Origin: a virus
IMG/VR virus record: IMGVR_UViG_3300020193_000020
Span: 1 to 62,654 of that record
Reading direction: 5' to 3' (one strand)
DNA: 62,654 nt
The notes below the pieces were generated by a model. That model was not told the DNA's origin and did no database searches. It saw only the letters and a program-made list of their open reading frames with translations. The position numbers and the translations under genes were made by a program. Positions 1 to 62,654 of this stretch are shown here, one piece after another. Position 1 is the stretch's first letter. Each line of letters begins with the position of its first letter.

Positions 1-233
1 CCACTTTGCCGCCACTGGGATTTAAAGCAATATCAAGGCTCGGTGCATCATTGACCATTCCCTGTATCCACTGAACACCACTAAAATTACCAAATGCTAA
101 TCCAAAACCATTATCAGAGCCCCTCATATACAGATGAGAACCTGCCACAGTGATGGCGTTTCTAGTTGTGATCGGGGATCTTAATACTAATGCTGGAGCA
201 TTAGCACTTTGTTCAACATGTAATCGCGATGAA
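1..233 (-). repeat. Intragenic direct repeat, copy 1
   Basis: Matches 1459-1691 at a constant offset of 1458 bases with about nine differences counted by eye. Most differences are synonymous; Phe/Tyr and Gly/Ala exchanges are visible. It may extend beyond the window edge. Confidence 0.9.
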
Positions 234-2257
234 AAACTTGGACTCGTCGTTCCAATACCAACATTGCCATTTCCTAAAATATAAAACAGATCGCTGTTAG
301 CCAACGAGTAACCATGTACGGTTTGGTTATTGGTTCCTATTAAACCATCTGAAACAAATAATTCTTTGGTTGATGAACTGCCAGCAGAACCAGCAGTCAT
401 ATCATTCACAGTGAATGTGTGGGAACAATATCCTTCCAACGACATATTTAATGCGTTAGTATGATTTGCACCAAATTGCACTTCCAATGAAGTAGTAGAA
501 TTAGTACCATTATCACATACTCTGATTTTAGTTATATTGTATGTATAAGCATAAGCACCTTTTCTTTTGACTTCGGCAATATAACCCAGATCAGAAAGTC
601 CTGTAGTATGTTTAGCCCAAGTTATTTCTACTGAATCGTGTCCACTAGGATTTCTCAAAATAATTCTGACTTCGTCACCACTATTAGAAGCATTGAATGT
701 TATAAATCTATACCAAGTACCACCAGTGAATGCTTTGCTACTAAATGTATATTGATGAATTAAATATTTTGAAACATCCAATTTAGCCTGTGGGCTCGCC
801 GTTCCAATGCCTACATTGCCGCTGGAGTCGATACGCATGCGCTCTGCTGGAGACCCACCGTTTGCAGTTGCAAAGATCAGACTGGCTGTATTCGCGGCAC
901 TCTTGGATGTGGATATCTGGGCAGCATTACTCGTGTCTGCATCAAAGAACATCAACGCTGGCCCATCGCCAGCCCCGCCAGCCCCGCACGCCAACCGAAC
1001 AGTGTCTCCAGTTCCAGATTTTCTCACGGTGAGTAATGAGGCTGGACTCGAAGTTCCAATACCAACTTCCCCGGTGGAGAGGATACGCATCCGCTCAGAG
1101 TTATTGGTATAAAAGATAGAGTTAGTATTGCTGTCGTTGTAAATTCTAAGATTATTTGAACCATCTACGTCAATAAATGCCGACACGGCATTGCCCGCCA
1201 CATTTTGAAACTCTATCTCTCCACCTTCGCCGCCAGCCGCTCCAACTAATATCTGTCCGACGACATGGAGTTTCGTCGATGGACTCGTCGTTCCAATACC
1301 AACATTGCCGCTGGTGTCGATACGCATTTTCTCCGCTTGGTTTACGCCAATACGAAGTATTTGATTATCCCCAGTACAAAATAAAGGGCTAGAGCCTTTT
1401 GTGATAAATATGTCGCCAGCAACATCCAGCGTCGTATTGGGACTCGCCGTTCCTATACCCACTTTGCCGCCACTGGGATTTAAAGCAATATCAAGGCTCG
1501 GTGCATCATTGACCATTCCCTGTATCCACTGAACAGCACTAAAATTACCAAATGCTAATCCATAACCATTATCAGAACCTCTCATATACAAATGAGAACC
1601 TGCAACAGTGATGGCGTTTCTAGTTGTAATCGGGGATCTTAATACTAATGCTGGCGCATCAGCACTTTGTTCAACATGTAATCGCGATGAATGACCCGGA
1701 CTCAACGTTCCAATACCTACTCTATCATTAGTCGCATCAACAAATAATGTATTCGTGTCAACAGTTAAAGCAGCAGCAGTTAATGTTGTACCATCAAATG
1801 TTAAATTAGCAGAACCAGCTAAATTGCCACTTGAATTATATTGAACTTGATTATTTGATCCACCAGCACCAGTAGAAATAGTAGCAGTTCCACCCAAAGA
1901 AACTGCTGTACCATTAATAGTAATTGATGAATTAGTTAATGAAGAATTACCAATATTTGATAAGGTATTGTTAGAACCACTAATTGTTTTATTTGTTAAT
2001 GTCTGACTTCCTGTTAGTGTAGTAACGGTTGAATCTATACTAATAGTGACATTATTTGTTCCGGATAAAGAAATTCCTGTTCCAGCAATATTTGATACAA
2101 CACCAGTTAATGAAATAATATTATTGCTTGTATCTCTGGTATAAAGAATTTTATCTATTAAATTTGCTGCTAATTCACCAGCAACTATATCTGAAGTTGT
2201 TGGAACTTTACTCGCAACTGTAGTTCTTTTTACTTTTATTACATTAGACTGTGGCAT
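1..2257 (-). CDS. Tail fibre protein with GIGT-type repeats, C-terminus off the window
   Basis: The reading frame starts at the ATG at 2257 (MPQSNVIKVKR) and stays open to base 1, so the gene is cut by the window edge. The N-terminal 20 residues resemble those of the next fibre gene (MPQANVIKIKR), suggesting a shared attachment domain. The middle contains low-complexity beta-rich sequence, followed by several copies of the motif ERMRIDSSGNVGIGT-SP, typical of phage receptor-binding fibres. Bases about 790-1450 are clearly richer in G+C than the rest and hold most of these motifs, which suggests imported modules. Two copies of a 233-base segment lie inside the gene. Role inferred: host recognition at the tail. 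Chaperone or peptidase C-terminal domains cannot be assessed because the end is missing. Confidence 0.85.
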   Translation of the reverse strand, partial: MPQSNVIKVKRTTVASKVPTTSDIVAGELAANLIDKILYTRDTSNNIISLTGVVSNIAGTGISLSGTNNVTISIDSTVTTLTGSQTLTNKTISGSNNTLSNIGNSSLTNSSITINGTAVSLGGTATISTGAGGSNNQVQYNSSGNLAGSANLTFDGTTLTAAALTVDTNTLFVDATNDRVGIGTLSPGHSSRLHVEQSADAPALVLRSPITTRNAITVAGSHLYMRGSDNGYGLAFGNFSAVQWIQGMVNDAPSLDIALNPSGGKVGIGTASPNTTLDVAGDIFITKGSSPLFCTGDNQILRIGVNQAEKMRIDTSGNVGIGTTSPSTKLHVVGQILVGAAGGEGGEIEFQNVAGNAVSAFIDVDGSNNLRIYNDSNTNSIFYTNNSERMRILSTGEVGIGTSSPASLLTVRKSGTGDTVRLACGAGGAGDGPALMFFDADTSNAAQISTSKSAANTASLIFATANGGSPAERMRIDSSGNVGIGTASPQAKLDVSKYLIHQYTFSSKAFTGGTWYRFITFNASNSGDEVRIILRNPSGHDSVEITWAKHTTGLSDLGYIAEVKRKGAYAYTYNITKIRVCDNGTNSTTSLEVQFGANHTNALNMSLEGYCSHTFTVNDMTAGSAGSSSTKELFVSDGLIGTNNQTVHGYSLANSDLFYILGNGNVGIGTTSPSFSSRLHVEQSANAPALVLRSPITTRNAITVAGSHLYMRGSDNGFGLAFGNFSGVQWIQGMVNDAPSLDIALNPSGGKV
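1459..1691 (-). repeat. Intragenic direct repeat, copy 2
   Basis: Second copy of the 1-233 segment, in the same frame and orientation of the same fibre gene. It encodes a block with the motif GSHLYMRGSDNG. Similarity stops abruptly after 1691. Confidence 0.9.
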
Positions 2258-2285
2258 TATACAATCCCTATTTAAGGTAATCTAT

Positions 2286-2303
2286 GGGGAATATATATTC
2301 CCC
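2286..2303 (-). terminator. Palindromic hairpin between two minus-strand genes
   Basis: An 18-base perfect palindrome (GGGGAATATATATTCCCC) lies between the stop of the small membrane protein and the start of the fibre gene. There is no clear T-run on the minus strand, so it may be an attenuator, processing site or weak terminator. Confidence 0.45.
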
Positions 2304-2310
2304 TCATTAT

Positions 2311-2496
2311 TTATTGTTCAATTTCGCCCAATTTTTTTCCTGTAACAAAAGTTGCTAATGCTGTAGAGAAGGTTCTGAACACATCAGAACCTTCCGGAAT
2401 CTTACAAAACATCATTATAATTCCCATTAAAGTAAAAAAAGAAAAAATTAAAATAATTGAGCCAGATAAAGATAAATTTTCTAACTTTTTACCCAT
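2311..2496 (-). CDS. Small single-span membrane protein
   Basis: This 61-residue protein has a basic start (MGKKLEN), one hydrophobic segment at about residues 11-31, and a short tail ending KKLGEIEQ. Its start codon shares one base with the stop of the upstream fibre gene, so the two are probably co-translated. I do not recognise a family. Size and topology would allow a holin or antiholin role, but it is not beside the endolysin gene and this is only a possibility. An 11-bp perfect inverted repeat lies inside the coding sequence at 2368-2394. Confidence 0.6.
   Translation of the reverse strand: MGKKLENLSLSGSIILIFSFFTLMGIIMMFCKIPEGSDVFRTFSTALATFVTGKKLGEIEQ
2368..2394 (-). repeat. Intragenic inverted repeat (11 bp stem, 5 nt loop)
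   Basis: Arms GAAGGTTCTGA and TCAGAACCTTC flank the loop ACACA inside the small membrane protein gene. It is one of nine similar intragenic hairpins in this window. Confidence 0.8.
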
Positions 2497-5447
2497 TAAA
2501 AAGTTCCCCCGTCAATAGTATTTGACCATTGTACGTTAGTTCCCGATGAATTTAAGAAATATCCTTCAGCACCAATTGCTAATTTAGATAAAGTGTTTGT
2601 AGCAGATGCGTACAATAAATCACCTGTTGTATAAGTAGTGATATTTGTACCACCTCTTGCAATATCAATTGTAGAACCATTCCAAACACCAGTTGCAATT
2701 GTCCCCAGCGTTGTAATAGAAGTTTGACCAACATATGTTGATGCAATATCAATTGAATCCGCATTAGCAACAATTCTATTAGTTGTTCCAATTACATCTA
2801 AAGTATTTCCTGTTTTTGTTAAACCACTTCCAGCAGTAATTTGTCCTGCGCCAGAGAATTGTGAGAATACGATTGCAGTTGTACCAACAATAATTGTTGT
2901 AGCTGTTATCTGTACGAAACCATTAGAACCATTAATTGTACCACCAGACACAAACATATAATCGCCAGCACGAATTTCTCCTGTTGGGGAATTATCGAAG
3001 TCAGTTGATCTTGTCCAGACACCATTCGCACCTGTACCAACAGTTGTAACATCATATACACCATTATAAGCTGAAGTAGTATGATTCTTAACAAGAATTC
3101 TATAACCAACTTGTAAGGATTCACCTTCAACGGTATCTGGTGTTCCAGTTAGTTGAGCACCAACACCTTGATTAGCAGTTACTGAAATTGATAAACTTGA
3201 ACCATTAGTTAAAGTATGAACTGAACCACCAGGAGAGGTAGAAACTGTTACTTGATTTAAATTTGGTAAAGAAATTACAAAGTAAGTTGTTCCAGAAACT
3301 AAACCATTTGATGTTGCATTTGATTTAATTTGTGATCCTAATACTAAAGAATGATTTGCGCTGAATGTGATAACATCAGACGCAATCGTGTTAATTGTTA
3401 ATGTAGTACCACCACTAACATAAGCATAAGAAACTGCATCTGTTGTTGCAAAATTAACAGAGCCATGAACGTTTAATGATGAAGCAATTGCATCAGCATA
3501 CTCTTTATTAACAGCATCATTAGCAAAAACCGGATATGCTACACCCGAAATTCTTGAGAAACCAGAAGATGTATTTGTAACATCAACAACACCAGTTCCG
3601 GTTGGTTTAATGAAAACTGAATTATTTCCAGAAGCTGCTTGAATTGTTAAGGAACCAGAAGTTGCAGTAATAGATGTTGCTGTTGCTGAACCTAGAACTG
3701 GTGTAACTAGTGTTGGTGTATTTGCGAAAACTAATGCACCTGAACCAGTTTCATCAGAAATTACACTAGCCAATTCAGAAGAAGAAGTTGAAGCAAAAGC
3801 CGATAACTTCTCACTAGTATATACTACAGTACCCCCACCACCAAATGCAACAGAAGAAGCATCAGTACCAGTAAATGTTAAAGAATTACTTACTGTTAAA
3901 GTTTTACTATTTGCAATTGTTAAAGTACCAGTGGTTGAAGTAATTGTTAAACCATTAATACTTGTGGCTGTTGCAACACCAAGGGTTGGTGTTGTTAAGA
4001 TTGGTGATGTTAGAGTTTTATTTGTTAAAGTCTGAGAAGCAGCAACTAAAACAACCGTATCAGTAGTTGCAACACCAGGAATTGTTATAGTTCCTGTTGC
4101 TGTGGCTGAAGTAATAATTGTTGTTGTTCCTGAAGAAGAACCAGCAATTGTAAAACCACCAGAACCAATAGCAGGAGTAGTTAAAGATGGTGAATTTGAA
4201 AAAACTAATGAACCAGTTCCGGTTTCATCAGAAATAATACCAGCTAATTGTGAAGAAGTTGTTGACGCAAATACAGATAAGTTATTTTGTGTATAAGCAA
4301 CAGTCCCACCTGTTCCAAATGTTAGAGTTGATCCATCTGTTCCAGTAAAAGCTACACTATTATTTGCAGTTAAAGTTTTTCCATTTGCAATTGTTAGAGT
4401 GCCTGTGGTTGAAGTAATAACCAAACCATTAATAGAAGTTGCAGTTGCTGCTCCTAAAGATGGAGTTACTAAAGTTGGAGAGGTTGCAAATACTAATTGT
4501 CCAGAACCAGTTTCATCAGAACAAGCTGTTTTTAATTCAGAAGAAGTAAATGTAACTGTATTATTTGTAAAACTAATTGTTTTATTTGTAAGAGTATCTG
4601 ATGTTGCACGTCCAACTAAAGTATCTGTTGATGTTGGAAGTGTTAAAGTTCCTGTATTTTTAATTGATGAAACTTCAACATATCCAGTTACTACGGTATT
4701 ACCACCAATATAAACATTTTTTGCAACGCCAATACCACCAGCAGTTATTAATGAACCCGATGATGTACTTGTGGATTCTGTTGTTGCCGCTAGATTAACA
4801 TTTACAATAGTTGAATCAATGTCAATTGAATTTGTATCAATTAACATTCTTAAAGCTGAATTTGTATAAAATCTTAAAGTATCATCACCAGCACCAACAG
4901 TTAATTCTGCTGTAATAAAAGTTTGACCATCAACAGACTTAACACCACCCAAAGAAGACCAAAAAGTTGAATAACCCTCAAATGAAGCATTATCGCTATT
5001 ATAGCGAATCATACCAGAGGCGGCTGTTGGTTGTTGTGCAGTTGTACCAACCGGAACTTTTAATGCAGTTGTACCAGTTACATTAACATAACCAGTTCCA
5101 TTAGCGGTTAATTCTAGGTTTCCATTTGAATTGGTGATTGAAATAGTATTACCATCTAAAGTAATATTATCTACTAATAATTCATTAATTTTTTTGGAAG
5201 CATCAACTAAAATTGCAGAAGAAGCAGTAAGTGTTCCCTGTTGGTGATCCAACATATCCATGAAATACTTACCACCAATAACAACTGGATTACCATTAGG
5301 GGATGTATTATCACCGACGAATAATCTACCACCACCATCAGCATATGTTCCTGCACCCAGAGTATAGGCTAATTCACCATAATTAAGTGTTGCTGGTGCT
5401 GTTGAACCAGTCGATCTTTTGATTTTTATGACGTTTGCTTGTGGCAT
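2496..5447 (-). CDS. Large tail fibre protein (983 aa)
   Basis: The protein is beta-rich, dominated by Thr, Ser, Gly and Asn. It starts with a phage-fibre-type N-terminus (IKIKRSTGSTAPATLNYGEL) followed by a G-G-R-L-F-V-G-D motif, which resembles attachment domains of marine T4-like fibres. Residues about 300-620 contain repeats with recurring ATATSING, TSTTGTLTIAN and ISDETG-G-LVF elements. A distinct domain follows at about 640-840. The C-terminus ends in a short motif repeated in other fibres (NVQWS). A late-type promoter lies at 5472-5479, about 25 bases before the ATG. The role is probably a long or side tail fibre; no direct T4 gene equivalent is assigned. Confidence 0.85.
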   Translation of the reverse strand: MPQANVIKIKRSTGSTAPATLNYGELAYTLGAGTYADGGGRLFVGDNTSPNGNPVVIGGKYFMDMLDHQQGTLTASSAILVDASKKINELLVDNITLDGNTISITNSNGNLELTANGTGYVNVTGTTALKVPVGTTAQQPTAASGMIRYNSDNASFEGYSTFWSSLGGVKSVDGQTFITAELTVGAGDDTLRFYTNSALRMLIDTNSIDIDSTIVNVNLAATTESTSTSSGSLITAGGIGVAKNVYIGGNTVVTGYVEVSSIKNTGTLTLPTSTDTLVGRATSDTLTNKTISFTNNTVTFTSSELKTACSDETGSGQLVFATSPTLVTPSLGAATATSINGLVITSTTGTLTIANGKTLTANNSVAFTGTDGSTLTFGTGGTVAYTQNNLSVFASTTSSQLAGIISDETGTGSLVFSNSPSLTTPAIGSGGFTIAGSSSGTTTIITSATATGTITIPGVATTDTVVLVAASQTLTNKTLTSPILTTPTLGVATATSINGLTITSTTGTLTIANSKTLTVSNSLTFTGTDASSVAFGGGGTVVYTSEKLSAFASTSSSELASVISDETGSGALVFANTPTLVTPVLGSATATSITATSGSLTIQAASGNNSVFIKPTGTGVVDVTNTSSGFSRISGVAYPVFANDAVNKEYADAIASSLNVHGSVNFATTDAVSYAYVSGGTTLTINTIASDVITFSANHSLVLGSQIKSNATSNGLVSGTTYFVISLPNLNQVTVSTSPGGSVHTLTNGSSLSISVTANQGVGAQLTGTPDTVEGESLQVGYRILVKNHTTSAYNGVYDVTTVGTGANGVWTRSTDFDNSPTGEIRAGDYMFVSGGTINGSNGFVQITATTIIVGTTAIVFSQFSGAGQITAGSGLTKTGNTLDVIGTTNRIVANADSIDIASTYVGQTSITTLGTIATGVWNGSTIDIARGGTNITTYTTGDLLYASATNTLSKLAIGAEGYFLNSSGTNVQWSNTIDGGTF

Positions 5448-5471
5448 TTTATTATGTTTTTACCCTTTAAG

Positions 5472-5479
5472 TATTTATA
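5472..5479 (-). promoter_or_regulatory. T4-type late promoter motif
   Basis: TATAAATA reads on the minus strand upstream of the 983-residue fibre gene and inside the 3' region after gp15. Position and exact match support a late promoter; no transcript data are available. Confidence 0.6.
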
Positions 5480-5484
5480 ATTAT

Positions 5485-6465
5485 TTAAAAATTTCCACCA
5501 TCAACAGATTGATTTTCTATTTCATTTTTAGCAAACCATCTCGACGTAGGAACATCATACATCAATATTGCACCCTGATTTGGATATGTTGCAATAACAT
5601 CAAATAAATCATCTAATTTTAATGTTGTTATATAACTTTCCGGTGGAGTTACATTTGTTCCTCCAACACCTTCTGATGGTGGATTTGTAACTATATTTGA
5701 TGGTGGATTATCATCAACTATAAAAGTTTCAAGTAAGGTATAATTATCATTTACACCAGCAGTTGAAGGATTTACTGCAACACTATAATATTGTCTACCA
5801 CCAGCGCCGGGAACCGTTGTATCCACAATTGTATTTACAATTGCCTTTTTAATAATCTTACTATCTTTTACAGGAGGATATAAATTAGATTCAACAATAA
5901 ATTTTAAATCCCAGATTAAAACTCTTCTTTCTTCCATTGTTCCTTCATAATTATCTTGTGGTGTTACACTTTTTAATATGATAGGAACGTCTCTTGCAAT
6001 ATCAACACTTTCACTTTCTTTAATTGTAATGGTGAATTGTGGTGTGAAATATGGAACAATTTGTTCCAAAATCATTAAACCATCATCCATATTTTTAGAC
6101 ATAATCCAAAGATCAAAAGAAAAATCATAAGGAACAGGATTATATTGTGAAACTAGGTTATCTTTGTTTGATGATTGTTTAAAATTTTGATTTACTGTTG
6201 GTAATTTTCTACCGGAAGCATATGACAAACCAGATAATTCAAATCCCATTCTAGGTAATGAGATTTCTGTTTGTCTGTTTGCTTCAGCATCTTGTTCAAG
6301 TCTTGTTAACCATTTTTGCTTAGGACCATAAGATAAAGGTACACGAATATCTTTAACAACAACTCCAGCATTATCTTTTCTCTGGACATGTAGGTTGTTA
6401 AATAAAGTTCCAAAAACTGAAACTAATTTTTTAATATGTTCGTTATACCAAGTTTGACCTAGCAT
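5485..6465 (-). CDS. 15: Tail sheath stabiliser and tail completion protein gp15
   Basis: The N-terminal two thirds match the T4 gp15 pattern: a start like MLGQTWYNEHIKK, then Y-G-P-K/S-K motifs, VSQYNPVPYDFSFDLWI, an ILEQIVPYFTPQFTITI block, and YPPVKD near residue 195. T4 gp15 caps the tail, holds the last sheath ring and joins tail to neck. At 326 residues it is somewhat longer than T4 gp15; the extra C-terminal part is Thr/Pro rich and ends in a segment resembling those in fibre proteins. It overlaps gp14 by one base, in the T4 order 13-14-15. Confidence 0.9.
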   Translation of the reverse strand: MLGQTWYNEHIKKLVSVFGTLFNNLHVQRKDNAGVVVKDIRVPLSYGPKQKWLTRLEQDAEANRQTEISLPRMGFELSGLSYASGRKLPTVNQNFKQSSNKDNLVSQYNPVPYDFSFDLWIMSKNMDDGLMILEQIVPYFTPQFTITIKESESVDIARDVPIILKSVTPQDNYEGTMEERRVLIWDLKFIVESNLYPPVKDSKIIKKAIVNTIVDTTVPGAGGRQYYSVAVNPSTAGVNDNYTLLETFIVDDNPPSNIVTNPPSEGVGGTNVTPPESYITTLKLDDLFDVIATYPNQGAILMYDVPTSRWFAKNEIENQSVDGGNF

Positions 6466-7151
6466 TAGCTCTCTCTATTAAATTCACCAAAAGGATTTTT
6501 TTCTGTGAAATCCAATATTGTAGTAGACTTTTCTTCTAACTTTTCATTATCAGAGAAACTGGGTTGATTTATTTCTAATTGTTTTTCCAACTTCTCATTA
6601 ATATTATCAATTTCAGGTATTCCAGTATCAATCGTTTCGTCGGTAAATCTGTAAAGTTCGCAAGATATTTTCCAAACATACAGATCCCCCAATTGATAGG
6701 TGTTACTATATTCTTGATTTACATACATAACTTCCCATAACTTTCTTGTTAGGTACGGTATAAAAATCAAGTCACCCTCTTCGGGTCTTTTTAACCTATC
6801 ATCAAATTGAGTTCTTCTATTTCCAGTTTGGAAGTTTCTGTTATATTCTTCATCAAAACGTTTTTTAGAAACCATTAATGTAAATGTTTGTTTAATATCT
6901 AATCCAAATTTTGATATTAAATTATCATTATTGGTAAAGTCTTCTGTACTTTCCATGTACATTTCAATCGGAAATTTATTCTTATATTCTAATAATACAT
7001 CTTCACCAAAAATCTCATCTTTCTTAACAAAAGTTTTTGGAATATAGTGGCAATCAATACCATGCATAGCAATGCATTCAGTTAATAAAGTATCTAATAA
7101 TTTTTGCTCATTTTTATTTCTGAATTCATTGAAATATCTATTTGTAGGCAT
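6465..7151 (-). CDS. 14: Neck protein gp14
   Basis: The 228-residue protein shares characteristic T4 gp14 stretches: a block with the sense ECIAMHGIDCHYIPK, then DEIFGEDVLLEYKNKF, a GDLI-F-P motif and a YQLGDLYVWKI segment. gp14 forms part of the head-tail connector with gp13 and is required to join finished heads and tails. Position directly between gp13 and gp15 agrees. The last 50 residues are polar and probably disordered. Confidence 0.9.
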   Translation of the reverse strand: MPTNRYFNEFRNKNEQKLLDTLLTECIAMHGIDCHYIPKTFVKKDEIFGEDVLLEYKNKFPIEMYMESTEDFTNNDNLISKFGLDIKQTFTLMVSKKRFDEEYNRNFQTGNRRTQFDDRLKRPEEGDLIFIPYLTRKLWEVMYVNQEYSNTYQLGDLYVWKISCELYRFTDETIDTGIPEIDNINEKLEKQLEINQPSFSDNEKLEEKSTTILDFTEKNPFGEFNRES

Positions 7152-7154
7152 TAG

Positions 7155-7901
7155 TTATCCTAAAAAGAAATTTACTGGCAACTGATATGTTGATTGACAA
7201 TCTTTTTCTAATTTTTCTACTTCTCCAACCGCTTCATCATAAATCTTTTGACCATTTAATTTAACACCACCGGGAAGAGATACACCATCATATTTTTTAA
7301 GATTATCACCCCATTGTTTTTTAAATAATGCAGTAACATAATCTTTTAGCCACTTATCATTATAAACTTTTGTAAATGCATCTGGATCAATAATTTTATA
7401 TGTTTCAAAAATAATATAGTCATTAGTAGAAAGATCTTTTTCCCAATCTAAATCAATATGGATTCTTTGTTGATGTCTATTGAATCTAAGTAATTTTTCT
7501 TGATTAAAAATAAATTCAATAAATGACAAATAATCTCTTGTCATATGATAACCTTGTAAACTCATGCTACTACCAAAAGTATAAAGGTCATTTAGTGCAT
7601 ATTGATAACGAAAGTCAAAAATATTACCTTTTGTTGCACCGAATCCACCAAGACGAATCATTCTAACAACAGAAATAATAGAATCGTCAACAGTAACATA
7701 CTTATTTGTAATGTCTTGTTGGGTTATCTGATATTTAAAATAAAATTTATCAGTTGCATCAAAGTGAAACTGAGTATAGTAATACATAGCATCATCAATA
7801 CGGTCTTCTAATTGGTCGGGATCAACATTAATTTCAATTACCGGAAAACCTAAACGGCGAAGGCAATAGTCCTTTAGTTGTTCTCTTGATGCTGGTTGCA
7901 T
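7155..7901 (-). CDS. 13: Neck protein gp13
   Basis: The N-terminus (ELKDYCLRRLG-P-type followed by V-PDQLEDRIDDA) and the YYTQFHFDATDKFYF segment match the gp13 family, which forms the ring below the portal in T4-like neck structures. Length 248 residues is close to the family's usual size. The ATG at 7901 is preceded by AGAGGTAA on the coding strand, a reasonable ribosome-binding site. The downstream gp14 follows after 3 bases. Confidence 0.88.
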   Translation of the reverse strand: MQPASREQLKDYCLRRLGFPVIEINVDPDQLEDRIDDAMYYYTQFHFDATDKFYFKYQITQQDITNKYVTVDDSIISVVRMIRLGGFGATKGNIFDFRYQYALNDLYTFGSSMSLQGYHMTRDYLSFIEFIFNQEKLLRFNRHQQRIHIDLDWEKDLSTNDYIIFETYKIIDPDAFTKVYNDKWLKDYVTALFKKQWGDNLKKYDGVSLPGGVKLNGQKIYDEAVGEVEKLEKDCQSTYQLPVNFFLG

Positions 7902-8557
7902 TAAATTTTTGTTACCTCTGCATTTACTCTTATTTCACCTTCGAATAAACGTTTTACTGTTGTATCCGCAAGAGTTGCTTCTACATCATAAACATAACGT
8001 CCTGGCTTTAAATTGGCGGTTTGTGTTGATGTTAGTGATAATGTTACTTCCGATGTTGTTGTATTGGCTGAAACTGTTATTGTAACTGCTGATGAACTAG
8101 ATGGTGAATATCTTAATTGTCCACGAACAGTTGCTCCTACTAAATTAATTAAAGCACCATTAATTCCAGCTTCTTTTTGAATTCTTGATGTTGCTGTTGC
8201 TGTTGAACCGGATGTTGGTGCTGAAATAGTTACTGATGGATTTGATGTATATCCATCACCTTTATTGACTATATAAATTTTTGTAACAGAACCTCCAGAT
8301 ATTTCAACACCAGCGGTTGCAGCAGAACCACCACCGTTAGTAATAGTTACTGATGGAATAGAAGTATATCCATTACCACCTGAAGTAATGGATATACTTT
8401 CTACATAACCTGAAATTGTTCCTAGATCAATAGGTAAAAAATCTGTATTTTCTGTTACTTGTCCATTATCCAATGAATATGGATTAGTTTCATATGCTAA
8501 TAATTTAGTAGAAAATGTTGAACCTTGATCTATGTTTAAATTTACTAGTCTTGCCAT
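7901..8557 (-). CDS. Virion protein with two GYTS-type beta repeats
   Basis: This 218-residue protein starts MARLVNLNIDQGSTF and contains two copies of a repeat at about residues 53-120 with the core GYTS-PSVTI, separated by Gly/Ala/Thr-rich linkers. The C-terminal 90 residues (LRYSPSS to VYDVEATL) look like an immunoglobulin-like or beta-sandwich domain, ending near LFEGEIRVN. I have no named T4 homologue. The same repeat occurs in five other virion proteins here. No clear ribosome-binding site precedes the ATG; coupling to the upstream gene is possible. A 14-bp perfect inverted repeat spans the first repeat coding region. Confidence 0.75.
   Translation of the reverse strand: MARLVNLNIDQGSTFSTKLLAYETNPYSLDNGQVTENTDFLPIDLGTISGYVESISITSGGNGYTSIPSVTITNGGGSAATAGVEISGGSVTKIYIVNKGDGYTSNPSVTISAPTSGSTATATSRIQKEAGINGALINLVGATVRGQLRYSPSSSSAVTITVSANTTTSEVTLSLTSTQTANLKPGRYVYDVEATLADTTVKRLFEGEIRVNAEVTKI
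8363..8398 (-). repeat. Intragenic inverted repeat (14 bp stem, 8 nt loop)
   Basis: Arms AGTATATCCATTAC and GTAATGGATATACT are perfectly complementary around an 8-base loop, inside the GYTS-repeat protein gene. Confidence 0.85.
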
Positions 8558-8558
8558 T

Positions 8559-9002
8559 TTATTTTAAAGTTGATTTAAATGCAGTATATGTAATATTGAT
8601 AGCTGAATTTAACCAGTTATCGGGAATATCTGTTACTGTAGTAATCTTTTCTCCACCGATGGTTAAACCAGCACCACCAGCAGATAGAATTGCATTCTTT
8701 AATTTACCCCGAATAATAAATCTTGCTGCACCAGTTAAATATGCTTGCTTTTCATAAGCATTTAATGGCTTAGTTAAATCAATATCAACATCCATTTCTA
8801 ATCTTTTAATCATAGTAACAATTTCATCATCAGTTTTAGTTGGTGTCATTTTAGATACAAATTCAACCGCTGGTAATGCATATTGTAAAAGTTCAGAAAC
8901 TGCTTTTACAGCATTTTCAGCTTTTTGAAATGTATCACCAGAAAAAAACTTCTTTAATATTTTTACAATATTACTAAAAAATCCTAAAATATTCATGTTC
9001 AC
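8559..9002 (-). CDS. Conserved-looking phage protein of unknown function (147 aa)
   Basis: I do not recognise this family. The N-terminus (ILGFFSNIVKILKKFFSG) is amphipathic and could lie along a membrane or form a helix in a virion. The middle is helical (KAVSELLQYALPAVEFV), followed by acidic TKTDDE and a Gly-rich turn (SAGGAGLTIGGEK). A strong ribosome-binding site, AAGGAGT, lies seven bases before the ATG. It is embedded in a run of virion genes, so a structural or assembly role is more likely than a metabolic one. Confidence 0.65.
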   Translation of the reverse strand: MNMNILGFFSNIVKILKKFFSGDTFQKAENAVKAVSELLQYALPAVEFVSKMTPTKTDDEIVTMIKRLEMDVDIDLTKPLNAYEKQAYLTGAARFIIRGKLKNAILSAGGAGLTIGGEKITTVTDIPDNWLNSAINITYTAFKSTLK

Positions 9003-9005
9003 TCC

Positions 9006-9338
9006 TTATGCGTTATCTTCTTCAAATCCCCAAACTGTAACATCAACATTTGGAGATGCATCTGTGGTTACATTCACATATAAGTATTTCTGTGAATCTA
9101 AAACAATTCCTGAACGTGTATAACTATCATTTGGATAAATAACAGTATCATATTCAACATATTCACCGTTAGCAACAGATGTACCTGCTTGTAGTGAAAT
9201 TCTAACAGTTGCATTTGCTGTATCAACATTAACTATATTAATAGTAAATGTTGAAATTTTACCAAGAGGAACTTGATAAATTTGTGTATTAGTATTTTGA
9301 GTGGTAATTTTTGTTGCTGCTAATCTACCAGAAGGCAT
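9006..9338 (-). CDS. Small virion protein, MPSGRL family
   Basis: The 110-residue, all-beta protein begins MPSGRLAATKI and continues with Y-V-P and FTINIVN-DTANATV elements, a pattern I recall from small structural proteins of marine T4-like phages, where the exact role is unknown. The end (VTVWGFEEDNA) is acidic. A ribosome-binding site AAGGAAT precedes the ATG. It lies between an unknown helical protein and a GYTS-repeat protein in what is probably one late transcript. Confidence 0.7.
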   Translation of the reverse strand: MPSGRLAATKITTQNTNTQIYQVPLGKISTFTINIVNVDTANATVRISLQAGTSVANGEYVEYDTVIYPNDSYTRSGIVLDSQKYLYVNVTTDASPNVDVTVWGFEEDNA

Positions 9339-9348
9339 ATTTTATTCC

Positions 9349-10545
9349 TTAATAAAGTTGAGTTATACTTGTAAAGTATCCACGTTTGGCTCTGTTCCAT
9401 CTTGCAGATGCTTTAGTTGCTGTATGAGTTACAAAAATTTCATCTGCTAATGGCTTATCTACATATTTAGTTCCATCAAAAACTAAAATCGAATTTGGTT
9501 TTGGATCTAAAATTGGTTGTAAAATAGCTGGTGTTGTTGATGCACCCGTTATAGTAATTGTTGGTGGTGTTTCATATCTAGAACCAAAATTAGTCATTGT
9601 TACACCAGTTATAACACCACCAGTCAGTTCTAATGTTGCTGTAGCTGTTATTCCTGGACTATCAACCTGTGACAAATTAACGAATTCAAATCCATCAACA
9701 GCAGATGTAGAAACTGCTGCTAAGTTTGTTAAATTAAATGTGCCGACAACAGTATTAACATCAAAACGTTTTAATGAAGCGTTATAAGATATTATTCTTG
9801 CTGTTGCTGATGAGACCGCAGTAACGGAACTTAAAGTTACGGTAACATTTCCTGGAGAGGTTATTGCAGTAGTGTTTGTGAAAGTTCCTTTCAACACAGA
9901 AATCAGAATCGAAGAACCATTCTTTTGAATAATTCTACCTTTTATAGAACCTGAAGATTGTGAAATAACATCATCAACATAAACAGAACCTTGATTAGTT
10001 GTTGTTGCAGAAATAACAATTTGTTTAATTGTTCCAGTTGTGTCTGTTACAACATTTCCAGATAATGTGTTTGCAGCATTAACATCCAAATAAACTGAAG
10101 TGGGTGGTGCTGAAAATGCGATTGTTGGTGAAGTATAACCAGTTCCACCATTTACTATTTGTACAGATGTAACACTTTTACCAGCAACAACAATTCCTCT
10201 TGTTTGTGAATCAATAACACCATCAACAATTCTATTTGTTTTAACTCTCCACTGATCAAATGTATTATATTGATCTACATAATCATTTGCTGTAATAACT
10301 GCTGTTGCGGTTGCTGTTGTTCCTGATGGAGGAGGTGCAATAGTTACAGATGGTGTAGAATTATAACCAGAACCAGCATTAGTGATAATAAAAGAAAGTA
10401 CAGCATTACCGGATAAAACTGCTACTGCTGTGGCTTGTATACCACTAGTCGGAGGTGCAATAGTTACTGCTGGTGCTGTAGAATATCCAGAACCACCAAT
10501 TCCTAGAGTTAAACTTACAACGTTACCTGAACTAAGTATGTTCAT
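9349..10545 (-). CDS. Virion protein with several GYTS-type beta repeats (398 aa)
   Basis: The protein begins almost directly with the repeat: GSGYSTAPAVTIAPP near residue 17, GSGYNSTPSVTIAPP near residue 57, GGTGYTSPTIAFSAPP near 138 and GSRYETPPTITITG near 316. Between them lies a region with FDQWRVKTNR and a beta-rich domain. The C-terminus has a distinct basic module (KASARWNRAKRGYFTSITQLY-like) that resembles attachment tails. The role is probably an accessory baseplate, whisker or head decoration protein; no T4 gene is assigned. It overlaps no neighbour; the next gene follows closely. Confidence 0.75.
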   Translation of the reverse strand: MNILSSGNVVSLTLGIGGSGYSTAPAVTIAPPTSGIQATAVAVLSGNAVLSFIITNAGSGYNSTPSVTIAPPPSGTTATATAVITANDYVDQYNTFDQWRVKTNRIVDGVIDSQTRGIVVAGKSVTSVQIVNGGTGYTSPTIAFSAPPTSVYLDVNAANTLSGNVVTDTTGTIKQIVISATTTNQGSVYVDDVISQSSGSIKGRIIQKNGSSILISVLKGTFTNTTAITSPGNVTVTLSSVTAVSSATARIISYNASLKRFDVNTVVGTFNLTNLAAVSTSAVDGFEFVNLSQVDSPGITATATLELTGGVITGVTMTNFGSRYETPPTITITGASTTPAILQPILDPKPNSILVFDGTKYVDKPLADEIFVTHTATKASARWNRAKRGYFTSITQLY

Positions 10546-10547
10546 TT

Positions 10548-10739
10548 TTATTTCTCTATTTTATTTAAAATTAATTCTAACATACTTTTAATTTCAAATA
10601 TTTCTGTCTCTATTCTATTTATTCTTTCTTTTTCTTGTTTTTGTTTTAAATATTTATCAAAGGCTGTTCTGTCTGTACTAAGAACAGCCTTTGAATTTAA
10701 GTCACGAATTAAAGTAGAATTTTCTATCGGTATATTCAT
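10548..10739 (-). CDS. Small coiled-coil phage protein (63 aa)
   Basis: The sequence pattern IRDLNSKAVLSTDR-AFDKYLKQK followed by a heptad-rich helix (INRIETEIFEIKSMLELILNKIEK) matches a small protein type seen near baseplate genes of other T4-like phages; its function is unknown. The C-terminal helix is a likely coiled coil. A 14-bp perfect inverted repeat overlaps codons for AVLSTDRTAFD. It starts one base after the stop of the DUF4815-type gene region, consistent with co-translation. Confidence 0.65.
   Translation of the reverse strand: MNIPIENSTLIRDLNSKAVLSTDRTAFDKYLKQKQEKERINRIETEIFEIKSMLELILNKIEK
10657..10694 (-). repeat. Intragenic inverted repeat (14 bp stem, 10 nt loop)
   Basis: Arms TCAAAGGCTGTTCT and AGAACAGCCTTTGA flank a 10-base loop, inside the 63-residue protein gene near its 5' end. 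Confidence 0.85.
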
Positions 10740-10740
10740 T

Positions 10741-13700
10741 TTATGCTACAGCAATTGCTCTTAAATCTTTTAGAATTGGAACAATTGTTTTATCTGTTGT
10801 TTTCATTACAATCTTTATTGCAAAAACTGTAAATGGTGTTAGTGCAGTACCAGATAATCCAGCGGAATATTGTCTATCAATAAATCTTGATTGTGAATCA
10901 AAATTTGCGTTAGTGGCAACAACATCTTCTGTCATTAAAACATATGGCTTATCTTCAAAAGAAACATTATCTGATGTTGTTAGAACTTTATAATATACTT
11001 CAACAGATGACGGTGAAGGTGTAAATGTTGATAACAGTACTTTAATACCAGTTGAATCAAAACCTTCGGCTAATGCAATTCTTCTGGTAATATACTTAGC
11101 AAAAGCACCACCACCAGATTTTTGTGTTTCATCTTTACTTACGTTATTGACCGTTGCACCACTTGAATGTGTAGCAGCACTTGTACCAACATAACCTCTA
11201 GATACAGTAAGAGTTGTTGTACCACCACCAGAAGAAATTAACATCTTTTCAATACCAACTTGTATTACATCTCCATTTGCAAAATTTGTTCCACTTTCAA
11301 CAGAAATTGATGTTGATGATGTTGATATTATATCAGCAGATAAAGTTGTTGTTGCCGATGAAATATTGTTGATTAAATTTTCAACCACAATTACACTTAA
11401 ACGTTCAGTATCAATTACAGGTGAAACTTGATCACCTGTTGTAGTTAATGTTGCTTCCATAACTACGCTACCAACATCTTGTACTTTGTTTTCTGTTGTA
11501 AGATAAGTATTAGCATTAGAAAAGAAATCTGTATAACCTGAAGCTAAACCACCAGTTGTTCCATCAGATGATGCTTTATATTTCCAAGAAACTTTTTTGT
11601 CACCGAAATTAATTTCTTGTGAAGTCATCTTAAATAAATGATATGCTTTTTGTGTTACTTGTGGATTTTTAATTAAAGCTGTTCCTGATGTTTGATTAAA
11701 TGAACAACGATTAATTGTGAACATTAAATCTTCTTCTTGAACAGGAGTCCATGTTCTTGCATTCTGCGATTTAAAGAATGATCCGGCGTAAGGTTGTGTG
11801 CTAATGATTTGACCTTGATCAATGTTAGTAATATTTAATTGACCAATTTCTGATACATAAGCATTATATTTATTTGAATTTGTAATCAATACAATTGCAT
11901 ATTCACCTGGGGGTAAATATACCGGAGATGTGAATTTGAAATTAGTTGCAACTTTGGTTGCTGTAGCTAAATCCGTTGTTTTCACATAATTTGTAATTGT
12001 TGCTGATGCCGCACCATTTGTACCATTACCACCACTTATAGTGACTGTTGGTGCTGATGTATAACCATAACCAGGATTTGTAATCGTAATTGCTGTTATA
12101 TTTCCACCAGAAACTGTTGCTGTTGCTGTTGGTGTAATACCATGTGCTAATTGTGGAGCAGAAAACGTTACTTCTGCTGTAGAATATCCAGAACCTTGAT
12201 TACTGATTGTTATGGTTGAAATTTTACCATATGGCTCCATAGTTATTTCGGTGAATGGTATAATATCATAAGCACTTGGGAATCCATTTTGTGTTGGTCT
12301 GATTTGTAATGTTACTGGAACATTAACATCTTTTGTTTGGAAGAAAACATCAACACTTTCCATAAACATACCATTTGGATATGTTGTAGATGGAACTAAG
12401 AATGTTTGTGCTAATGGATCAACATAATCACCAACATTCAATGGTTGTGATTCTGATATAGCAACAACCTCTGTAACAGCTCTTCGTCTTGGAACCATTG
12501 TTCTTGTTGAAACAACAGTTTTTTCTCTTGTTTGTAAAGTTCCTTCGGCGAAATAATTTGTTTCTGCTGAAGTTGTAGTTGCCGCTAAGTTATTTGTACT
12601 ACTATCTGTTAATTTAAACTTTCTAGAACCAGTTTTAAACGTTCCTGCTGGAATTGTAAATGTTCCAGAAATTTCACCTCTTGAATCAGTTTTACCATTT
12701 GCTGAATTCCCAGAAATTTGGAATTGTGTATTAAACACACAGGCAATAGCAGTATCATCAAAGAAACCATAAACTTGTGTATTTGGCTTTAATGACTTAC
12801 CTACGAATGTAACTGTTTTTGATCTTATATAAGGAACAACACTAATATTTACAATTTTATCATCAACTACTTTTGTAATAGTTTCTGGTACATGTTCAAC
12901 AACGGTTCCTGTTCTTCTTCTTTCACCAGTTCTTACGACTCTCTCTCGGTTAAAAGTTTCAAATTGAAGTGGTGACGGAAATCCTCTTTCTTTCCAATCA
13001 AAAACACGCGCGGCAGTTTGGACAGTTTCTATGATTGTTTGTTGACCAGTCCAGCTTTCTTCCCAATCATTCCAGCCACTTTCAAATGGCTCTTCAGATA
13101 ATAGATAAGCATCATTTTCACCAACAATATTGGTAACAACATCAGGTTTATGTGTAGTATCAAACCATGTATCACTACTTGGATTTAAATCAATATTACC
13201 AATAAAGTTAAAGAAGTTATATGGATTGACATTTACAACTTTACTTGCATAAGGTTGACGTGCGAATACAGATGTTGTATATGATAAAGTAATTAGTGTT
13301 CCGGTTTGTACTGTATTAGTTAATGTATCTTTTATTAAAGTAATACTTTCACTGGAAAATGGAGGTCTTAATTCTTTTTTATTAAAATGCATTGAACACT
13401 TATAATCAGCATTTAATACATCACCAACTGAATGTCCACTGAAATTATCAACAACGAAACCATGCTTAAATCTATCATTACCACCAGAATCTGTTACATC
13501 AAAACTTTGAGTATCTTGTTCTAGAAGATTAAGTGAATTATAGTATTCTAGATTTTCAACTCTCTTTTCCAATTTACCAATATCACGCATTGTATATCTT
13601 TTGTTCTCGATATACTTTACTTTAACATCTTTTGTAGTATATGTATAAGCAGCAACTGTTAATACATATAGTGTCATTGCATCTTGATTATCTGGTGGAA

Positions 13701-16095
13701 CTTCAGGAGTTAACGAAGAAGTTCCTTTAATAACTAAAAATTCTTTATCTTTTGTAACAATAAGTTTATCAATTCTGTTTAGGTAATATGAATAATCAGC
13801 AACCATTAAACTTCCAGGACTTGGTACTACAACAGAAGAAACGTCTGTTACATATGGTCTAAAATCAACATAATCTCTTAAATTATATGTTTGTCTGGTA
13901 GTTGTTGATGTATATGTTTGAATATTTTCATATGTTGGATAAGAATCAACAGTAAAGAAACCACCAGAAGCAGAAGTTGCAGTATAATAATTATACATTA
14001 CAAGAACATATCCGGTTGGTGTTGATTGACCTTCTTTTAAAGTTAAACTACCCAAAGCATAAAAATCATCACGTTGTCCATTATCAATATTATATCTACT
14101 AGTAATGTCTGTGCCAGTTGAATAAAGAGTGTTAATATTTTCAGGTTTGGTTGGTGCTGAATCAAACATCAACACCTTAACTGTTCTATTAGCTAAAGTA
14201 GCATTTGTTGTGTCTCTAGTATCAATATCAGGTACGGGTAAAGAAATACTATTAAATGATGAACTAATTAATCTTCTACCTCTTGCTGAAGAATCTGTTA
14301 TAGGATTGCCAGATGCTAAATCATCTAAATTAGCAGTGACATATGTTTTTGTTCTTTGATCGAATGTAAAGTTTGTTGATGAATTACTACTAAAATTCAT
14401 CAAGGCAACTATAGCAATGTTATTAGAACCACCACCAGATACTGTTACTGTAATTGATGTTGAACCATCACCAATTGTTGGTGACGAAACAAAAGCATTT
14501 GTTGATGTATTAAAAACTAATACATTTCCAGGAGTAGTTGGTGATAAAAATGTAATTCTAGCATCACCAGTAGGAATTGTAACAGACCCCGAACTTAAAA
14601 TTCCGGTAAATGTTGTGTAAAATTGATATGAAACATCAATTCCTGCTGGAACATTTGTGTTCAAAAATGATTTAACAACATTAGAAGAAACTGGGAATAG
14701 CATATTAGAGAAGCTACTTTCTTCTAACACGGCATTTCCACTTACTAAAACTAATTCTGCAATTTTATTTATTGTTCCTGCTTTAGCAAAACTTTTAATA
14801 GATGAAAAAACTTGACCGGAATCTAAAGAAATATTTGTTAAATATGCTCTATAAACACCATAACTATCGGAAGCATTTCTAAGAATTACTTTTAATTTTG
14901 CAGTTCCAATTTTAGTACCTGATCCCGGTGTTGCGTTATTATGTAAATCAATAGTCGGATTTGTTTTTGTATCAACGAAATAAGCTAAATTATTGATTTT
15001 GGTATATGCACCATAATTTAATGTAATAGGTGAGTTATTAACACTTGAATAATCTCTTGCTTTATCTACAATAATGTTTGTTGGTGCAATAGTTTCAAAT
15101 TCAAATCCCTTAACATAAGCTTTACCTGGATCAAGAACTGCCTTAACTGTTGTTGAGTTTGAGTTATTTTCTTTAATGGTAATTGCAAATGGTCTTACGG
15201 TATAATTACCTGATTCATCAAATGTTCTTCTAGCTAAAGTTTTTTCTAATTCAGCATATGCTGGAAATTTAACTTGTTGAACAATATAACCGTCTTCTAA
15301 TCTAACTAATAGAATAAAATCTTTATTTGGGGAATTACCTGCTGTGGGGTTTGCAACAATTCCTAGTTGTAATTCAATTTTATATCTATCAGCACCGGGA
15401 GCCAGATAATTATAAGAACCAGTTGCGTTATCTAGTAATGTTGAGTCATCATTTTCATCAATTAATGACTCAACAACATTTAAACCAACAGAACATGTTG
15501 GTGTTGCAGTATCTAAAGCTAAAGTTGAATCTTTTGTAATTGTTGTTTGTTGATCTACAATTACAAAGAAACCTTTTGTATAAAACACACCAGCTTGTAT
15601 AATTACAGCAGAAGCATCGCCAGTAAAACTAGAAGAAACAATTTGAGCACCAGAAGTTACTCCATTTGTTGCTTCATTTACAACACTAATAACTTCTGAC
15701 GCAGAAAATGTTCCAGAAATATACTTAATATAAATCTTTGGATTTGTTGTTGTACCGAATCCGAAAGTTTTAATAACTCTGGCTTGAGCACCTGAAGTAT
15801 TTCCACGAATCAAAACGCCATCAAAAGTTGATGCTAAGAGTTGATTACCGGAATAAACATTTTCCAACACAAGATATTTTACTTTTGCGTCAAAAGATGT
15901 TTGACCACCCAAAACCATACTACCATCTTGGAAAATATGATTACCAAAACGCTGAATTTGATTCTGTAATATTGTTTGAGCTTGAGTTAATTCTCTTGCC
16001 TGAACTGCTCGTCCCGGTCTAAATAGCACTCTTAGAAATTTCTTTGCTTCATTGAAGTCATCAAAATATGGTGGTGCGTTAAAGTTAATTGCCAT
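10741..16095 (-). CDS. Very large baseplate/tail structural protein, DUF4815 type (1784 aa)
   Basis: The N-terminus (NAPPYFDDF, LRVLFRPGRAVQARELTQ, FG-HIF-DGSMV-GG) is the signature of the DUF4815 proteins found beside gp8 in T4-like phages of marine and freshwater bacteria, where they seem to occupy the place of gp10 and neighbouring wedge genes. The middle has a DFRPYV motif and a helical stretch with RYTMRDIGKLEKRVENLE. The C-terminal third has PLAQTFLVP, two GYTS-type repeats at about residues 1300-1360, and a final beta-rich part. It is the largest gene in the window. An AATAAATA motif (late promoter variant) lies at 16116-16123. Exact baseplate position is inferred. Confidence 0.8.
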   Translation of the reverse strand: MAINFNAPPYFDDFNEAKKFLRVLFRPGRAVQARELTQAQTILQNQIQRFGNHIFQDGSMVLGGQTSFDAKVKYLVLENVYSGNQLLASTFDGVLIRGNTSGAQARVIKTFGFGTTTNPKIYIKYISGTFSASEVISVVNEATNGVTSGAQIVSSSFTGDASAVIIQAGVFYTKGFFVIVDQQTTITKDSTLALDTATPTCSVGLNVVESLIDENDDSTLLDNATGSYNYLAPGADRYKIELQLGIVANPTAGNSPNKDFILLVRLEDGYIVQQVKFPAYAELEKTLARRTFDESGNYTVRPFAITIKENNSNSTTVKAVLDPGKAYVKGFEFETIAPTNIIVDKARDYSSVNNSPITLNYGAYTKINNLAYFVDTKTNPTIDLHNNATPGSGTKIGTAKLKVILRNASDSYGVYRAYLTNISLDSGQVFSSIKSFAKAGTINKIAELVLVSGNAVLEESSFSNMLFPVSSNVVKSFLNTNVPAGIDVSYQFYTTFTGILSSGSVTIPTGDARITFLSPTTPGNVLVFNTSTNAFVSSPTIGDGSTSITVTVSGGGSNNIAIVALMNFSSNSSTNFTFDQRTKTYVTANLDDLASGNPITDSSARGRRLISSSFNSISLPVPDIDTRDTTNATLANRTVKVLMFDSAPTKPENINTLYSTGTDITSRYNIDNGQRDDFYALGSLTLKEGQSTPTGYVLVMYNYYTATSASGGFFTVDSYPTYENIQTYTSTTTRQTYNLRDYVDFRPYVTDVSSVVVPSPGSLMVADYSYYLNRIDKLIVTKDKEFLVIKGTSSLTPEVPPDNQDAMTLYVLTVAAYTYTTKDVKVKYIENKRYTMRDIGKLEKRVENLEYYNSLNLLEQDTQSFDVTDSGGNDRFKHGFVVDNFSGHSVGDVLNADYKCSMHFNKKELRPPFSSESITLIKDTLTNTVQTGTLITLSYTTSVFARQPYASKVVNVNPYNFFNFIGNIDLNPSSDTWFDTTHKPDVVTNIVGENDAYLLSEEPFESGWNDWEESWTGQQTIIETVQTAARVFDWKERGFPSPLQFETFNRERVVRTGERRRTGTVVEHVPETITKVVDDKIVNISVVPYIRSKTVTFVGKSLKPNTQVYGFFDDTAIACVFNTQFQISGNSANGKTDSRGEISGTFTIPAGTFKTGSRKFKLTDSSTNNLAATTTSAETNYFAEGTLQTREKTVVSTRTMVPRRRAVTEVVAISESQPLNVGDYVDPLAQTFLVPSTTYPNGMFMESVDVFFQTKDVNVPVTLQIRPTQNGFPSAYDIIPFTEITMEPYGKISTITISNQGSGYSTAEVTFSAPQLAHGITPTATATVSGGNITAITITNPGYGYTSAPTVTISGGNGTNGAASATITNYVKTTDLATATKVATNFKFTSPVYLPPGEYAIVLITNSNKYNAYVSEIGQLNITNIDQGQIISTQPYAGSFFKSQNARTWTPVQEEDLMFTINRCSFNQTSGTALIKNPQVTQKAYHLFKMTSQEINFGDKKVSWKYKASSDGTTGGLASGYTDFFSNANTYLTTENKVQDVGSVVMEATLTTTGDQVSPVIDTERLSVIVVENLINNISSATTTLSADIISTSSTSISVESGTNFANGDVIQVGIEKMLISSGGGTTTLTVSRGYVGTSAATHSSGATVNNVSKDETQKSGGGAFAKYITRRIALAEGFDSTGIKVLLSTFTPSPSSVEVYYKVLTTSDNVSFEDKPYVLMTEDVVATNANFDSQSRFIDRQYSAGLSGTALTPFTVFAIKIVMKTTDKTIVPILKDLRAIAVA

Positions 16096-16121
16096 AGTTA
16101 TTTAATACCTAAGTATATTTA

Positions 16122-17828
16122 TTAGAACTCTAATACTATTCTTATTTCTTCTGTTTGATCAGAAGCTCTGTTGATTGATCTTCTGTTCTCTAAGTAAATA
16201 ACGTCACCATAATATGATTCTGAACCCAATTTAGTAACACCTGATGTTGCAATTGTAGCTGAGTTTGTTCCATCACCAATACTATCAGAATCATTAAATA
16301 CTTTCTGGTCATATGTATCTACCGCTGTTGTTGAAACTTCATTAACCAAAACATATGCTGGATCTGGTGATGATGCTGGAACATATTGCACAACTTTTGC
16401 TGTTTTACTACCAGAAGTAATTGTGCTATCAATTGTAAATGCTCCAGGAGTTGAATTTCCTGTAAGAGTTAGCTTATATAAATTATTTTCACCAGTAGAA
16501 CTTGTAACTAAACCACATACAGTTGATGTTGTTGGTCTTTGATCAGGAGAAACTGTCCAATTCTTATCAACCAATAACATATTCGCTGTTGTTTCATAAC
16601 CAATAATTTTTCTTCTTTCACCTCTACCTGGGCCGGAAATTAAAACTATATCTTTTCCTAAAATTGATGCAGTAGGATTTGTAGCGATTTTTATGTTATT
16701 ATTTGCTGAAGTTGGATTTGTTGATGAGTTATATCCACTCAAATATCCTGTTATTTGAGGAAATGATGATGTAACCACACCCGTTGAAGTACCCGTTGAA
16801 TTTAATTCAATCGGATCAACAATAATACCAATTCTTCTATAGTCATTTACTGTAATAAGTTGATTACTTTCTGAACCAGAAAGTTCAACATAAATCATTA
16901 CAGCAACACCACCCAATTCCGATACAGCATCAAATCCATGTCCACCCTTTGGGCTTAATACTGCACGAACCTGTAAATTTCCAGCAGATACTGTAATTGT
17001 TGGTTGTTTATAATAATTTGTTCCTACTGTTGTTAACTTAATAGGAAATTGTACAGCACCACCAGAAAGAGTTAAGGTTTGTGATACTGCTCTTGTTCCA
17101 CCTTTATGTGGAACTGCTATAGTTAGAGTTGGAGCACTACTATAACCAGAATTTGTTCCATTAATATCAATAACTTCAATAGCACCATCTCTTGCATTAT
17201 TCTGAACAGTAAATTGTCTACTAGCATCGTTATATTTTACAATTTTTACAGGAATCCAATCGGAGGTAACGAACTTTAACATATCAGCATCACTAACGCT
17301 ATACATAAATTTCCAGACATAACCATCTGAACAATAAATTAATCCATTATCACCAACACCACCACCTTCTCCTGTTCCTGTATCAATTGTAGCTGGATCA
17401 ATTGTTGATGGTGCTCCATTATTATTACTTAAACATTTATAAACTCTATATTCATCATTTGTTGTAGTAACAACATAAAAAGGAGTTACATCGAGGTTAG
17501 TTAAAGCACCTGCAGTTGTTTTATTAACTGTTGCAAATAAATCCATCTCATGATAATATTCTCTATAATAAACTTCTGATGTCCAATCATAACGTCTAAT
17601 TGCGTGGGAAATGTTATTAGCTTGTAATTTTTTCATGAAAATAATATCTTCATGAACATAATACTGAACATCTGGCGAATCAATTGGAACTGCTGGTGTT
17701 AAATCATCATTCCATGGAGTTGATTTTCCGATGAATAAGTAATAACTAGTTGGTGTTTGTTCGTCAAATGACTCAACAAATTGTTTAGCTGTTGATAGTC
17801 TAACTTTATTTGTAACAATAGCTGGCAT
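16122..17828 (-). CDS. 8: Baseplate wedge subunit gp8
   Basis: T4 gp8 features are clear: the start VTNKVRLSTAKQF, a YYLFIGKSTPWNDD segment, IRRYDWTSEVYY, the YVWKFMYSVSDAD motif, and a C-terminus IYLENRRSINRASDQTEEI close to the T4 ending. At 568 residues it is much longer than T4 gp8 (about 330). The extra sequence, from about residue 200 to 480, includes GYTS-type repeats (SGYSSAPTLTI near 226) and is probably an inserted decoration. gp8 dimers bridge gp7 and gp10 in the wedge. An exact late promoter motif precedes it, and AAAGGAT serves as ribosome-binding site. Confidence 0.88.
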   Translation of the reverse strand: MPAIVTNKVRLSTAKQFVESFDEQTPTSYYLFIGKSTPWNDDLTPAVPIDSPDVQYYVHEDIIFMKKLQANNISHAIRRYDWTSEVYYREYYHEMDLFATVNKTTAGALTNLDVTPFYVVTTTNDEYRVYKCLSNNNGAPSTIDPATIDTGTGEGGGVGDNGLIYCSDGYVWKFMYSVSDADMLKFVTSDWIPVKIVKYNDASRQFTVQNNARDGAIEVIDINGTNSGYSSAPTLTIAVPHKGGTRAVSQTLTLSGGAVQFPIKLTTVGTNYYKQPTITVSAGNLQVRAVLSPKGGHGFDAVSELGGVAVMIYVELSGSESNQLITVNDYRRIGIIVDPIELNSTGTSTGVVTSSFPQITGYLSGYNSSTNPTSANNNIKIATNPTASILGKDIVLISGPGRGERRKIIGYETTANMLLVDKNWTVSPDQRPTTSTVCGLVTSSTGENNLYKLTLTGNSTPGAFTIDSTITSGSKTAKVVQYVPASSPDPAYVLVNEVSTTAVDTYDQKVFNDSDSIGDGTNSATIATSGVTKLGSESYYGDVIYLENRRSINRASDQTEEIRIVLEF

Positions 17829-17849
17829 TTCTAATAAATCCTTTTAGAA

Positions 17850-17857
17850 TATTTATA
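17850..17857 (-). promoter_or_regulatory. T4-type late promoter motif before gp8
   Basis: TATAAATA on the minus strand, 21 bases before the gp8 ATG and overlapping the 3' end of gp7. Leader would contain AAAGGAT. Confidence 0.6.
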
Positions 17858-19994
17858 TTGGTTTTATAGTAATAAAAGCTTCACGATTAAAATTAGTTCG
17901 TTCAGCTAAACCATTCGGTTTAATAAATTGATTGATTACTGTATTTTCAACAATCTTCATTGGTGTATTTGACAAAGTGTAAAGATCATCTTGATAATAA
18001 TTTAAATTACTAGTTCCAGTATATTTATTTGGATAATAATATGTTATAGGAGAAAAACTTTGTACTAATTGTGTATTTTTCCAACCCCCATAACCTGGAA
18101 TATTAAATCTATCTGTATTTATCCATTCTAATGTATTTCCATACACCTTTTGTTGATTATTGATTTTTATAGTTCTATAATTATTAGGAACATCTACCGC
18201 ATTTAAAATAAAACTCTTTACATCAAAACTTAATACTTTAAATGGATAGAAAAATTCTGGATATTCTTGTGGTGATCCATATTTATTTAAAGCAAAATAA
18301 TTAAACAAAGAAATAATACCGAAGAATACCATTCCTCCTGGATTTAACAAATCCTTAACAATATCTTTATAATCTGAATAATCTTCTTCTGATTTCAAAA
18401 CATATGAGAAATCTTGATAATAATCATCTTGTATAAATTTATTAGAAGATATAAAACCGTCATTATTAGCAAATTGTCCAGGTTCAATACCTAATGTTTT
18501 TGGTTCAAATTGTATTTGTGCAAGATTTAAATATGCTGTAGCAACAGCATCTCTTTCTGCTATACCTGTACTATTAAATGTTATTGTTGGGGTTTTCTTA
18601 TAACCAGTTCCATTATTTGTAATAGTTAAACCAGTAACAACTTTTTTAGATGTAGAAGGATCAATTGATGTTTGAACAGTAATTGTTGCTGTTGTTCCAG
18701 AAGGAGGAGCAGAAACTGTTGCTGTTATTGTTGCTCCAGCAGGATATAAACCACCACTATTAATAACTACTTCTTGAACTTTTTGTACAACACCGCTAAT
18801 TGAAGGTGGAATATATGCTTTAAATATCCCGGTTGATGCATCTTGATTATAATTTAAAATACCATGATCAAGTAAATCAAATGCTTTCAATTTACCTTCC
18901 GTATCTAAACTGGTAATTCTTACAATAATATCTGTTGCAGTTTTTCCTGTTGGAATATCAACATAAGAATTATCAATTACAATTTCATCACCAACCTCAT
19001 AAATAGCAGAACTTGAAAATAATTCACCTTTTCTTAATAAAGAAGGAGATCCAGAAACAGTAACTACCGTATCTGTTGTAGTGATTAAATCTAAATTATC
19101 ATAATATGATATAGTTTCATTGTAAGGAAAATTTTCACTTAAATCTTCTACATATAATTGAAAAAATGTTGTTGGTGTTCCATTAATACTATATTCTACA
19201 GTTTTTACTCTAGTAACAACAGCAATTGCACCAGAAGTATTACCATATATTCTTTTATTTAAATACGAAACATCACTTGTTCTTTTAATAGTAACAAACG
19301 GATATAAATTCCATTTACCATCAGAAACTCTCAACATATCCTTTTTAGGATAATAAAATTCCAAATCACTATTGTAAACAGTTCTAAAGAAGTATCTGAA
19401 ACTATCTTCATTTCCTTTTGATTTAAGGAAATCAGCTAATCCTTTTAATGTTAATTGTTTTGATGCTGTTAAAGTTTGAGGATAGTCTGGTGATAATTCA
19501 TCAAGTAATTTGTTTAACTTTGGATTTTCTGTTATTAAACTTCCATTATTACTATGAATTATTTGTGTAACCGTTGTATCTGTAAAATTTAATTGATTAC
19601 CTACAGCACCAGTAAATATTCCACTTGTTGTTACAATATTTAATGATCCTGTTGTGTTGGTTATACTTTCATAAGAAACAACAGCACCTTTAGCAACTAC
19701 AACACCATTAACATTCGATTGAACAATTTCATCACCATAATCAGTATAATTTTGTGAAAAATTAGACTGTTCTTCAGAAGATGTAAAAGATAATTTTAAA
19801 TTAATGACACTGGAATTGTATTGAGCTGTAATATCACGAGATTTTTCAAGTGATTGAATTACTGAGTATGGTGAACCACTACTCTCAAGATATTGAAAAT
19901 ATGTTTTGATAAAACTAACATATTTTTCAAAATTTGTACGGACATATCTTGATAATTGTTTGTCAATAAATATTGATATTTTTTTATCTTGCAT
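17853..19994 (-). CDS. 7: Baseplate wedge protein, probable gp7
   Basis: The 713-residue protein sits exactly between gp6 and gp8, as in T4, and overlaps gp6 by 11 bases. Its N-terminus (DKQLSRYVRTNFEKYVSFIKTYF) and a conserved stretch LADFLKSKGNEDSFRYFFRT-Y followed by YPKKDML match a family placed at the gp7 position in other T4-like phages. It is shorter than T4 gp7 (about 1030 residues). A GYTS-related beta module occupies about residues 410-480. The C-terminal part holds G-EWINTDRFNIPGYGGW. The family assignment rests on position plus general resemblance, so gp7 is probable rather than certain. Confidence 0.6.
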   Translation of the reverse strand: MQDKKISIFIDKQLSRYVRTNFEKYVSFIKTYFQYLESSGSPYSVIQSLEKSRDITAQYNSSVINLKLSFTSSEEQSNFSQNYTDYGDEIVQSNVNGVVVAKGAVVSYESITNTTGSLNIVTTSGIFTGAVGNQLNFTDTTVTQIIHSNNGSLITENPKLNKLLDELSPDYPQTLTASKQLTLKGLADFLKSKGNEDSFRYFFRTVYNSDLEFYYPKKDMLRVSDGKWNLYPFVTIKRTSDVSYLNKRIYGNTSGAIAVVTRVKTVEYSINGTPTTFFQLYVEDLSENFPYNETISYYDNLDLITTTDTVVTVSGSPSLLRKGELFSSSAIYEVGDEIVIDNSYVDIPTGKTATDIIVRITSLDTEGKLKAFDLLDHGILNYNQDASTGIFKAYIPPSISGVVQKVQEVVINSGGLYPAGATITATVSAPPSGTTATITVQTSIDPSTSKKVVTGLTITNNGTGYKKTPTITFNSTGIAERDAVATAYLNLAQIQFEPKTLGIEPGQFANNDGFISSNKFIQDDYYQDFSYVLKSEEDYSDYKDIVKDLLNPGGMVFFGIISLFNYFALNKYGSPQEYPEFFYPFKVLSFDVKSFILNAVDVPNNYRTIKINNQQKVYGNTLEWINTDRFNIPGYGGWKNTQLVQSFSPITYYYPNKYTGTSNLNYYQDDLYTLSNTPMKIVENTVINQFIKPNGLAERTNFNREAFITIKPI

Positions 19995-21720
19995 CTAAAT
20001 CTTCCGCTGTTACGGTAAAGTTTTCTGGATTTAATAAGATAATATCTTCTCGTTTTGCCAAAACATCACCTTGAGATGGTTCAACTTCAATATTAAGTGT
20101 TGTTTCAACTAAACTTGAAGGTAAAATACTTTCAACTATAATTGAACCCGTTTCATAATTAACTGTTCCTGCATTATTTTTAACTACAATTTTTGTTCCA
20201 CCTTGAAATTTAACGATTCTAATAACACCTAAACCATCATCATCCAAGAAGAAAGTATCTCCTAATGTATATGTGATTGTAGGATCTTGTGATATAATAA
20301 AACCATTTGAATTTACAGAATTGGTTTTAATTTTATTATTGAAACTAATTTCAATTTTGTTAATTGTATTTAATGTAACTTCATTTTTTCTAATTAAAGA
20401 AATGCTTGTTATATTACTAATAATACCTTGATCAACGTTATCAATTAGATATAAAAATTTAGAATATCTAAATGCCGTATCAAAATTCTTTAATTCTTTT
20501 TGAGCAAATAAATTAACTTGTAATTTTAACTTTGTAATGATTTCATTTTTTGTTAAAATTGTTTTTCTTCTATCGTATATTAATTTGGTATTAAGTTTTA
20601 TATAAATATATTTTGGATCTACTATTTCGGGCAAAACCGAAATTATATTTTTTGTATTAAGAATATTATTTTTGATGGATTGTTTTTGTAAGTTATTTAC
20701 TGTTTCTTGACCAATTGGTTTAATAGCAATAAAAACTTTACCATATACAGGATGTGGCAATTGATCTTGTCCACCCCAAACCGAAACAGCTTCAACGTTA
20801 GGAACATCTCGTAAAATTAATGTTTTGTAGTCAGTTACTGTAACTGCTCTATTTTGTCCTTCGAAATTTCTAGGAGCTGTAAACTTAATTGACTCAGTTG
20901 ATTCTCTTGACCCACCACCAAAAGAAGAAACACTTGTATTTACTGTTACATCTTGAGGTGGTGTGAATGATGTTGCACCATTTGCAGCTGCACCGGAAGA
21001 CACCTTATATTCTATAGTTATAACATTACCGGAATTTAAAGCTTTACCTAGAATATTATCACCAAATAATATTCTATAATTAGAATTACTATCTTCTTCT
21101 AGATAATATGTTTTAGAATCAGGTTCTACTGTTGTTAAATTTGTATTTAAAGAATAAACTTCTGATCCTGCTGTTAAACTGTTTTGTACAGAAACTTTTA
21201 ATGTTGATGTATCAATACTTGGATTAGGAATAACAAACTTCTGTGTTATATCTGTTAGGTTAACAACAAATTTATTTGTTACATTTTCACCTTCATATAC
21301 AACAATGTTTTGCGAAACATTCGCAGCTAAATCAATTGTTTCTACGGGTGAAAAGTAATAAGTTTTACCATCAACATCTGTTGTAAAATATGAGTTTCTG
21401 GTTAATAATTGATTTGTTGTTGATGTTACATTTAAAATTGTTGAAGATGATCTTGTGGATCTTGGTGTGTATCCTAATAATTTGGCATGTGAAATAACAT
21501 TTTCTCTTTTAATTGCTGTATCAAGAAAAGATTCATTTGCTACCATATTTGTATAATATGATAACATATAGGTATTGTATGCTAAAATGTCAATTAAAGT
21601 AGAAAGAGCAGAACCTTCAAAATTATAATCGGTGAATTCAGTCTGATTCTTTAGGAAATTTTTAATGTTAGCTTTTATACCATCAAAATCTAATTCTGTA
21701 AGTAATAGATTTGTTGCCAT
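19984..21720 (-). CDS. 6: Baseplate wedge protein gp6 (baseplate J-like)
   Basis: The N-terminus has the typical gp6 pattern (FDGIKANIKNFLKNQTEFTDYNFEGSALSTLIDILAYNTYMLSYYTNM). It is followed by an HAKLLGYTPRS motif and a baseplate_J-like core with a TVTDYKTLILRDVPNVEAVSVWGG region at about residues 290-320. At 578 residues it is near the usual gp6 size. gp6 forms the inner iris-like ring of the T4 baseplate and holds the wedges together. It is directly downstream of gp25 (stop and start adjoin), as in many contractile tails. Confidence 0.9.
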   Translation of the reverse strand: MATNLLLTELDFDGIKANIKNFLKNQTEFTDYNFEGSALSTLIDILAYNTYMLSYYTNMVANESFLDTAIKRENVISHAKLLGYTPRSTRSSSTILNVTSTTNQLLTRNSYFTTDVDGKTYYFSPVETIDLAANVSQNIVVYEGENVTNKFVVNLTDITQKFVIPNPSIDTSTLKVSVQNSLTAGSEVYSLNTNLTTVEPDSKTYYLEEDSNSNYRILFGDNILGKALNSGNVITIEYKVSSGAAANGATSFTPPQDVTVNTSVSSFGGGSRESTESIKFTAPRNFEGQNRAVTVTDYKTLILRDVPNVEAVSVWGGQDQLPHPVYGKVFIAIKPIGQETVNNLQKQSIKNNILNTKNIISVLPEIVDPKYIYIKLNTKLIYDRRKTILTKNEIITKLKLQVNLFAQKELKNFDTAFRYSKFLYLIDNVDQGIISNITSISLIRKNEVTLNTINKIEISFNNKIKTNSVNSNGFIISQDPTITYTLGDTFFLDDDGLGVIRIVKFQGGTKIVVKNNAGTVNYETGSIIVESILPSSLVETTLNIEVEPSQGDVLAKREDIILLNPENFTVTAEDLDAR

Positions 21721-22110
21721 TTATCGTATTCTCTCTAAAATAAAATCAAACTTTTGAATTTCTGTTAGTCCAACTATAAAATATTCTAATGTAACAACTA
21801 ATTCTTCTTCGTCTATATTTGTGTACACATTTACACTAACTAATGAAACTCTTGGTTCGTATGCAGCAATTATTTGTGTTATTGCTCTTTCAATATTTAT
21901 TTGTGTTAAAAAGTCAAAACTTTCAAATAAATAATCTTCTAGACCAGCACCTAAAGTTGAATTAAATTTTCTCTCATACACATTAGTAAAGATTAGGTTT
22001 TTTAATGATTGTTTTATAGCTTCTTCGTTTTTTCGAATAACTAAATTTTTAGTTGTCGGTAAGTAATCGAAGTTAAAATCTAAGTCTTTATATTTTACTT
22101 GTGTAGACAT
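21721..22110 (-). CDS. 25: Baseplate wedge subunit gp25
   Basis: This 129-residue protein carries the gp25/GPW signature: an early basic segment, a LGAGLEDYLFE motif, and AYEPRVSLVSV, where the E-P-R triplet is the hallmark of the family. gp25 binds the sheath start and wedge core in contractile tails. A candidate late -10 variant AATAAATA lies exactly six bases before the ATG with no ribosome-binding site, hinting at a leaderless mRNA. Stop adjoins gp6. Confidence 0.9.
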   Translation of the reverse strand: MSTQVKYKDLDFNFDYLPTTKNLVIRKNEEAIKQSLKNLIFTNVYERKFNSTLGAGLEDYLFESFDFLTQINIERAITQIIAAYEPRVSLVSVNVYTNIDEEELVVTLEYFIVGLTEIQKFDFILERIR

Positions 22111-22122
22111 ACTTAATATTTA

Positions 22123-22686
22123 TTAGAACGGTTGAATGATTCCAAAAGGTAATTTTGGCATTTTTGGAATAGGTATTGTTAATCTTCTAGAATTAACTTT
22201 TCTTATATCAAAATTTTTAAGTTCATCTGCTAATTCTTTTAGTTGCTCTAATTGCTCTTTTCCCATATTTTCTAAACTTTGCAAATTAGCAATAGCTTCA
22301 TCTACCATATTAGATAAATTTTCTAAATCTTGATTTAATTGTTCTGTTGTTTGTTCTGAAATATCTCCATTTTCATCAATAGAATTTAAAGATGCTGCAT
22401 TTTGTATATTTTGAGTTTGATTTGCGATTGTTGATTGTGCTGTATTTAATAATGATTGTATCTGTGAATTGGTTAAATTTGATAATGCTTGTAATGGATT
22501 ATTTTTAATAGCAAATGCTTTTGATATTGGTTTCATAGCAGTTCCAATATCAGGAACTGCTATATAAGCAGCGTATTTTTGTGCTTTTAAAGCTACTTTT
22601 TGCAATTCAAGATTAATTTTTATAATTGCTTTTGCTGGACTTGGGATAGGAATTTTTGGTATTTTAGGTATTTTAAATAATGACAT
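22123..22686 (-). CDS. Baseplate-region protein of unknown function, Pro-rich ends and coiled-coil core
   Basis: I do not recognise a named family. Both ends are rich in Pro-Ile-Pro-Lys motifs (KIPKIPKIPIPSPAK at the start, PIPKMPKLPFGIIQP at the end), while residues 70-150 are Asn/Gln-rich helix, likely a coiled coil. The mirrored short motifs suggest both ends bind similar surfaces. It lies between gp5 (stop and start nearly adjoining) and gp25, so a hub or spike-associated role is plausible but unproven. Confidence 0.6.
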   Translation of the reverse strand: MSLFKIPKIPKIPIPSPAKAIIKINLELQKVALKAQKYAAYIAVPDIGTAMKPISKAFAIKNNPLQALSNLTNSQIQSLLNTAQSTIANQTQNIQNAASLNSIDENGDISEQTTEQLNQDLENLSNMVDEAIANLQSLENMGKEQLEQLKELADELKNFDIRKVNSRRLTIPIPKMPKLPFGIIQPF

Positions 22687-23964
22687 TTATACTACACCTT
22701 GAATGACTGGTTTTCCTACTAGTTTTAATGGTCCTTTTGATGTAATGTTTATCGACTCTGAACTTAGATTTATAGAAGTTAACGCATTTAAATCAATAGA
22801 ACCCGCTGATGAATTAACACTAACAGCTCCAGTTGCTTTAACATCAATAGCACCAGCCTTACTAGCATCTATAGAAATATTTTTACCCGAAATAGATATA
22901 GAACCCTCGTGTGGTGCTTTTACGTCTACTTGTTTACCTTCAACATTTACATGTTTATTTGATAAAACTTGTACTTGTTCTCCTCCAAAAACAGTAACTT
23001 TGCTTGATGCGCTAACTGTAGTATCTCCTTTCGACACACTTATATTTACATTATCAGTTCCCGTAATATGAATATCTTTTGTTGCTATTAAAGTAGCTGA
23101 TCCATTTTTAACTTGTACATCTAAATCTTTACCTACTTCAGCTTTTACATTACCGTTACATACAAAACTACTATCACCTTGAACATATACTGCACAACTT
23201 CCTTGTATATAAACTGTATCATCTTTTACAATAATTTCGTGTTTATTTCCGACAATTTTTGTAACTTCACTACCATCAGGTTGTATTTCTATAAAAGTAC
23301 CTTTTCTATGATATAGATGTAATCTTTCGTTTCCTTTACTTTCAACCTTACCATCCTGATTTGCTTTTGGTGTATCATCAATTTCTATCACATGACCAGA
23401 TTCAGATTCATAAACTTTGTTATATGGATATTTTGCATTATATGCTGGTTCAGGTTCACTCCAAGTTTTTTTGTCATCTAATGCATAAATTTTTAGATCT
23501 TTTTTTCTGCCATCTTTTTTCTGTTGAACAATAGTTTTTTCTATTTCTTCATTTCTAGCTAATCTATTTGTATCTTGTTCTTTTAAGAAATCAGATTTAG
23601 GATAATTACCTTGTGGGTCATTAAAACCTTTATTTTTATCTGATTTTAATTGTGGAACACCACCTAATGTTCCCATAATAATAGGTTCTTGACAATTATC
23701 ACCATCACGAAAGAATCCTACAACCCATGTTCCTTCAACTGGACCAATAGGCGTTTGTCCAACACCATTCATTGACGCTGATGTTATTGGTTGTAAAGGA
23801 AATGCCCAAGGTAAATCTTCTGTTTTTATTTGTGTTTTATCGTCTGTATGAATACCAAGAACACGAACACGAATACGTCCAAGTTTCATTGGATCGTTTC
23901 TATCTTCAACAACACCAGTAAACCAAAAGAAACCATTTTTACCCAAACAATAATTATCAAACAT
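22687..23964 (-). CDS. 5: Baseplate central spike gp5 without lysozyme domain
   Basis: The first 110 residues form the gp5 OB-fold (FFWFTGVVEDRNDPMKLGRI-VRV, then LPWAFPLQP and G-WVVGFFRDGD--EPIIMGTLGG). A linker leads to a C-terminal beta-helix region, from about residue 215, with regular short V-V-G repeats typical of the gp5 needle. The T4 lysozyme domain between these parts is absent: no glycosidase motif is visible and the 425-residue length leaves no room. The spike pierces the outer membrane. Its start overlaps the hub gene upstream by eight bases. Confidence 0.88.
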   Translation of the reverse strand: MFDNYCLGKNGFFWFTGVVEDRNDPMKLGRIRVRVLGIHTDDKTQIKTEDLPWAFPLQPITSASMNGVGQTPIGPVEGTWVVGFFRDGDNCQEPIIMGTLGGVPQLKSDKNKGFNDPQGNYPKSDFLKEQDTNRLARNEEIEKTIVQQKKDGRKKDLKIYALDDKKTWSEPEPAYNAKYPYNKVYESESGHVIEIDDTPKANQDGKVESKGNERLHLYHRKGTFIEIQPDGSEVTKIVGNKHEIIVKDDTVYIQGSCAVYVQGDSSFVCNGNVKAEVGKDLDVQVKNGSATLIATKDIHITGTDNVNISVSKGDTTVSASSKVTVFGGEQVQVLSNKHVNVEGKQVDVKAPHEGSISISGKNISIDASKAGAIDVKATGAVSVNSSAGSIDLNALTSINLSSESINITSKGPLKLVGKPVIQGVV

Positions 23965-25237
23965 TAGTTGAATCCTTTACACATGTAGCATGAGTTGTTA
24001 ATTTTTCTGTATTTAAAACATGCTTTAATGTAGTAATTATATATTTACCTGAATATTTTTCATTTATTGGAAACGATTCTCCTGGTTGTGTTGGTCTATC
24101 TAAAGCAATAGCTAATGTAATTACATCACCACAAACTAAATCACAGTTACCAGGAATAACAATATCGCAAACAATATTGTCTAATTGAGCATGTAAAGCA
24201 TATCTTTTCTGTAACCATAAGTTAGATTGATTATCATAAAATTCTAACGTAGGTGGTTTTTTAAAATGTTCAGATTTAACAACATCCCTATGAAAATATT
24301 TATACATAGAATTATAATCTGAAAAATTTTTAGGATTATTTATTTTAGTTTTTTCCAGATGTTTTGTATTTTTAAAATAATCATCATAATCGTATTTTAT
24401 TGTTTCTGATGAATTAATTTGTTTTCCACCATATTGTTTTAATAAGATGTTATGTAATAACAAATTACTTTTATACATACCACTAATTGTATTGTTCTGT
24501 ATATCAATATTTTTAGTAAAATTTAATTCTTGTACACATACATTTGCTAATTCTGAATTATTACTTAAGAATTTTTTGGTGTTAGATGCATATATAAAAT
24601 TATTAGCTGGTTTTTGTGATAATAAACTAGAAAGTGATCTAAGGTGTGTTGTAGACGATGATTCATAACAACAAAATGATGCTGAATCATCATCAGCTAT
24701 AGCATATGTTGATAGTGTGTTTATTAATTTAAAAGGTGCTATGTAAGGCGAAATATAACTAATTGAATTTTTTGTTGATTCAACCTTAATGTTAGAAATA
24801 GATAAATATTGTTTTAAAATTTCTTCTACTATAGCAGATATTTTTCTATTATAAGCCTTACTTATTTTTATTTTGTTATTTAAAATTTCTTCACCTGTAA
24901 TCAAATCTAACATATAACTTTTAGCTTTAGCAGCTTCTTTTTGTGTATTATATATTTTACTAACAAAAAATATTTTTGAGAAATATTTTTTGTCGCTTTG
25001 TGCTTTAAATTTAATTTCTAATGCCTCTCCACCCTTAATTATAAATTCACCATTATTTGAAAGTCTATCTTCAGAATCTAAAATTTTAATCTGAGCAGAC
25101 ATTGTATTTTCAAAAATACTTTGTGTAACATGTAATTCAGTCATTAAACCACGAATATCTACACTTTTACCTTCAGTAATTAAAAGAATTTTATCTATTT
25201 CAAACTTAAAAGGTAAATTGATTTTAATAGAGTCCAT
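23957..25237 (-). CDS. Baseplate hub protein, gp27-like
   Basis: The 426-residue protein lies just upstream of the spike gene gp5 and overlaps it, the usual partner position for gp27-type hubs. The N-terminal region (VDIRGLMTELHVTQSIFENTMSAQIKILD) fits the first tube-like barrel of hub proteins, and the segment around residues 140-200 fits late-control-D-like folds. The C-terminal end (SGKYIITTLKHVLNTEKLTTHATCVKDS) matches the pattern seen at the end of such hubs. Assignment to gp27 is structural inference from context, not a clear sequence match. Confidence 0.6.
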   Translation of the reverse strand: MDSIKINLPFKFEIDKILLITEGKSVDIRGLMTELHVTQSIFENTMSAQIKILDSEDRLSNNGEFIIKGGEALEIKFKAQSDKKYFSKIFFVSKIYNTQKEAAKAKSYMLDLITGEEILNNKIKISKAYNRKISAIVEEILKQYLSISNIKVESTKNSISYISPYIAPFKLINTLSTYAIADDDSASFCCYESSSTTHLRSLSSLLSQKPANNFIYASNTKKFLSNNSELANVCVQELNFTKNIDIQNNTISGMYKSNLLLHNILLKQYGGKQINSSETIKYDYDDYFKNTKHLEKTKINNPKNFSDYNSMYKYFHRDVVKSEHFKKPPTLEFYDNQSNLWLQKRYALHAQLDNIVCDIVIPGNCDLVCGDVITLAIALDRPTQPGESFPINEKYSGKYIITTLKHVLNTEKLTTHATCVKDSTNV

Positions 25238-25238
25238 T

Positions 25239-26012
25239 TTAGATTCCCATTAACGATTTAAATTCTTGTTCTATTTGTGGTAAATAACGTTTATCAATAA
25301 TTTTAATTTTTCTCTTTTTATCATTTTCAGATAATTCATAATCCAAAAAACTAACTCCTACTGCCGATAAATCATCACTTGTTGTTATATTACCGTCTAA
25401 ATTTACATAATGATGATTATACGATGATAAGAACGTATACCATTCATTATTATCATTAACTTCAATATTTGTTACTGCATAACCAGCACCATATGATAAA
25501 TATGTTCCTTCTTCTAATACAACACCACCAACAGGAATTACCTTAACTTTCTTTGTGTTGTTATCAACGGAAAATACATAACAACTTGCTAATGGTTTAA
25601 ATGTATTAACGAAGTCTGTATTTTTTACATATCCTAATGAAGCAAAAACGGGATCTGGTGAATTTAATGATGCTGTATCTAGTTCTCCATTTGTATTTAA
25701 TGTTAAAGTATAGGTTTTATACTTTTCTTTTAGATAACGATTAAATTTATCTTCATCCATTACCCAATCATAATTATAATCATTTATTTGATTCGCAAAA
25801 AATAAAACCCAAAAATAATAAGGAGAACCATAATACTTTTCAGCAATAACTTCAGGTGTATCAGAATCTTTTACCGAATATTCATAATATACAAATGAAT
25901 CGTTTAAGAATAAATCTCTCATCTTTATTCTTTTAATAATATCAATCACAATATCATAATCATTTCCGTTATGTGTATAGAATGTTACGGGAAAATTATG
26001 AAAATATGGCAT
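25239..26012 (-). CDS. 53: Baseplate wedge subunit gp53
   Basis: Residues about 20-100 carry the gp53 pattern: MRDLFLND, YYEYSVKDSDTPEVIAEKYYGSPYYFWVLFFAN and a DYNYDWVMDE segment; T4 gp53 has the equivalent ELANAIYGN-YWVLL core. This LysM-like fold links the wedges in the baseplate. At 257 residues it is longer than T4 gp53; the extra middle part is beta-rich. The C-terminus (KRKIKIIDKRYLPQIEQEF) also matches. It overlaps gp48 by one base. Confidence 0.88.
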   Translation of the reverse strand: MPYFHNFPVTFYTHNGNDYDIVIDIIKRIKMRDLFLNDSFVYYEYSVKDSDTPEVIAEKYYGSPYYFWVLFFANQINDYNYDWVMDEDKFNRYLKEKYKTYTLTLNTNGELDTASLNSPDPVFASLGYVKNTDFVNTFKPLASCYVFSVDNNTKKVKVIPVGGVVLEEGTYLSYGAGYAVTNIEVNDNNEWYTFLSSYNHHYVNLDGNITTSDDLSAVGVSFLDYELSENDKKRKIKIIDKRYLPQIEQEFKSLMGI

Positions 26013-27262
26013 TAGAATCCTTCCGTTATTCTTTTCTTAGTTATTAATTCTAATTCTGTAAATTCTAAAGATAAATCCATAACTACTGGGGCACCCGGAT
26101 CATTATCATTTTCACTTTCAAATGCAGTAAAAATGTTTCCATCATTTCCAGTATAGTTAACAGAAACTCCGGTACAAACACATGTTGATATTTTATTAAG
26201 ATAATCATTTTCTTTAAAAGTCCCTGAAGATGTTTTGCTAAAATATTTAATATCAAATGTTCCAGGAACCATAAAAAACGTATTTAAAAAGTCACTTGCT
26301 AATTCCGGTGCGGAGTTAAACTTAAATGCTTTAATTATTGATCTAGCAATTTCAGATTCTTTTTTTGAATTGGGAGCAAACTTAAAATTAAATCTAAACT
26401 TTCTAAAATCCATGTTATCGAATATAATTTCCATAAATGGATTTGCGGCGATTCCCAATCCTGCGGTTATTGCAGGTTTTCCTGCCGCATCAACCCCTGC
26501 ACCAATTAATCCACCCAAACCTCTTTGTAATATACTACCTAACCCAAAATCATTCATAGTAACACCACGAAAAAAATCTTGACCGTTCATAAAATTAGAT
26601 AGTACACCGGAAGCAATATTTCCTATTCCTTGTAGTGATCCTGCAATTGCTCCACTGGTGCCACTCATAGAAGTATTATTATAATTAATTGTTATGTTTT
26701 CAGTTATGTCATTAGGCATATACATAGCAACAGTTAAATTAGTTCGTTCTTGATTTACTGCTGAAATTGAAGATGATAATGTTCCTAATACAGATTCTGC
26801 TATATTACCAGCATTTATTTTTGAAGAAGTATCTTGTGTAAAAATAAATCCAGGATGAATAACAAGTTCATCCGTAACTAATCTCGCTCTAACACTTTCT
26901 GATAATATACCCATATTCGCTATCTTAATAACAGTATTTTCTATAACTTTATCACCTAATTTTTTCACTCCGGCTATAAAATCTTTTCGATCTTCTTCTG
27001 AATTAGCAATTATAGTTAATTTATCAATTACTGTATTTAATGGAAATTTAGTACTTTTATTTTGATTAAAGAAAAACACAATCATATGATTTGGTGTATT
27101 TTCTCCATCAATAAATTTTTCTGGATATTGAAGAACTAGTCTTTTGGTTTCACCTTCTGCTTCTAAACTACCCAAAGGTGAATTTTTTTTAATATTAGTA
27201 CTGCCGTAGAAATTAATAATTGTACTGCTAGCTAATGGTGTTTCTGTTTCTGTCATATACAT
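26012..27262 (-). CDS. 48: Baseplate tail-tube cap protein gp48
   Basis: The C-terminus (LSLEFTELELITKKRITEGF) has the gp48 ending pattern, and the region around residues 330-380 (FRFNFKFAPNSKKE) fits tube-like folds. The central Gly/Ser-rich segment is probably flexible. gp48 sits on the hub and starts the tail tube with gp54. I start it at the ATG at 27262 (or 27256) because a longer open frame would overlap the divergent gp4 gene; a CATAAATA motif lies just upstream. Both this gene and gp4 start within eight bases of each other on opposite strands. Confidence 0.78.
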   Translation of the reverse strand: MYMTETETPLASSTIINFYGSTNIKKNSPLGSLEAEGETKRLVLQYPEKFIDGENTPNHMIVFFFNQNKSTKFPLNTVIDKLTIIANSEEDRKDFIAGVKKLGDKVIENTVIKIANMGILSESVRARLVTDELVIHPGFIFTQDTSSKINAGNIAESVLGTLSSSISAVNQERTNLTVAMYMPNDITENITINYNNTSMSGTSGAIAGSLQGIGNIASGVLSNFMNGQDFFRGVTMNDFGLGSILQRGLGGLIGAGVDAAGKPAITAGLGIAANPFMEIIFDNMDFRKFRFNFKFAPNSKKESEIARSIIKAFKFNSAPELASDFLNTFFMVPGTFDIKYFSKTSSGTFKENDYLNKISTCVCTGVSVNYTGNDGNIFTAFESENDNDPGAPVVMDLSLEFTELELITKKRITEGF

Positions 27263-27269
27263 ATTATTT

Positions 27270-27704
27270 ATGTACAAAACATATAAAGGAAAATATATTC
27301 CCAAAAATCCAGAAAAATATATTGGTGATATAACTGACATAGTTTATCGTTCTTCTTGGGAAAGAAGATTGATGAAATTTTTAGATTATAACCAAAATGT
27401 AATAAGCTGGTCATCTGAAGAAGCAATTATAAGATATATTTCTCCTATTGATAATAAAATGCATAGGTACTTTATTGACGCATATGCTAAAATTAAAACT
27501 AAAAATGGAGTTAAAACTTATTTAATCGAAGTAAAACCAAAACACCAAACAATTCCTCCGAAAACACCGAAAAGAATAACCAAACAATATAAAGAAGCAT
27601 TAAAAACATATTCTGTAAATTTGGCTAAATGGGATGCAGCTAAAAAAGTTTGTGAGGAAAAAGATTGGCAATTTATGATATTGACCGAGGATCATTTGTT
27701 ATAA
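27270..27704 (+). CDS. 4: Head completion protein gp4
   Basis: The 144-residue protein has the gp4 signature: YIGDITDIVYRSSWERRLMKFLDYN, RYFIDAYAKIKTKNGVKTYLIEVKPKHQT and the final WQFMILTEDHL. The D-A-Y and E-V-K-P spacing is that of a PD-(D/E)XK nuclease-like fold. In T4, gp4 (also 50/65) completes filled heads before tail joining. It starts divergently from gp48 with no obvious ribosome-binding site. Length matches the family. Confidence 0.9.
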   Translation: MYKTYKGKYIPKNPEKYIGDITDIVYRSSWERRLMKFLDYNQNVISWSSEEAIIRYISPIDNKMHRYFIDAYAKIKTKNGVKTYLIEVKPKHQTIPPKTPKRITKQYKEALKTYSVNLAKWDAAKKVCEEKDWQFMILTEDHLL

Positions 27705-27707
27705 ATA
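27700..27707 (+). promoter_or_regulatory. T4-type late promoter motif, six bases before an ATG
   Basis: TATAAATA overlaps the gp4 stop codon; the next ATG (27714) lies exactly six bases after it. A late transcript starting here would have at most a one-base leader. Confidence 0.5.
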
Positions 27708-27713
27708 CTTAAT

Positions 27714-28370
27714 ATGCGTAAAAAAGAAATTTCTGTTTTTGATCATTATAGAAATCTTAAAACTGACAGAGAAATACTACGCGATAGTAGAAAAGCAGTT
27801 GTATGGTTTAACACACAATTAAAAAAACTTGGCTCTATTCCAGATAGAAAAGTTATATTAACAGATACCGGAAAAAATAGAAAATTAAGAAATGAACCCA
27901 TCTACGGAAAAATGTTTTTGTTTTTTTATGATGCTAAAACTAAAACTGATTTGAATTATTTTGATAGATTTCCTATAGTAATACCTATAGAAAGTGTTAC
28001 TACTAATATTGGTAGTCGAGGTTTTTTGGGATTAAATTTGCATTATTTAGAACCTACATTAAGAATTAGATTTTTAAATTTACTATTTGATATTAAAAAT
28101 AATAAAAGAAACGATGTTACAACTAGATTTACTTTAACATACAAACTTTTAAAAAAGACTAAAAAATTAAAGGCCTTTCAGCCTTGTTTAAAAATTTATT
28201 TAACTGACCCAAGACATATTCAAAGTAGCATGTTAGAGTTAAGTTATCCCGATTGGATAACAGTTAGTATGTTACCTACAGAATTTTTCGTCAGTTATAA
28301 AAGTAAAGCAAGTGGGGCAAAAGTTTCAAATTTAAATGTTTGGTCAGATTCTAGGAGAAAAATAAAGTAA
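27714..28370 (+). CDS. Conserved T4-like phage protein, candidate DNA end protector (gp2-like)
   Basis: The 218-residue protein has features I recall from a conserved family next to gp4 in T4-like phages: DHYRNLKTDR, a basic RNRKLRNEPIYGKMFLFFYDAK stretch, YFDRFPIVIPIE and GFLGLNLHYLEP. In T4 the neighbour of gene 4 is gene 2, whose product caps DNA ends against RecBCD. Neighbourhood therefore suggests gp2, but I cannot confirm the sequence match. The protein is strongly basic, fitting a DNA-contacting role. No ribosome-binding site is visible. Confidence 0.6.
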   Translation: MRKKEISVFDHYRNLKTDREILRDSRKAVVWFNTQLKKLGSIPDRKVILTDTGKNRKLRNEPIYGKMFLFFYDAKTKTDLNYFDRFPIVIPIESVTTNIGSRGFLGLNLHYLEPTLRIRFLNLLFDIKNNKRNDVTTRFTLTYKLLKKTKKLKAFQPCLKIYLTDPRHIQSSMLELSYPDWITVSMLPTEFFVSYKSKASGAKVSNLNVWSDSRRKIK

Positions 28371-29338
28371 TGGCAATTAAATTTGATAATATTACTGGTT
28401 TTTTAAACGGAAATAAAGATAGAGCTAAAGGTGGTTCGTCTGGAAAAATAAACGTTAGACCTTCTTTAAATAATATTAGAGCAAATCTCTTAAACAAAAA
28501 TATCGCAAGAACCAATAAATTTGGAGTTACTATTGCATTTGAGGGTGTAAATATTGCTGGTTCTTTACAAAAATTGGTTAAAGAAAAACAAGCGAATTTG
28601 GGTAGTATTGCTGAAAATATTACACAAGCTATTTCTAGTCCCAGAAATGCTATTGATTTTTTTCAAAGAGCATTAACAAATAGTTTATCTGGTCCGATGA
28701 GTAATAATAAAGCTACTTTGTTATTACATTTTTCTTGTTATGCTGCTACTATTCCCGGTCAAACACTAGCTACAACAGATGTTAGAACTTATGGTCCATC
28801 TTACAAAATGCCTTATAATGTAAATTATCAAGATTTAAATCTTGAATTTTATTGTAATGGTGATATGGAACAAAAACATATATTTGATTATTGGTTAACA
28901 AATATACAACCTCCCGGAACATATGATATGAAATATCAGAGTGATTACAAATGTAAGATATTTGTTACTCAATTTAAAGAAACTCCTAAACTAAGAGATT
29001 TTCTTAATGATGAAAATGACAAAGAACGTTTTCACGGTTTAATAAATGCTGGTATTAGTATAGGTTCTAGATTTGATTCAACCGGTTATGTTGATTATGC
29101 TAGACAATACTTATATGATGGTTCCCCAGATCCTTTCGTTGAAGCATCACACACAACAGAAATTTTTGATGCGTATCCAGTTTCAGTAGATCCACTTTCC
29201 ACTTCTTGGGAAGACTCTAATGACTTACATAGATTAAAAGTTTCTTTTGCTTATAGATATTTTACAACAAACCATTATAAATATACTCGTGAAAATCAGG
29301 AAAGAGCACTAACAGGAATTGAATATCATAAAATGTAA
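28370..29338 (+). CDS. 54: Baseplate tail-tube initiator gp54
   Basis: The C-terminal half follows the tube-protein fold shared by gp54 and gp19: CYAATIPGQTLATTDVRTYGPSYKMPYNVNYQDLNLEFYCNGDMEQ, IFDYWLTNIQPP and a final VSFAYRYF. gp54 binds gp48 and begins tube polymerisation. At 322 residues it is the T4 size. It overlaps the upstream gene by one base. gp19 itself is a possible alternative, but gp19 is shorter and belongs with the sheath gene, which is not in the window. Confidence 0.78.
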   Translation: MAIKFDNITGFLNGNKDRAKGGSSGKINVRPSLNNIRANLLNKNIARTNKFGVTIAFEGVNIAGSLQKLVKEKQANLGSIAENITQAISSPRNAIDFFQRALTNSLSGPMSNNKATLLLHFSCYAATIPGQTLATTDVRTYGPSYKMPYNVNYQDLNLEFYCNGDMEQKHIFDYWLTNIQPPGTYDMKYQSDYKCKIFVTQFKETPKLRDFLNDENDKERFHGLINAGISIGSRFDSTGYVDYARQYLYDGSPDPFVEASHTTEIFDAYPVSVDPLSTSWEDSNDLHRLKVSFAYRYFTTNHYKYTRENQERALTGIEYHKM

Positions 29339-29350
29339 TAGTAACTCCAA

Positions 29351-29415
29351 TTTCCATAACCATATCCATTTGACTATTGAAGGTAATACTTCAACCAACC
29401 AAACAACCGTATACT
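29351..29415 (+). other. Mosaic element made of gp33 and gp45 gene fragments
   Basis: Bases 29351-29369 are identical (19 nt) to plus-strand 35010-35028, which is the antisense of the first codons of gp33. Bases 29370-29415 are the exact reverse complement (46 nt) of 37118-37163, that is, the sense sequence of an internal part of gp45. The two blocks abut with no gap. They fill most of the 109-base gap between gp54 and gp26. No open frame uses them. The gp45 block forms a small TTGAAG/CTTCAA hairpin. Confidence 0.9.
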
Positions 29416-29447
29416 GAGGAAGAGGATAATTAAAATTAAGGAATATT

Positions 29448-30170
29448 ATGTCTTTACCAAAAATAAAAACCCCTATTTATGACGTGTTTTTACCTTACAC
29501 AAAAAAACAATTTCAATTTAGACCTTTTCTTGTAAAAGAAGAAAAGATATTAGCAATGGCTTTTGAGGGGAATGATCCTAAAGAAATGACCAGAGCTATG
29601 AAGCAAATTATTAACAATTGTTGTCTTGATAATTTTAACATAGACAAACTCCCAATTTTTGAATTAGAATATTTATTTTTAAAGATTAGATCAAAATCTG
29701 TTAATAACATATCTGAATTGAAATTTCGTTGCAGAAACATGGTTGATAAAGATGGTGAGCAAAAAGAATGCAATACCGTTATCAACTATTCTTTGAACTT
29801 AGATACTATTGAGCTTCCGAAAAAAGATATTTCAAAAGAAGTTGAAATTAACAAAGATTTAACAGTTGTTTTTAAATATCCTACTATTGATTTAGTTAAT
29901 TTATTTAACTCTGAAGAAGATAAAACAGATTTAATTATTAATATGATTGTTTCTTGTATTGATTATTTCTATGACAGTAAAACAACTTATAGAGATTTTA
30001 AATCTGAAGAAGCCAAAGAATTAATTCAATCATTAACTCTAAATGATTTTAAGAAATTAGAACTGTTTTTTCAAAACATTCCTACATTATCACATCAAGA
30101 AATTGTACAATGTCCCTCGTGTAAATATGATCAAATTTTTGAATTCAATGGATTAAAGGATTTTTTTTAA
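29448..30170 (+). CDS. 26: Baseplate hub assembly protein gp26 (T4 baseplate family)
   Basis: The 240-residue protein carries the family core FRPFLVKEEKILAMAFEG and a Cys-containing pair (FRCRNMVDK--EQKECNTVI near residue 95 and VQCPSCKYDQIFEF near 225) that may bind zinc. In T4, gp26 and gp51 help assemble the hub. Here it lies directly before the tape-measure gene, the place of tail assembly chaperones in other tailed phages. It ends at a run of eight T (30161-30168), a strong candidate for -1 slippage into the frame that encodes the gp51-like part. A ribosome-binding site AAGGAAT precedes the ATG. Confidence 0.85.
   Translation: MSLPKIKTPIYDVFLPYTKKQFQFRPFLVKEEKILAMAFEGNDPKEMTRAMKQIINNCCLDNFNIDKLPIFELEYLFLKIRSKSVNNISELKFRCRNMVDKDGEQKECNTVINYSLNLDTIELPKKDISKEVEINKDLTVVFKYPTIDLVNLFNSEEDKTDLIINMIVSCIDYFYDSKTTYRDFKSEEAKELIQSLTLNDFKKLELFFQNIPTLSHQEIVQCPSCKYDQIFEFNGLKDFF
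30161..30168 (+). promoter_or_regulatory. Candidate -1 frameshift site (T8)
   Basis: T-TTT-TTT just before the TAA of gp26. Slippage by -1 joins the downstream frame, which stays open for 63 codons and has no ATG for its first 31 codons. Confidence 0.65.
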
Positions 30171-30361
30171 TATGCCTTTCCCACACTAATTTAGAAAATA
30201 TCATTCATGTTAATTTCAGTTTAATACAACATCATAAATATTCTTTAACTGAAATTGAAAATATGATACCGTGGGAAAGAGACATTTATGTTGGTTTATT
30301 AGAAAAGTATATTAAAGAAGAAAACGAGAGATTAAAACAACAAAATGCCAGATCAAGATAA
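30170..30361 (+). CDS. 51: gp51-like -1 frame extension of gp26
   Basis: This frame reads NLENIIHVNFSLIQHHKY, then SLTEIENMIPWERDIYVGLLEKYI and ends shortly after the tape-measure ATG, overlapping it by 17 bases. The core (M-PWERDIYV followed by a helix) is the pattern of gp51-type hub assembly proteins and of the T half of tail assembly chaperones. The first in-frame ATG (30263) would lose half of this sequence, and the nearby ATG at 30172 reads only five codons in another frame. Expression is therefore most simply explained by -1 frameshifting from gp26, giving a fusion of about 300 residues. A non-ATG start is the alternative. Confidence 0.7.
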   Translation: MCLSHTNLENIIHVNFSLIQHHKYSLTEIENMIPWERDIYVGLLEKYIKEENERLKQQNARSR

Positions 30362-32975
30362 CAACCAAGACTTAGAAACATCAGTAGTAGTACAAACTAT
30401 AAATAAAAAAACAAAACAATTTGCTAAAAATCCGGTTGATGCTTCTCTTAATGTAGAAAAGTCTTTAGTGAATGTTTTAAGTTATTTGGTTAAATCTCAA
30501 GAAAAAACATCGTCTGAAATTGTAGATAACTTGAATGAACTTAAAGATTCTTCTTTTGCTTCTTCCACAGTACAAAATAAAAATGCAGTTGAATCTAATG
30601 AACATTTAGTTAATATTGCTGATGAACTAACTGTAATAGAAAAAAGTATTAGTGGATTATATAAATTTTTTGATAATAGTGAAAAAGAAAAAGATGTTTC
30701 AGAAGAAGAACAAATAGAAAAAATAGCATCAGATTATTTAAAAAATATTCTTACAACACAACAAGAACAATTAACAGAACTTAGAATGTTAAATGAGCAA
30801 TTCGTTGATTTCTTTGAAATGAATGAAAAAAATGCTCAAGAACAAAAAGAACAGGCGATTGAACGTGATCGTGAAGCTGCTGCTCCACCACCAACTCCAC
30901 AACAACCAAAAGTAACAAATACAAGCACAACAGATCAAAATAAAAATGAATCTATGTTCAGTTCTTTTGGTTCTATTGCTAAATCAACTTTTGGTGGTTT
31001 CTTATCTTTTGGTAAATCATTATTTTCTGGTTTGGGTAAAATCTTTGGTGTATTGTTTAGTGTGGTTTCTGCTCCATTTAAATTTATATCATCAGCATTA
31101 GGATCTATTTTAAGTTTCATTCCTGGATTTGGCATTATATCTAAATTAATGCCTTCTTTTAATATGGGATTAGGAGGTTTATTAAGTACTTTAGGTATTG
31201 GTGCTTTAGGTTATGTTGGATTTAAGTACTTAACAGATGATAAGTATAAAGCTGGTGTTGACAAATATATGGGTGGGATAATGAAATTCTTTTCACCTTT
31301 TATTAATGCTATAAAAGGATTTTTTGATACACCAGTAGGAAAAGCTATTAGTGGATTTGTTGGTGGATTGTGGAAAGAACATATACAACCAGCATTAAAA
31401 GGAACTTGGGAAGCCATAAAAACTGGAATAGATGATTTTGGAAAAACTTTTCTTGGTGAAGAAAATTGGGGACAATTAAAAAAATCATTTTTCTCCATAA
31501 GGGAATGGATAACTGATAAATTACCAAAAAGTTATGATGAACTATCCAACTCTATTAAAATAATGACCAACTCAATAGTAGATAATTTAAATACACTCAT
31601 ATATTTTGTAAAGGGTATTGCGAGTGTTTTTGGTGTATCTGGAGATAATTTTAAACCATTTAATAAGCCTTTTCCTGAAACACAATTATCAGGCACACCA
31701 TATACTACACAAGGTACTTTTTCTGGTTCAACTGAACAGATGAAAAATTTAATTGATTTATCTAGAAAATTTGAGGGTGGTGATGATCCTACTGCTATTA
31801 ATAAACTTAGTGGCGCAGCAGGTTATCATCAATTTATGCCTTCCACTTTTAGTCATTTAATCAGTAAACTAAAACAAGGTGAGTTCTTACAAGATGTAAA
31901 TTTATCTGCCAAAGGTTTAGGAAAACCTGAATTAAAAAAAGATCATATTGATAAAATACAAAAAGAATATTCTAAGTTAGAAACTAAAGAAGAAAGGTCA
32001 AAATATATTGCGAATTTAGATCCAGACATTCAAGATGTATTTTTTATTGCGTTTAATAAAGATATTATGGGTACAATGAAAAGATTATTAGGTAGAGAAG
32101 TTTCACCTTTCGAAATGAAATTTGCTGGTTTTGGTACTGGTAATGTTGTTCCTATAATTAAATCAGCAGAAAAAGGAGAACGAGATTCTACATATAATGT
32201 ATTAAAAAGGGCTTATGCTCAATCTGCTCCTGGTGGAAAACAATTAACTGATGAAGATTTAGCATCTTTATCAGTTAAAGGTGATAAGGAAGCATTTTTT
32301 GAATTAGCTAAAAAAAGTAGAATGGGTAATTTTGAATCTTTAGTCAATCAAAATCCCTATTTATTTTATAAAAAAGAAGCTAATGGATATAATAAAAATA
32401 TTTTATTAAAACCCTCAGAAACAATAGATGAATATAAAAAATACCTTGCATCAGAGATTGGTCAGATTGAAAAAACATCAAATAAAATAGATAGTCATCT
32501 TGAAGACGCAACAAGTTCTGGTAGTATGGCTGGTAAAGGATTAATACTTAAATATGGTATACCAACTGCATTTTCCTTTGGCGCTGTTCCAGGGTTAACT
32601 GCATTAGCGGCTGGTGCTATGTGGTTGAATCAGGATTTAAAAGATATTTTTTATAGAAAAACCAAAAATGCTGGTATATATGCAGCTTCTGGAGAATTTG
32701 GTGGTATTCCTATAACAGAAGAAGAATTTGAATTAATGGCCGCCGCGCGGTCAGGAAAACCTGTACGTTGGCATTGGGGTGGTATGTTGGAAGCTGAAGA
32801 AACTATAGTAACACCAGAATTAAATCCACCAAAACAAACGCAATCAACAAATACCCCAGTTGTTATAAATGCGCCACAATCAACAAAGGGTGGAACTGAA
32901 ACAAATATAACCAATATAAACTCTTCAGGACGGAATTCATCGGGATTTAAAGATAAAACAAATACACAACCATAA
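30345..32975 (+). CDS. Tape-measure / hub protein with a transglycosylase-like domain
   Basis: Residues 1-200 are polar helix with coiled coils. Residues about 205-300 are Gly/Phe/Ser-rich and hydrophobic, as expected for a tape-measure protein packed in the tail tube. Around residues 470-520 a lytic-transglycosylase-like signature is seen: RKFEGGDDPTAINK then GAAGYHQFMPSTF, resembling the G-QFMP core of the SLT fold; it extends to about residue 640. A second hydrophobic segment lies near 745-765, and the end is Asn/Thr-rich. Position after gp26/51 matches T4 gp29, although T4 gp29 (590 residues) has no such domain. The domain may replace the lysozyme missing from gp5. Confidence 0.8.
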   Translation: MPDQDNNQDLETSVVVQTINKKTKQFAKNPVDASLNVEKSLVNVLSYLVKSQEKTSSEIVDNLNELKDSSFASSTVQNKNAVESNEHLVNIADELTVIEKSISGLYKFFDNSEKEKDVSEEEQIEKIASDYLKNILTTQQEQLTELRMLNEQFVDFFEMNEKNAQEQKEQAIERDREAAAPPPTPQQPKVTNTSTTDQNKNESMFSSFGSIAKSTFGGFLSFGKSLFSGLGKIFGVLFSVVSAPFKFISSALGSILSFIPGFGIISKLMPSFNMGLGGLLSTLGIGALGYVGFKYLTDDKYKAGVDKYMGGIMKFFSPFINAIKGFFDTPVGKAISGFVGGLWKEHIQPALKGTWEAIKTGIDDFGKTFLGEENWGQLKKSFFSIREWITDKLPKSYDELSNSIKIMTNSIVDNLNTLIYFVKGIASVFGVSGDNFKPFNKPFPETQLSGTPYTTQGTFSGSTEQMKNLIDLSRKFEGGDDPTAINKLSGAAGYHQFMPSTFSHLISKLKQGEFLQDVNLSAKGLGKPELKKDHIDKIQKEYSKLETKEERSKYIANLDPDIQDVFFIAFNKDIMGTMKRLLGREVSPFEMKFAGFGTGNVVPIIKSAEKGERDSTYNVLKRAYAQSAPGGKQLTDEDLASLSVKGDKEAFFELAKKSRMGNFESLVNQNPYLFYKKEANGYNKNILLKPSETIDEYKKYLASEIGQIEKTSNKIDSHLEDATSSGSMAGKGLILKYGIPTAFSFGAVPGLTALAAGAMWLNQDLKDIFYRKTKNAGIYAASGEFGGIPITEEEFELMAAARSGKPVRWHWGGMLEAEETIVTPELNPPKQTQSTNTPVVINAPQSTKGGTETNITNINSSGRNSSGFKDKTNTQP

Positions 32976-33004
32976 AAAAAGGGAGCATTTAGCTCCCCTT
33001 TTTT
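32974..33004. terminator. Bidirectional intrinsic terminator
   Basis: Stem GGGAGC/GCTCCC with loop ATTTA is flanked by A7 and T7. It lies between the convergent tape-measure and gp32 genes and would work on both strands. Confidence 0.9.
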
Positions 33005-33006
33005 AT

Positions 33007-33876
33007 CTAGCCTTCTGCTAGTTTTTGGAAATAACTAAGATCGGAATCTTCCGTAGTTTCTGAGTTATCCCAAGGTGCATCATCACCACCATCCTCAGCA
33101 ACAAACTTAGGTTTTGAAATTTGTGACTTAGGAGCTTCTGTTGGTGTTCCCAAAACAGAATCAAGAATCTTTTGAAGTTCTTCATAAGTCTTGAAGTTCT
33201 TTGGTTCCAGAAATTCACCTAGATGATGTTGCTTGTTCCATAATGCTTCTAGTTTCTTATCATCGCCACCAAGTAATGGTGTAGGTGGTTCAAATTCTGA
33301 CTTATCGTAATTAGGATATCCTTCAAACTTACGAATCTTTAGTTTAAAATTTGCGCCTTCCCAGAAATCAAATGGATTGACTGCCTTCTCATCAGCAAAT
33401 TGCGGATTCATTACTTCATTAATCTTATCGAAAATCTTCTTACCATACTTAAATAAGAAAATCTTTCCTTCGTTCTCTGGATGCTTAGGATCGCTTACAA
33501 CAAGAATGTTGCTGATATAATTTAGCTTACGCTTACGACTACGAACAAGATCCTGATTTTCCTTTGTACCTGTTGACCAAAGCTTACTATTTAAATCTGT
33601 TAGGGGATCTGGTTGATTTAGTGTGGTTAGTGAATTTTGAATATACCACTTTCCTGATGGTCCCTGAAATCCATGACTCCACAAACGAACCCAAGGCAAT
33701 TCATCCTTTGGTCCTGCTGGTAGAAATCTAATTACTGCATAACCATTACCTGACTTATCTTGTTCAGGCTTCCAGAAACGATCATCATCATAATTCTTTT
33801 GTGCTGTTTTATCTAGTTCTGTTAGAAGAGAACTAATAGTCGTATTTCTATTTGCTTTTAATTTTGAAAAATCCAT
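33007..33876 (-). CDS. 32: Single-stranded DNA-binding protein gp32, without zinc ligands
   Basis: gp32 organisation is clear: a basic N-terminal cooperativity segment, the binding core (DRFWKPEQDKSGNGYAVIRFLP, LPWVRLWSHGFQGPSGKWYI, NYISNILVVSDPKHPENEGKIFLFKYGKKIFDKI), and an acidic C-terminal tail (DDAPWDNSETTEDSDLSYFQ) for partner binding. The three Cys and one His that hold zinc in T4 gp32 are absent: the region NSLTTLNQPDP has no Cys, and none occurs elsewhere in the protein. Other non-enteric T4-like phages also lack them. It coats ssDNA in replication and recombination. The leader has tandem AAGGATAC repeats before the ATG. Confidence 0.95.
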   Translation of the reverse strand: MDFSKLKANRNTTISSLLTELDKTAQKNYDDDRFWKPEQDKSGNGYAVIRFLPAGPKDELPWVRLWSHGFQGPSGKWYIQNSLTTLNQPDPLTDLNSKLWSTGTKENQDLVRSRKRKLNYISNILVVSDPKHPENEGKIFLFKYGKKIFDKINEVMNPQFADEKAVNPFDFWEGANFKLKIRKFEGYPNYDKSEFEPPTPLLGGDDKKLEALWNKQHHLGEFLEPKNFKTYEELQKILDSVLGTPTEAPKSQISKPKFVAEDGGDDAPWDNSETTEDSDLSYFQKLAEG

Positions 33877-33950
33877 ATATTGTATCCTTGTATCCTTGTA
33901 TATTACTTGTCCACTTATATCATAATAACATATTTTTATTATTATGTCTA
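33877..33950 (-). promoter_or_regulatory. gp32 leader region
   Basis: On the coding strand this leader contains an 8-bp inverted repeat (CATAATAA/TTATTATG), a TATAAG hexamer preceded by ATGA, and two AAGGATAC repeats ending near the ATG. T4 gp32 represses its own translation by binding its leader; a similar role is possible here but no pseudoknot is evident. Confidence 0.4.
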
Positions 33951-34160
33951 CTAATTATTAGATCTTAAATCAGAATTTTCTCTGAAAAGTTCTAACATCT
34001 GTTCTTTCAATGTATCATTTTCTACAGAAAGATTAGTAATTTCTTGTAAATATTCTTCCTCACCCAAAAAAACATCTTCTAAAAGCATATGTAACTGTAC
34101 ATTTTCTCGATATAAATCAATTATCGCTTTCTGTAACGAAAAAATTTGTTCTGGTGACAT
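33951..34160 (-). CDS. Small coiled-coil protein between gp59 and gp32
   Basis: This 69-residue protein is almost entirely helical with leucine heptads (IIDLYRENVQLHMLLEDV, then NLSVENDTLKEQMLELFRENSDL), so it probably dimerises or binds a helical partner. I do not recognise a family. It overlaps the gp59 stop by one base and is followed by the gp32 leader, suggesting expression with the replication proteins. Confidence 0.65.
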   Translation of the reverse strand: MSPEQIFSLQKAIIDLYRENVQLHMLLEDVFLGEEEYLQEITNLSVENDTLKEQMLELFRENSDLRSNN

Positions 34161-34738
34161 CAGTTTTCCTTGAAATGATTATCAATAATTTGTAAATATT
34201 TATCATTGTATTTCAAGAAAGGTGTGTACTTTTTAATTCTGTTAGAAAATTCCTTCCATATAACATCAGTAAATATATTATCCCATTGATTTATGAAGTT
34301 ATATTTTTTATCGAGAATAATTAATGTTTCTAAATTAATTTCGTTTTGTAAAACCATTACCAGCAACTTAGGAAATTGTTTATTTTTAACGGCAAACAAG
34401 TCTATAATTTCTGATAATACTTTACATTCATTATTCAAAATATATTCAAATGATTGTTGTTTTTTTAACCATTCTAAGTATGTATCTTCACAACTATCAT
34501 CGAAATAATCACCAACCCATAAGTTAGGATTGTAAATCATGTTAGAACAAAAGAAGTTTTCAACTTGTTCTGGTGTGTTGAATTTTTTTCCTAACTTTTC
34601 AAAAAAGAATTTGTCTTTTCGTTTATTGTATGTTTCAAATTTAACATTCAGTTTTTTATTATATTTGAAATAATCGTATTTTCCTGTAAAATGAGATTTA
34701 ATTGAAACATACTTTATATAAACTTCAAATCCTGTCAT
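34160..34738 (-). CDS. 59: Helicase loader gp59
   Basis: The 192-residue protein matches T4 gp59 in layout: GFEVYIKYVSIKSHFTGKYDYFKYN, KRKDKFFFEKLGKKF, then MIYNPNLWVGDYFDD and a C-terminal helical domain ending FLKYNDKYLQIIDN. gp59 loads the gp41 helicase on gp32-covered forks. Its gene sits close to gp32, its binding partner. It is slightly shorter than T4 gp59 (217). The start overlaps the gp33 stop by four bases, so it is likely translated with gp33. Confidence 0.85.
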   Translation of the reverse strand: MTGFEVYIKYVSIKSHFTGKYDYFKYNKKLNVKFETYNKRKDKFFFEKLGKKFNTPEQVENFFCSNMIYNPNLWVGDYFDDSCEDTYLEWLKKQQSFEYILNNECKVLSEIIDLFAVKNKQFPKLLVMVLQNEINLETLIILDKKYNFINQWDNIFTDVIWKEFSNRIKKYTPFLKYNDKYLQIIDNHFKEN

Positions 34739-35028
34739 AGAAAAACTTGATTAACTTTTTTCAAAAGATTTAAGTTCATTCCCTCAAGATACAAATTATC
34801 TCTAATGTTATCATTGATTAGTTGGGGAACATACTCAACAGGTAAATCATGTAAATTACAATAATAAATTACTGATTCTATATAAGAGAGTTTTTGTTCT
34901 TTGACCAACTGTTCTATATTAGAACAAAAGAAATTCTTTCTCTGTTTAATGCTTTTATGTAAGTTTTCTACTTGTGTTGTGTTCAATTCAAAAAGTTCTT
35001 GTTCATTATTTTCCATAACCATATCCAT
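34735..35028 (-). CDS. 33: Late transcription co-activator gp33
   Basis: Residues about 37-85 match the T4 gp33 pattern (a charged helix, LVKEQKLSYIESVIYYC, then LPVEYVPQLINDNIRDNL). gp33 links RNA polymerase to the sliding clamp, so late transcription depends on replication. Its presence agrees with the TATAAATA motifs in the window, though no gp55 sigma gene is in the window. A consensus promoter has its TATAAT exactly six bases before this ATG and there is no ribosome-binding site, which suggests a leaderless transcript. In-frame ATGs also occur at codons 3 and 5. An antisense copy of the start region occurs at 29351-29369. Confidence 0.8.
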   Translation of the reverse strand: MDMVMENNEQELFELNTTQVENLHKSIKQRKNFFCSNIEQLVKEQKLSYIESVIYYCNLHDLPVEYVPQLINDNIRDNLYLEGMNLNLLKKVNQVFL

Positions 35029-35034
35029 AATTAT

Positions 35035-35063
35035 ATTATATCAAAAATAAAAGGGTATGTCAA
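35035..35063 (-). promoter_or_regulatory. Consensus promoter, TTGACA-17-TATAAT, before gp33
   Basis: Minus strand, with an extended -10 (TGA before TATAAT). Only six bases separate the -10 from the gp33 ATG. Confidence 0.85.
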
Positions 35064-35068
35064 GCCCC

Positions 35069-35491
35069 CTATTCTGTAATTACTGTATCTTGTCTTCTAT
35101 ACTTACCGATATTATACTTAGTAACTAATTCCCAATCTCCCTTTTCCTTGTGAGAAATAATCTTAATTTGTGAGATTGGTGCCTTTTGAAAGTTTTTGAA
35201 ATTTGTATCTACTACAGTTAGTAACTGCCATTCCTGTAGTAAATTAATTATAGTGTTTCTTCGCATCACGTCATTTTCACTATAATCAGAATCCTTACCA
35301 TCTAAGAGAAATAGTTCTTTAAAATGAACAATATAATATTTTCCTCTTTTGTGTAAGATATGACAACTTTGGTATAGTTTCTTATCTTTTCTTGAGGCAA
35401 CACCAATTCTAGATAAAGTTTCTTTAATCTTTAAAAAGTTGTCTGTGTTTTCTCCAATATCTACTTCTACTAATGTTTTTAGAATATCCAT
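35069..35491 (-). CDS. regA: Translational repressor RegA
   Basis: The match to T4 RegA is strong: FLKIKETLSRIGVASRKDKKLYQSCHILHKRGKYYIVHFKELFLLDGK, RRNTIINLLQEWQLL, and the end WELVTKYNIGKY. RegA binds A/U-rich start regions of early mRNAs, including those of the clamp loader genes, and blocks ribosomes. Here it follows 45-44-62 as in T4, and the ribosome-binding site is AAAGGTAA. At 140 residues it is longer than T4 RegA (122), mostly at the N-terminus and an insertion before KAPISQIKII. Confidence 0.93.
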   Translation of the reverse strand: MDILKTLVEVDIGENTDNFLKIKETLSRIGVASRKDKKLYQSCHILHKRGKYYIVHFKELFLLDGKDSDYSENDVMRRNTIINLLQEWQLLTVVDTNFKNFQKAPISQIKIISHKEKGDWELVTKYNIGKYRRQDTVITE

Positions 35492-35529
35492 AAATTACCT
35501 TTAAATCATTTTTTATTCTTGAAATATAG

Positions 35530-35916
35530 TTACTTTTCAACTCCACCTTTGTATAATTTTTTCTTTATATATTCCAGGTCTTTATCACTCAGAATTTTGA
35601 TTGCTTCATAAGCTTTAGTATTACTATATCCATAGAATTCTTTCACGGCTTCAAGATTTTCATTTATCTCATTTTTAATCCAAGGAGAAAATCTTTTTCT
35701 TTTCCGTATAGAATATATATAAAAGTCATATTGAAGCTTTTTATCCAACAAATAATTATACTTATTAATTAAATTCGCATAATAAACTGTGTCTGGAAAA
35801 TAACTAAGACAACGGTTAACTATAAAATTTGGATAAGATTTCTCATCTTCATCTTCATTTATAACAGAAATCTTTGTGGTATTTATACTATTAAGATAAT
35901 CTTTTAGTTCTGGCAT
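35530..35916 (-). CDS. 62: Clamp loader small subunit gp62
   Basis: The 128-residue protein lies between gp44 and RegA and overlaps gp44 by one base, exactly as gp62 does in T4. Sequence is less conserved: a start MPELKDYLNSINTTK, then CLSYFPDTVYYANLINKYNYLLDKKLQYDFYI and KRKRFSPWIK. It is shorter than T4 gp62 (187), like versions from other distant T4-like phages. gp62 is the single clamp-opening subunit joined to four gp44 ATPases. Confidence 0.8.
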   Translation of the reverse strand: MPELKDYLNSINTTKISVINEDEDEKSYPNFIVNRCLSYFPDTVYYANLINKYNYLLDKKLQYDFYIYSIRKRKRFSPWIKNEINENLEAVKEFYGYSNTKAYEAIKILSDKDLEYIKKKLYKGGVEK

Positions 35917-36845
35917 TACTTAAATATACATTCTCCCATAATTTGAGCTAAACATGCAGTCATATTAATTTCTTGATCTGCAACAAATGCTGCTTTATAT
36001 TGATATTCAGCCAAAATTAGAATAAGAACCGGAATACTTTCATTTGTAAGTTTTGGTGTTAGATTATCATAAATTAATCGGAAAATTCTGGTTTGATCAT
36101 TATACACATTTAATGCAACCCATTTTCTTAATGATGTAAAATCTTTATCTTTAATAATTTTAATTAATTCATTAATCTCAATATTAACATCCGAAAGAAT
36201 ATTAATAGAAAGACTATCATTAGAATTAATTTGTAACTCATTAATAATTCGTCTAAAATCAGGAAAATACTTTAGGATTAATTGAGCTAAGATTTTTTCA
36301 TCATATTGAATATTATGATTGTTAAGAATCATCTTCAGTCTTTCGTGGAAAGACTTCGCAATCAAGGGTTTTTCTGATTGCGGAATTCTAAAGTCAATTA
36401 CACTAGAACGAGAATGAAGTGCTTCAATAATTTTATTTTTGTGATTACATGTGAAAATAAAACTTGTATTGTTACTGAACTCTTCAATAAATGCTCTTAG
36501 TGCTAGTTGAGTTGCGTTTGTTAAATTGTCTGCTTCGTCAAGAATAACAACTTTTCTACTTGATTCTAAGCTAAGAGAACTTGCAAAATTCAGAATATCA
36601 GTTCTTAATGTGTCAATATTACCATTTAATGACGCATTAATAAAGATGTAGTCGTACTGAAGTTCTTCACATAAAGCTTTTGCTACTGTTGTTTTACCGC
36701 AACCAGGACCACCAGATAAAATGATGTTTGGAATTTTACCAGTTTTAACTATATTCTGAAAAAGTTGTTTATTTTCTTTTGATAAAATACAATCATTAAT
36801 TTTATTCGGTCTATAGATTTCTGTCCATAAAATTTCATTACGCAT
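35916..36845 (-). CDS. 44: Clamp loader ATPase gp44
   Basis: AAA+ clamp loader with Walker A GGPGCGKT near residues 45-52, Walker B VVILDEAD near 99-106, sensor 1 FTCNHKNKI, and the HSRSSVIDF arginine-finger region. The N-terminus LWTEIYRPNKINDCIL matches gp44. It loads the gp45 clamp with gp62. At 309 residues it matches T4 gp44 (319). A strong hairpin occupies the gap from gp45. Confidence 0.93.
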   Translation of the reverse strand: MRNEILWTEIYRPNKINDCILSKENKQLFQNIVKTGKIPNIILSGGPGCGKTTVAKALCEELQYDYIFINASLNGNIDTLRTDILNFASSLSLESSRKVVILDEADNLTNATQLALRAFIEEFSNNTSFIFTCNHKNKIIEALHSRSSVIDFRIPQSEKPLIAKSFHERLKMILNNHNIQYDEKILAQLILKYFPDFRRIINELQINSNDSLSINILSDVNIEINELIKIIKDKDFTSLRKWVALNVYNDQTRIFRLIYDNLTPKLTNESIPVLILILAEYQYKAAFVADQEINMTACLAQIMGECIFK

Positions 36846-36861
36846 AATATATTCTCCAAAT

Positions 36862-36889
36862 TATTTGGGGGAGATTTCTCCCCCAAATA
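36862..36889 (-). promoter_or_regulatory. Strong hairpin between gp45 and gp44
   Basis: Perfect 13-base arms TATTTGGGGGAGA and TCTCCCCCAAATA separated by two bases. There is no long T-run, so it may be an RNA processing or stability element, or reduce read-through from gp45 to gp44. Confidence 0.7.
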
Positions 36890-36890
36890 G

Positions 36891-37589
36891 TTAATCATTA
36901 AATTCACTTGTGTGATGCAACCCAATACAATACTTAATTGGTAGTGTTTTGTGATCAAGTTTGCACATAGGAACAGGATTTTTTGATACTGTTATATTAT
37001 AACCACCCCTGATCATCTTCCAATTTTCAGGAGGAATATTGACCTTATAATTAAATGGTGGTTTAATAAAAAGATCAAGACTTCCTCTGGGTGTTAGGTT
37101 TGTTTTAATATCTCTGTAGTATACGGTTGTTTGGTTGGTTGAAGTATTACCTTCAATAGTCAACATATTCAAACCGAAAATACTTCCAAGTGTACTAATC
37201 TTTGTAATATCTTCTTCGTCAATACTGAAATTAAGAATTGGATTAACAATATGTAGATTTTTATCTACTGATTCAACTGTTTCGGGATCGGCATAAGGAT
37301 ATTCAACAGCATACTTTCCAGCAGATGTGATCAACATCTTATCTTCTTGAAATGTAATATCACAACCATTTGTTCCACTGCTATGAAACGTACTGATTAC
37401 ACTAAGAAGTTGCTTTAGATTATGAATCGCAAACTCCTTAGTGAATACATCTTTAATTTCAGCTTCAGCAAATACTGTTTTAAGAACATTTTTTGTTTTA
37501 AGTACGTTTCCGGGTTTAATATAGATATTCTGATTAATCGTAGAAAAATTATACAGAATATCCATGGTTTCTTTAGAAATAATCATCAT
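36891..37589 (-). CDS. 45: Sliding clamp gp45
   Basis: The first half follows gp45 (ISKETMDILYNFSTINQNIYIKPGNVLKTK, then TVFAEAEIKDVF and FAIHNLKQLLSVIS); the end SEFND matches the acidic C-terminus. gp45 is a trimeric ring that tethers DNA polymerase and, with gp33, activates late promoters. The 232-residue length is the family's size. Its start overlaps the cobS-like gene by 17 bases; two ATGs (37589, 37586) are possible. A 46-base internal piece (37118-37163) is duplicated at 29370-29415. Confidence 0.9.
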   Translation of the reverse strand: MMIISKETMDILYNFSTINQNIYIKPGNVLKTKNVLKTVFAEAEIKDVFTKEFAIHNLKQLLSVISTFHSSGTNGCDITFQEDKMLITSAGKYAVEYPYADPETVESVDKNLHIVNPILNFSIDEEDITKISTLGSIFGLNMLTIEGNTSTNQTTVYYRDIKTNLTPRGSLDLFIKPPFNYKVNIPPENWKMIRGGYNITVSKNPVPMCKLDHKTLPIKYCIGLHHTSEFND

Positions 37590-38493
37590 TTACCTCATCA
37601 TTTTTAAATACACTTTCTCCATCATATACGAAAGTTTCGTCAACCTTTGAATATAGTTCAAGAAAAGCAGATTTTGTTTCCGCATCAAATCTATTAATAC
37701 AAAGATTAATTGCTTTCATCTTATCATTAAATATAGCATATGCATTCGCAATATGCAATAGTCTCCTAGTAGAAATTACTTCGTCAACAGCATCATCATC
37801 AAAAGATCTACGAATAACCTCAGCCCAACTAACAAGATTCTTAACAAAATCCTTTGGTGGAATTGTATTCAATGCTACAAATGTTTTTTCTAGAATCTTA
37901 GTTTCAACTGTAGCAGAAGGATAATTGTGTTCAAATGTAACAGCAAAACGCTCAAGAAAGGCTTCGTTTAGAATATTCGTACCAATAAATCTTCCATCAT
38001 CTGAACCCTTACCTTTTGTATTTGCTGTTGCAAAAATATTGAATCCTGGTGCTGGAATAACATATTGATTAATTTTCTTTAGAAAGATACCCTTGCCTTC
38101 TAAAACTGGCTGTAGACAAAGTAATTTATTTGATCCAAGATCTACTTCATCAAGTAATAGTTTTGCCCCCCTTCTCATAGCAGAGATAACAGGACCATCT
38201 TGCCAAACAGTTTCACCATTAACTAGACGAAAACCCCCAAGAAGATCATCTTCATCTGTTTCAATCGTGATATTAATACGAATGAGTTCTTTTTTCACTT
38301 CAGCACAAGCCTGATGAATCATAACAGTCTTACCATTACCAGAAAGACCTGTGATAAAAATTGGATAAAAGATATCCGAATTAATAATCTTCTTAATGTC
38401 ACGATAAGGTCCGAATGGTACGAAGTTTTTATCCTTTTGAGGGATAAGTGCAGTAATAGCTGTTGTGGCTAAATTCAAAGTTGTATTTTCCAT
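37573..38493 (-). CDS. MoxR/CobS-type AAA+ ATPase
   Basis: The 306-residue AAA+ protein has Walker A GLSGNGKT near 49-56, Walker B LLLDEVD near 112-118, sensor motif FNIFATANTKGKGSDDGRF and a late AFLERF arginine finger. Related phage genes are often labelled cobS after the cobalt chelatase subunit. No cobalamin gene is near, and the gene next upstream encodes a VWA protein, the usual partner of MoxR ATPases, so a protein-remodelling role is more likely. A promoter (38511-38539) and an AGAGGAT ribosome-binding site precede it. Confidence 0.85.
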   Translation of the reverse strand: MENTTLNLATTAITALIPQKDKNFVPFGPYRDIKKIINSDIFYPIFITGLSGNGKTVMIHQACAEVKKELIRINITIETDEDDLLGGFRLVNGETVWQDGPVISAMRRGAKLLLDEVDLGSNKLLCLQPVLEGKGIFLKKINQYVIPAPGFNIFATANTKGKGSDDGRFIGTNILNEAFLERFAVTFEHNYPSATVETKILEKTFVALNTIPPKDFVKNLVSWAEVIRRSFDDDAVDEVISTRRLLHIANAYAIFNDKMKAINLCINRFDAETKSAFLELYSKVDETFVYDGESVFKNDEVNDDYF

Positions 38494-38510
38494 AATATAT
38501 CCTCTTTATT

Positions 38511-38539
38511 ATTATATCATATTTTTCTAAGCAAGTCAA
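38511..38539 (-). promoter_or_regulatory. Promoter TTGACT-17-TATAAT before the AAA+ gene
   Basis: Minus strand, extended -10 (TGA before TATAAT), overlapping the stop of the VWA-protein gene. The leader contains AGAGGAT before the ATG. Confidence 0.8.
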
Positions 38540-40626
38540 GAAACCTGCTTAGAAATTTTCTCAACGAACTTGTTTAAAACTACTTTATGCAAGCTTTTCC
38601 TACCAAGAAACTTATTAAATGCGCTTGTTAAGCTTCTTGTTGTATTGTTCTTAACATCAAGTTTAACATTTTGAGAAATATTTTCATATGCTATTAAATG
38701 ATATTCATCAAAACCACCAACACCATTTAATGTAACTGATTTATTTTTTTTCATTGATTTTTTATAATTATCTCTCCAAATAATATCATTAACATACAGA
38801 TTAATTATTTCTGTTGTAAAATAACCTTCACCGATAAAAAATCCTATAATATTACATTTGTGTTTATCTTTAATTGCTTGTAATTTAGCAGACAAAAGAG
38901 AAACTCTAGTATCAGTAAACTTATATAATTTTTTATTTGTTGTGTCTCTTACGTAATTATCTGAATCCTCAAAGATGTGTTGATATATGGTGTATGGTTT
39001 ATTCTTATTGTTATAATAATAGCTACCAATACTATTACACACACCATCAGTAATTACAACAATATTACAAATTTCAATTTTATTATTTAATTTAAAATCT
39101 GGAATATAATTGTCAATTACATGACACGCTTCAATTAATGGAGTTCCATTCATTTTAAAGTGTGTATGTGTACGGAGTTTAATCATTGTTGCAAATATAT
39201 TTGCTACTTGCTCAAAATTACTTTTACTCATGTTGGAATTAAGTATTTCATAAAGAGCATACTCTTTTTCAGACGAATATAATTCAAAATTTTTCAGGTT
39301 AAGTTGTTTTAAATGTGTTAAGTATTTTTCTCCATAAAATACATTTGGATCAGAAAGAATACAACCAAAAATCAACAATCTAAATGGGATATTCATTTTT
39401 TTGCAAAATGAAATAACAGACATTACTTGTTCATAACACTTTTCAATTTTGTTATGCATAGATCCAGACCAATCAAGTAACAAAATTAATCCATGATTTT
39501 TACCTTCCGGTGAAGTAGTAATTCTTTTGAAAATATCTTCATTGTAATTATATGAATGAATTTTATTAGTATCAATAATACCAGTTTTACTAATTTTGTT
39601 TCTGACGTAGATATGTGCAGACTTTTTCATTTCAAAAAGTTTGATCATGTAATCTACTGACTTTTTGTTGTTCTTTCTAATACCTTTTAGGTAAACAGGA
39701 TTGTTCGAATAAGATTTAACATAACTCATGGTATCTTCAATCGGAATAATGTAATCTTTGTAATTAATTTCTGGAAACTGAAGATAAACACTTTTTACTT
39801 TATTATTAGTATTTAATTTATTAATGTTCTTTTCAAAATTTTCTTGTGTTTTAGCCTGTGGAATATATTCATGACTAGAGAAATTTTCTGAAGATCCAGA
39901 TTGATTAACATTTTGATTATGCTCTAATGTATCTTGCGTTGTATCTTGCGTTGTATCTTCTGTGTTATTTTCTCCACCATCTGTCAGATTTTTTCCTTGG
40001 ATTGAATCTTCAGAATAACCTTCATTAATATCCTCAATATCCTCATTTAATTCGTTTTGTTTTTCAAATTCTTCTTTAGCATAAGCATATAAAATTTTAG
40101 ACAAAACAACAACATCATCGTATGATTTTGTTGATTGAATCAACTTAACAAATTTCTTCTCACTTTCAGAAAAGTTGATTGGTGTAAAATTACCAATCTT
40201 TTCATTTAAATTAAGTCTATCAATAAGAGGTAGATTATCAATTTCCAGATTTGATAAATTAAAGAAATCTTTTTTAACCAGTTCTCTATATCCAATATAA
40301 TAATTTTTCTTTAGACCAGGAAACTTATCCTTAATCATTCTTTCGATTCGTGAATCCTCTACAACATTAATAAAATGTTTAATATTAGGATATGCTGTTT
40401 CAGAAAAACTATCCATAAGTTTTTCTGTTGGAGTATAAAGTGCATGTCCAACCTCATGAGAAATCAAAAGATCATAAAGATCATTAGATACCTCTTCAGA
40501 CCATGTTGGTAAAGTCAAAGTTCTTGTCTGAACATTGAAACTAGCTGTTTGAACATTAGCATGTTCGATATTAAGGTTTTCTGAAGCAAGTAGTTTGCTT
40601 AATTGTTCTTTCACTAAAATATTCAT
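38536..40626 (-). CDS. VWA-domain protein with HExxH motif (CobT-like / phage peptidase)
   Basis: Residues about 52-60 read LISHEVGHALY, a zincin-type HExxH, followed later by EDSRIERMI, a possible third ligand region. A disordered acidic Gln/Thr/Asp-rich linker covers about 195-260. A von Willebrand A domain begins near residue 385 with the MIDAS motif LLLDWSGSM and a later Thr/Asp (VVITDG). This layout matches CobT-like proteins and the so-called peptidases of T4-like cyanophages. With the adjacent AAA+ protein it likely forms a MoxR-VWA machine. I choose the ATG at 40626; a GTG two codons upstream is possible. Confidence 0.85.
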   Translation of the reverse strand: MNILVKEQLSKLLASENLNIEHANVQTASFNVQTRTLTLPTWSEEVSNDLYDLLISHEVGHALYTPTEKLMDSFSETAYPNIKHFINVVEDSRIERMIKDKFPGLKKNYYIGYRELVKKDFFNLSNLEIDNLPLIDRLNLNEKIGNFTPINFSESEKKFVKLIQSTKSYDDVVVLSKILYAYAKEEFEKQNELNEDIEDINEGYSEDSIQGKNLTDGGENNTEDTTQDTTQDTLEHNQNVNQSGSSENFSSHEYIPQAKTQENFEKNINKLNTNNKVKSVYLQFPEINYKDYIIPIEDTMSYVKSYSNNPVYLKGIRKNNKKSVDYMIKLFEMKKSAHIYVRNKISKTGIIDTNKIHSYNYNEDIFKRITTSPEGKNHGLILLLDWSGSMHNKIEKCYEQVMSVISFCKKMNIPFRLLIFGCILSDPNVFYGEKYLTHLKQLNLKNFELYSSEKEYALYEILNSNMSKSNFEQVANIFATMIKLRTHTHFKMNGTPLIEACHVIDNYIPDFKLNNKIEICNIVVITDGVCNSIGSYYYNNKNKPYTIYQHIFEDSDNYVRDTTNKKLYKFTDTRVSLLSAKLQAIKDKHKCNIIGFFIGEGYFTTEIINLYVNDIIWRDNYKKSMKKNKSVTLNGVGGFDEYHLIAYENISQNVKLDVKNNTTRSLTSAFNKFLGRKSLHKVVLNKFVEKISKQVS

Positions 40627-40643
40627 TTTCACATCCTATTCAA

Positions 40644-40672
40644 AGTGTATAACAGTATTTTCTATTTGTCAA
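40644..40672 (-). promoter_or_regulatory. Promoter TTGACA-17-TACACT before the VWA-protein gene
   Basis: Minus strand. The -35 is perfect and the -10 weaker. The leader ends in AGGATG before the start. Confidence 0.55.
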
Positions 40673-40695
40673 GTCTTTTTATGGGTTATGTAATG

Positions 40696-40715
40696 TACTA
40701 GTATATATACTAGTA
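40696..40715. promoter_or_regulatory. Perfect 20-bp palindrome in the divergent promoter region
   Basis: TACTAGTATATATACTAGTA is fully self-complementary. It lies between the two minus-strand promoters, and could be an operator or, as RNA, a leader hairpin. Confidence 0.65.
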
Positions 40716-40743
40716 ATAATACTATTCTGTCAACGACAGTTTT

Positions 40744-40772
40744 ATTATAGCACAAAAAAAACAATCTGTCAA
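40744..40772 (-). promoter_or_regulatory. Consensus promoter TTGACA-17-TATAAT, leftward
   Basis: Both hexamers are perfect and the spacer is 17. It fires towards the VWA-protein gene, with the palindrome in the transcribed leader. Confidence 0.85.
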
Positions 40773-40826
40773 GAAAAAAATGCAGTTGACAAAGAATTTT
40801 TTATGATAATCTTAAACAGTTGGATC

Positions 40827-40855
40827 TTGACAATATGGATTCCGGGTGATATAAT
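40827..40855 (+). promoter_or_regulatory. Consensus promoter TTGACA-17-TATAAT, rightward
   Basis: Both hexamers are perfect, with an extended -10 (TGA before TATAAT). It reads into the HNH gene 30 bases downstream. Confidence 0.88.
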
Positions 40856-40884
40856 GATTAATATGGATAAGTAAAACTAAAAAT

Positions 40885-41388
40885 ATGTCTGTTCTTGTAT
40901 TAAATTCTCAATACCTACCAATCCAAACTACTACTATACAAAAAGCGATAAAGCTTATTTTCAGAGGGGTAGCACAAATTGAAAAATATTCTGATAAAGT
41001 TTGGAAGTCTGTTTCGAATGAAATAGTATTACCTACTGTAATCAGATTAATAAACTTTCATTCTTTTCCAAAGAGAACGTATAGACTTTCTAAAAAGAAT
41101 ATTTGTGTTCGTGATAAATACACATGTCAATATTGTTCTGTGGTGTTATCAGAAAAATCCTTAACGGTTGATCATATTATACCGAAATCAAAAGGGGGGT
41201 CTGATAAATGGGAAAATCTTGTTTCTGCTTGCAAATCATGCAATTTAAGAAAAGCCGATAAAAGACCCGAAGAAGTTGGGATGAAACTTTTATCAAAACC
41301 TTCGAAAATCTCAATTCATACACACACAACAATTATCAGGAATAAAGGATTAAACAATCCAGATTGGACAGAATTTTTATTTAATTAA
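40885..41388 (+). CDS. HNH endonuclease
   Basis: The 167-residue protein has the common bacterial HNH layout: VLNSQYLPI at the start, a CQYC pair near residue 80, the catalytic LTVDHIIPKSKGG motif, then WENLVSACKSCNLRKADKRPEE with the second C-x-x-C. It is likely a free-standing nuclease; in phages such genes act in homing, host DNA attack or packaging. It is not beside a split gene, so homing is not indicated. A perfect early promoter precedes it. No clear ribosome-binding site is seen. Confidence 0.92.
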   Translation: MSVLVLNSQYLPIQTTTIQKAIKLIFRGVAQIEKYSDKVWKSVSNEIVLPTVIRLINFHSFPKRTYRLSKKNICVRDKYTCQYCSVVLSEKSLTVDHIIPKSKGGSDKWENLVSACKSCNLRKADKRPEEVGMKLLSKPSKISIHTHTTIIRNKGLNNPDWTEFLFN

Positions 41389-41392
41389 ACAC

Positions 41393-41421
41393 TTGACAAC
41401 AATTAGAAAATTGGGTATACT
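41393..41421 (+). promoter_or_regulatory. Promoter TTGACA-17-TATACT, six bases before an ATG
   Basis: The -10 ends six bases before the ATG at 41428, where transcription would be expected to start. Confidence 0.8.
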
Positions 41422-41427
41422 TAAATT

Positions 41428-42090
41428 ATGAGTAACGCGACAACTAATCTTCTTGATGAAATTATCAGCAACACACAAAACAAACCACTTCAATTTGTAT
41501 CTAGTAACAAAAAATCGTTAAATAGAATTGGTAATGAAGCACAGTTTCAAACTACTAGAAAAGTTTCTTTTGATATTACAAAATACATTCGATATAACGC
41601 TCAACGTGACATACTAAAAGAATTTATGCTCATTTATGATGAGAATAATAATAAACATGATATAAGTTATGTTGAATATAAAATTAATGTTAGTCTTAAT
41701 AATCTAGATCCTCAAGGTTTTATTGTTGACAACAAAATACTTGACCATTTAGAATCTTATGTAGTGCAGTTTTATTCTTCAATTATAGAAGCGACAAACA
41801 GAAATTATAATTTTACTTATGAAATTTGTGATGAAAAATTTTTAAAAAATTTATTGTTTCTGTTTACTACAAATAAATTAATATATTATATTGACTCAAT
41901 TACAATAGATGATAGTTTTAACTTTAAAACAACAAAAATAAACGAAAAAGTCTCACTAGAGGCATTTGGTAAAAAGGTTGAATTGTTGTTAAGTGATGTT
42001 ATTTCTCAACATGTGTTTGATAAAAAATGTATAGATTTTTTTGACATGCGTTCTATTAAATCCAAAAAAGTCAAGACAGCTAAATACTAA
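41428..42090 (+). CDS. Protein of unknown function (220 aa)
   Basis: I do not recognise this protein. It starts with a polar, probably flexible segment (SNATTNLLDEIISNTQNK) and continues with mixed alpha/beta sequence rich in Asn, Ile and Lys; there is no signal peptide, membrane segment or catalytic motif. The C-terminus is basic (KSKKVKTAKY). It is probably early, since a near-consensus promoter places the transcription start at its ATG, and no ribosome-binding site is present. The next gene follows after three bases. Confidence 0.7.
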   Translation: MSNATTNLLDEIISNTQNKPLQFVSSNKKSLNRIGNEAQFQTTRKVSFDITKYIRYNAQRDILKEFMLIYDENNNKHDISYVEYKINVSLNNLDPQGFIVDNKILDHLESYVVQFYSSIIEATNRNYNFTYEICDEKFLKNLLFLFTTNKLIYYIDSITIDDSFNFKTTKINEKVSLEAFGKKVELLLSDVISQHVFDKKCIDFFDMRSIKSKKVKTAKY

Positions 42091-42093
42091 ATT

Positions 42094-42618
42094 ATGAAAA
42101 AAGTAAATGAAGTTATCGTAAAAGAAAATATTATTGAAACTTTAGAAGTTTCAAAGAACAATTCAATTCTTGATAACCTTGAAGTTGCAAACGTAGAAGA
42201 AGTGTTCACCTATTCGATTACTGGATATATAAATCTTGCGGGAGTTGCCCCTGATGGAAAATGTGGAGCTAAGGATCAGGAAGGCACTAATTATAGTGTT
42301 GAAATATCAACATATAATTCAATCAATTTTAATCCAAATGAAATTTATAATATTTCCAATAGACTTGGTTCTAGTGAAGATGGAATGTACTGGAAGGGTT
42401 CTTGTGAAGAAATCGCAAACTTTCTTGTTTTAGAAATTAACAAAATTTTTGCAAGTAATTTAGCTGAGGTTATTGTGAATGTTTCACCCAATGAATTCAC
42501 TACAATAACAACACATTGGCAAGATCACATGAATTTACCTAGTATTAAAAATTCAGCTAAACCCACATTTAAAAATTTACCAAAACCTGAAACAAGGTAT
42601 GTTGGTTGTGGAAGGTAA
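42094..42618 (+). CDS. Protein of unknown function (174 aa)
   Basis: I do not recognise this protein. The first 40 residues are charged and likely flexible. A folded part follows with VAPDGKCGAKDQEGTNYSVEISTYNS and a segment SRLGSSEDGMYWKGSCEEIANF. It ends ETRYVGCGR. It starts three bases after the previous stop and ends just before the phosphatase ATG, so it belongs to one early operon. Confidence 0.65.
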   Translation: MKKVNEVIVKENIIETLEVSKNNSILDNLEVANVEEVFTYSITGYINLAGVAPDGKCGAKDQEGTNYSVEISTYNSINFNPNEIYNISNRLGSSEDGMYWKGSCEEIANFLVLEINKIFASNLAEVIVNVSPNEFTTITTHWQDHMNLPSIKNSAKPTFKNLPKPETRYVGCGR

Positions 42619-42620
42619 TA

Positions 42621-43331
42621 ATGTCATATAAAATTGTAATTCCAGATGTTCATCAAAACATAAAAAGAGTGAACAAAATTCTTGACCGAGAAGATGTACA
42701 AAAAGCAGATCAAATTATCTTTTTAGGTGATTATTTTGATTCACATGAATATAATAGTAAAACAAAAGAAACGTGCGAATTTTTGAATTCGCACGTTAAC
42801 GACTCAAAGTTTACTTTTTTAATTGGTAATCACGATGTTCAATATATTTCAAGGTTACGTGGTTATAGGTGTTCAGGATATACTTTAAAAAAGAATAAAA
42901 TCATTAATGAAAATTTAGGATCATCCTTTAGAGAGAAAATGAAGTTGTGGAAGTTCGATATAATTGCAGGAGAAAACACTTTATTTTCTCATGCAGGAAT
43001 TCATCCTTATTTTTTAGATAAAAGCTTTAAAAAAAATCCTGCTCTATGGTTCGATGCAAAAGAACAAGAAGTGTTGGATTTGATGTTTAGAATTCAACAT
43101 GAATTACTTGGTGCTGGACTTGAAAGGGGTGGTTATCAACCATATGGTGGTGTTACATGGCTAGATTGGAGTAGTTTTAAACCAATTATTAATTTAAATC
43201 AGGTAGTAGGACATAGTTATGATATTATTTACAGATTTAAAAATGATAATTCGAAAAATGTGTGTATTGACACAGGCCTTAATTTTTATTTAAAAATTTA
43301 TGATGGTGGACAATACGAATTTAATACTTGA
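42621..43331 (+). CDS. Calcineurin-like metallophosphatase
   Basis: The metallophosphoesterase motifs are in order: PDVHQN (D-x-H) near residue 7, IIFLGDYFDSHEYN near 35, FLIGNHDVQY near 68, FSHAGIHP near 120 and VVGHSY near 200. It resembles the serine/threonine protein phosphatase or Ap4A hydrolase type found in phages. I start it at ATG 42621 (AGGTAAT upstream) rather than at the TTG at 42606. The substrate is unknown. A 12-bp perfect inverted repeat lies inside the gene. Confidence 0.9.
   Translation: MSYKIVIPDVHQNIKRVNKILDREDVQKADQIIFLGDYFDSHEYNSKTKETCEFLNSHVNDSKFTFLIGNHDVQYISRLRGYRCSGYTLKKNKIINENLGSSFREKMKLWKFDIIAGENTLFSHAGIHPYFLDKSFKKNPALWFDAKEQEVLDLMFRIQHELLGAGLERGGYQPYGGVTWLDWSSFKPIINLNQVVGHSYDIIYRFKNDNSKNVCIDTGLNFYLKIYDGGQYEFNT
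42770..42797 (+). repeat. Intragenic inverted repeat (12 bp stem, 4 nt loop)
   Basis: Arms AACGTGCGAATT and AATTCGCACGTT around TTTG, inside the phosphatase gene. Confidence 0.85.
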
Positions 43332-43356
43332 CAAGTAAAATATTACGTAGTATAAT
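43328..43356 (+). promoter_or_regulatory. Consensus promoter TTGACA-17-TATAAT before the tRNA cluster
   Basis: Both hexamers are perfect; it overlaps the phosphatase stop and reads into the tRNA-Gly gene about 17 bases on. Confidence 0.88.
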
Positions 43357-43372
43357 AAATATATAAAATTTT

Positions 43373-43446
43373 GCGAATGTGGTATATTGGTTGTGCCCTG
43401 GTCTTCCAAACCGGAGAAGTGGGTTCGTTTCCCACCATTCGCTCCA
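43373..43446 (+). tRNA. tRNA-Gly (UCC)
   Basis: Acceptor arms GCGAATG/CATTCGC with encoded CCA; anticodon loop CTTCCAA on stem CTGGT/ACCGG; T-arm GTGGG TTCGTTT CCCAC. It reads GGA, which an AT-rich phage uses often. Confidence 0.92.
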
Positions 43447-43463
43447 AATATTAAAATAAATTT

Positions 43464-43542
43464 CGGAACGTAGGAAAGTCTGGTTTATTCCATCTGCCTT
43501 GGGAGCAGAAGATCTCCGGTTCGAATCCGGACGTTCCGACCA
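43464..43542 (+). tRNA. tRNA-Pro (UGG)
   Basis: Acceptor CGGAACG/CGTTCCG with encoded ACCA; anticodon loop CTTGGGA on stem TCTGC/GCAGA; T-arm CCGG TTCGAAT CCGG. Confidence 0.92.
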
Positions 43543-43566
43543 AAATTCTTGTTCTATATAAAATGC

Positions 43567-43653
43567 GGAGAATGTCGAGGTTAGCTCCTTAATCAGTCTT
43601 GAAAACTGTGGTAACCTATTAGGTTAATAGTTCGATGCTATCGTTCTTCTTCA
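43567..43653 (+). tRNA. tRNA-Ser (UGA)
   Basis: Anticodon loop CTTGAAA on stem CAGT/ACTG, and a long variable arm TAACCT/AGGTTA typical of class II serine tRNAs. The acceptor pairs GGAGAAT with GTTCTTC using two wobble pairs, and CCA is not encoded (TCA instead), so the ends are less certain. Confidence 0.8.
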
Positions 43654-43661
43654 TATAAATA
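43654..43661 (+). promoter_or_regulatory. TATAAATA motif inside the tRNA cluster
   Basis: An exact late-promoter match lies between tRNA-Ser and tRNA-Trp. It could give late expression of the last tRNAs; chance occurrence in AT-rich sequence is also possible. Confidence 0.35.
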
Positions 43662-43666
43662 ATTTC

Positions 43667-43740
43667 ATCTCTGTGGTGTAACGGTAACATAGCGGTCTCC
43701 AAAACCGTAGTTCTCAGTTCGAGTCTGAGCGGAGGTGCCA
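43667..43740 (+). tRNA. tRNA-Trp (CCA)
   Basis: Anticodon loop CTCCAAA on stem GCGGT/ACCGT; T-arm CTCAG TTCGAGT CTGAG; acceptor ATCTCTG/CGGAGGT with wobble pairs, discriminator G and encoded CCA. Confidence 0.9.
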
Positions 43741-43749
43741 GAATATCAT

Positions 43750-43849
43750 ACCCCCGTAGTTTAATTGGCAAAACACTGGATTTATAAACCAGCACTCTGT
43801 GGCTCCTGATAAGGGCACGTTCTCAGTTCGAGTCTGAGCGGGGGGACCA
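43750..43849 (+). tRNA. Unusual 100-nt class II tRNA, specificity unclear
   Basis: The 3' half is a normal tRNA end (T-arm identical to the preceding tRNA-Trp, encoded ACCA, acceptor CCCCCG/CGGGGG). The anticodon stem CTGG/CCAG encloses nine bases, ATTTATAAA; the simplest 7-base loop gives UAU. A long extra arm follows (GCTC CTGATAA GGGC), as in Leu, Tyr or Ser tRNAs, which does not fit an isoleucine tRNA. The CTGATAA loop could itself look like an Ile (GAU) anticodon loop, but then the 5' half is too long. The identity is left open. Confidence 0.6.
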
Positions 43850-43872
43850 AATTTCTTTTTTGAGGTATAAAC

Positions 43873-44055
43873 ATGCATAATCATTTAATAGGAAAAACTT
43901 TAACAGAAGCAAAAGACTATTTAAATTTATATGACATTCTATATAGAATTACTTCTGTAGATAATAAACAATATATGCTAACAGCAGATTATGTTCCAGC
44001 AAGAGTAAATCTTTCTGTTGAAAATAATGTAGTCACTTTCATTTATAATGGTTAA
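43873..44055 (+). CDS. Small protein similar to I78-type protease inhibitors
   Basis: The 60-residue protein has the pattern IGKTLTEAKDYL, YRITSVDN, MLTADYVPARVNLSVENNVVTFIYNG, which resembles the inhibitor I78 family (G-x-x-EA at the start, DY-P-RLN-x-V near the end). Family members are small inhibitors of serine proteases. It follows the tRNA cluster, has a GAGGT ribosome-binding site, and carries no signal peptide, so it would act in the cytoplasm. The similarity is by pattern only. Confidence 0.6.
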   Translation: MHNHLIGKTLTEAKDYLNLYDILYRITSVDNKQYMLTADYVPARVNLSVENNVVTFIYNG

Positions 44056-44061
44056 TTATTG

Positions 44062-44090
44062 TTGACAAAAGAATAATGATGTGATATAAT
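44062..44090 (+). promoter_or_regulatory. Consensus promoter TTGACA-17-TATAAT before the lipoprotein gene
   Basis: Both hexamers perfect, extended -10 (TGA before TATAAT). It drives a leader of about 115 bases. Confidence 0.88.
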
Positions 44091-44100
44091 AGAAATATAA

Positions 44101-44211
44101 AGATCTGATTCAAACCGAATCAACAAGATGTGGCTTTGGTGAACTGGTCAGAACCATGTAAGAATATTTTAGCGACCTAAAACACCCCCAAACAAGTTTA
44201 AGGAGAATATT
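44101..44211 (+). other. Leader RNA region of the lipoprotein gene
   Basis: The leader has a small hairpin (TGATTC/GAATCA), a five-codon mini-frame from the ATG at 44129 region, and ends with AAGGAG before the ATG at 44212. Part of it (GGCTTTGGTGAACTGGTCAGAACC) hints at a tRNA D-arm but no T-arm follows. No known riboswitch is recognised. Confidence 0.35.
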
Positions 44212-44505
44212 ATGAAGAATTTTGTGTTTTGTATTATTGTTATGTGTTTGATGTTCACTTCTTGTAGTGAGCAACAAACAGCTCGTTATTGGGGTCAAGA
44301 AACAACTATTGTTCTTGATTCAGGAATGAAATTGGAGAATGTCGTGCGGAAAGAAAAATCCTTTTGGATTCTTCAACATCATCGTCGTCCGAATGAGTCA
44401 ATTGACAATTGCACTTTAATAAGAGATTGTTATGTCTTATCATTTAAAGAAAATTCCGCATTCGGTGTGATTGAAGGTAAAGTTATCATTAGAGAGCGTC
44501 AATAG
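44212..44505 (+). CDS. Small predicted lipoprotein
   Basis: The N-terminus is a signal peptide with lipobox (FCIIVMCLMFTSC, cleavage before Cys19 or so). The mature part is about 78 polar residues with RYWGQETTIVLDSGMKL and two further Cys that could pair (DNCTLIRDC). Phage lipoproteins of this size often act in superinfection exclusion or as spanin-like partners; neither is shown here. It has its own consensus promoter, a strong ribosome-binding site AAGGAG, and shares a transcript with the Cys-rich peptide that follows. Confidence 0.75.
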   Translation: MKNFVFCIIVMCLMFTSCSEQQTARYWGQETTIVLDSGMKLENVVRKEKSFWILQHHRRPNESIDNCTLIRDCYVLSFKENSAFGVIEGKVIIRERQ

Positions 44506-44506
44506 T

Positions 44507-44707
44507 ATGAAAATCATTATTACTGTATTCATGATTACTCTATTCATGTCAAGTGTTTTGGTTTTTTCTAATCAGCAACAAAATACAAATTTTTGTAAAC
44601 CACATAAGTGTTGTGTAGACAAATGCCCTTGTATTAAAAAGTGTCTATGTGATTGTTTCTGTAAAAGAAAAAGAAATAGTATAGACAGGAACTCCAGATC
44701 AAATTAA
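44507..44707 (+). CDS. Small secreted Cys-rich protein
   Basis: The first 22 residues form a signal peptide or membrane anchor (KIIITVFMITLFMSSVLVFS). The rest is very rich in Cys and Lys (FCKPHKCCVDKCPCIKK, then CLCDCFCKRK), with about ten Cys in some 26 residues, followed by a basic tail. Such density suggests a disulfide-rich periplasmic peptide or a metal-binding segment. No family recognised. I start it at 44507, two bases after the lipoprotein stop, rather than at an upstream start that would overlap. Confidence 0.65.
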   Translation: MKIIITVFMITLFMSSVLVFSNQQQNTNFCKPHKCCVDKCPCIKKCLCDCFCKRKRNSIDRNSRSN

Positions 44708-44803
44708 ATCAATTAATACAAATAATAAGAAAGATTTCACTAAAATAATTTTCGAAGAAGATAAAGTTATTTGTTGTGTGTGTAAAAATTGATAAATAAG
44801 TAT

Positions 44804-44879
44804 GCCACGATAGCTCAATTGGTAGAGCAGTTGATTTGTAATCAACTGGTTGTCAGTTCAATTCTGACTCGTGGCTCCA
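44804..44879 (+). tRNA. tRNA-Thr (UGU)
   Basis: Acceptor GCCACGA/TCGTGGC, encoded CCA; D-arm TAGCTCAATTGGTAGAGC; anticodon loop TTTGTAA on stem GTTGA/TCAAC; T-arm GTCAG TTCAATT CTGAC. It stands apart from the other five tRNAs. Confidence 0.95.
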
Positions 44880-44915
44880 TTCTAAAATAGATAATGATAT
44901 GTGGACTTCTGAAAT

Positions 44916-45092
44916 ATGAGATATTGGACTTTTGCTGACGATAATGAAGATTATGAGGTATTCTCAGACGAAGAGATAATCTTGAATAATCATCCAAATG
45001 GTAAATTTCTAATGAATTCAGGAGTAAATATCTATAACTGTTTAGATTTACAGGATCTAAAACTCTTTCTTGGTTTAGGAGATAATGAATGA
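44916..45092 (+). CDS. Small conserved phage protein (58 aa)
   Basis: The frame reads MRYWTFADDNEDYEVFSDEEIIL, then NGKFLMNSGVNIYNCLDLQDL. This beginning (RYW-FAD--DYEVFSDEEI) resembles a small protein I recall from T4-like cyanophages, of unknown function. Its TGA overlaps the next ATG as ATGA, a sign of translational coupling, which supports it as a real gene despite its size. Confidence 0.65.
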   Translation: MRYWTFADDNEDYEVFSDEEIILNNHPNGKFLMNSGVNIYNCLDLQDLKLFLGLGDNE

Positions 45093-45475
45093 AATATAAA
45101 CTTTGGTTGGACGATGTTCGCCCTTGTCCATTTATCGGTAATTGGAAAATCGCCAAGAATTACGATGAAGCGATTGCAATCTTGCAGGAAAATGAAATAC
45201 AAGAGGCTTGGTTAGACCACGATTTAGCGGAGGATCATTATACAACAAATAACGATCCAGACTGGGTTTCACCAAACAAAACTGGTTATGATGTGGTTCT
45301 GTGGATGCATGAAAACAACAAATGGCCCACACAAGTTTGTATGGTGCATTCGTTGAATCCTGTTGGTGCAGACAGAATGTGTAATCTGATTGCAGATTAT
45401 TACGGAACAAAACAACACATGAAGCATTACATGCCATTCACCAAATTAATGAAATTCTTTCATATAAAAGATTAA
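45089..45475 (+). CDS. Receiver-like cREC domain protein
   Basis: The 128-residue protein has the pattern KLWLDDVRPCP near the start, AWLDHDLAEDH near residue 42, TGYDVVLWMHENN, WPTQVCMVHSLNPVGADRM near 90-108. This matches the cyclic-phosphate-processing receiver-like (cREC) family, which has the two-component receiver fold but His and Asp residues suggesting phosphohydrolysis. The reaction is a prediction from the family. The gene is coupled to the small gene before it. It may act on nucleotide or RNA-end phosphates during infection. Confidence 0.75.
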   Translation: MKYKLWLDDVRPCPFIGNWKIAKNYDEAIAILQENEIQEAWLDHDLAEDHYTTNNDPDWVSPNKTGYDVVLWMHENNKWPTQVCMVHSLNPVGADRMCNLIADYYGTKQHMKHYMPFTKLMKFFHIKD

Positions 45476-45558
45476 GGGGTACTCTTGATATGATTAAAAG
45501 AATGCGTGGAAAGAAACCAACATATATAATATATTATAATTAATTTAAAAGGAAAATC

Positions 45559-46587
45559 ATGAAATTTATTTCACTTATTTTATTTGCTGTATCTTGTTTT
45601 GCACAGATTGGGAATTTCCCAACGGTATCACCTTCTGTTGTAAATGTGACATTTGATTTAGCGAAAGACAATATCGTTAATACACCAGAAGTTTTTATTT
45701 CTTCTAATTTATTGCCTTTCGCATTTAATATTATTGTGCCCAATAACAATCCTGCTGTTCTAGTATGGCCTGTTCAGGGATTTATTCCACCGGGAACAAC
45801 TACTTCAATTAGAATGTCTATTGTTAATTCTAATCTAACTGTAGGTTCTTATATTATTCCGGTGACATTTGTACAAAATTCACCATCTGTATCTGTTTCT
45901 GTTGGTATTAATCTAACAGTTATTGATTCAAGAACATTTAATGTTTCAACCGATCCAACAATCCCACATATTGCTTCTGGTTCTGGTTGGAAAACTATAG
46001 TCAAACTAACAAATACTTCACCAAATGTTTCTTTGGTTACTTTGAAATTCTATGATCCAAGTGGAAATAATGTTGCGTTTTCAGCAAATAATTTATATAC
46101 AAATGAATTTTCTGTTGCAATTCCTGGTTTTGGAAATAGTGATGTAATTTTATCTGATAATCTTGGTTTAAGAACTGGTTCGTTAGATGTTAAAACTGTA
46201 TATGGTTCTGGTGTTGTTGCACAAGCAACATATTCCCATTCTGCTTTTGAAGCAACAATTCCAGCAACTATTCCAAATAAAGATGTTATGTATATGTCAT
46301 TCGATAACACTGGTCGTAATTCTACAGGAATTGCATTAGTTAACTTCCTTAATTATGAGCAAGAGGTAACTTATACATTCTACAATAATATGGGTTCGTT
46401 ATTTCATACACAGAAAAATATTTTACCAGCGAAAGGACAAGTTTCTTTAACTCTAGGTTCTACCTTTCCTATTACAACCGGAAAAAGTGGAACCATCAAG
46501 ATTAGTTCACCAAGAGTTGGTTTAGCTGGATTTGGATTGAAGTTTAATTTGGATAAAAATTATTTCGTCACAATTCCGGTAATGTAA
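45559..46587 (+). CDS. Secreted beta-sandwich protein of acidobacterial type
   Basis: A signal peptide (MKFISLILFAVSCFAQ) is followed by an Ig-like domain (to about residue 135), then TIPHIASGSGWKTIVKLTNTS and a repeat of beta domains ending GTIKISSPRVGLAGFGLKFN and FVTIPVM. The H-I/A-G-GW-T-I-LTN and A-GL-FN---F-TIPV elements are ones I associate with secreted proteins of Acidobacteriota. Export and surface or periplasmic action are inferred. It has an AAGGAAA ribosome-binding site, and its stop adjoins dCMP deaminase. The gene looks host-derived but has phage-like AT-rich codons. Confidence 0.7.
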   Translation: MKFISLILFAVSCFAQIGNFPTVSPSVVNVTFDLAKDNIVNTPEVFISSNLLPFAFNIIVPNNNPAVLVWPVQGFIPPGTTTSIRMSIVNSNLTVGSYIIPVTFVQNSPSVSVSVGINLTVIDSRTFNVSTDPTIPHIASGSGWKTIVKLTNTSPNVSLVTLKFYDPSGNNVAFSANNLYTNEFSVAIPGFGNSDVILSDNLGLRTGSLDVKTVYGSGVVAQATYSHSAFEATIPATIPNKDVMYMSFDNTGRNSTGIALVNFLNYEQEVTYTFYNNMGSLFHTQKNILPAKGQVSLTLGSTFPITTGKSGTIKISSPRVGLAGFGLKFNLDKNYFVTIPVM

Positions 46588-46588
46588 T

Positions 46589-47074
46589 ATGACTTGGGAT
46601 GAATATTTCATAAATATGTTAGATGTGGTGTCTTTAAAGTCTAAAGACACCACAAAGACTAGTGCAATTATTGTTGGTCCTAATCATGAAATTAGATCAA
46701 CTGGTTATAATGGACCACCTAGAGGTTTTAATGATAATGACAAATCTAAGTTTGAGAAACCTGAAAAATATTATTGGATGGAACATGCTGAGAGGAATGC
46801 TATATATAATGCAGCAAGAATTGGTACAAGTATATCTAATTGTTATATGTATGTATCTCATTTCCCGTGTGTAGATTGTGCAAGAGCAATAGTGAATTCT
46901 GGAATCAATAAGGTGATTTTATCAAATAAAAATGTAGGTGCGTTTTCACATAAAGATTCAATTTATTACGAACATAAAAAGAGGGTGTTAGATATGTTCG
47001 CTCAATGCAAAGTATCATTTATGATTTGTGGAGAAGAATCAGAAGAAGATTCAAATAATCTTTGGGGAGTTTAA
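46589..47074 (+). CDS. dCMP deaminase
   Basis: Zinc-dependent deaminase signatures are present: WMEHAERNAIYNAAR (H-A-E) near residue 67 and HFPCVDCARAI (P-C-x-x-C) near 93. The GPP region (TGYNGPPRGFND) is typical of dCMP deaminases. It converts dCMP to dUMP for dTTP synthesis, and the dUTPase a few genes downstream supplies the same pool. Length 161 residues is typical. A 13-bp perfect inverted repeat lies 35 bases after the start. Confidence 0.93.
   Translation: MTWDEYFINMLDVVSLKSKDTTKTSAIIVGPNHEIRSTGYNGPPRGFNDNDKSKFEKPEKYYWMEHAERNAIYNAARIGTSISNCYMYVSHFPCVDCARAIVNSGINKVILSNKNVGAFSHKDSIYYEHKKRVLDMFAQCKVSFMICGEESEEDSNNLWGV
46624..46654 (+). repeat. Intragenic inverted repeat (13 bp stem, 5 nt loop)
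   Basis: Arms TGTGGTGTCTTTA and TAAAGACACCACA around AAGTC, near the 5' end of the dCMP deaminase gene. Confidence 0.88.
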
Positions 47075-47075
47075 T

Positions 47076-47486
47076 ATGAAATATAATGAAAAACAAATTT
47101 TAAAACAAATTGAAGAATATATTGAATCAACATATTCACAACACTACAATTCAGGTGACAACATTCAAGTGAATGACCTCATCATGGCAATTGGTCATGG
47201 AGAAGGATCTTTTATTGCCAATGCTATTGAATACCTTGCAAGATATGGTAAGAAAGAAGGTAAGAACCAGAAAGATCTTTTCAAGTCGATTCACAATATA
47301 ATTTTGCTATTATATTTAAATCATCAAGAAAAAAATGAAGCTACTACTGATACTGAACAGTCTACTTTTCCAATAAATAAATTTTCTGGTGATATTAAGC
47401 ACAAGATTGGAGAGTTAGATAATTATTATGATAAACCTAAAGTCAGGGTTAATCCGAATTTTATTCCCTTAATTCCACCCAAATAA
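47076..47486 (+). CDS. DUF3310-like small phage protein
   Basis: The 136-residue protein has the segment FIANAIEYLARYGKKEGKNQKDLFKSIHNII, which resembles the AIEYL-RYG-K-G core of DUF3310 (SaV-like) proteins often found among phage nucleotide-metabolism genes; their function is unknown. The second half is polar and Pro-rich. I start it at ATG 47076, two bases after the deaminase stop (GGAGTTTA upstream), rather than at a start inside the deaminase. Confidence 0.65.
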   Translation: MKYNEKQILKQIEEYIESTYSQHYNSGDNIQVNDLIMAIGHGEGSFIANAIEYLARYGKKEGKNQKDLFKSIHNIILLLYLNHQEKNEATTDTEQSTFPINKFSGDIKHKIGELDNYYDKPKVRVNPNFIPLIPPK

Positions 47487-47495
47487 GAGATTGTT

Positions 47496-47735
47496 ATGTC
47501 TTATCATTTAATAGTCTGTGGAACAAAATATTCAATATTATCAAATACACTATTTAATTTAGTTAGTACTTTAAAAACTGATAATGTTAGTGTTGAATTT
47601 GTTGACATTGAAGAAAATATAGACATTGTGTATAAGTATACAATAAGAAATAGTCCAATTTTATTAGTTTTTAAAGATGGTGTTTTATGGAAAAATATGC
47701 AACTTCCGATAAACAAAGAAAATATTTTAGCATAG
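47496..47735 (+). CDS. Thioredoxin-fold-like protein without CxxC
   Basis: The 79-residue protein has the thioredoxin-like order strand (HLIVCGTKYS), helix (LSNTLFNLVSTL), strand (VSVEFVDIEEN), and a TIRNSPILLVFKDG segment that corresponds to the cis-proline loop and following strand. The usual C-x-x-C is absent; only one Cys is present near the start. It may be a binding rather than a redox version. Its end overlaps the next gene by 49 bases. Confidence 0.55.
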   Translation: MSYHLIVCGTKYSILSNTLFNLVSTLKTDNVSVEFVDIEENIDIVYKYTIRNSPILLVFKDGVLWKNMQLPINKENILA

Positions 47736-48415
47736 CAAAAGATATTTCTATCATTGTTTTTTTTATAACATTAACAACATGTATTCTAGATTTAACAAAA
47801 ACTTTTATTGTTACAATGAATAGTATTGATAATACAGTAAAAGAAAATTCACAAAAATTAACCAACGAAATAACAAATCTTAGATCAGATACATTTGGTT
47901 ATTTAGATAATACAACGAATAAATTAGATAGTAGAATTAATTCAATAGAAAATAAATTATTTAAACAAATGAATTCTATTGAAAAAAATACTTTCAGTTC
48001 CATAAAGAATATAGAAAGTGAATTGATTTTATTATCGAAAGATTATAGAACCATTCCTCAAGGAACACAAAGAGTATTTTCTAAATTCGAAAATCAAACA
48101 GATTGTAATATAAATGATTACTGTTGGCAAAATTTAACAACAGATCTTTTAATTGACACAAGAAATACTGTAAGACAAACTTCAAAAACTTTTAACACAG
48201 AATTTCCGAAAGTTACAAAAGATGTTAGTGAAATCACAAGAACTTTTAATATAAAGTTTCCTATTATTGTTGATAATACAACAAAAATAACGGATAACGC
48301 ACAAAACATAACACAAAACATAAATAGATTAACAAAACCCAGATGGTATGATAAACTTATAGGATGGGGTGTAAATAGTAGTATTGTATATTTTAATCTA
48401 AGGGGTTTAAAGTGA
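47687..48415 (+). CDS. Membrane-anchored coiled-coil protein
   Basis: The 242-residue protein has a basic start, one transmembrane segment at about residues 20-45 (IAKDISIIVFFITLTTCILDL), then a long region of Asn/Thr-rich heptads (NTVKENSQKLTNEITNL and similar) that is probably a coiled coil on the outer side, and a C-terminal KPRWYDKLIGWGVNSS hydrophobic stretch. It resembles receptor or filament-like membrane proteins in shape only. No family recognised; a role at the cell envelope is inferred. It overlaps both neighbours. Confidence 0.6.
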   Translation: MEKYATSDKQRKYFSIAKDISIIVFFITLTTCILDLTKTFIVTMNSIDNTVKENSQKLTNEITNLRSDTFGYLDNTTNKLDSRINSIENKLFKQMNSIEKNTFSSIKNIESELILLSKDYRTIPQGTQRVFSKFENQTDCNINDYCWQNLTTDLLIDTRNTVRQTSKTFNTEFPKVTKDVSEITRTFNIKFPIIVDNTTKITDNAQNITQNINRLTKPRWYDKLIGWGVNSSIVYFNLRGLK

Positions 48416-48930
48416 TTTTAAAATATTATAAAGTGGATGAAAATGCATACGAACCAAAATATGGAACAGAAGATTCTGCATGTTTTGATATTTTTTGTTC
48501 TTTGATTAAAGAAACAAAAGTACTGATTTATGAATCCAGTAACAATGTAAAAAAGAAATTTGTTAATAATGATGGTTTACATTCGAAAAATTATATCGAG
48601 GTTTTACCTGGAGAACGTGCATTAATTCCAACCAATTTAATATTTGATATCCCAAAAGGATATTCTATTCGCTTACATCCTAGATCTGGTTTATCAATTA
48701 AAAATGGAATTACTCTAGTAAATGCAGAGGGTGTAATTGATTCTGATTATATAGATCCTTGTTTTGTCACAATTATCAATTTAAGTGGTATTGTTTTTAC
48801 GGTTAGTGATGGTGATCGTTTATGTCAAGCTGAAATTGTAAAAAATATTCAGACCGAATTTCAACAAATTCAAGAAAAACCTACTGTTAAAACAGATAGA
48901 AATGGTGGTTTTGGGAGTACTGGTGTATGA
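48412..48930 (+). CDS. dut: dUTPase
   Basis: All five dUTPase motifs are visible: DSACFDIFC, HPRSGLSIKNG, VNAEGVIDSDYIDP, GDRLCQAEIV and the C-terminal RNGGFGSTG. The enzyme hydrolyses dUTP to dUMP, keeping uracil out of DNA and feeding thymidylate synthesis. An insertion of some 20 residues near position 40 makes it longer (172) than typical trimeric dUTPases. It overlaps the membrane protein by four bases (ATGA-type coupling on both ends). Confidence 0.95.
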   Translation: MILKYYKVDENAYEPKYGTEDSACFDIFCSLIKETKVLIYESSNNVKKKFVNNDGLHSKNYIEVLPGERALIPTNLIFDIPKGYSIRLHPRSGLSIKNGITLVNAEGVIDSDYIDPCFVTIINLSGIVFTVSDGDRLCQAEIVKNIQTEFQQIQEKPTVKTDRNGGFGSTGV

Positions 48931-49058
48931 GTTTAGAAGAAAAAATAAAAGATGTTATCGCCAGAAATTGGCTAAATAATTGGGTTTTAAACGAAGAAGA
49001 TAAAAAAGTAGTAGAAGAATACTTAAAAAGTATAGAAAAGACTCAGAAGAAATCCTGA
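48927..49058 (+). CDS. Small helical protein (43 aa) coupled to dUTPase
   Basis: The frame MSLEEKIKDVIARNWLNNWVLNEEDKKV starts inside the dUTPase stop (ATGA overlap) and ends inside the terminator stem. It is charged, helical and Trp-containing. Coupling supports translation; no function is recognised. Confidence 0.5.
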   Translation: MSLEEKIKDVIARNWLNNWVLNEEDKKVVEEYLKSIEKTQKKS

Positions 49059-49066
49059 GTTTTCTT
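49041..49066 (+). terminator. Intrinsic terminator after the dUTPase operon
   Basis: Stem ACTCAG/CTGAGT followed by TTTTCTTATTA. It overlaps the last codons of the 43-residue protein and lies just before a late promoter. Confidence 0.65.
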
Positions 49067-49070
49067 ATTA

Positions 49071-49078
49071 TATAAATA
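49071..49078 (+). promoter_or_regulatory. T4-type late promoter motif
   Basis: Exact TATAAATA immediately after a terminator and 41 bases before the ATG of a virion protein gene; the leader holds AAGGAG. The context strongly suggests a functional late promoter. Confidence 0.8.
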
Positions 49079-49119
49079 TTTTTATATCTTGAAAAATCTC
49101 AACCCTATAAGGAGAAGCA

Positions 49120-50097
49120 ATGATTTGGGGAAATAAAGACTCAAAAACAATCACAGGAACATCAATTGGTGTTACTAATAGTAGTGCAGCGGTAACGGGT
49201 ACTGGTACAACATTTACCACAAGTTTAGAACCAGGAAATTATCTAGTAATTTCTGGCGTTGAATATAAAGTTTATGAAATTACAAGTAATACTGCTCTAA
49301 CATTAGATAGAAATTATCTAGGTTCAACTGCAACAATTACAATTTCAGGAAACGTAACAGGCAACGAAAAGCCTTCATATATTCCAACAGCAGATATTCC
49401 AAATGTATTCGGTGTTGATAGAACAGAAATTGCTGCTGGTTCTGATAATGTAGTAACCGTTGCTGTTATTTCTGGTGGAACAAAATATACGGAAACACCA
49501 GCGGTTTCATTTAGTGGTGGTGGTGGTTCTTCTGCTGCCGCAACTGCAACAATTTCTGGTGGAGCTGTTACAGGAATTGCAGTTTCAAACGTGGGTTCTT
49601 CATATACTTCAGCTCCTACCGTAACAGTAGTTGCTCCTTTTGCAACAATCGCAACTTCAGCAGTAAATACAACAACAGATATTATTACTTATAGTTCACA
49701 CAAATTTGTTACTGGTGATGAAGTAACTTATACGAATGGTGGTGGAACAACCTTGGGTGGATTAACAAACAGCACACAATATTACATTTATAAAGTTAAT
49801 GATAACAGCTTTAGTTTATATGATACCCTGAATAATGCAAATGCTGGTGGTGAAACAGGTTTAATCAATTTAAGTGGAACGGGTAATAATGCACAGAAAC
49901 TAACATTAACATCTGGAGCAGCAACAGCATCATCAGTATTAGGTGTTAGTGAAAATGGCAAAGGTTTACATGTTGGTTGGGTTAAAAAAACAGTCGGTAC
50001 AGGTGGACGTGCGGGACGTGTTCAATACGAAACACTCGTAGCTATGGGTGGTAATATGGTTGGAGATGCAGAAGACATTAACTTCCCTGACGCATAA
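49120..50097 (+). CDS. Virion protein with GYTS-type repeats (325 aa)
   Basis: The N-terminal domain (MIWGNKDSKTITGTSIGVTN, LEPGNYLVISGVEYKVYEITSNTALTLDRNYLG) is a small beta domain. Residues about 120-175 hold GYTS-type repeats (GTKYTETPAVSFSGG and SSYTSAPTVTVVAP). A further beta domain follows, then the C-terminal module GLHVGWVKKTVGTGGRAGRVQYETLVAMG. The last module resembles head decoration or structural proteins of marine T4-like phages. It has its own late promoter and terminator, suggesting an abundant virion component; its place in the particle is unknown. Confidence 0.78.
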   Translation: MIWGNKDSKTITGTSIGVTNSSAAVTGTGTTFTTSLEPGNYLVISGVEYKVYEITSNTALTLDRNYLGSTATITISGNVTGNEKPSYIPTADIPNVFGVDRTEIAAGSDNVVTVAVISGGTKYTETPAVSFSGGGGSSAAATATISGGAVTGIAVSNVGSSYTSAPTVTVVAPFATIATSAVNTTTDIITYSSHKFVTGDEVTYTNGGGTTLGGLTNSTQYYIYKVNDNSFSLYDTLNNANAGGETGLINLSGTGNNAQKLTLTSGAATASSVLGVSENGKGLHVGWVKKTVGTGGRAGRVQYETLVAMGGNMVGDAEDINFPDA

Positions 50098-50119
50098 TTT
50101 CAACTTTAAAAAATAAAAA

Positions 50120-50145
50120 GGGGCTTGACAAAAGCCCCTTTTTTT
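50120..50145 (+). terminator. Strong intrinsic terminator
   Basis: Stem GGGGCTT/AAGCCCC, loop GACAA, followed by seven T. It ends the single-gene late transcript. Confidence 0.92.
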
Positions 50146-50211
50146 GTTACTATATATTATAGAAGATGCCTTATGGGATCTTTAATAACACTCGCTTATT
50201 AGGAGAAAAAC

Positions 50212-50649
50212 ATGACATATAGACGCATTTCCGTAAATAGTGGAACTACTAATCCACCACTATTTACACACAATTTGTTATCTGATTTTTGGGTTGAACA
50301 AGCAAAATTATCAGGTACTTTTCCACCATACAATCTAGTAAAAAACGAAGATAATACAAAATATATTCTTACTTTGGCGGTTGCCGGTTATGGATCGAAT
50401 GATATTAGTGTGTCTGTGGAAGACAACGAACTAATTATCACAGGTAAAATTGAACCTAAAAATTTACCTGAATCCATGTCTTATGTACATAAAGGTATTG
50501 CTGAGAGAATGTTCACAAAAAATTTCCATTTGGGTGAATATATCGAAGTAACAGATGTGAAATATGAAAATGGTATTCTAGAAGTTTATCTAGAATTAAA
50601 TTTACCAGAACACAAGAAGCCAAAGAAGTTTAATATTATTACAAAGTAA
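50212..50649 (+). CDS. Hsp20-family small heat-shock protein
   Basis: The 145-residue protein contains an alpha-crystallin domain: YILTLAVAGYGSNDISVSVEDNELIITGKIEP at about 60-90, and the conserved ERMFTKNFHLGEYIEVTDVKYENGILEVYLE block. The C-terminus (KKPKKFNIITK) carries an I-x-I-type tail. It prevents aggregation of unfolded proteins and may help virion assembly, as similar genes do in cyanophages. GGAG precedes the ATG. An 11-bp inverted repeat lies at its 5' end. Confidence 0.93.
   Translation: MTYRRISVNSGTTNPPLFTHNLLSDFWVEQAKLSGTFPPYNLVKNEDNTKYILTLAVAGYGSNDISVSVEDNELIITGKIEPKNLPESMSYVHKGIAERMFTKNFHLGEYIEVTDVKYENGILEVYLELNLPEHKKPKKFNIITK
50233..50267 (+). repeat. Intragenic inverted repeat (11 bp stem, 13 nt loop)
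   Basis: Arms GTAAATAGTGG and CCACTATTTAC, starting 21 bases into the Hsp20 gene. Confidence 0.7.
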
Positions 50650-50652
50650 AAA

Positions 50653-50674
50653 TGGGGAGGAATATTCCTCCCCA
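50653..50674 (+). promoter_or_regulatory. 22-bp perfect palindrome between hsp20 and thioredoxin genes
   Basis: TGGGGAGG-AATATT-CCTCCCCA is fully self-complementary and starts four bases after the Hsp20 stop. There is no T-run; it may limit read-through, stabilise the upstream mRNA or bind a protein. Confidence 0.7.
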
Positions 50675-50684
50675 TAAGGAAAAT

Positions 50685-50951
50685 ATGAAAATTATAAAAT
50701 TTGGAGCGGAATGGTGTGCATCATGTAAAGTACTGCAACCAATTATGGAAGAATTAATTCTTACGAATCCAAGTCACGAATTTATTTTTGAAGATGTTGA
50801 TACAGAAAAAGGTGAAAATGTAGCAGTAACATATAAAATAAAATCTTTACCAACAACAGTATTCATCAATCATTGTGGTGAAGAAATTTACAGATTTAGT
50901 GGTTTAAAAAATAAATCTGTTATTCAATCTTATATTGATAATCTATCATAA
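50685..50951 (+). CDS. Thioredoxin
   Basis: The 88-residue protein has the thioredoxin fold with active site EWCASCK near residues 9-15 (C-A-S-C rather than C-G-P-C) and the cis-proline SLPTT near 62-66. It likely reduces disulfides, for example in nucleotide reduction. I start it at ATG 50685, which is preceded by AAGGAAA; an earlier in-frame start would place the palindrome in the coding sequence. A terminator follows. Confidence 0.92.
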   Translation: MKIIKFGAEWCASCKVLQPIMEELILTNPSHEFIFEDVDTEKGENVAVTYKIKSLPTTVFINHCGEEIYRFSGLKNKSVIQSYIDNLS

Positions 50952-50978
50952 CTATAATAATTAAAAAGTAAAGATAAA

Positions 50979-51014
50979 AAATCGGCGATCTTATGAATTG
51001 CCGATTTAGTTTTT
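50979..51014 (+). terminator. Intrinsic terminator after thioredoxin
   Basis: Stem AAATCGGC/GCCGATTT with a 13-base loop, followed by AGTTTTTT. Confidence 0.75.
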
Positions 51015-51034
51015 TAATAGTAACAAAGGAAAAT

Positions 51035-51226
51035 ATGATTAAAATTGTAAGTGTTTTTTTATTTACAACATCTGTATTTGCACAAACTAATTCCGCTTTT
51101 ATTGGTAAAATTTATGATGCTGATAAAAAGATTATTATTGGTGTGAAAGTAAATGTTTAAAATGAAAAAACTGTTGGGCTTGGGACATCAAGACAATTAC
51201 AATTAAGTTTAAGAGTAAATTTTTAA
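51035..51226 (+). pseudogene. Miniature TonB-dependent receptor relic with one in-frame TAA
   Basis: The frame starts with ATG after AAAGGA and reads a signal peptide (MIKIVSVFLFTTSVFAQ), then TNSAFIGKIYDADKKIIIGV and KVNV, the start of a carboxypeptidase-regulatory-like domain. A TAA at 51158-51160 interrupts it. The same frame continues NEKTVGLGTSRQLQLSLRVNF to a second TAA at 51224-51226. The last part looks like the final beta-strand of an outer-membrane barrel, ending in Phe. So the frame appears to keep the two ends of an Oar-like TonB receptor with the 800-1000 residues between removed in frame. Its final TAA overlaps the next ATG (TAATG). The shorter product (41 aa) may still be made. 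Confidence 0.65.
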
Positions 51227-51441
51227 TGACTGATAAACAAAAAATAAATAAATATGAAAAACTTCTGCACACATTTGTATTGTGTGCAGAAGTAACAATG
51301 GATAACTAAAAATTAAATGCTTTGATCAGAAACATTTGTAAATGGTCATATGCACATAGAGTTGGGAATGGGATATACACAGAGGAACAACAAAATGAAA
51401 TCATTAAAACAGAATTTGACAAATTACTACGAGTTGATTAA
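51226..51441 (+). pseudogene. Small conserved phage gene interrupted by one in-frame TAA
   Basis: The frame reads MTDKQKINKYEKLLHTFVLCAEVTMDN, then TAA at 51307-51309, then KLNALIRNICKWSYAHRVGN and GIYTEEQQNEIIKTEFDKLLRVD to a stop. The joined sequence resembles a small cyanophage-type protein (AEVTM, I-NIC-WSYAHRVGNG, E-QQNE) that I recall as uninterrupted. GAA or AAA changed to TAA would explain it. The start overlaps the previous stop, and the end overlaps the next gene by 47 bases. A 13-bp perfect inverted repeat lies in the first part. Confidence 0.6.
51261..51293 (+). repeat. Intragenic inverted repeat (13 bp stem, 7 nt loop)
   Basis: Arms ACTTCTGCACACA and TGTGTGCAGAAGT around TTTGTAT, within the interrupted small gene and 14 bases before its TAA. 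Confidence 0.88.
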
Positions 51442-52039
51442 AGAAAAAATTGACGACATTCTTTACGATTCAAAATACTATTTTGATTGTGTAATTGATC
51501 CGATTATATACAGAACAACCCGTAGATATCATGTTGTAGATACAAAACTAAAGCCAAGATATTATGATAAAGACACAATTATTCTACATTCAATGTTTTC
51601 TATTCTTGTTGATTTTGTAGAAATAGAAAAGGCTTGGTTGAATACTTGGTACAATGAAAATAAATATAAAAAATTACCTTGGTTTAAAAGAAAGTTTGGT
51701 GGATTTAGATCACCAGAAGACGGTCTAGCTTATTTAACTTGGGAAATTGAACAAAGCAATAAGGTTGAATTTCTTTCACAAGCAGAAGCAGCAAAAGAAA
51801 TCTTTGAGTTATATGATTGGTGGAAAAATATAAGACCTAATAGAAAAGATCCACTCGAACTTGCATGTTATGATGAACACTTTGATAATAATAAAGATTG
51901 GCCCTTGAGTGGTAAAAAATTGACTGATGAACAAACAAAATGTTTGGATGATGTAAATAAATATCAAGAAGACCAATACAATGAAGATAGTGAGATGTTA
52001 ATGAGAATTATCAAGACTAGAAATTGTATGTGGACATAA
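51395..52039 (+). CDS. Conserved phage protein of unknown function (214 aa)
   Basis: The sequence has a pattern I recall from several T4-like phages: TRRYHVVDTKLKPRYYDKDT, LHSMFSILVDFVEIEKAWLN, FGGFRSPEDGLAYLTWEI and QAEAAKEIFELYDWWKNIRPNRKDP. The function is unknown. It is rich in Trp and Tyr and has no membrane segment. I start it at ATG 51395, which follows GAGGAACAA. The earlier in-frame ATG would lie inside the previous interrupted gene. Confidence 0.75.
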   Translation: MKSLKQNLTNYYELIKEKIDDILYDSKYYFDCVIDPIIYRTTRRYHVVDTKLKPRYYDKDTIILHSMFSILVDFVEIEKAWLNTWYNENKYKKLPWFKRKFGGFRSPEDGLAYLTWEIEQSNKVEFLSQAEAAKEIFELYDWWKNIRPNRKDPLELACYDEHFDNNKDWPLSGKKLTDEQTKCLDDVNKYQEDQYNEDSEMLMRIIKTRNCMWT

Positions 52040-52041
52040 GT

Positions 52042-52659
52042 ATGATAGACAAAAAACTGTATCAGCCAATTTTAGATGCTTGTGTTGCTTTAGATGTAAC
52101 AGATATTTTTTTACAAAAAGCGATTATTGCAAATGCATATAAAGAATGTGGATGTGTTCCACAAGAAGAAAATCTCAATTACTCAAAAACATCTAATGAT
52201 AGAATTCGTTCTATCTTTGGATCTAGAGTAAAAGGATTAACGGATGAACAACTTAATAGGATTAAATCTACTCCAAAAACTTTTGCTGAATATGTATATG
52301 GTAAAGGAAATTCTGTAGGAGTATCAATGGGCAATCTACAAGATGGTGATGGTTGGACTTATCGTGGTAGAGGATATATTCAAATCACAGGAAGAAATAA
52401 TTATAAAAGATTTGGTGATCTTACTGGTTTTAATCTTATTGAAGATCCTAGTTTGTTAGTTGTTGATAATAATATTTCAGCTATGGTTGCTGTTGCTTTT
52501 GTTAAATCTGGTTTAAAGAAATTAAATTTCGACAATCAATCGGAAACAAATCGTGCGGTAACACAGTTAATTGGCGGTAATGGTTTAAATTTAACCACCG
52601 GTTATGGAGCAGAATTGTTAGCAAAAGTTAATAATATTTCTTCTAAAATCAAAATTTAA
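52042..52659 (+). CDS. Endolysin, glycoside hydrolase family 19 type
   Basis: GH19 (chitinase/lysozyme-like) features: helix with catalytic Glu in ANAYKECGCVPQEENLNY near residue 36, and GDGWTYRGRGYIQITGRNNYKRFGD near 107-130, the family hallmark. It cleaves peptidoglycan for lysis. It has no signal peptide, so it needs a holin, which I could not identify nearby. The start is the ATG at 52042 just after the upstream stop; an ATG at 52024 is possible. Confidence 0.9.
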   Translation: MIDKKLYQPILDACVALDVTDIFLQKAIIANAYKECGCVPQEENLNYSKTSNDRIRSIFGSRVKGLTDEQLNRIKSTPKTFAEYVYGKGNSVGVSMGNLQDGDGWTYRGRGYIQITGRNNYKRFGDLTGFNLIEDPSLLVVDNNISAMVAVAFVKSGLKKLNFDNQSETNRAVTQLIGGNGLNLTTGYGAELLAKVNNISSKIKI

Positions 52660-52661
52660 AG

Positions 52662-52690
52662 TTGCAAAACTTCGTTAATTGTGATATAAT
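52662..52690 (+). promoter_or_regulatory. Promoter TTGCAA-17-TATAAT before DNA polymerase
   Basis: Extended -10 (TGA before TATAAT) ends exactly six bases before the polymerase ATG, predicting a leaderless mRNA. Confidence 0.8.
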
Positions 52691-52696
52691 AAAATT

Positions 52697-55192
52697 ATGA
52701 AATTTTATACCAATGTTTGTAGTATTGGAAATACGGTTTATACTCGTGAAGTGAATAATGGTTGTGCCTATTCATTTAAAGAAGAGTATAAACCATCACT
52801 ATTCGTTCCATCAAAAAATAAAACTGGTTATAAGTCATTAGATAATAAATACTTAGAAAAAATAGATTTTCTCAATATCAAAGATTATAAAGAATTTATT
52901 GAGAAATATAAAGATGTTTCTAACTTTTCTATCTATGGTGACATAAATCCAGTTTTTTCCTATATATGTGATAATTATCCAAACGATATTGATTTTGATA
53001 TGAAGTATATCAAAATCCTAACAATAGATATTGAAACAGAATCAGAAAATGGTTTTCCTAAAGTAGAATTAACACAGGAACGTGTTAACCTAATTACATT
53101 AAAACAATTTAATTCACCTTTCTTTTTCACCTTTGGACTTGGTGATTTCACTCCACAAAATAAATTTCAAAATTATCTAAAGTGTAATGATGAATGTGAA
53201 CTTTTAGAAAAATTTCTTTCATTTTTAGATAAAATGCAACCCGATGTAATAACTGGTTGGAACGTTAGATTTTTTGATATTCCGTATTTAGTTGGAAGAA
53301 TTAATAAAATTTTGGGTGAAGGTGCAGCCAAAAGACTTTCTTTTTGGAAAAATATTCGAGAAAAAATAGTTATTCTTAATGGTAAAGCAAATAAAACATA
53401 TGATTTGTATGGAACATCAATCATAGATTATTATGAAATATACAAGAAGAATGTACTTGAACCACGTGAAAGTTACACATTAGATTTTATTGCAGAAACT
53501 GAACTTGGCGAAAACAAAATTCCGTTTGATGGTTCTTTTCGTGAATTTTATACAGATCATCATCAGAAATTTGTTGAATATAATATTCAAGATACTTATC
53601 TTGTTGATAAGTTAGAAGCTAAATTAAAATTAATTGAATTAACACTAAGCGTTGCTTATTTCGGTCATGTTAACTACATTGATGTATTATCACAAGTTAG
53701 AACATGGGACACGATAATTTATAATTATCTAAAAAATAAAAATATAATTGTTCCACAAAAGAAAACTTCTTTAAAGGAAGAACAATTTGTTGGAGCATAT
53801 GTAAAAAATCCAAAAGTCGGTTTTCATAAATGGGTAGTTAGTTTTGACGTAAACTCTCTTTATCCATCAATTATTCGCTTTTTAAATATTGGTGTTGAAT
53901 CAAAAACAACCGAAAAAAGAAACTTTATTATTGATTCTGTATTACAAACAAATAGTTATGATTATGATAAAGATTGCACTATTGGGTGTAATGGAGTAAC
54001 ATATCGAAAAGATAAAGTTAGTTTTTATTCTGAACTTGTTGAAAAATTATTTAATGATAGAGTTAAGTTTAGAAAACTTGCTAAAGATACGAAAAAGAAA
54101 ATAAAAGATAATCCCAAAGTAGATAATCTACTAGAATTACAAAATCTCGAAAGTAAATACGACCTAAAACAAAAGACGATGAAGATTCAGCTTAATTCAC
54201 TTTATGGTGCATTGGGAAATGAATATTTTAGATTTTTTGATTTAGAAAATGCAATGGCCGTTACAACAACAGGTCAATTTATTATTCGTTATGTTGGTGA
54301 TAAACTGAACAAATTCATGAATAAATTAGTGGAAACAGCAAATCACGAATATGTTATTTACATAGATACCGACTCGAATTATTTATCTTTAGATAAATTG
54401 GTTGAAAAAAAATTTAGTAAAGAAACAGAACCAAAGGTGATTCTGGATTATGTTGATAATTTTTGTAATGATGTAATTGAACCCGAAATTGAAAAGATAT
54501 TTAAAGATATTTCTGATAATTTTTTAAATGGAATGAATGCAGAAATTCTTAAAATGAAACGTGAGGTAATTGCCGATAAAGGTATTTGGCAAGCAAAAAA
54601 ACGTTATATTTTAAATGTTCTTGACACAGAAGGTTTAAAACATGAACAAGCAAAACTAAAAATTATGGGTGTGGAGATTATTAAATCATCAACCCCGAAA
54701 TTTTGTAGAAATGAAATGAAAAAGTGTGTTGAACTTATTATGAATACTGATGAAACAACAGTTCAAAACTACATCAACGAAGTTAGAAATAAGTTCAATA
54801 ATCTTCCGTTAGAGCAAATATCATTTCCAAGATCCGTAAACGGACTTTTAAAGTATTATGACAAAGATACAATTTATGGTAAAAAAACACCTATTCATGT
54901 AAAAGGAGCATTAATATTTAACAACCTTTTAGATAAAAACAATTTAACTACAAAGTATCCTTTAATAAACGAAGGAGAAAAAATTAAATTTATTTATCTT
55001 AAAAAACAAAATCCAACTCCAGATGTAGTAATTTCATTTATTAAAAAATTACCAAAAGAATTAGGATTACACAAATATATTGATTATGATAAACAATTTG
55101 AGAAAAGTTTTATTGAACCACTAAAAAGTATTCTAGATACTATTAATTGGTCAGTTGAAAAAAGAATTACATTAGAGGAATTATTCGGATAA
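52697..55192 (+). CDS. 43: Family B DNA polymerase gp43
   Basis: The 3'-5' exonuclease motifs are TIDIETES near residue 110, GWNVRFFDIPYL near 193 and EYNIQDTYLVDKL near 295. Polymerase motifs are A SFDVNSLYPSIIR near 385, B KIQLNSLYGALGNEYF near 500 and C YIDTDSNYLSL near 556. It is the replicative polymerase, clamped by gp45; the C-terminus (KRITLEELFG) has the clamp-binding tail pattern. 831 residues is typical for T4-like phages outside enterics. No intein is present. It adjoins uvsX by one base. Confidence 0.97.
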   Translation: MKFYTNVCSIGNTVYTREVNNGCAYSFKEEYKPSLFVPSKNKTGYKSLDNKYLEKIDFLNIKDYKEFIEKYKDVSNFSIYGDINPVFSYICDNYPNDIDFDMKYIKILTIDIETESENGFPKVELTQERVNLITLKQFNSPFFFTFGLGDFTPQNKFQNYLKCNDECELLEKFLSFLDKMQPDVITGWNVRFFDIPYLVGRINKILGEGAAKRLSFWKNIREKIVILNGKANKTYDLYGTSIIDYYEIYKKNVLEPRESYTLDFIAETELGENKIPFDGSFREFYTDHHQKFVEYNIQDTYLVDKLEAKLKLIELTLSVAYFGHVNYIDVLSQVRTWDTIIYNYLKNKNIIVPQKKTSLKEEQFVGAYVKNPKVGFHKWVVSFDVNSLYPSIIRFLNIGVESKTTEKRNFIIDSVLQTNSYDYDKDCTIGCNGVTYRKDKVSFYSELVEKLFNDRVKFRKLAKDTKKKIKDNPKVDNLLELQNLESKYDLKQKTMKIQLNSLYGALGNEYFRFFDLENAMAVTTTGQFIIRYVGDKLNKFMNKLVETANHEYVIYIDTDSNYLSLDKLVEKKFSKETEPKVILDYVDNFCNDVIEPEIEKIFKDISDNFLNGMNAEILKMKREVIADKGIWQAKKRYILNVLDTEGLKHEQAKLKIMGVEIIKSSTPKFCRNEMKKCVELIMNTDETTVQNYINEVRNKFNNLPLEQISFPRSVNGLLKYYDKDTIYGKKTPIHVKGALIFNNLLDKNNLTTKYPLINEGEKIKFIYLKKQNPTPDVVISFIKKLPKELGLHKYIDYDKQFEKSFIEPLKSILDTINWSVEKRITLEELFG

Positions 55193-55193
55193 T

Positions 55194-56279
55194 ATGACTA
55201 AACAAAAAGACGATTATTTTGATGAGTTAATTAAATTAACAGACAATAAATATGCATCACTAGCAGCAGATGGTATTGAAGCGGGAGACGTTACTGGTTA
55301 TGTAACAACTGGTTCATATATGATGAATGCGATTTTATCAGGTTCAATTTATGGAGGATTACCTAATAATAAAATTACAGCAATTGCTGGTGAAGAAGCT
55401 ACCGGAAAAACATATATTGTACTTGATATATGTAAATCATATTTAGAAAAAAATGCTAATGCTGCTGTTTTTTATTTTGAAACAGAGTCAGCACTTTCTA
55501 AAAGTATTCTTCAAGAAAGAGGCATTAAAACAGATAAATTTTACATCCTCCCAGTAACAACAGTTCAAGAATTCAGAACACAAATGTTAAAAATTCTAGA
55601 AGGTTATTTGTCCCAATCAAAAGCTGAACGTCAACCTTTAATACTTGTTTTAGATTCATTAGGTATGTTATCTACAACAAAAGAACTGGAAGATTCAACT
55701 TCTGGTTCTGAAACTAAAGACATGACCAGAGCAGCATTATTCAAAGCCACATTTAGAACTATTACATTAAAACTTGGACGTGCTGGTGTTCCTTTAATAG
55801 TAACAAATCATACATATGATGAACAAGGTAAAATGTTTGCTGCAAAAGTAATGTCGGGGGGTTCTGGTCTGAAGTATGCCGCATCTTCAATATTATTTCT
55901 TTCAAAAGCAAAAGATAAAGCTGGTAACGATGTTGTAGGAAACATTATAACAGTAACTAACAAAAAGGGAAGATTAACTAAAGAAAATTCTCAAATAAAA
56001 CTAAAATTAAATTATGATACTGGTTTAAATCCTTATTATGGTCTTTTAGAATTAGGAGAAAAATATAAACTATTTACTAAAATTTCTAATAAGTATGAGA
56101 TTAATGGTCAAAAAGCTTTTGAGAGTGTTATTCTAAAAAATCCAGAAAAATATTTTACTAAAGATATTCTGGATCAGTTAGATGTTTGCGCTAGAGAAGA
56201 ATTTTATTATGGATTGAAAAAGAAAAATTATTCAGAAACACAAGAAGATACTAATGAGGGAGATGAAGATGACGAATGA
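55194..56279 (+). CDS. uvsX: RecA-like recombinase UvsX
   Basis: RecA-fold ATPase with Walker A GEEATGKT near residues 66-73, Walker B LILVLDSLG near 147-155 and a TNHTYDEQGKMF region for strand exchange. The N-terminal YASLAADGIEAGDVTGYVTTGSYMMNAILSG block matches UvsX. It pairs ssDNA with homologous duplex, starting recombination-dependent replication together with gp32. 361 residues is slightly less than T4 UvsX. The acidic C-terminal tail overlaps the next gene. Confidence 0.95.
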   Translation: MTKQKDDYFDELIKLTDNKYASLAADGIEAGDVTGYVTTGSYMMNAILSGSIYGGLPNNKITAIAGEEATGKTYIVLDICKSYLEKNANAAVFYFETESALSKSILQERGIKTDKFYILPVTTVQEFRTQMLKILEGYLSQSKAERQPLILVLDSLGMLSTTKELEDSTSGSETKDMTRAALFKATFRTITLKLGRAGVPLIVTNHTYDEQGKMFAAKVMSGGSGLKYAASSILFLSKAKDKAGNDVVGNIITVTNKKGRLTKENSQIKLKLNYDTGLNPYYGLLELGEKYKLFTKISNKYEINGQKAFESVILKNPEKYFTKDILDQLDVCAREEFYYGLKKKNYSETQEDTNEGDEDDE

Positions 56280-56577
56280 ATTTAATGTTAATTATGTAAA
56301 AATTAAAGATGATATTGTTGTTAAAATTTTAGAAGAAAAATACTTGAATGTTATGTTCAAATATGATAAACTAGAAGTAAATGATGATATTCTTACGTTC
56401 AATATAGATGTAGTTGATTCAAGTAACATTTCTGAAGAAGTGTTAGATGGTGACGAATTTAGTAATTACTGTAGTGATTTGCTAGCACACTTATTGAAAA
56501 AATCAATGGAACTTGAAGAAGGTAATTTAAAAGATAATAATGACAGCAGAGAAAGTGATTCTAAAGAATCTGATTAA
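56269..56577 (+). CDS. Small conserved protein between uvsX and gp41
   Basis: The protein reads MTNEFNVNYVKIKDDIVVKILEEKYLNVMFKYDKLEVNDD, followed by a SEEVLDGDEFSNYCSDLLAHLLKK helix and an acidic tail. A protein of this pattern lies at the same place in other T4-like phages; its function is unknown to me. It is not UvsY by sequence. It overlaps both uvsX and the helicase gene, so it is part of the same translated unit. The start could also be 56263 or 56254. Confidence 0.65.
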   Translation: MTNEFNVNYVKIKDDIVVKILEEKYLNVMFKYDKLEVNDDILTFNIDVVDSSNISEEVLDGDEFSNYCSDLLAHLLKKSMELEEGNLKDNNDSRESDSKESD

Positions 56578-58300
56578 AAACGATGATTATGTGAGAAAGG
56601 TTCTTCCGTTTATTGATGAAGAATATTTTTCAAACTCACATGAGAGAATTATGTTCTCTCATGTGAGAGATTATTTTAATCAGTATAATAATACTCCTTC
56701 GAAAGAAGCCTTGGGTATTATTATATCAAATGATAAAAAAATTAATGAAAAAGATTTTGAATCTATTAAAGAAACACTAACTGAAATTAATGATGATAAT
56801 GAACAAACAAACACAGATTTTTTAATTCATACAACAGAAAAATTCTGTAAAGACAAAGCAATTTATAACGCAATCATTAAATCGGTGAATATCATTGAAG
56901 GTAAAGATCAAAAATTAGATACTGGTGTTTTACCTAAATTACTTAGTGATGCATTAGCTGTATCATTTGATAATCATATCGGTCATGATTACATTGACAA
57001 TTATCAAGAACGATATGAATTTTATCACAGGAAAGAAAATAAAGTTCCTTTTGGTCTTGACTATTTTAATAGAATTACTTCTGGTGGAGTTAGTGAAAAA
57101 ACATTAACAGTTATTTTAGCGGGGTGTGTTCATCCAGACACAAAAGTTAAGATACGATTTAAGAAAAAAATGATATGGACAGAAAAAGAAGTAAATATTT
57201 CAGAAATTAAAGAATTACTAGAAGATGGTTATGAAGTTGAAGTTTCATCTCCGGATGATTGGGTTAAAGTAAATTATTTTATAGATAAAGGTTTGTGGGA
57301 AGAATATATTTTACAAACAAATGATGGCAGAATAATCAGATGTAATCAAGATCATTTATTTGAAACTCAACATGGTTGGTTACCTGCTAACCATTTAGTT
57401 AATATGCAATCAGTAAAATTTTTAAATATTACTGGGGAATATGTTGATGGGAAAGTTGAAAAAACTAATAATATGATTCCGATTGTTGATATTAATGTTG
57501 AACATAAAAATCATAGGTATTATACAAACGGAATATCTAGTCATAATACCGGAGTTGGAAAATCTTTGTTTATGTGTGATATGGCATCATCAACATTTAT
57601 GGGTGGGAAAAATGTTCTTTATATCACATTAGAAATGTCAGAAGAAAGAATTGCTGAAAGAATTGACTCAAACCTTTTAAATGTTCCCATCACAGAAATG
57701 AGAAAATTATCAATTGATAATTTCTCTAAGAAAATTTCTGCTGTTAAAACTAGAACTGGTGGAAAGTTAGTTGTTAAAGAATATCCAACAGCATCAGCAA
57801 ACGTAAATCATTTTAGAACATTACTCAATGAACTACAAATCAAAAAGAATTTTATTCCAGATATTATCTTCATTGATTATTTAAATATATGCACAAGTTC
57901 AAGAATGAAAGTTGGTTCAAATGTAAATAGTTATACATACATTAAATCAATTGCTGAAGAAATTCGTGGTTTAGCTGTTGAATTTTCTATTCCTATTGTT
58001 AGTGCAACACAAACCACAAGATCGGGTTTTTGTTTGTCTTTGGATACAAAAATCATAATAAACGATGGTGAAGCGATACCAATTGAAGATGTTAAAGTTG
58101 GTGATAAAGTCTTGTCTAATACAGAATATAATATTGTTACTTATGTATTTCCAAAAAGAAAAAAGAAATTATATAAAGTAACGACCAAATCAGGAAAAAG
58201 TATATTGTGTAGTGAAGAACATATTTTTCCCACCAAAAACGGAGATAGGTCACTTAAAACAGGAATGGGTGTTGGAGATTTTTTACTGATTAGGGACTAG
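56540..58300 (+). CDS. 41: Replicative helicase gp41, N-terminal part with a mini-intein and the N-half of a split intein
   Basis: Residues 1-195 are the helicase N-domain and start of the RecA-like domain (GLDYFNRITSGGVSEKTLTVILAG). Residues 196-336 are an intein inserted in the Walker A loop. The helicase resumes TGVGKSLFMCDMA, and continues through IIFIDYLNICTSS (Walker B) and EIRGLAVEFSIPIVSATQTTRSGF. At residue 498 a second intein begins and the frame ends after 89 residues of it. The missing helicase end lies in the gene at 58368. Splicing of both would give 356 + 108 = 464 residues, close to T4 gp41 (475). The DnaB-type helicase unwinds DNA at the fork. Confidence 0.95.
   Translation: MTAEKVILKNLIKNDDYVRKVLPFIDEEYFSNSHERIMFSHVRDYFNQYNNTPSKEALGIIISNDKKINEKDFESIKETLTEINDDNEQTNTDFLIHTTEKFCKDKAIYNAIIKSVNIIEGKDQKLDTGVLPKLLSDALAVSFDNHIGHDYIDNYQERYEFYHRKENKVPFGLDYFNRITSGGVSEKTLTVILAGCVHPDTKVKIRFKKKMIWTEKEVNISEIKELLEDGYEVEVSSPDDWVKVNYFIDKGLWEEYILQTNDGRIIRCNQDHLFETQHGWLPANHLVNMQSVKFLNITGEYVDGKVEKTNNMIPIVDINVEHKNHRYYTNGISSHNTGVGKSLFMCDMASSTFMGGKNVLYITLEMSEERIAERIDSNLLNVPITEMRKLSIDNFSKKISAVKTRTGGKLVVKEYPTASANVNHFRTLLNELQIKKNFIPDIIFIDYLNICTSSRMKVGSNVNSYTYIKSIAEEIRGLAVEFSIPIVSATQTTRSGFCLSLDTKIIINDGEAIPIEDVKVGDKVLSNTEYNIVTYVFPKRKKKLYKVTTKSGKSILCSEEHIFPTKNGDRSLKTGMGVGDFLLIRD
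56635..56667 (+). repeat. Intragenic inverted repeat (14 bp stem, 5 nt loop)
   Basis: Arms CTCACATGAGAGAA and TTCTCTCATGTGAG around TTATG, near the 5' end of the helicase gene. Confidence 0.88.
57125..57547 (+). other. Mini-intein (141 aa) in the gp41 P-loop
   Basis: Splice junctions: Cys1 of CVHPDTKVKI (block A) after ILAG, and the C-terminal Asn of NHRYYTNGISSHN (blocks F and G) before Thr of TGVGKS. Block B is seen as IIRCNQDHLFET with its His. There is no room for a homing endonuclease. Removal restores the Walker A sequence AGTGVGKS, so the helicase cannot bind ATP until splicing occurs. Confidence 0.93.
58031..58300 (+). other. Split intein N-half (89 aa)
   Basis: Begins CLSLDTKIII after the extein TTRSGF. 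Block B appears as ILCSEEHIFPT. It resembles the known gp41-1 and gp41-8 split-intein N-halves in sequence, length and insertion context. It ends at a natural stop after FLLIRD. Confidence 0.93.
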
Positions 58301-58306
58301 AAGATA

Positions 58307-58314
58307 TATAAATA
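58307..58314 (+). promoter_or_regulatory. TATAAATA motif between the two intein halves
   Basis: An exact late-promoter match seven bases after the stop of the N-part, 53 bases before the ATG of the C-part. It may allow separate late expression of the C-part; GAGGT lies upstream of that ATG. Confidence 0.5.
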
Positions 58315-58367
58315 AATCGTAAAAGGTTCTCAGCCTTCAGGATACAAGCGAGGTAGAAAATTAAAAA

Positions 58368-58478
58368 ATGATATACGATGAAATCGTTGAAATTTGTGAA
58401 GTTGGTGAGATGGATTCTATAGACATAGAAGTATCTGGAAACCATTATTTTTTTGCAAATGATATATTGACGCACAAC
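58368..58478 (+). other. Split intein C-half (37 aa)
   Basis: Block F IDIEVSGNHYFFANDIL and block G LTHN with C-terminal Asn. The length and motif match the C-halves of the gp41-1 type. Confidence 0.93.
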
Positions 58479-58805
58479 TCAAATTCAGATCCAGGCTTAG
58501 AAGATACTTCAGAATCATTTGGTTTACCTGCAACCGCAGATTTAATGTTTGCTTTGATTAGTAGTGAAGAACTGGAAAAAATGAATCAGATAATGGTAAA
58601 GCAATTAAAAAATCGTTATGCTGATCCATCTATGTATAAAAAGTTTGTTATTGGAATTGATAAATCAAGAATGAAATTATATGATATTGATAATGATACA
58701 CAAACTTTAATTGATTCGGGACATGAAGAAGATGAAGAAGTTGAAAATGTATTGAAAAAATCTAAATTCTCATTTAAAAATAAATTTTCAGATTTCAAAT
58801 TTTGA
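58368..58805 (+). CDS. 41: Split intein C-half fused to the gp41 helicase C-terminus
   Basis: Residues 1-37 are the intein C-half and residues 38-145 are the end of the helicase (SNSDPGLEDTSESFGLPATADLMFAL, then a QLKNRYADPSMYKKFVIGIDKSRMKLYD region with the arginine finger, and an acidic tail). Ser38 is the +1 residue. Trans-splicing with the upstream product would restore the full helicase. The gap between the genes is 67 bases and holds no homing endonuclease. The acidic tail could bind gp59 or primase. Confidence 0.93.
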   Translation: MIYDEIVEICEVGEMDSIDIEVSGNHYFFANDILTHNSNSDPGLEDTSESFGLPATADLMFALISSEELEKMNQIMVKQLKNRYADPSMYKKFVIGIDKSRMKLYDIDNDTQTLIDSGHEEDEEVENVLKKSKFSFKNKFSDFKF

Positions 58806-58807
58806 TT

Positions 58808-58832
58808 TATAAATATTAGTTGAATATAAATA
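58808..58832 (+). promoter_or_regulatory. Two tandem T4-type late promoter motifs
   Basis: Exact TATAAATA at 58808-58815 and again at 58825-58832, just after the helicase gene and before a virion gene with an AAGGAG ribosome-binding site. This is the start of the late operon to the window end. Confidence 0.8.
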
Positions 58833-58854
58833 TTTGTTATAATCAAGGAGTCTT

Positions 58855-59688
58855 ATGCTAAAAGAAGAAGCTGAAGGTAGAATGATTTTAGCTCAATTAG
58901 AAAAAATTTCTAAATTATCATCTGCCTTAATGGATAAAATATCAGATAGTGATGATTTAGAAGGTTGGGTTCAGAATAAGATTGATCTAGCTGAAGATTA
59001 TATACAAACCGTGTATGATTACATGACATATAACTTAGATTCGGTTTCTGAAGATTTACGTAAGTGGTTTAGTAAAACAGATCCAAAGGGAAATTGGGTT
59101 AGGATTGGTACCGATGGCGAAATAAAAGGTAGTTGTGCAAGAGAAAAAGGTGAAGGAAAACCCAAATGTCTTCCGAGACAAAAAGCAGTCTCTATGAGTA
59201 AAGAAGATAGAGCCAAAGCCGCAAAAAGAAAACGCAGACTTGATCCAGAAACCAATAGACCGGGAACAGGAAATAAACCAATTAATGTAAAAACCGAAGA
59301 GGTTGAATATTTACAGGAAAAAAATATTCCAAATAATCCCAAATTATGGGCAAGAGCTAAAGCATTAGCTAAACAAAAATTTGATATATATCCTAGTGCC
59401 TTTAGTAATGGTTGGGCTGCTAAATGGTATAAATCCAAAGGTGGAACATGGAAATCGAAATCAATATCTGAAGAAGGAACTCAAATGAAGTCATTTACTG
59501 AATTTAGAAAAATTGTTAACGAATGTACATGTGACACGGTTATTCTGGAAAAATCCCCAAATGATCCAGAAATTGAAGCCTGGATTAAATCAAATAAAGC
59601 AAGATTCAAGAAAGAATATGGTGAGAAAAAAGGAACAGAAGTTCTTTATGCTAAAGCATGGGACATGTATAATAAAAAGAAGAAATAA
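58855..59688 (+). CDS. Virion-associated protein with DUF5872-like domain (277 aa)
   Basis: Residues 1-60 are helical (EEAEGRMILAQLEKISKLSSALMDKI). A basic segment WVRIGTDGEIKGSCAREKGEGKPKCLPRQKA, followed by KAAKRKRRLDPETNRPGTGNKP, is seen in marine T4-like phage proteins. A domain with NPKLWARAKALAKQKFDIYPSAFSNGWAAKWYKSKGG resembles DUF5872, and a second similar block ends the protein (DPEIEAWIKSNKARFKKEYGEKKGTEVLYAKAWDM). Two late promoters precede it. It may be a packaged internal head protein; this is inferred from its basic nature and late promoters. Confidence 0.7.
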   Translation: MLKEEAEGRMILAQLEKISKLSSALMDKISDSDDLEGWVQNKIDLAEDYIQTVYDYMTYNLDSVSEDLRKWFSKTDPKGNWVRIGTDGEIKGSCAREKGEGKPKCLPRQKAVSMSKEDRAKAAKRKRRLDPETNRPGTGNKPINVKTEEVEYLQEKNIPNNPKLWARAKALAKQKFDIYPSAFSNGWAAKWYKSKGGTWKSKSISEEGTQMKSFTEFRKIVNECTCDTVILEKSPNDPEIEAWIKSNKARFKKEYGEKKGTEVLYAKAWDMYNKKKK

Positions 59689-59690
59689 CC

Positions 59691-60035
59691 ATGTTAACAC
59701 TAAAAGAATTTTTCAATACATTAAAAGAAGCTGAAGAGATTACAGAAGAAGAAAAGAAGAAAAATCCACCACTAAATAAACCTATGAGGGGTGATCGTAA
59801 AAAGTATAAAGTTTACGTAAAAGATCCTCAAACTGGTAATATTAAAAAAGTTGAATTCGGTGATCCGAATATGTCAATCAAAAGAGATAATCCAGAACGC
59901 AGAAAAGCTTTTAGATCTAGACATGGTTGTGATGATCCTTCCGTACCAAAACCAAAAACAAAAGCTAAATATTGGGCATGTAAATTTTGGCAAAAAGGTA
60001 AAACCGTAACATCTTTACTTAAAGGTAAAAAATAA
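59691..60035 (+). CDS. Small basic virion-associated protein (114 aa)
   Basis: The C-terminal half has the pattern IKRDNPERRKAFRSRHGCD then KTKAKYWACKFWQKG, which I recall from small basic proteins or protein tails in the late regions of T4-like cyanophages. Two Cys and a His may bind zinc. It starts two bases after the previous stop and its own stop overlaps the next start, so the three genes are co-translated. The function is unknown. Confidence 0.68.
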   Translation: MLTLKEFFNTLKEAEEITEEEKKKNPPLNKPMRGDRKKYKVYVKDPQTGNIKKVEFGDPNMSIKRDNPERRKAFRSRHGCDDPSVPKPKTKAKYWACKFWQKGKTVTSLLKGKK

Positions 60036-60376
60036 TGGCTGGTATAACAGTAAAACAGCGAAGGGGTACAACAACAGAACATTCAGCATTTACTGGTGCT
60101 TTAGGTGAAACTACGGTTGATACTACTAAAAAAGTTCTTGTTGTCCACGATGGTTCAACCGCTGGTGGCTTTCCACTAAATAGAACATATAGTGTATCAA
60201 TTACAGCACAAACAACAGTAACAGTAACGCATAATTTAAATACAACAGATATTATTGTTGCATGTTACGACGCTTCGAATGTTCAAATAACACCTTCAAG
60301 TGTTACTATAAATAATAGTAACACTTGTACAGTAGTTTTTTCTGGTTCAACAACTGGAAAAATTGTAGTAAAATAA
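60035..60376 (+). CDS. Small tail-fibre-type protein (113 aa)
   Basis: The first half has the receptor-binding N-terminal pattern VKQRRGTTTEHSAFTGALGETTVDTTKKVLVVHDGSTAGGFPL, as in many phage fibre and tropism-determinant proteins. The second half is a small beta domain (TTVTVTHNLNTTDIIVACYD). It may be a short adaptor or fibre tip. There is no reverse transcriptase or template repeat nearby, so it does not belong to a diversity-generating system. A 13-bp hairpin lies near its end. Confidence 0.75.
   Translation: MAGITVKQRRGTTTEHSAFTGALGETTVDTTKKVLVVHDGSTAGGFPLNRTYSVSITAQTTVTVTHNLNTTDIIVACYDASNVQITPSSVTINNSNTCTVVFSGSTTGKIVVK
60297..60327 (+). repeat. Intragenic inverted repeat (13 bp stem, 5 nt loop) with TATAAATA at its top
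   Basis: Arms CAAGTGTTACTAT and ATAGTAACACTTG around AAATA. The exact late-promoter motif TATAAATA (60307-60314) spans the loop and the inner stem. The next gene starts about 118 bases downstream. Confidence 0.88.
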
Positions 60377-60431
60377 ACTTGAAACCATATGTCTAAAAGA
60401 GTATGGTTTAAATAAATGAGAGGGAAAAATA

Positions 60432-60833
60432 ATGAAATTAACACTTGCACAAATTAAGAACGCAGAACCTGTTGTAGCCAAGCTACTGAATGTTGAGCTA
60501 CCAATCAAGGTTTCTTATAGGTTCACCAGAATTGCAAAAGCATTTGCAGACGAAATTAAGTATTTCGAAGATTGTAGAATGAAGTTGTTTGATAAGTATG
60601 GTGAAAATCAAGATGATGGAACCAGAAAGATCACAGAACAAAATCAACAACAATTTTATTCAGATCTAACAAGTCTTCTAAACGAAGAAGTGGACTTTAA
60701 GTTTGATCACAAGATTGATATCAATCTTCTGGATGGTGTGAAACTAACACCAATCGAACTTAGTGCTTTAGAGCCTTGGTTAGATAACGTAGAGTTTGTT
60801 GATGAAGATGAAGTAGCTGTAGCTACCGTTTAA
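60432..60833 (+). CDS. Small phage protein of unknown function (133 aa)
   Basis: The protein begins MKLTLAQIKNAEPVVAKLLNVELPIKVSYRFTRIAKAFADEI and ends acidic (DNVEFVDEDEVAVATV). A family with this beginning occurs widely in tailed phages near fibre genes; its function is unknown to me. It is mostly helical, with the conserved pattern L-P-x-x-x-SYR-x-x-R. GAGGGAA precedes the ATG. Confidence 0.65.
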   Translation: MKLTLAQIKNAEPVVAKLLNVELPIKVSYRFTRIAKAFADEIKYFEDCRMKLFDKYGENQDDGTRKITEQNQQQFYSDLTSLLNEEVDFKFDHKIDINLLDGVKLTPIELSALEPWLDNVEFVDEDEVAVATV

Positions 60834-60871
60834 TCAAAAATTTAAATTAAAATCCATCAGTAGGAAAATTC

Positions 60872-62654
60872 ATGGGTAATATAGTTTTAAGAAAAAATAG
60901 AGTAACAGCTAATACTTTAATTGGTAAACTTGGTGAATTAACCATCAACACTACCGACAAAACAGTTTATATTCATGATGGTTCTTCTACTGGTGGATTT
61001 TCTTTATTTAGATATAACACAACATCAGCCATTGGAAATGGAGAAATACCTTTTTCAAATGGCACACAAGGTGTTTTATCAACAGTTTCTGAATTTAAAT
61101 GGGATAGTGGAAATAATAGATTGGGTATTGGAACGACGAATCCAGCGGTGAAATTCCATGTTGAAGGTGGACGCACCAATCTCAGAGCCAGCAGCGAAAT
61201 ATATGCCTTGGGAGTTGGATATAGTTCAGACACAGGTTTGTATTATCTTGGTGCTTCAAACTCAGCCACCCCAGATCTGATATTCAGTCAGGTTGGTGGT
61301 GCCGAAAGAATGCGACTGACTGATGCGGGTGACTTGGTCATTGGCACCGTCGTCTCCGCTGGCAACACCCTCCGCTACCTAGACGTTCAAAACACCGACA
61401 CAGGCTCATCTGCTGGTGCGATTTTACGACTAATTACCAGCAACTCAGCGGGGAACGGGGTAACTACCGTAGACATTGTTAAATACAAGAACGGGACATT
61501 CGTCATTAACAATAACGACACGTCTGGTGTTTTTGCTTTCAGTAACGCTGGGTCCGAGCGAATGCGTATCGACTCCAGCGGCAATGTTGGGATCAACACT
61601 TCTAACCCATCCGGCCTAGCATCTGTTGCAAAGTTGGTGATAGTTGGGGCCGATAACACTGCTGCAACACTGGCAGAAAGCAACACGAAGGCTGCTTTTG
61701 CGATCCAACCAAGATCCGGTAGCGGGTGGGTGTTAAATGCAGGTATCGGTACTGGTGATAGTCCGTATCTGCAAGTTACCACTAGTGGTGGTGGGGCGGC
61801 ATCTAATATGTTGTGCCTGAATCCTTTCGGAAGCAATGTAGGTATTGGGACGTTGAGTCCAGGTGAAAAATTGCATGTAGCTGGTAATATCAGATTATCT
61901 GGATCTACATCAGGAAATATCACACTGACTCCCACTGCGATTGCTGGGACAACAACTCTGACTTTGCCAGCAACAACCGGAACCCTAATTACCACAGGTG
62001 ATACAGGAACAGTTACATCAGCGATGATTCTGGATGGTACTATCCTGAATGCTGACATAAATGCATCTGCTGCAATAGCTGTTTCTAAGTTAGCTGCATC
62101 AACAATTTCTGGTATTACATTAGGTAGTAATTTAGAAACATTAACTATTGGAACTGGTTTAAGTGGCACTAGTTATAATGGTTCTACAGCAGTAACAATT
62201 ACAAATACTGATACTGGATCTTCACAGAATATATTCAAAACTATCAATGTTGAAGCATCAAGTGGAGGTACTATAACAGCAGCAAGTAATACTGATTCTT
62301 TTAAATTTAAAGAAGGTAATAATATTACTCTTGCTCTTGGTGCTAACAATACTATAACAATTACTGCTAATGTCAGTGGTGGTGGGAGTAGTGGTGTTAC
62401 AAGTTTAAATAGTTTATCTGGTGGATTAAGTATAACCAGTACAGGGAATACAATAACAGTTAGTCCAAGTGGATCAACTATAGATTTATCAATTAATTCT
62501 ATACCAGCGGGAACAGTTACATCAGCAATGATTCTTGATGGTACAATTGTGAATGGTGATATATCAGCATCTGCTGCAATTGTTTATAGTAAGTTATCGT
62601 TATCTAATTCTATTGTGAATGCTGATATAAATGCATCTGCTGCAATTGTTTATA
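60872..62654 (+). CDS. Tail fibre protein, C-terminus off the window
   Basis: The frame starts at ATG 60872 after TAGGAAA and is open to the end of the window (594 codons visible). The N-terminus (VLRKNRVTANTLIGKLGELTINTTDKTVYIHDG) is the fibre attachment type. Several blocks with GIGTTNP and ERMRIDSSGNVGI motifs follow, at DNA positions about 61130-61900, a G+C-rich stretch. The last part repeats the motif SAMILDGTI then NADINASAAI at least three times. It shares the 26-base motif region with the fibre at 1-2257. It is likely a host-recognition protein with swapped modules. Confidence 0.85.
   Translation, partial: MGNIVLRKNRVTANTLIGKLGELTINTTDKTVYIHDGSSTGGFSLFRYNTTSAIGNGEIPFSNGTQGVLSTVSEFKWDSGNNRLGIGTTNPAVKFHVEGGRTNLRASSEIYALGVGYSSDTGLYYLGASNSATPDLIFSQVGGAERMRLTDAGDLVIGTVVSAGNTLRYLDVQNTDTGSSAGAILRLITSNSAGNGVTTVDIVKYKNGTFVINNNDTSGVFAFSNAGSERMRIDSSGNVGINTSNPSGLASVAKLVIVGADNTAATLAESNTKAAFAIQPRSGSGWVLNAGIGTGDSPYLQVTTSGGGAASNMLCLNPFGSNVGIGTLSPGEKLHVAGNIRLSGSTSGNITLTPTAIAGTTTLTLPATTGTLITTGDTGTVTSAMILDGTILNADINASAAIAVSKLAASTISGITLGSNLETLTIGTGLSGTSYNGSTAVTITNTDTGSSQNIFKTINVEASSGGTITAASNTDSFKFKEGNNITLALGANNTITITANVSGGGSSGVTSLNSLSGGLSITSTGNTITVSPSGSTIDLSINSIPAGTVTSAMILDGTIVNGDISASAAIVYSKLSLSNSIVNADINASAAIVY

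What the first reader, a model, noticed from the sequence alone, without database searches (positions are those of the whole stretch)
56540..58805. gp41 helicase needs both cis- and trans-splicing: P-loop mini-intein plus split intein in one gene
Seen: a 141-residue intein (Cys196 to Asn336) separates ILAG from TGVGKS, so ATP binding is impossible before splicing. A second intein is divided between two genes: 89 residues at the end of the first and 37 at the start of the second, with extein ends TTRSGF and SNSD. Known: gp41-1 and gp41-8 split inteins came from metagenomic fragments of phage helicases and splice very fast. Inference: this window gives a phage genomic context for such an intein, with a second intein in the same enzyme. 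Active helicase would appear only after two splicing events and after two proteins meet, a possible timing control on replication.
Basis: partly seen in the sequence, partly recalled or inferred. Interest (0 to 1): 0.88.

Follow-up and report, generated by a model that had tools for sequence, protein, structure and literature searches.

The report
Phage helicase with two inteins
In this uncultured T4-like phage the DNA-unwinding enzyme must remove one self-splicing insert from its ATP-binding site and be stitched together from two separately made proteins by a second one, and its relatives suggest that the broken second insert is what remains after a selfish endonuclease gene was lost.

Summary
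gp41 carries a 141-aa intein in the P-loop and a gp41-1-like split intein (89 + 37 aa) at TTRSGF/SNSD; the three exteins add up to 464 aa. The P-loop intein is a contiguous relative of VidaL, an intein naturally split after about 16 aa (PDB sequence match 2e-10; AlphaFold pLDDT 95.5; best PDB fold VidaL). The arrangement is not unique: contiguous P-loop plus split second site occurs in about four sampled lineages, one carrying gp41-1 itself, and some relatives have both inteins split (helicase in three pieces). It is still rare: 77 of the 80 nearest gp41 loci in IMG/VR have neither intein. In most intein-bearing relatives the halves flank a homing-endonuclease gene (HEG), often with a T4-type late promoter (TATAAATA). 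The window's 67-nt gap has the promoter in the matching place and an ORF tail resembling HEG tails (3 of 5000 shuffles as good), its stop 97 nt before the extein as in intact loci. Other loci hold longer, unmistakable remnants. Best reading: a split intein left after HEG deletion. Timing control of replication is possible but untested. The intein classes are known; the loss series and contiguous/split sister pairs appear new.

The parts
56540..57124 (+). gp41 helicase, N-extein (195 aa)
   Evidence: phrog_19; PDB 8due DnaB-like replicative helicase
57125..57547 (+). P-loop intein, contiguous, 141 aa, Cys1...His-Asn, +1 Thr; relative of the split VidaL intein
57164..57174 (+). approximate place (after intein residue 14-16) where split relatives are broken; turn between strands 7-14 and 17-24 of the model; length-variable among contiguous relatives
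57548..58030 (+). gp41 middle extein (161 aa), begins TGVGKS, ends TTRSGF
   Evidence: Pfam DnaB_C 7.8e-17
58031..58297 (+). split intein N half, 89 aa (stop 58298-58300)
   Evidence: gp41-1 6qaz 1.8e-20; TIGR01445 3.9e-9
58301..58367 (+). 67-nt gap between the halves, stop codons in all frames
58307..58314 (+). TATAAATA, T4 late-promoter consensus, 6 nt after the N-half stop, 61 nt before the C-half ATG
58316..58381 (+). probable 3' remnant of a GIY-YIG homing-endonuclease ORF (IVKGSQPSGYKRGRKLKNDIR*); stop ends 97 nt before the extein
58350..58354 (+). GAGGT, candidate ribosome-binding site of the C-half gene (13 nt before ATG)
   Evidence: read
58368..58478 (+). split intein C half, 37 aa, ends ...ANDILTHN, +1 Ser
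   Evidence: gp41-1 6qaz 3.1e-9; TIGR01443
58479..58805 (+). gp41 C-extein (108 aa plus stop)
   Evidence: phrog_19 7.4e-21
34735..35028 (-). gp33-like late-transcription regulator (makes use of late promoters plausible)
   Evidence: phrog_254 4.8e-14
36891..37589 (-). gp45-like sliding clamp (needed for T4-type late transcription)
   Evidence: phrog_223 2e-43

Best explanation
The helicase is made as two polypeptides and matured by two splicing reactions. The P-loop intein excises itself in cis and restores the Walker A motif; the halves of the gp41-1-like intein meet, splice in trans and join the C-extein, giving a helicase of about 464 aa. The second intein is split because a homing-endonuclease gene once sat between its halves; an internal deletion removed nearly all of that gene, leaving its late promoter and about the last 20 codons, which overlap the start of the C-half gene. 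The P-loop intein belongs to a lineage that exists in both contiguous and split form, the split form usually holding an insert with an endonuclease gene, often in antisense. Shown: anatomy, homology, the series in relatives. Inferred: splicing activity in this phage and the deletion in this particular genome.
For: Homology of both inteins and all three exteins. Relatives with intact endonuclease genes in the gap at the same site, and HEG-less ones with graded remnants: L051 (about 60 aa of HEG tail), L056 (44 aa), L016 (GRLGNVV), L021, L140, L310. In the window: TATAAATA 6 nt after the N stop, as in many HEG-bearing loci (2-33 nt in most); 9 of 24 non-redundant loci have it there against 0.77 expected; a profile of intact HEG tails scores the gap frame 7.5 bits, reached by 3 of 5000 shuffles; its stop lies 97 nt before the extein, as in L015, L026, L055. 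P-loop site: L140/L156 (contiguous) and L082 (split with insert) are 96-99% identical on both sides of the insert; L129/L173 and L101/L081 likewise at lower identity; the contiguous state needs at least 11 changes on the tree, 4 forced by well supported branches.
Against: A general alignment of the gap peptides to HEG proteins is not significant (76 of 600 shuffles as good), and the exact tail pattern has no match in IMG/VR or phage records. The window's closest second-site relatives (L032/L035) are also HEG-less, with no clear remnant. The tail profile was built after the peptide had been noticed. No splicing data.
Confidence: 0.83

Rival explanations
1. The split is a regulatory device: the late promoter in the gap makes the C half a late product, so active helicase appears only when late transcription starts.
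For: TATAAATA 61 nt before the C-half ATG, a candidate RBS, gp33 and gp45 homologues in the window.
Against: The same element precedes endonuclease genes in relatives; most HEG-less second-site loci (L016, L022, L032, L051, L057, L140) lack it; the C half can also be read from upstream transcripts, and no stable hairpin is predicted in the gap (z -0.08). Helicase is needed before late transcription in T4 (own knowledge).
Confidence: 0.12
2. The gene is broken: the gap is a damaging mutation or an assembly error, and the helicase is non-functional or contiguous in the real phage.
For: Metagenomic contig; no expression data.
Against: The break falls at the canonical gp41-1 split, the C half has its own ATG, C-intein and conserved C-extein; independent contigs have short gaps at the same place; none of the second-site inteins sampled is contiguous.
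Confidence: 0.04
3. The split arose without any endonuclease (simple stop and new start), and promoter and tail are coincidence.
For: L327 has only an in-frame TAA-AAT between its halves; general alignment of the gap to HEGs not significant.
Against: TATAAATA chance in a shuffled gap 3.7%; tail profile 3/5000; both lie at HEG-typical places.
Confidence: 0.12
4. No trans-splicing: the two polypeptides assemble non-covalently, as for split NrdA of phage Aeh1, or the ribosome bypasses the gap.
For: Non-covalent genes-in-pieces enzymes exist in T4-like phages (PMC2988022).
Against: Both halves carry complete intein motifs of a class known to splice fast; stops in all three frames and an own start codon argue against bypass.
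Confidence: 0.04

Closest known systems
gp41-1 split intein (PDB 6qaz, 6riz; GOS metagenome, cyanophage-like gp41 helicase)
   Same: Same host gene, insertion context, split point and half sizes; clear sequence homology of both halves
   Different: About 48% identical to the gp41-1-type N half of L140; here in a gene that also has a contiguous P-loop intein and with a HEG-less gap
VidaL split intein (PDB 6vgv)
   Same: Best sequence and fold match of the P-loop intein
   Different: VidaL is split after 16 aa (PMC13014065); the window's copy is contiguous
Fractured genes of Dassa et al. 2009 (gene, split intein, free-standing endonuclease between the halves)
   Same: Intact examples are common among intein-bearing relatives at both sites
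   Different: The window has no endonuclease ORF in the gap, only a probable remnant; the paper itself could not be read here
T4 HEGs under late promoters (I-TevI and others; PMC2988022)
   Same: Late-promoter consensus directly before endonuclease genes in many gaps
   Different: Here inside split inteins; in the window the promoter has lost its gene

Membership tests
gp41-1-class split intein | sequence homology of both halves to gp41-1 | tested here: met
gp41-1-class split intein | insertion at TRSG[YF]/S of gp41 and split into about 88 + 37 aa | tested here: met
gp41-1-class split intein | trans-splicing activity | not testable with these tools
   needs expression; catalytic residues present
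VidaL-like atypically split intein | homology and HINT fold | tested here: met
VidaL-like atypically split intein | natural break after about 16 residues | tested here: not met
   reading frame contiguous in the window; the break is present in 79 loci of relatives
Fractured gene (Dassa et al. 2009) | host gene broken in two by a split intein | tested here: met
Fractured gene (Dassa et al. 2009) | free-standing endonuclease gene between the halves | tested here: not met
   67-nt gap; probable remnant only
T4 gp41 replicative helicase | DnaB-like helicase profile over all three exteins, Walker A restored after splicing | tested here: met

The most novel reading that the evidence does not exclude
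Phage helicase inteins move back and forth between contiguous and split forms as endonuclease genes enter and leave, and when the endonuclease is lost its late promoter can be kept and taken over, so that the C half of the helicase becomes a late-transcribed gene and replication is gated by the relic of a selfish element.
Probability: 0.15. Interest if true: 0.85.

Novelty: new variant of a known kind. Interest (0 to 1): 0.62.

Why it matters
How split inteins arise, and why they stay split, has been argued mainly from intact endonuclease-bearing loci (own knowledge). Here sister loci that are almost identical but differ in contiguous against split state, and a graded series of endonuclease remnants, turn that into something directly testable. 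The survey also shows helicases encoded in three pieces that would need two trans-splicing events, and yields natural contiguous and split versions of VidaL-like inteins and many gp41-1-like ones, which are of use as protein-engineering tools.

Tried and rejected
Cultured phages: no match to the window's split N half; P-loop intein matches are to UvsX, terminase and unannotated genes at 25-36% identity. Hairpin in the gap: none stronger than shuffles. HEG remnant by exact tail pattern in IMG/VR and by tblastn in phages: no match; by general alignment: not significant; by tail profile: 3 of 5000 (one search was a failed run of the same test). Global enrichment of TATAAATA in the window: none (14 found, 14.5 expected), although 6 of 58 ORFs have it within 70 nt upstream against 0.96 expected, with the largest shuffle also 6. 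Direction of change in the L140/L082 pair: unresolved, both directions fit the junction. The paper of Dassa et al. 2009 is not in the library, so what it reports on gp41 is from memory and from papers citing it. Papers with the phrase 'two split inteins' and phage helicase: none held.

Full report
OBSERVATION. ORF 56540-58300 holds helicase residues 1-195, a 141-aa intein, helicase 161 aa, and 89 aa of intein; ORF 58368-58805 holds 37 aa of intein and 108 aa of helicase. The helicase parts match phage DnaB-like replicative helicases, and the locus follows gp43-like polymerase and uvsX. One gp41 copy is present in the window.

THE TWO INTEINS. The split intein is of the gp41-1 class. The P-loop intein is closest to VidaL by sequence and by fold (AlphaFold pLDDT 95.5; Foldseek 1.9e-10, TM 0.87). 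VidaL is naturally split, with a 16-aa N fragment, right after the second strand (PMC13014065). In the model this place is the turn between strands 7-14 and 17-24, and among contiguous relatives it is a place where length and sequence vary.

SURVEY OF RELATIVES. Pattern scans and homology searches of IMG/VR gave over 160 gp41 loci with an intein at the P-loop (site A) or at TRSG[FY]/S (site B). In the first set, site A was split in 79 loci, with N pieces mostly of 14-20 aa beginning CVHP, and contiguous in 16, the window among them; site B was split in 47 loci and never contiguous, still never contiguous after the set was enlarged to 112 records, some of them repeats. Contiguous A plus split B occurs in the window, L016, L140/L282/L284 and L325-L330; both are split in L018, L021, L051, L121, L125, L319, and, with the second intein about 10 aa further on, L064, L116, L164. 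L020 has two split inteins in series. L140 carries gp41-1 itself (N half, 5e-52). In the 80 nearest gp41 loci taken without regard to inteins, 77 have none at either site. The two inteins occur together more often than in that set (Fisher p 0.011 and 0.009); the samples were drawn differently, so this is only suggestive.

WHAT LIES IN THE GAPS. At site B most gaps hold a sense ORF of about 220-260 aa; the largest cluster has an N-terminal GIY-YIG-like motif (read by eye) and NUMOD3, another is HNH_3 (2e-13). At site A ORFs of one HNH-like cluster are found, antisense in many loci and sense in others (L013 matches HNH only at 0.017, below the family cut-off); in many A gaps my ORF search, which was limited to the gap, found no long ORF. 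The T4 late-promoter consensus TATAAATA lies just after the N-half stop at site B (9 of 24 non-redundant loci, 0.77 expected) and on the opposite strand at the far end of the gap at site A (24 of 48, 0.79 expected), and on the other strand in none of these stretches. T4 intron endonucleases have late or middle promoters inside early or middle units (PMC2988022).

HEG LOSS AND STATE CHANGES. At site B, HEG-less loci keep pieces of the HEG 3' end with the stop at the usual distance from the extein: L051 and L056 (97 nt), L021 (100), L140 (113, the tail of a second ORF seen in L034), and L016 with only GRLGNVV. At site A, L075 and L100 are 99% identical outside a 670-nt difference, and L075 still has the antisense late promoter with no gene: a deletion. 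L140/L156 (contiguous) against L082 (split with insert) are 96-99% identical on both sides, net difference 724 nt. On the site-A tree the contiguous state needs at least 11 changes, 4 of them forced by well supported branches; on the site-B tree presence of the HEG changes at least 6 times, 3 forced.

THE WINDOW'S GAP. TATAAATA starts 6 nt after the N-half stop. One frame reads IVKGSQPSGYKRGRKLKNDIR and stops 97 nt before the extein, as the HEGs of L015, L026 and L055 do. A profile of intact HEG tails scores this frame 7.5 bits; 3 of 5000 dinucleotide shuffles do as well. The simpler motif G[YFW]xxGR, in 12 of 14 HEG tails, appears in 0.035% of shuffled gaps, TATAAATA in 3.7%. Against this, a general alignment to HEGs is not significant, no exact match of the tail exists in the collections searched, and I noticed the peptide before building the profile. 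I put the scar reading at about 0.8 for this genome; for L051, L056 and L140 it is practically certain.

MECHANISM. After cis-splicing of the P-loop intein the sequence reads ILAG-TGVGKS, restoring Walker A; trans-splicing joins TTRSGF to SNSD. Both are inferred from motifs and homology. In many HEG-bearing loci the start of the C-half gene overlaps the HEG's 3' end, so an internal deletion that keeps the C half translatable will also keep the HEG tail and leave the intein split; this may explain why site B is never seen contiguous (inference).

VERDICT. Real, well preserved and rare, but of known kinds: a gp41-1-class split intein and a VidaL-class intein in one gene. The new part is evolutionary: the P-loop site appears contiguous, split with endonuclease, and split after its loss, with sister pairs, and the gp41-1 site appears split with and without its endonuclease. 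The timing-control idea rests only on a promoter consensus that has a simpler origin.

Noticed in passing
L020:2472-5479: Two split inteins in series in one helicase, at the gp41-1 site and about 10 aa further on, with ORFs between the halves.
   Followed up: partly
L018, L051, L121, L125, L319: Helicases whose P-loop and gp41-1-site inteins are both split: three polypeptides and two trans-splicing events would be needed.
   Followed up: partly
L327 (site B): Split intein whose halves are separated only by an in-frame stop and one codon (TAA AAT ATG), close to the smallest possible split.
   Followed up: no
L086 (site-B gap): The gap carries, besides a HEG, an ORF that looks like a DNA methyltransferase by eye (LILCDLPY, NTMGSGSTGVA motifs); gaps also collect other ORFs (L017, L025, L034).
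   Followed up: no
L254:901-1284 (Pseudomonas phage vB_Pa-PAC2, UvsX-like gene): The annotated RecA-like gene starts at the match to the C part of the P-loop intein, so UvsX in PA5oct-type phages may be naturally split by a VidaL-like intein and annotated without its N part.
   Followed up: partly
window 56254-56577: 107-aa ORF between uvsX and gp41 without any PHROG family; L013 has an ORF of similar size in the same place (3239-3595).
   Followed up: no
window 40885-41388: HNH endonuclease gene elsewhere in the window (phrog_16726, 2.6e-33).
   Followed up: no
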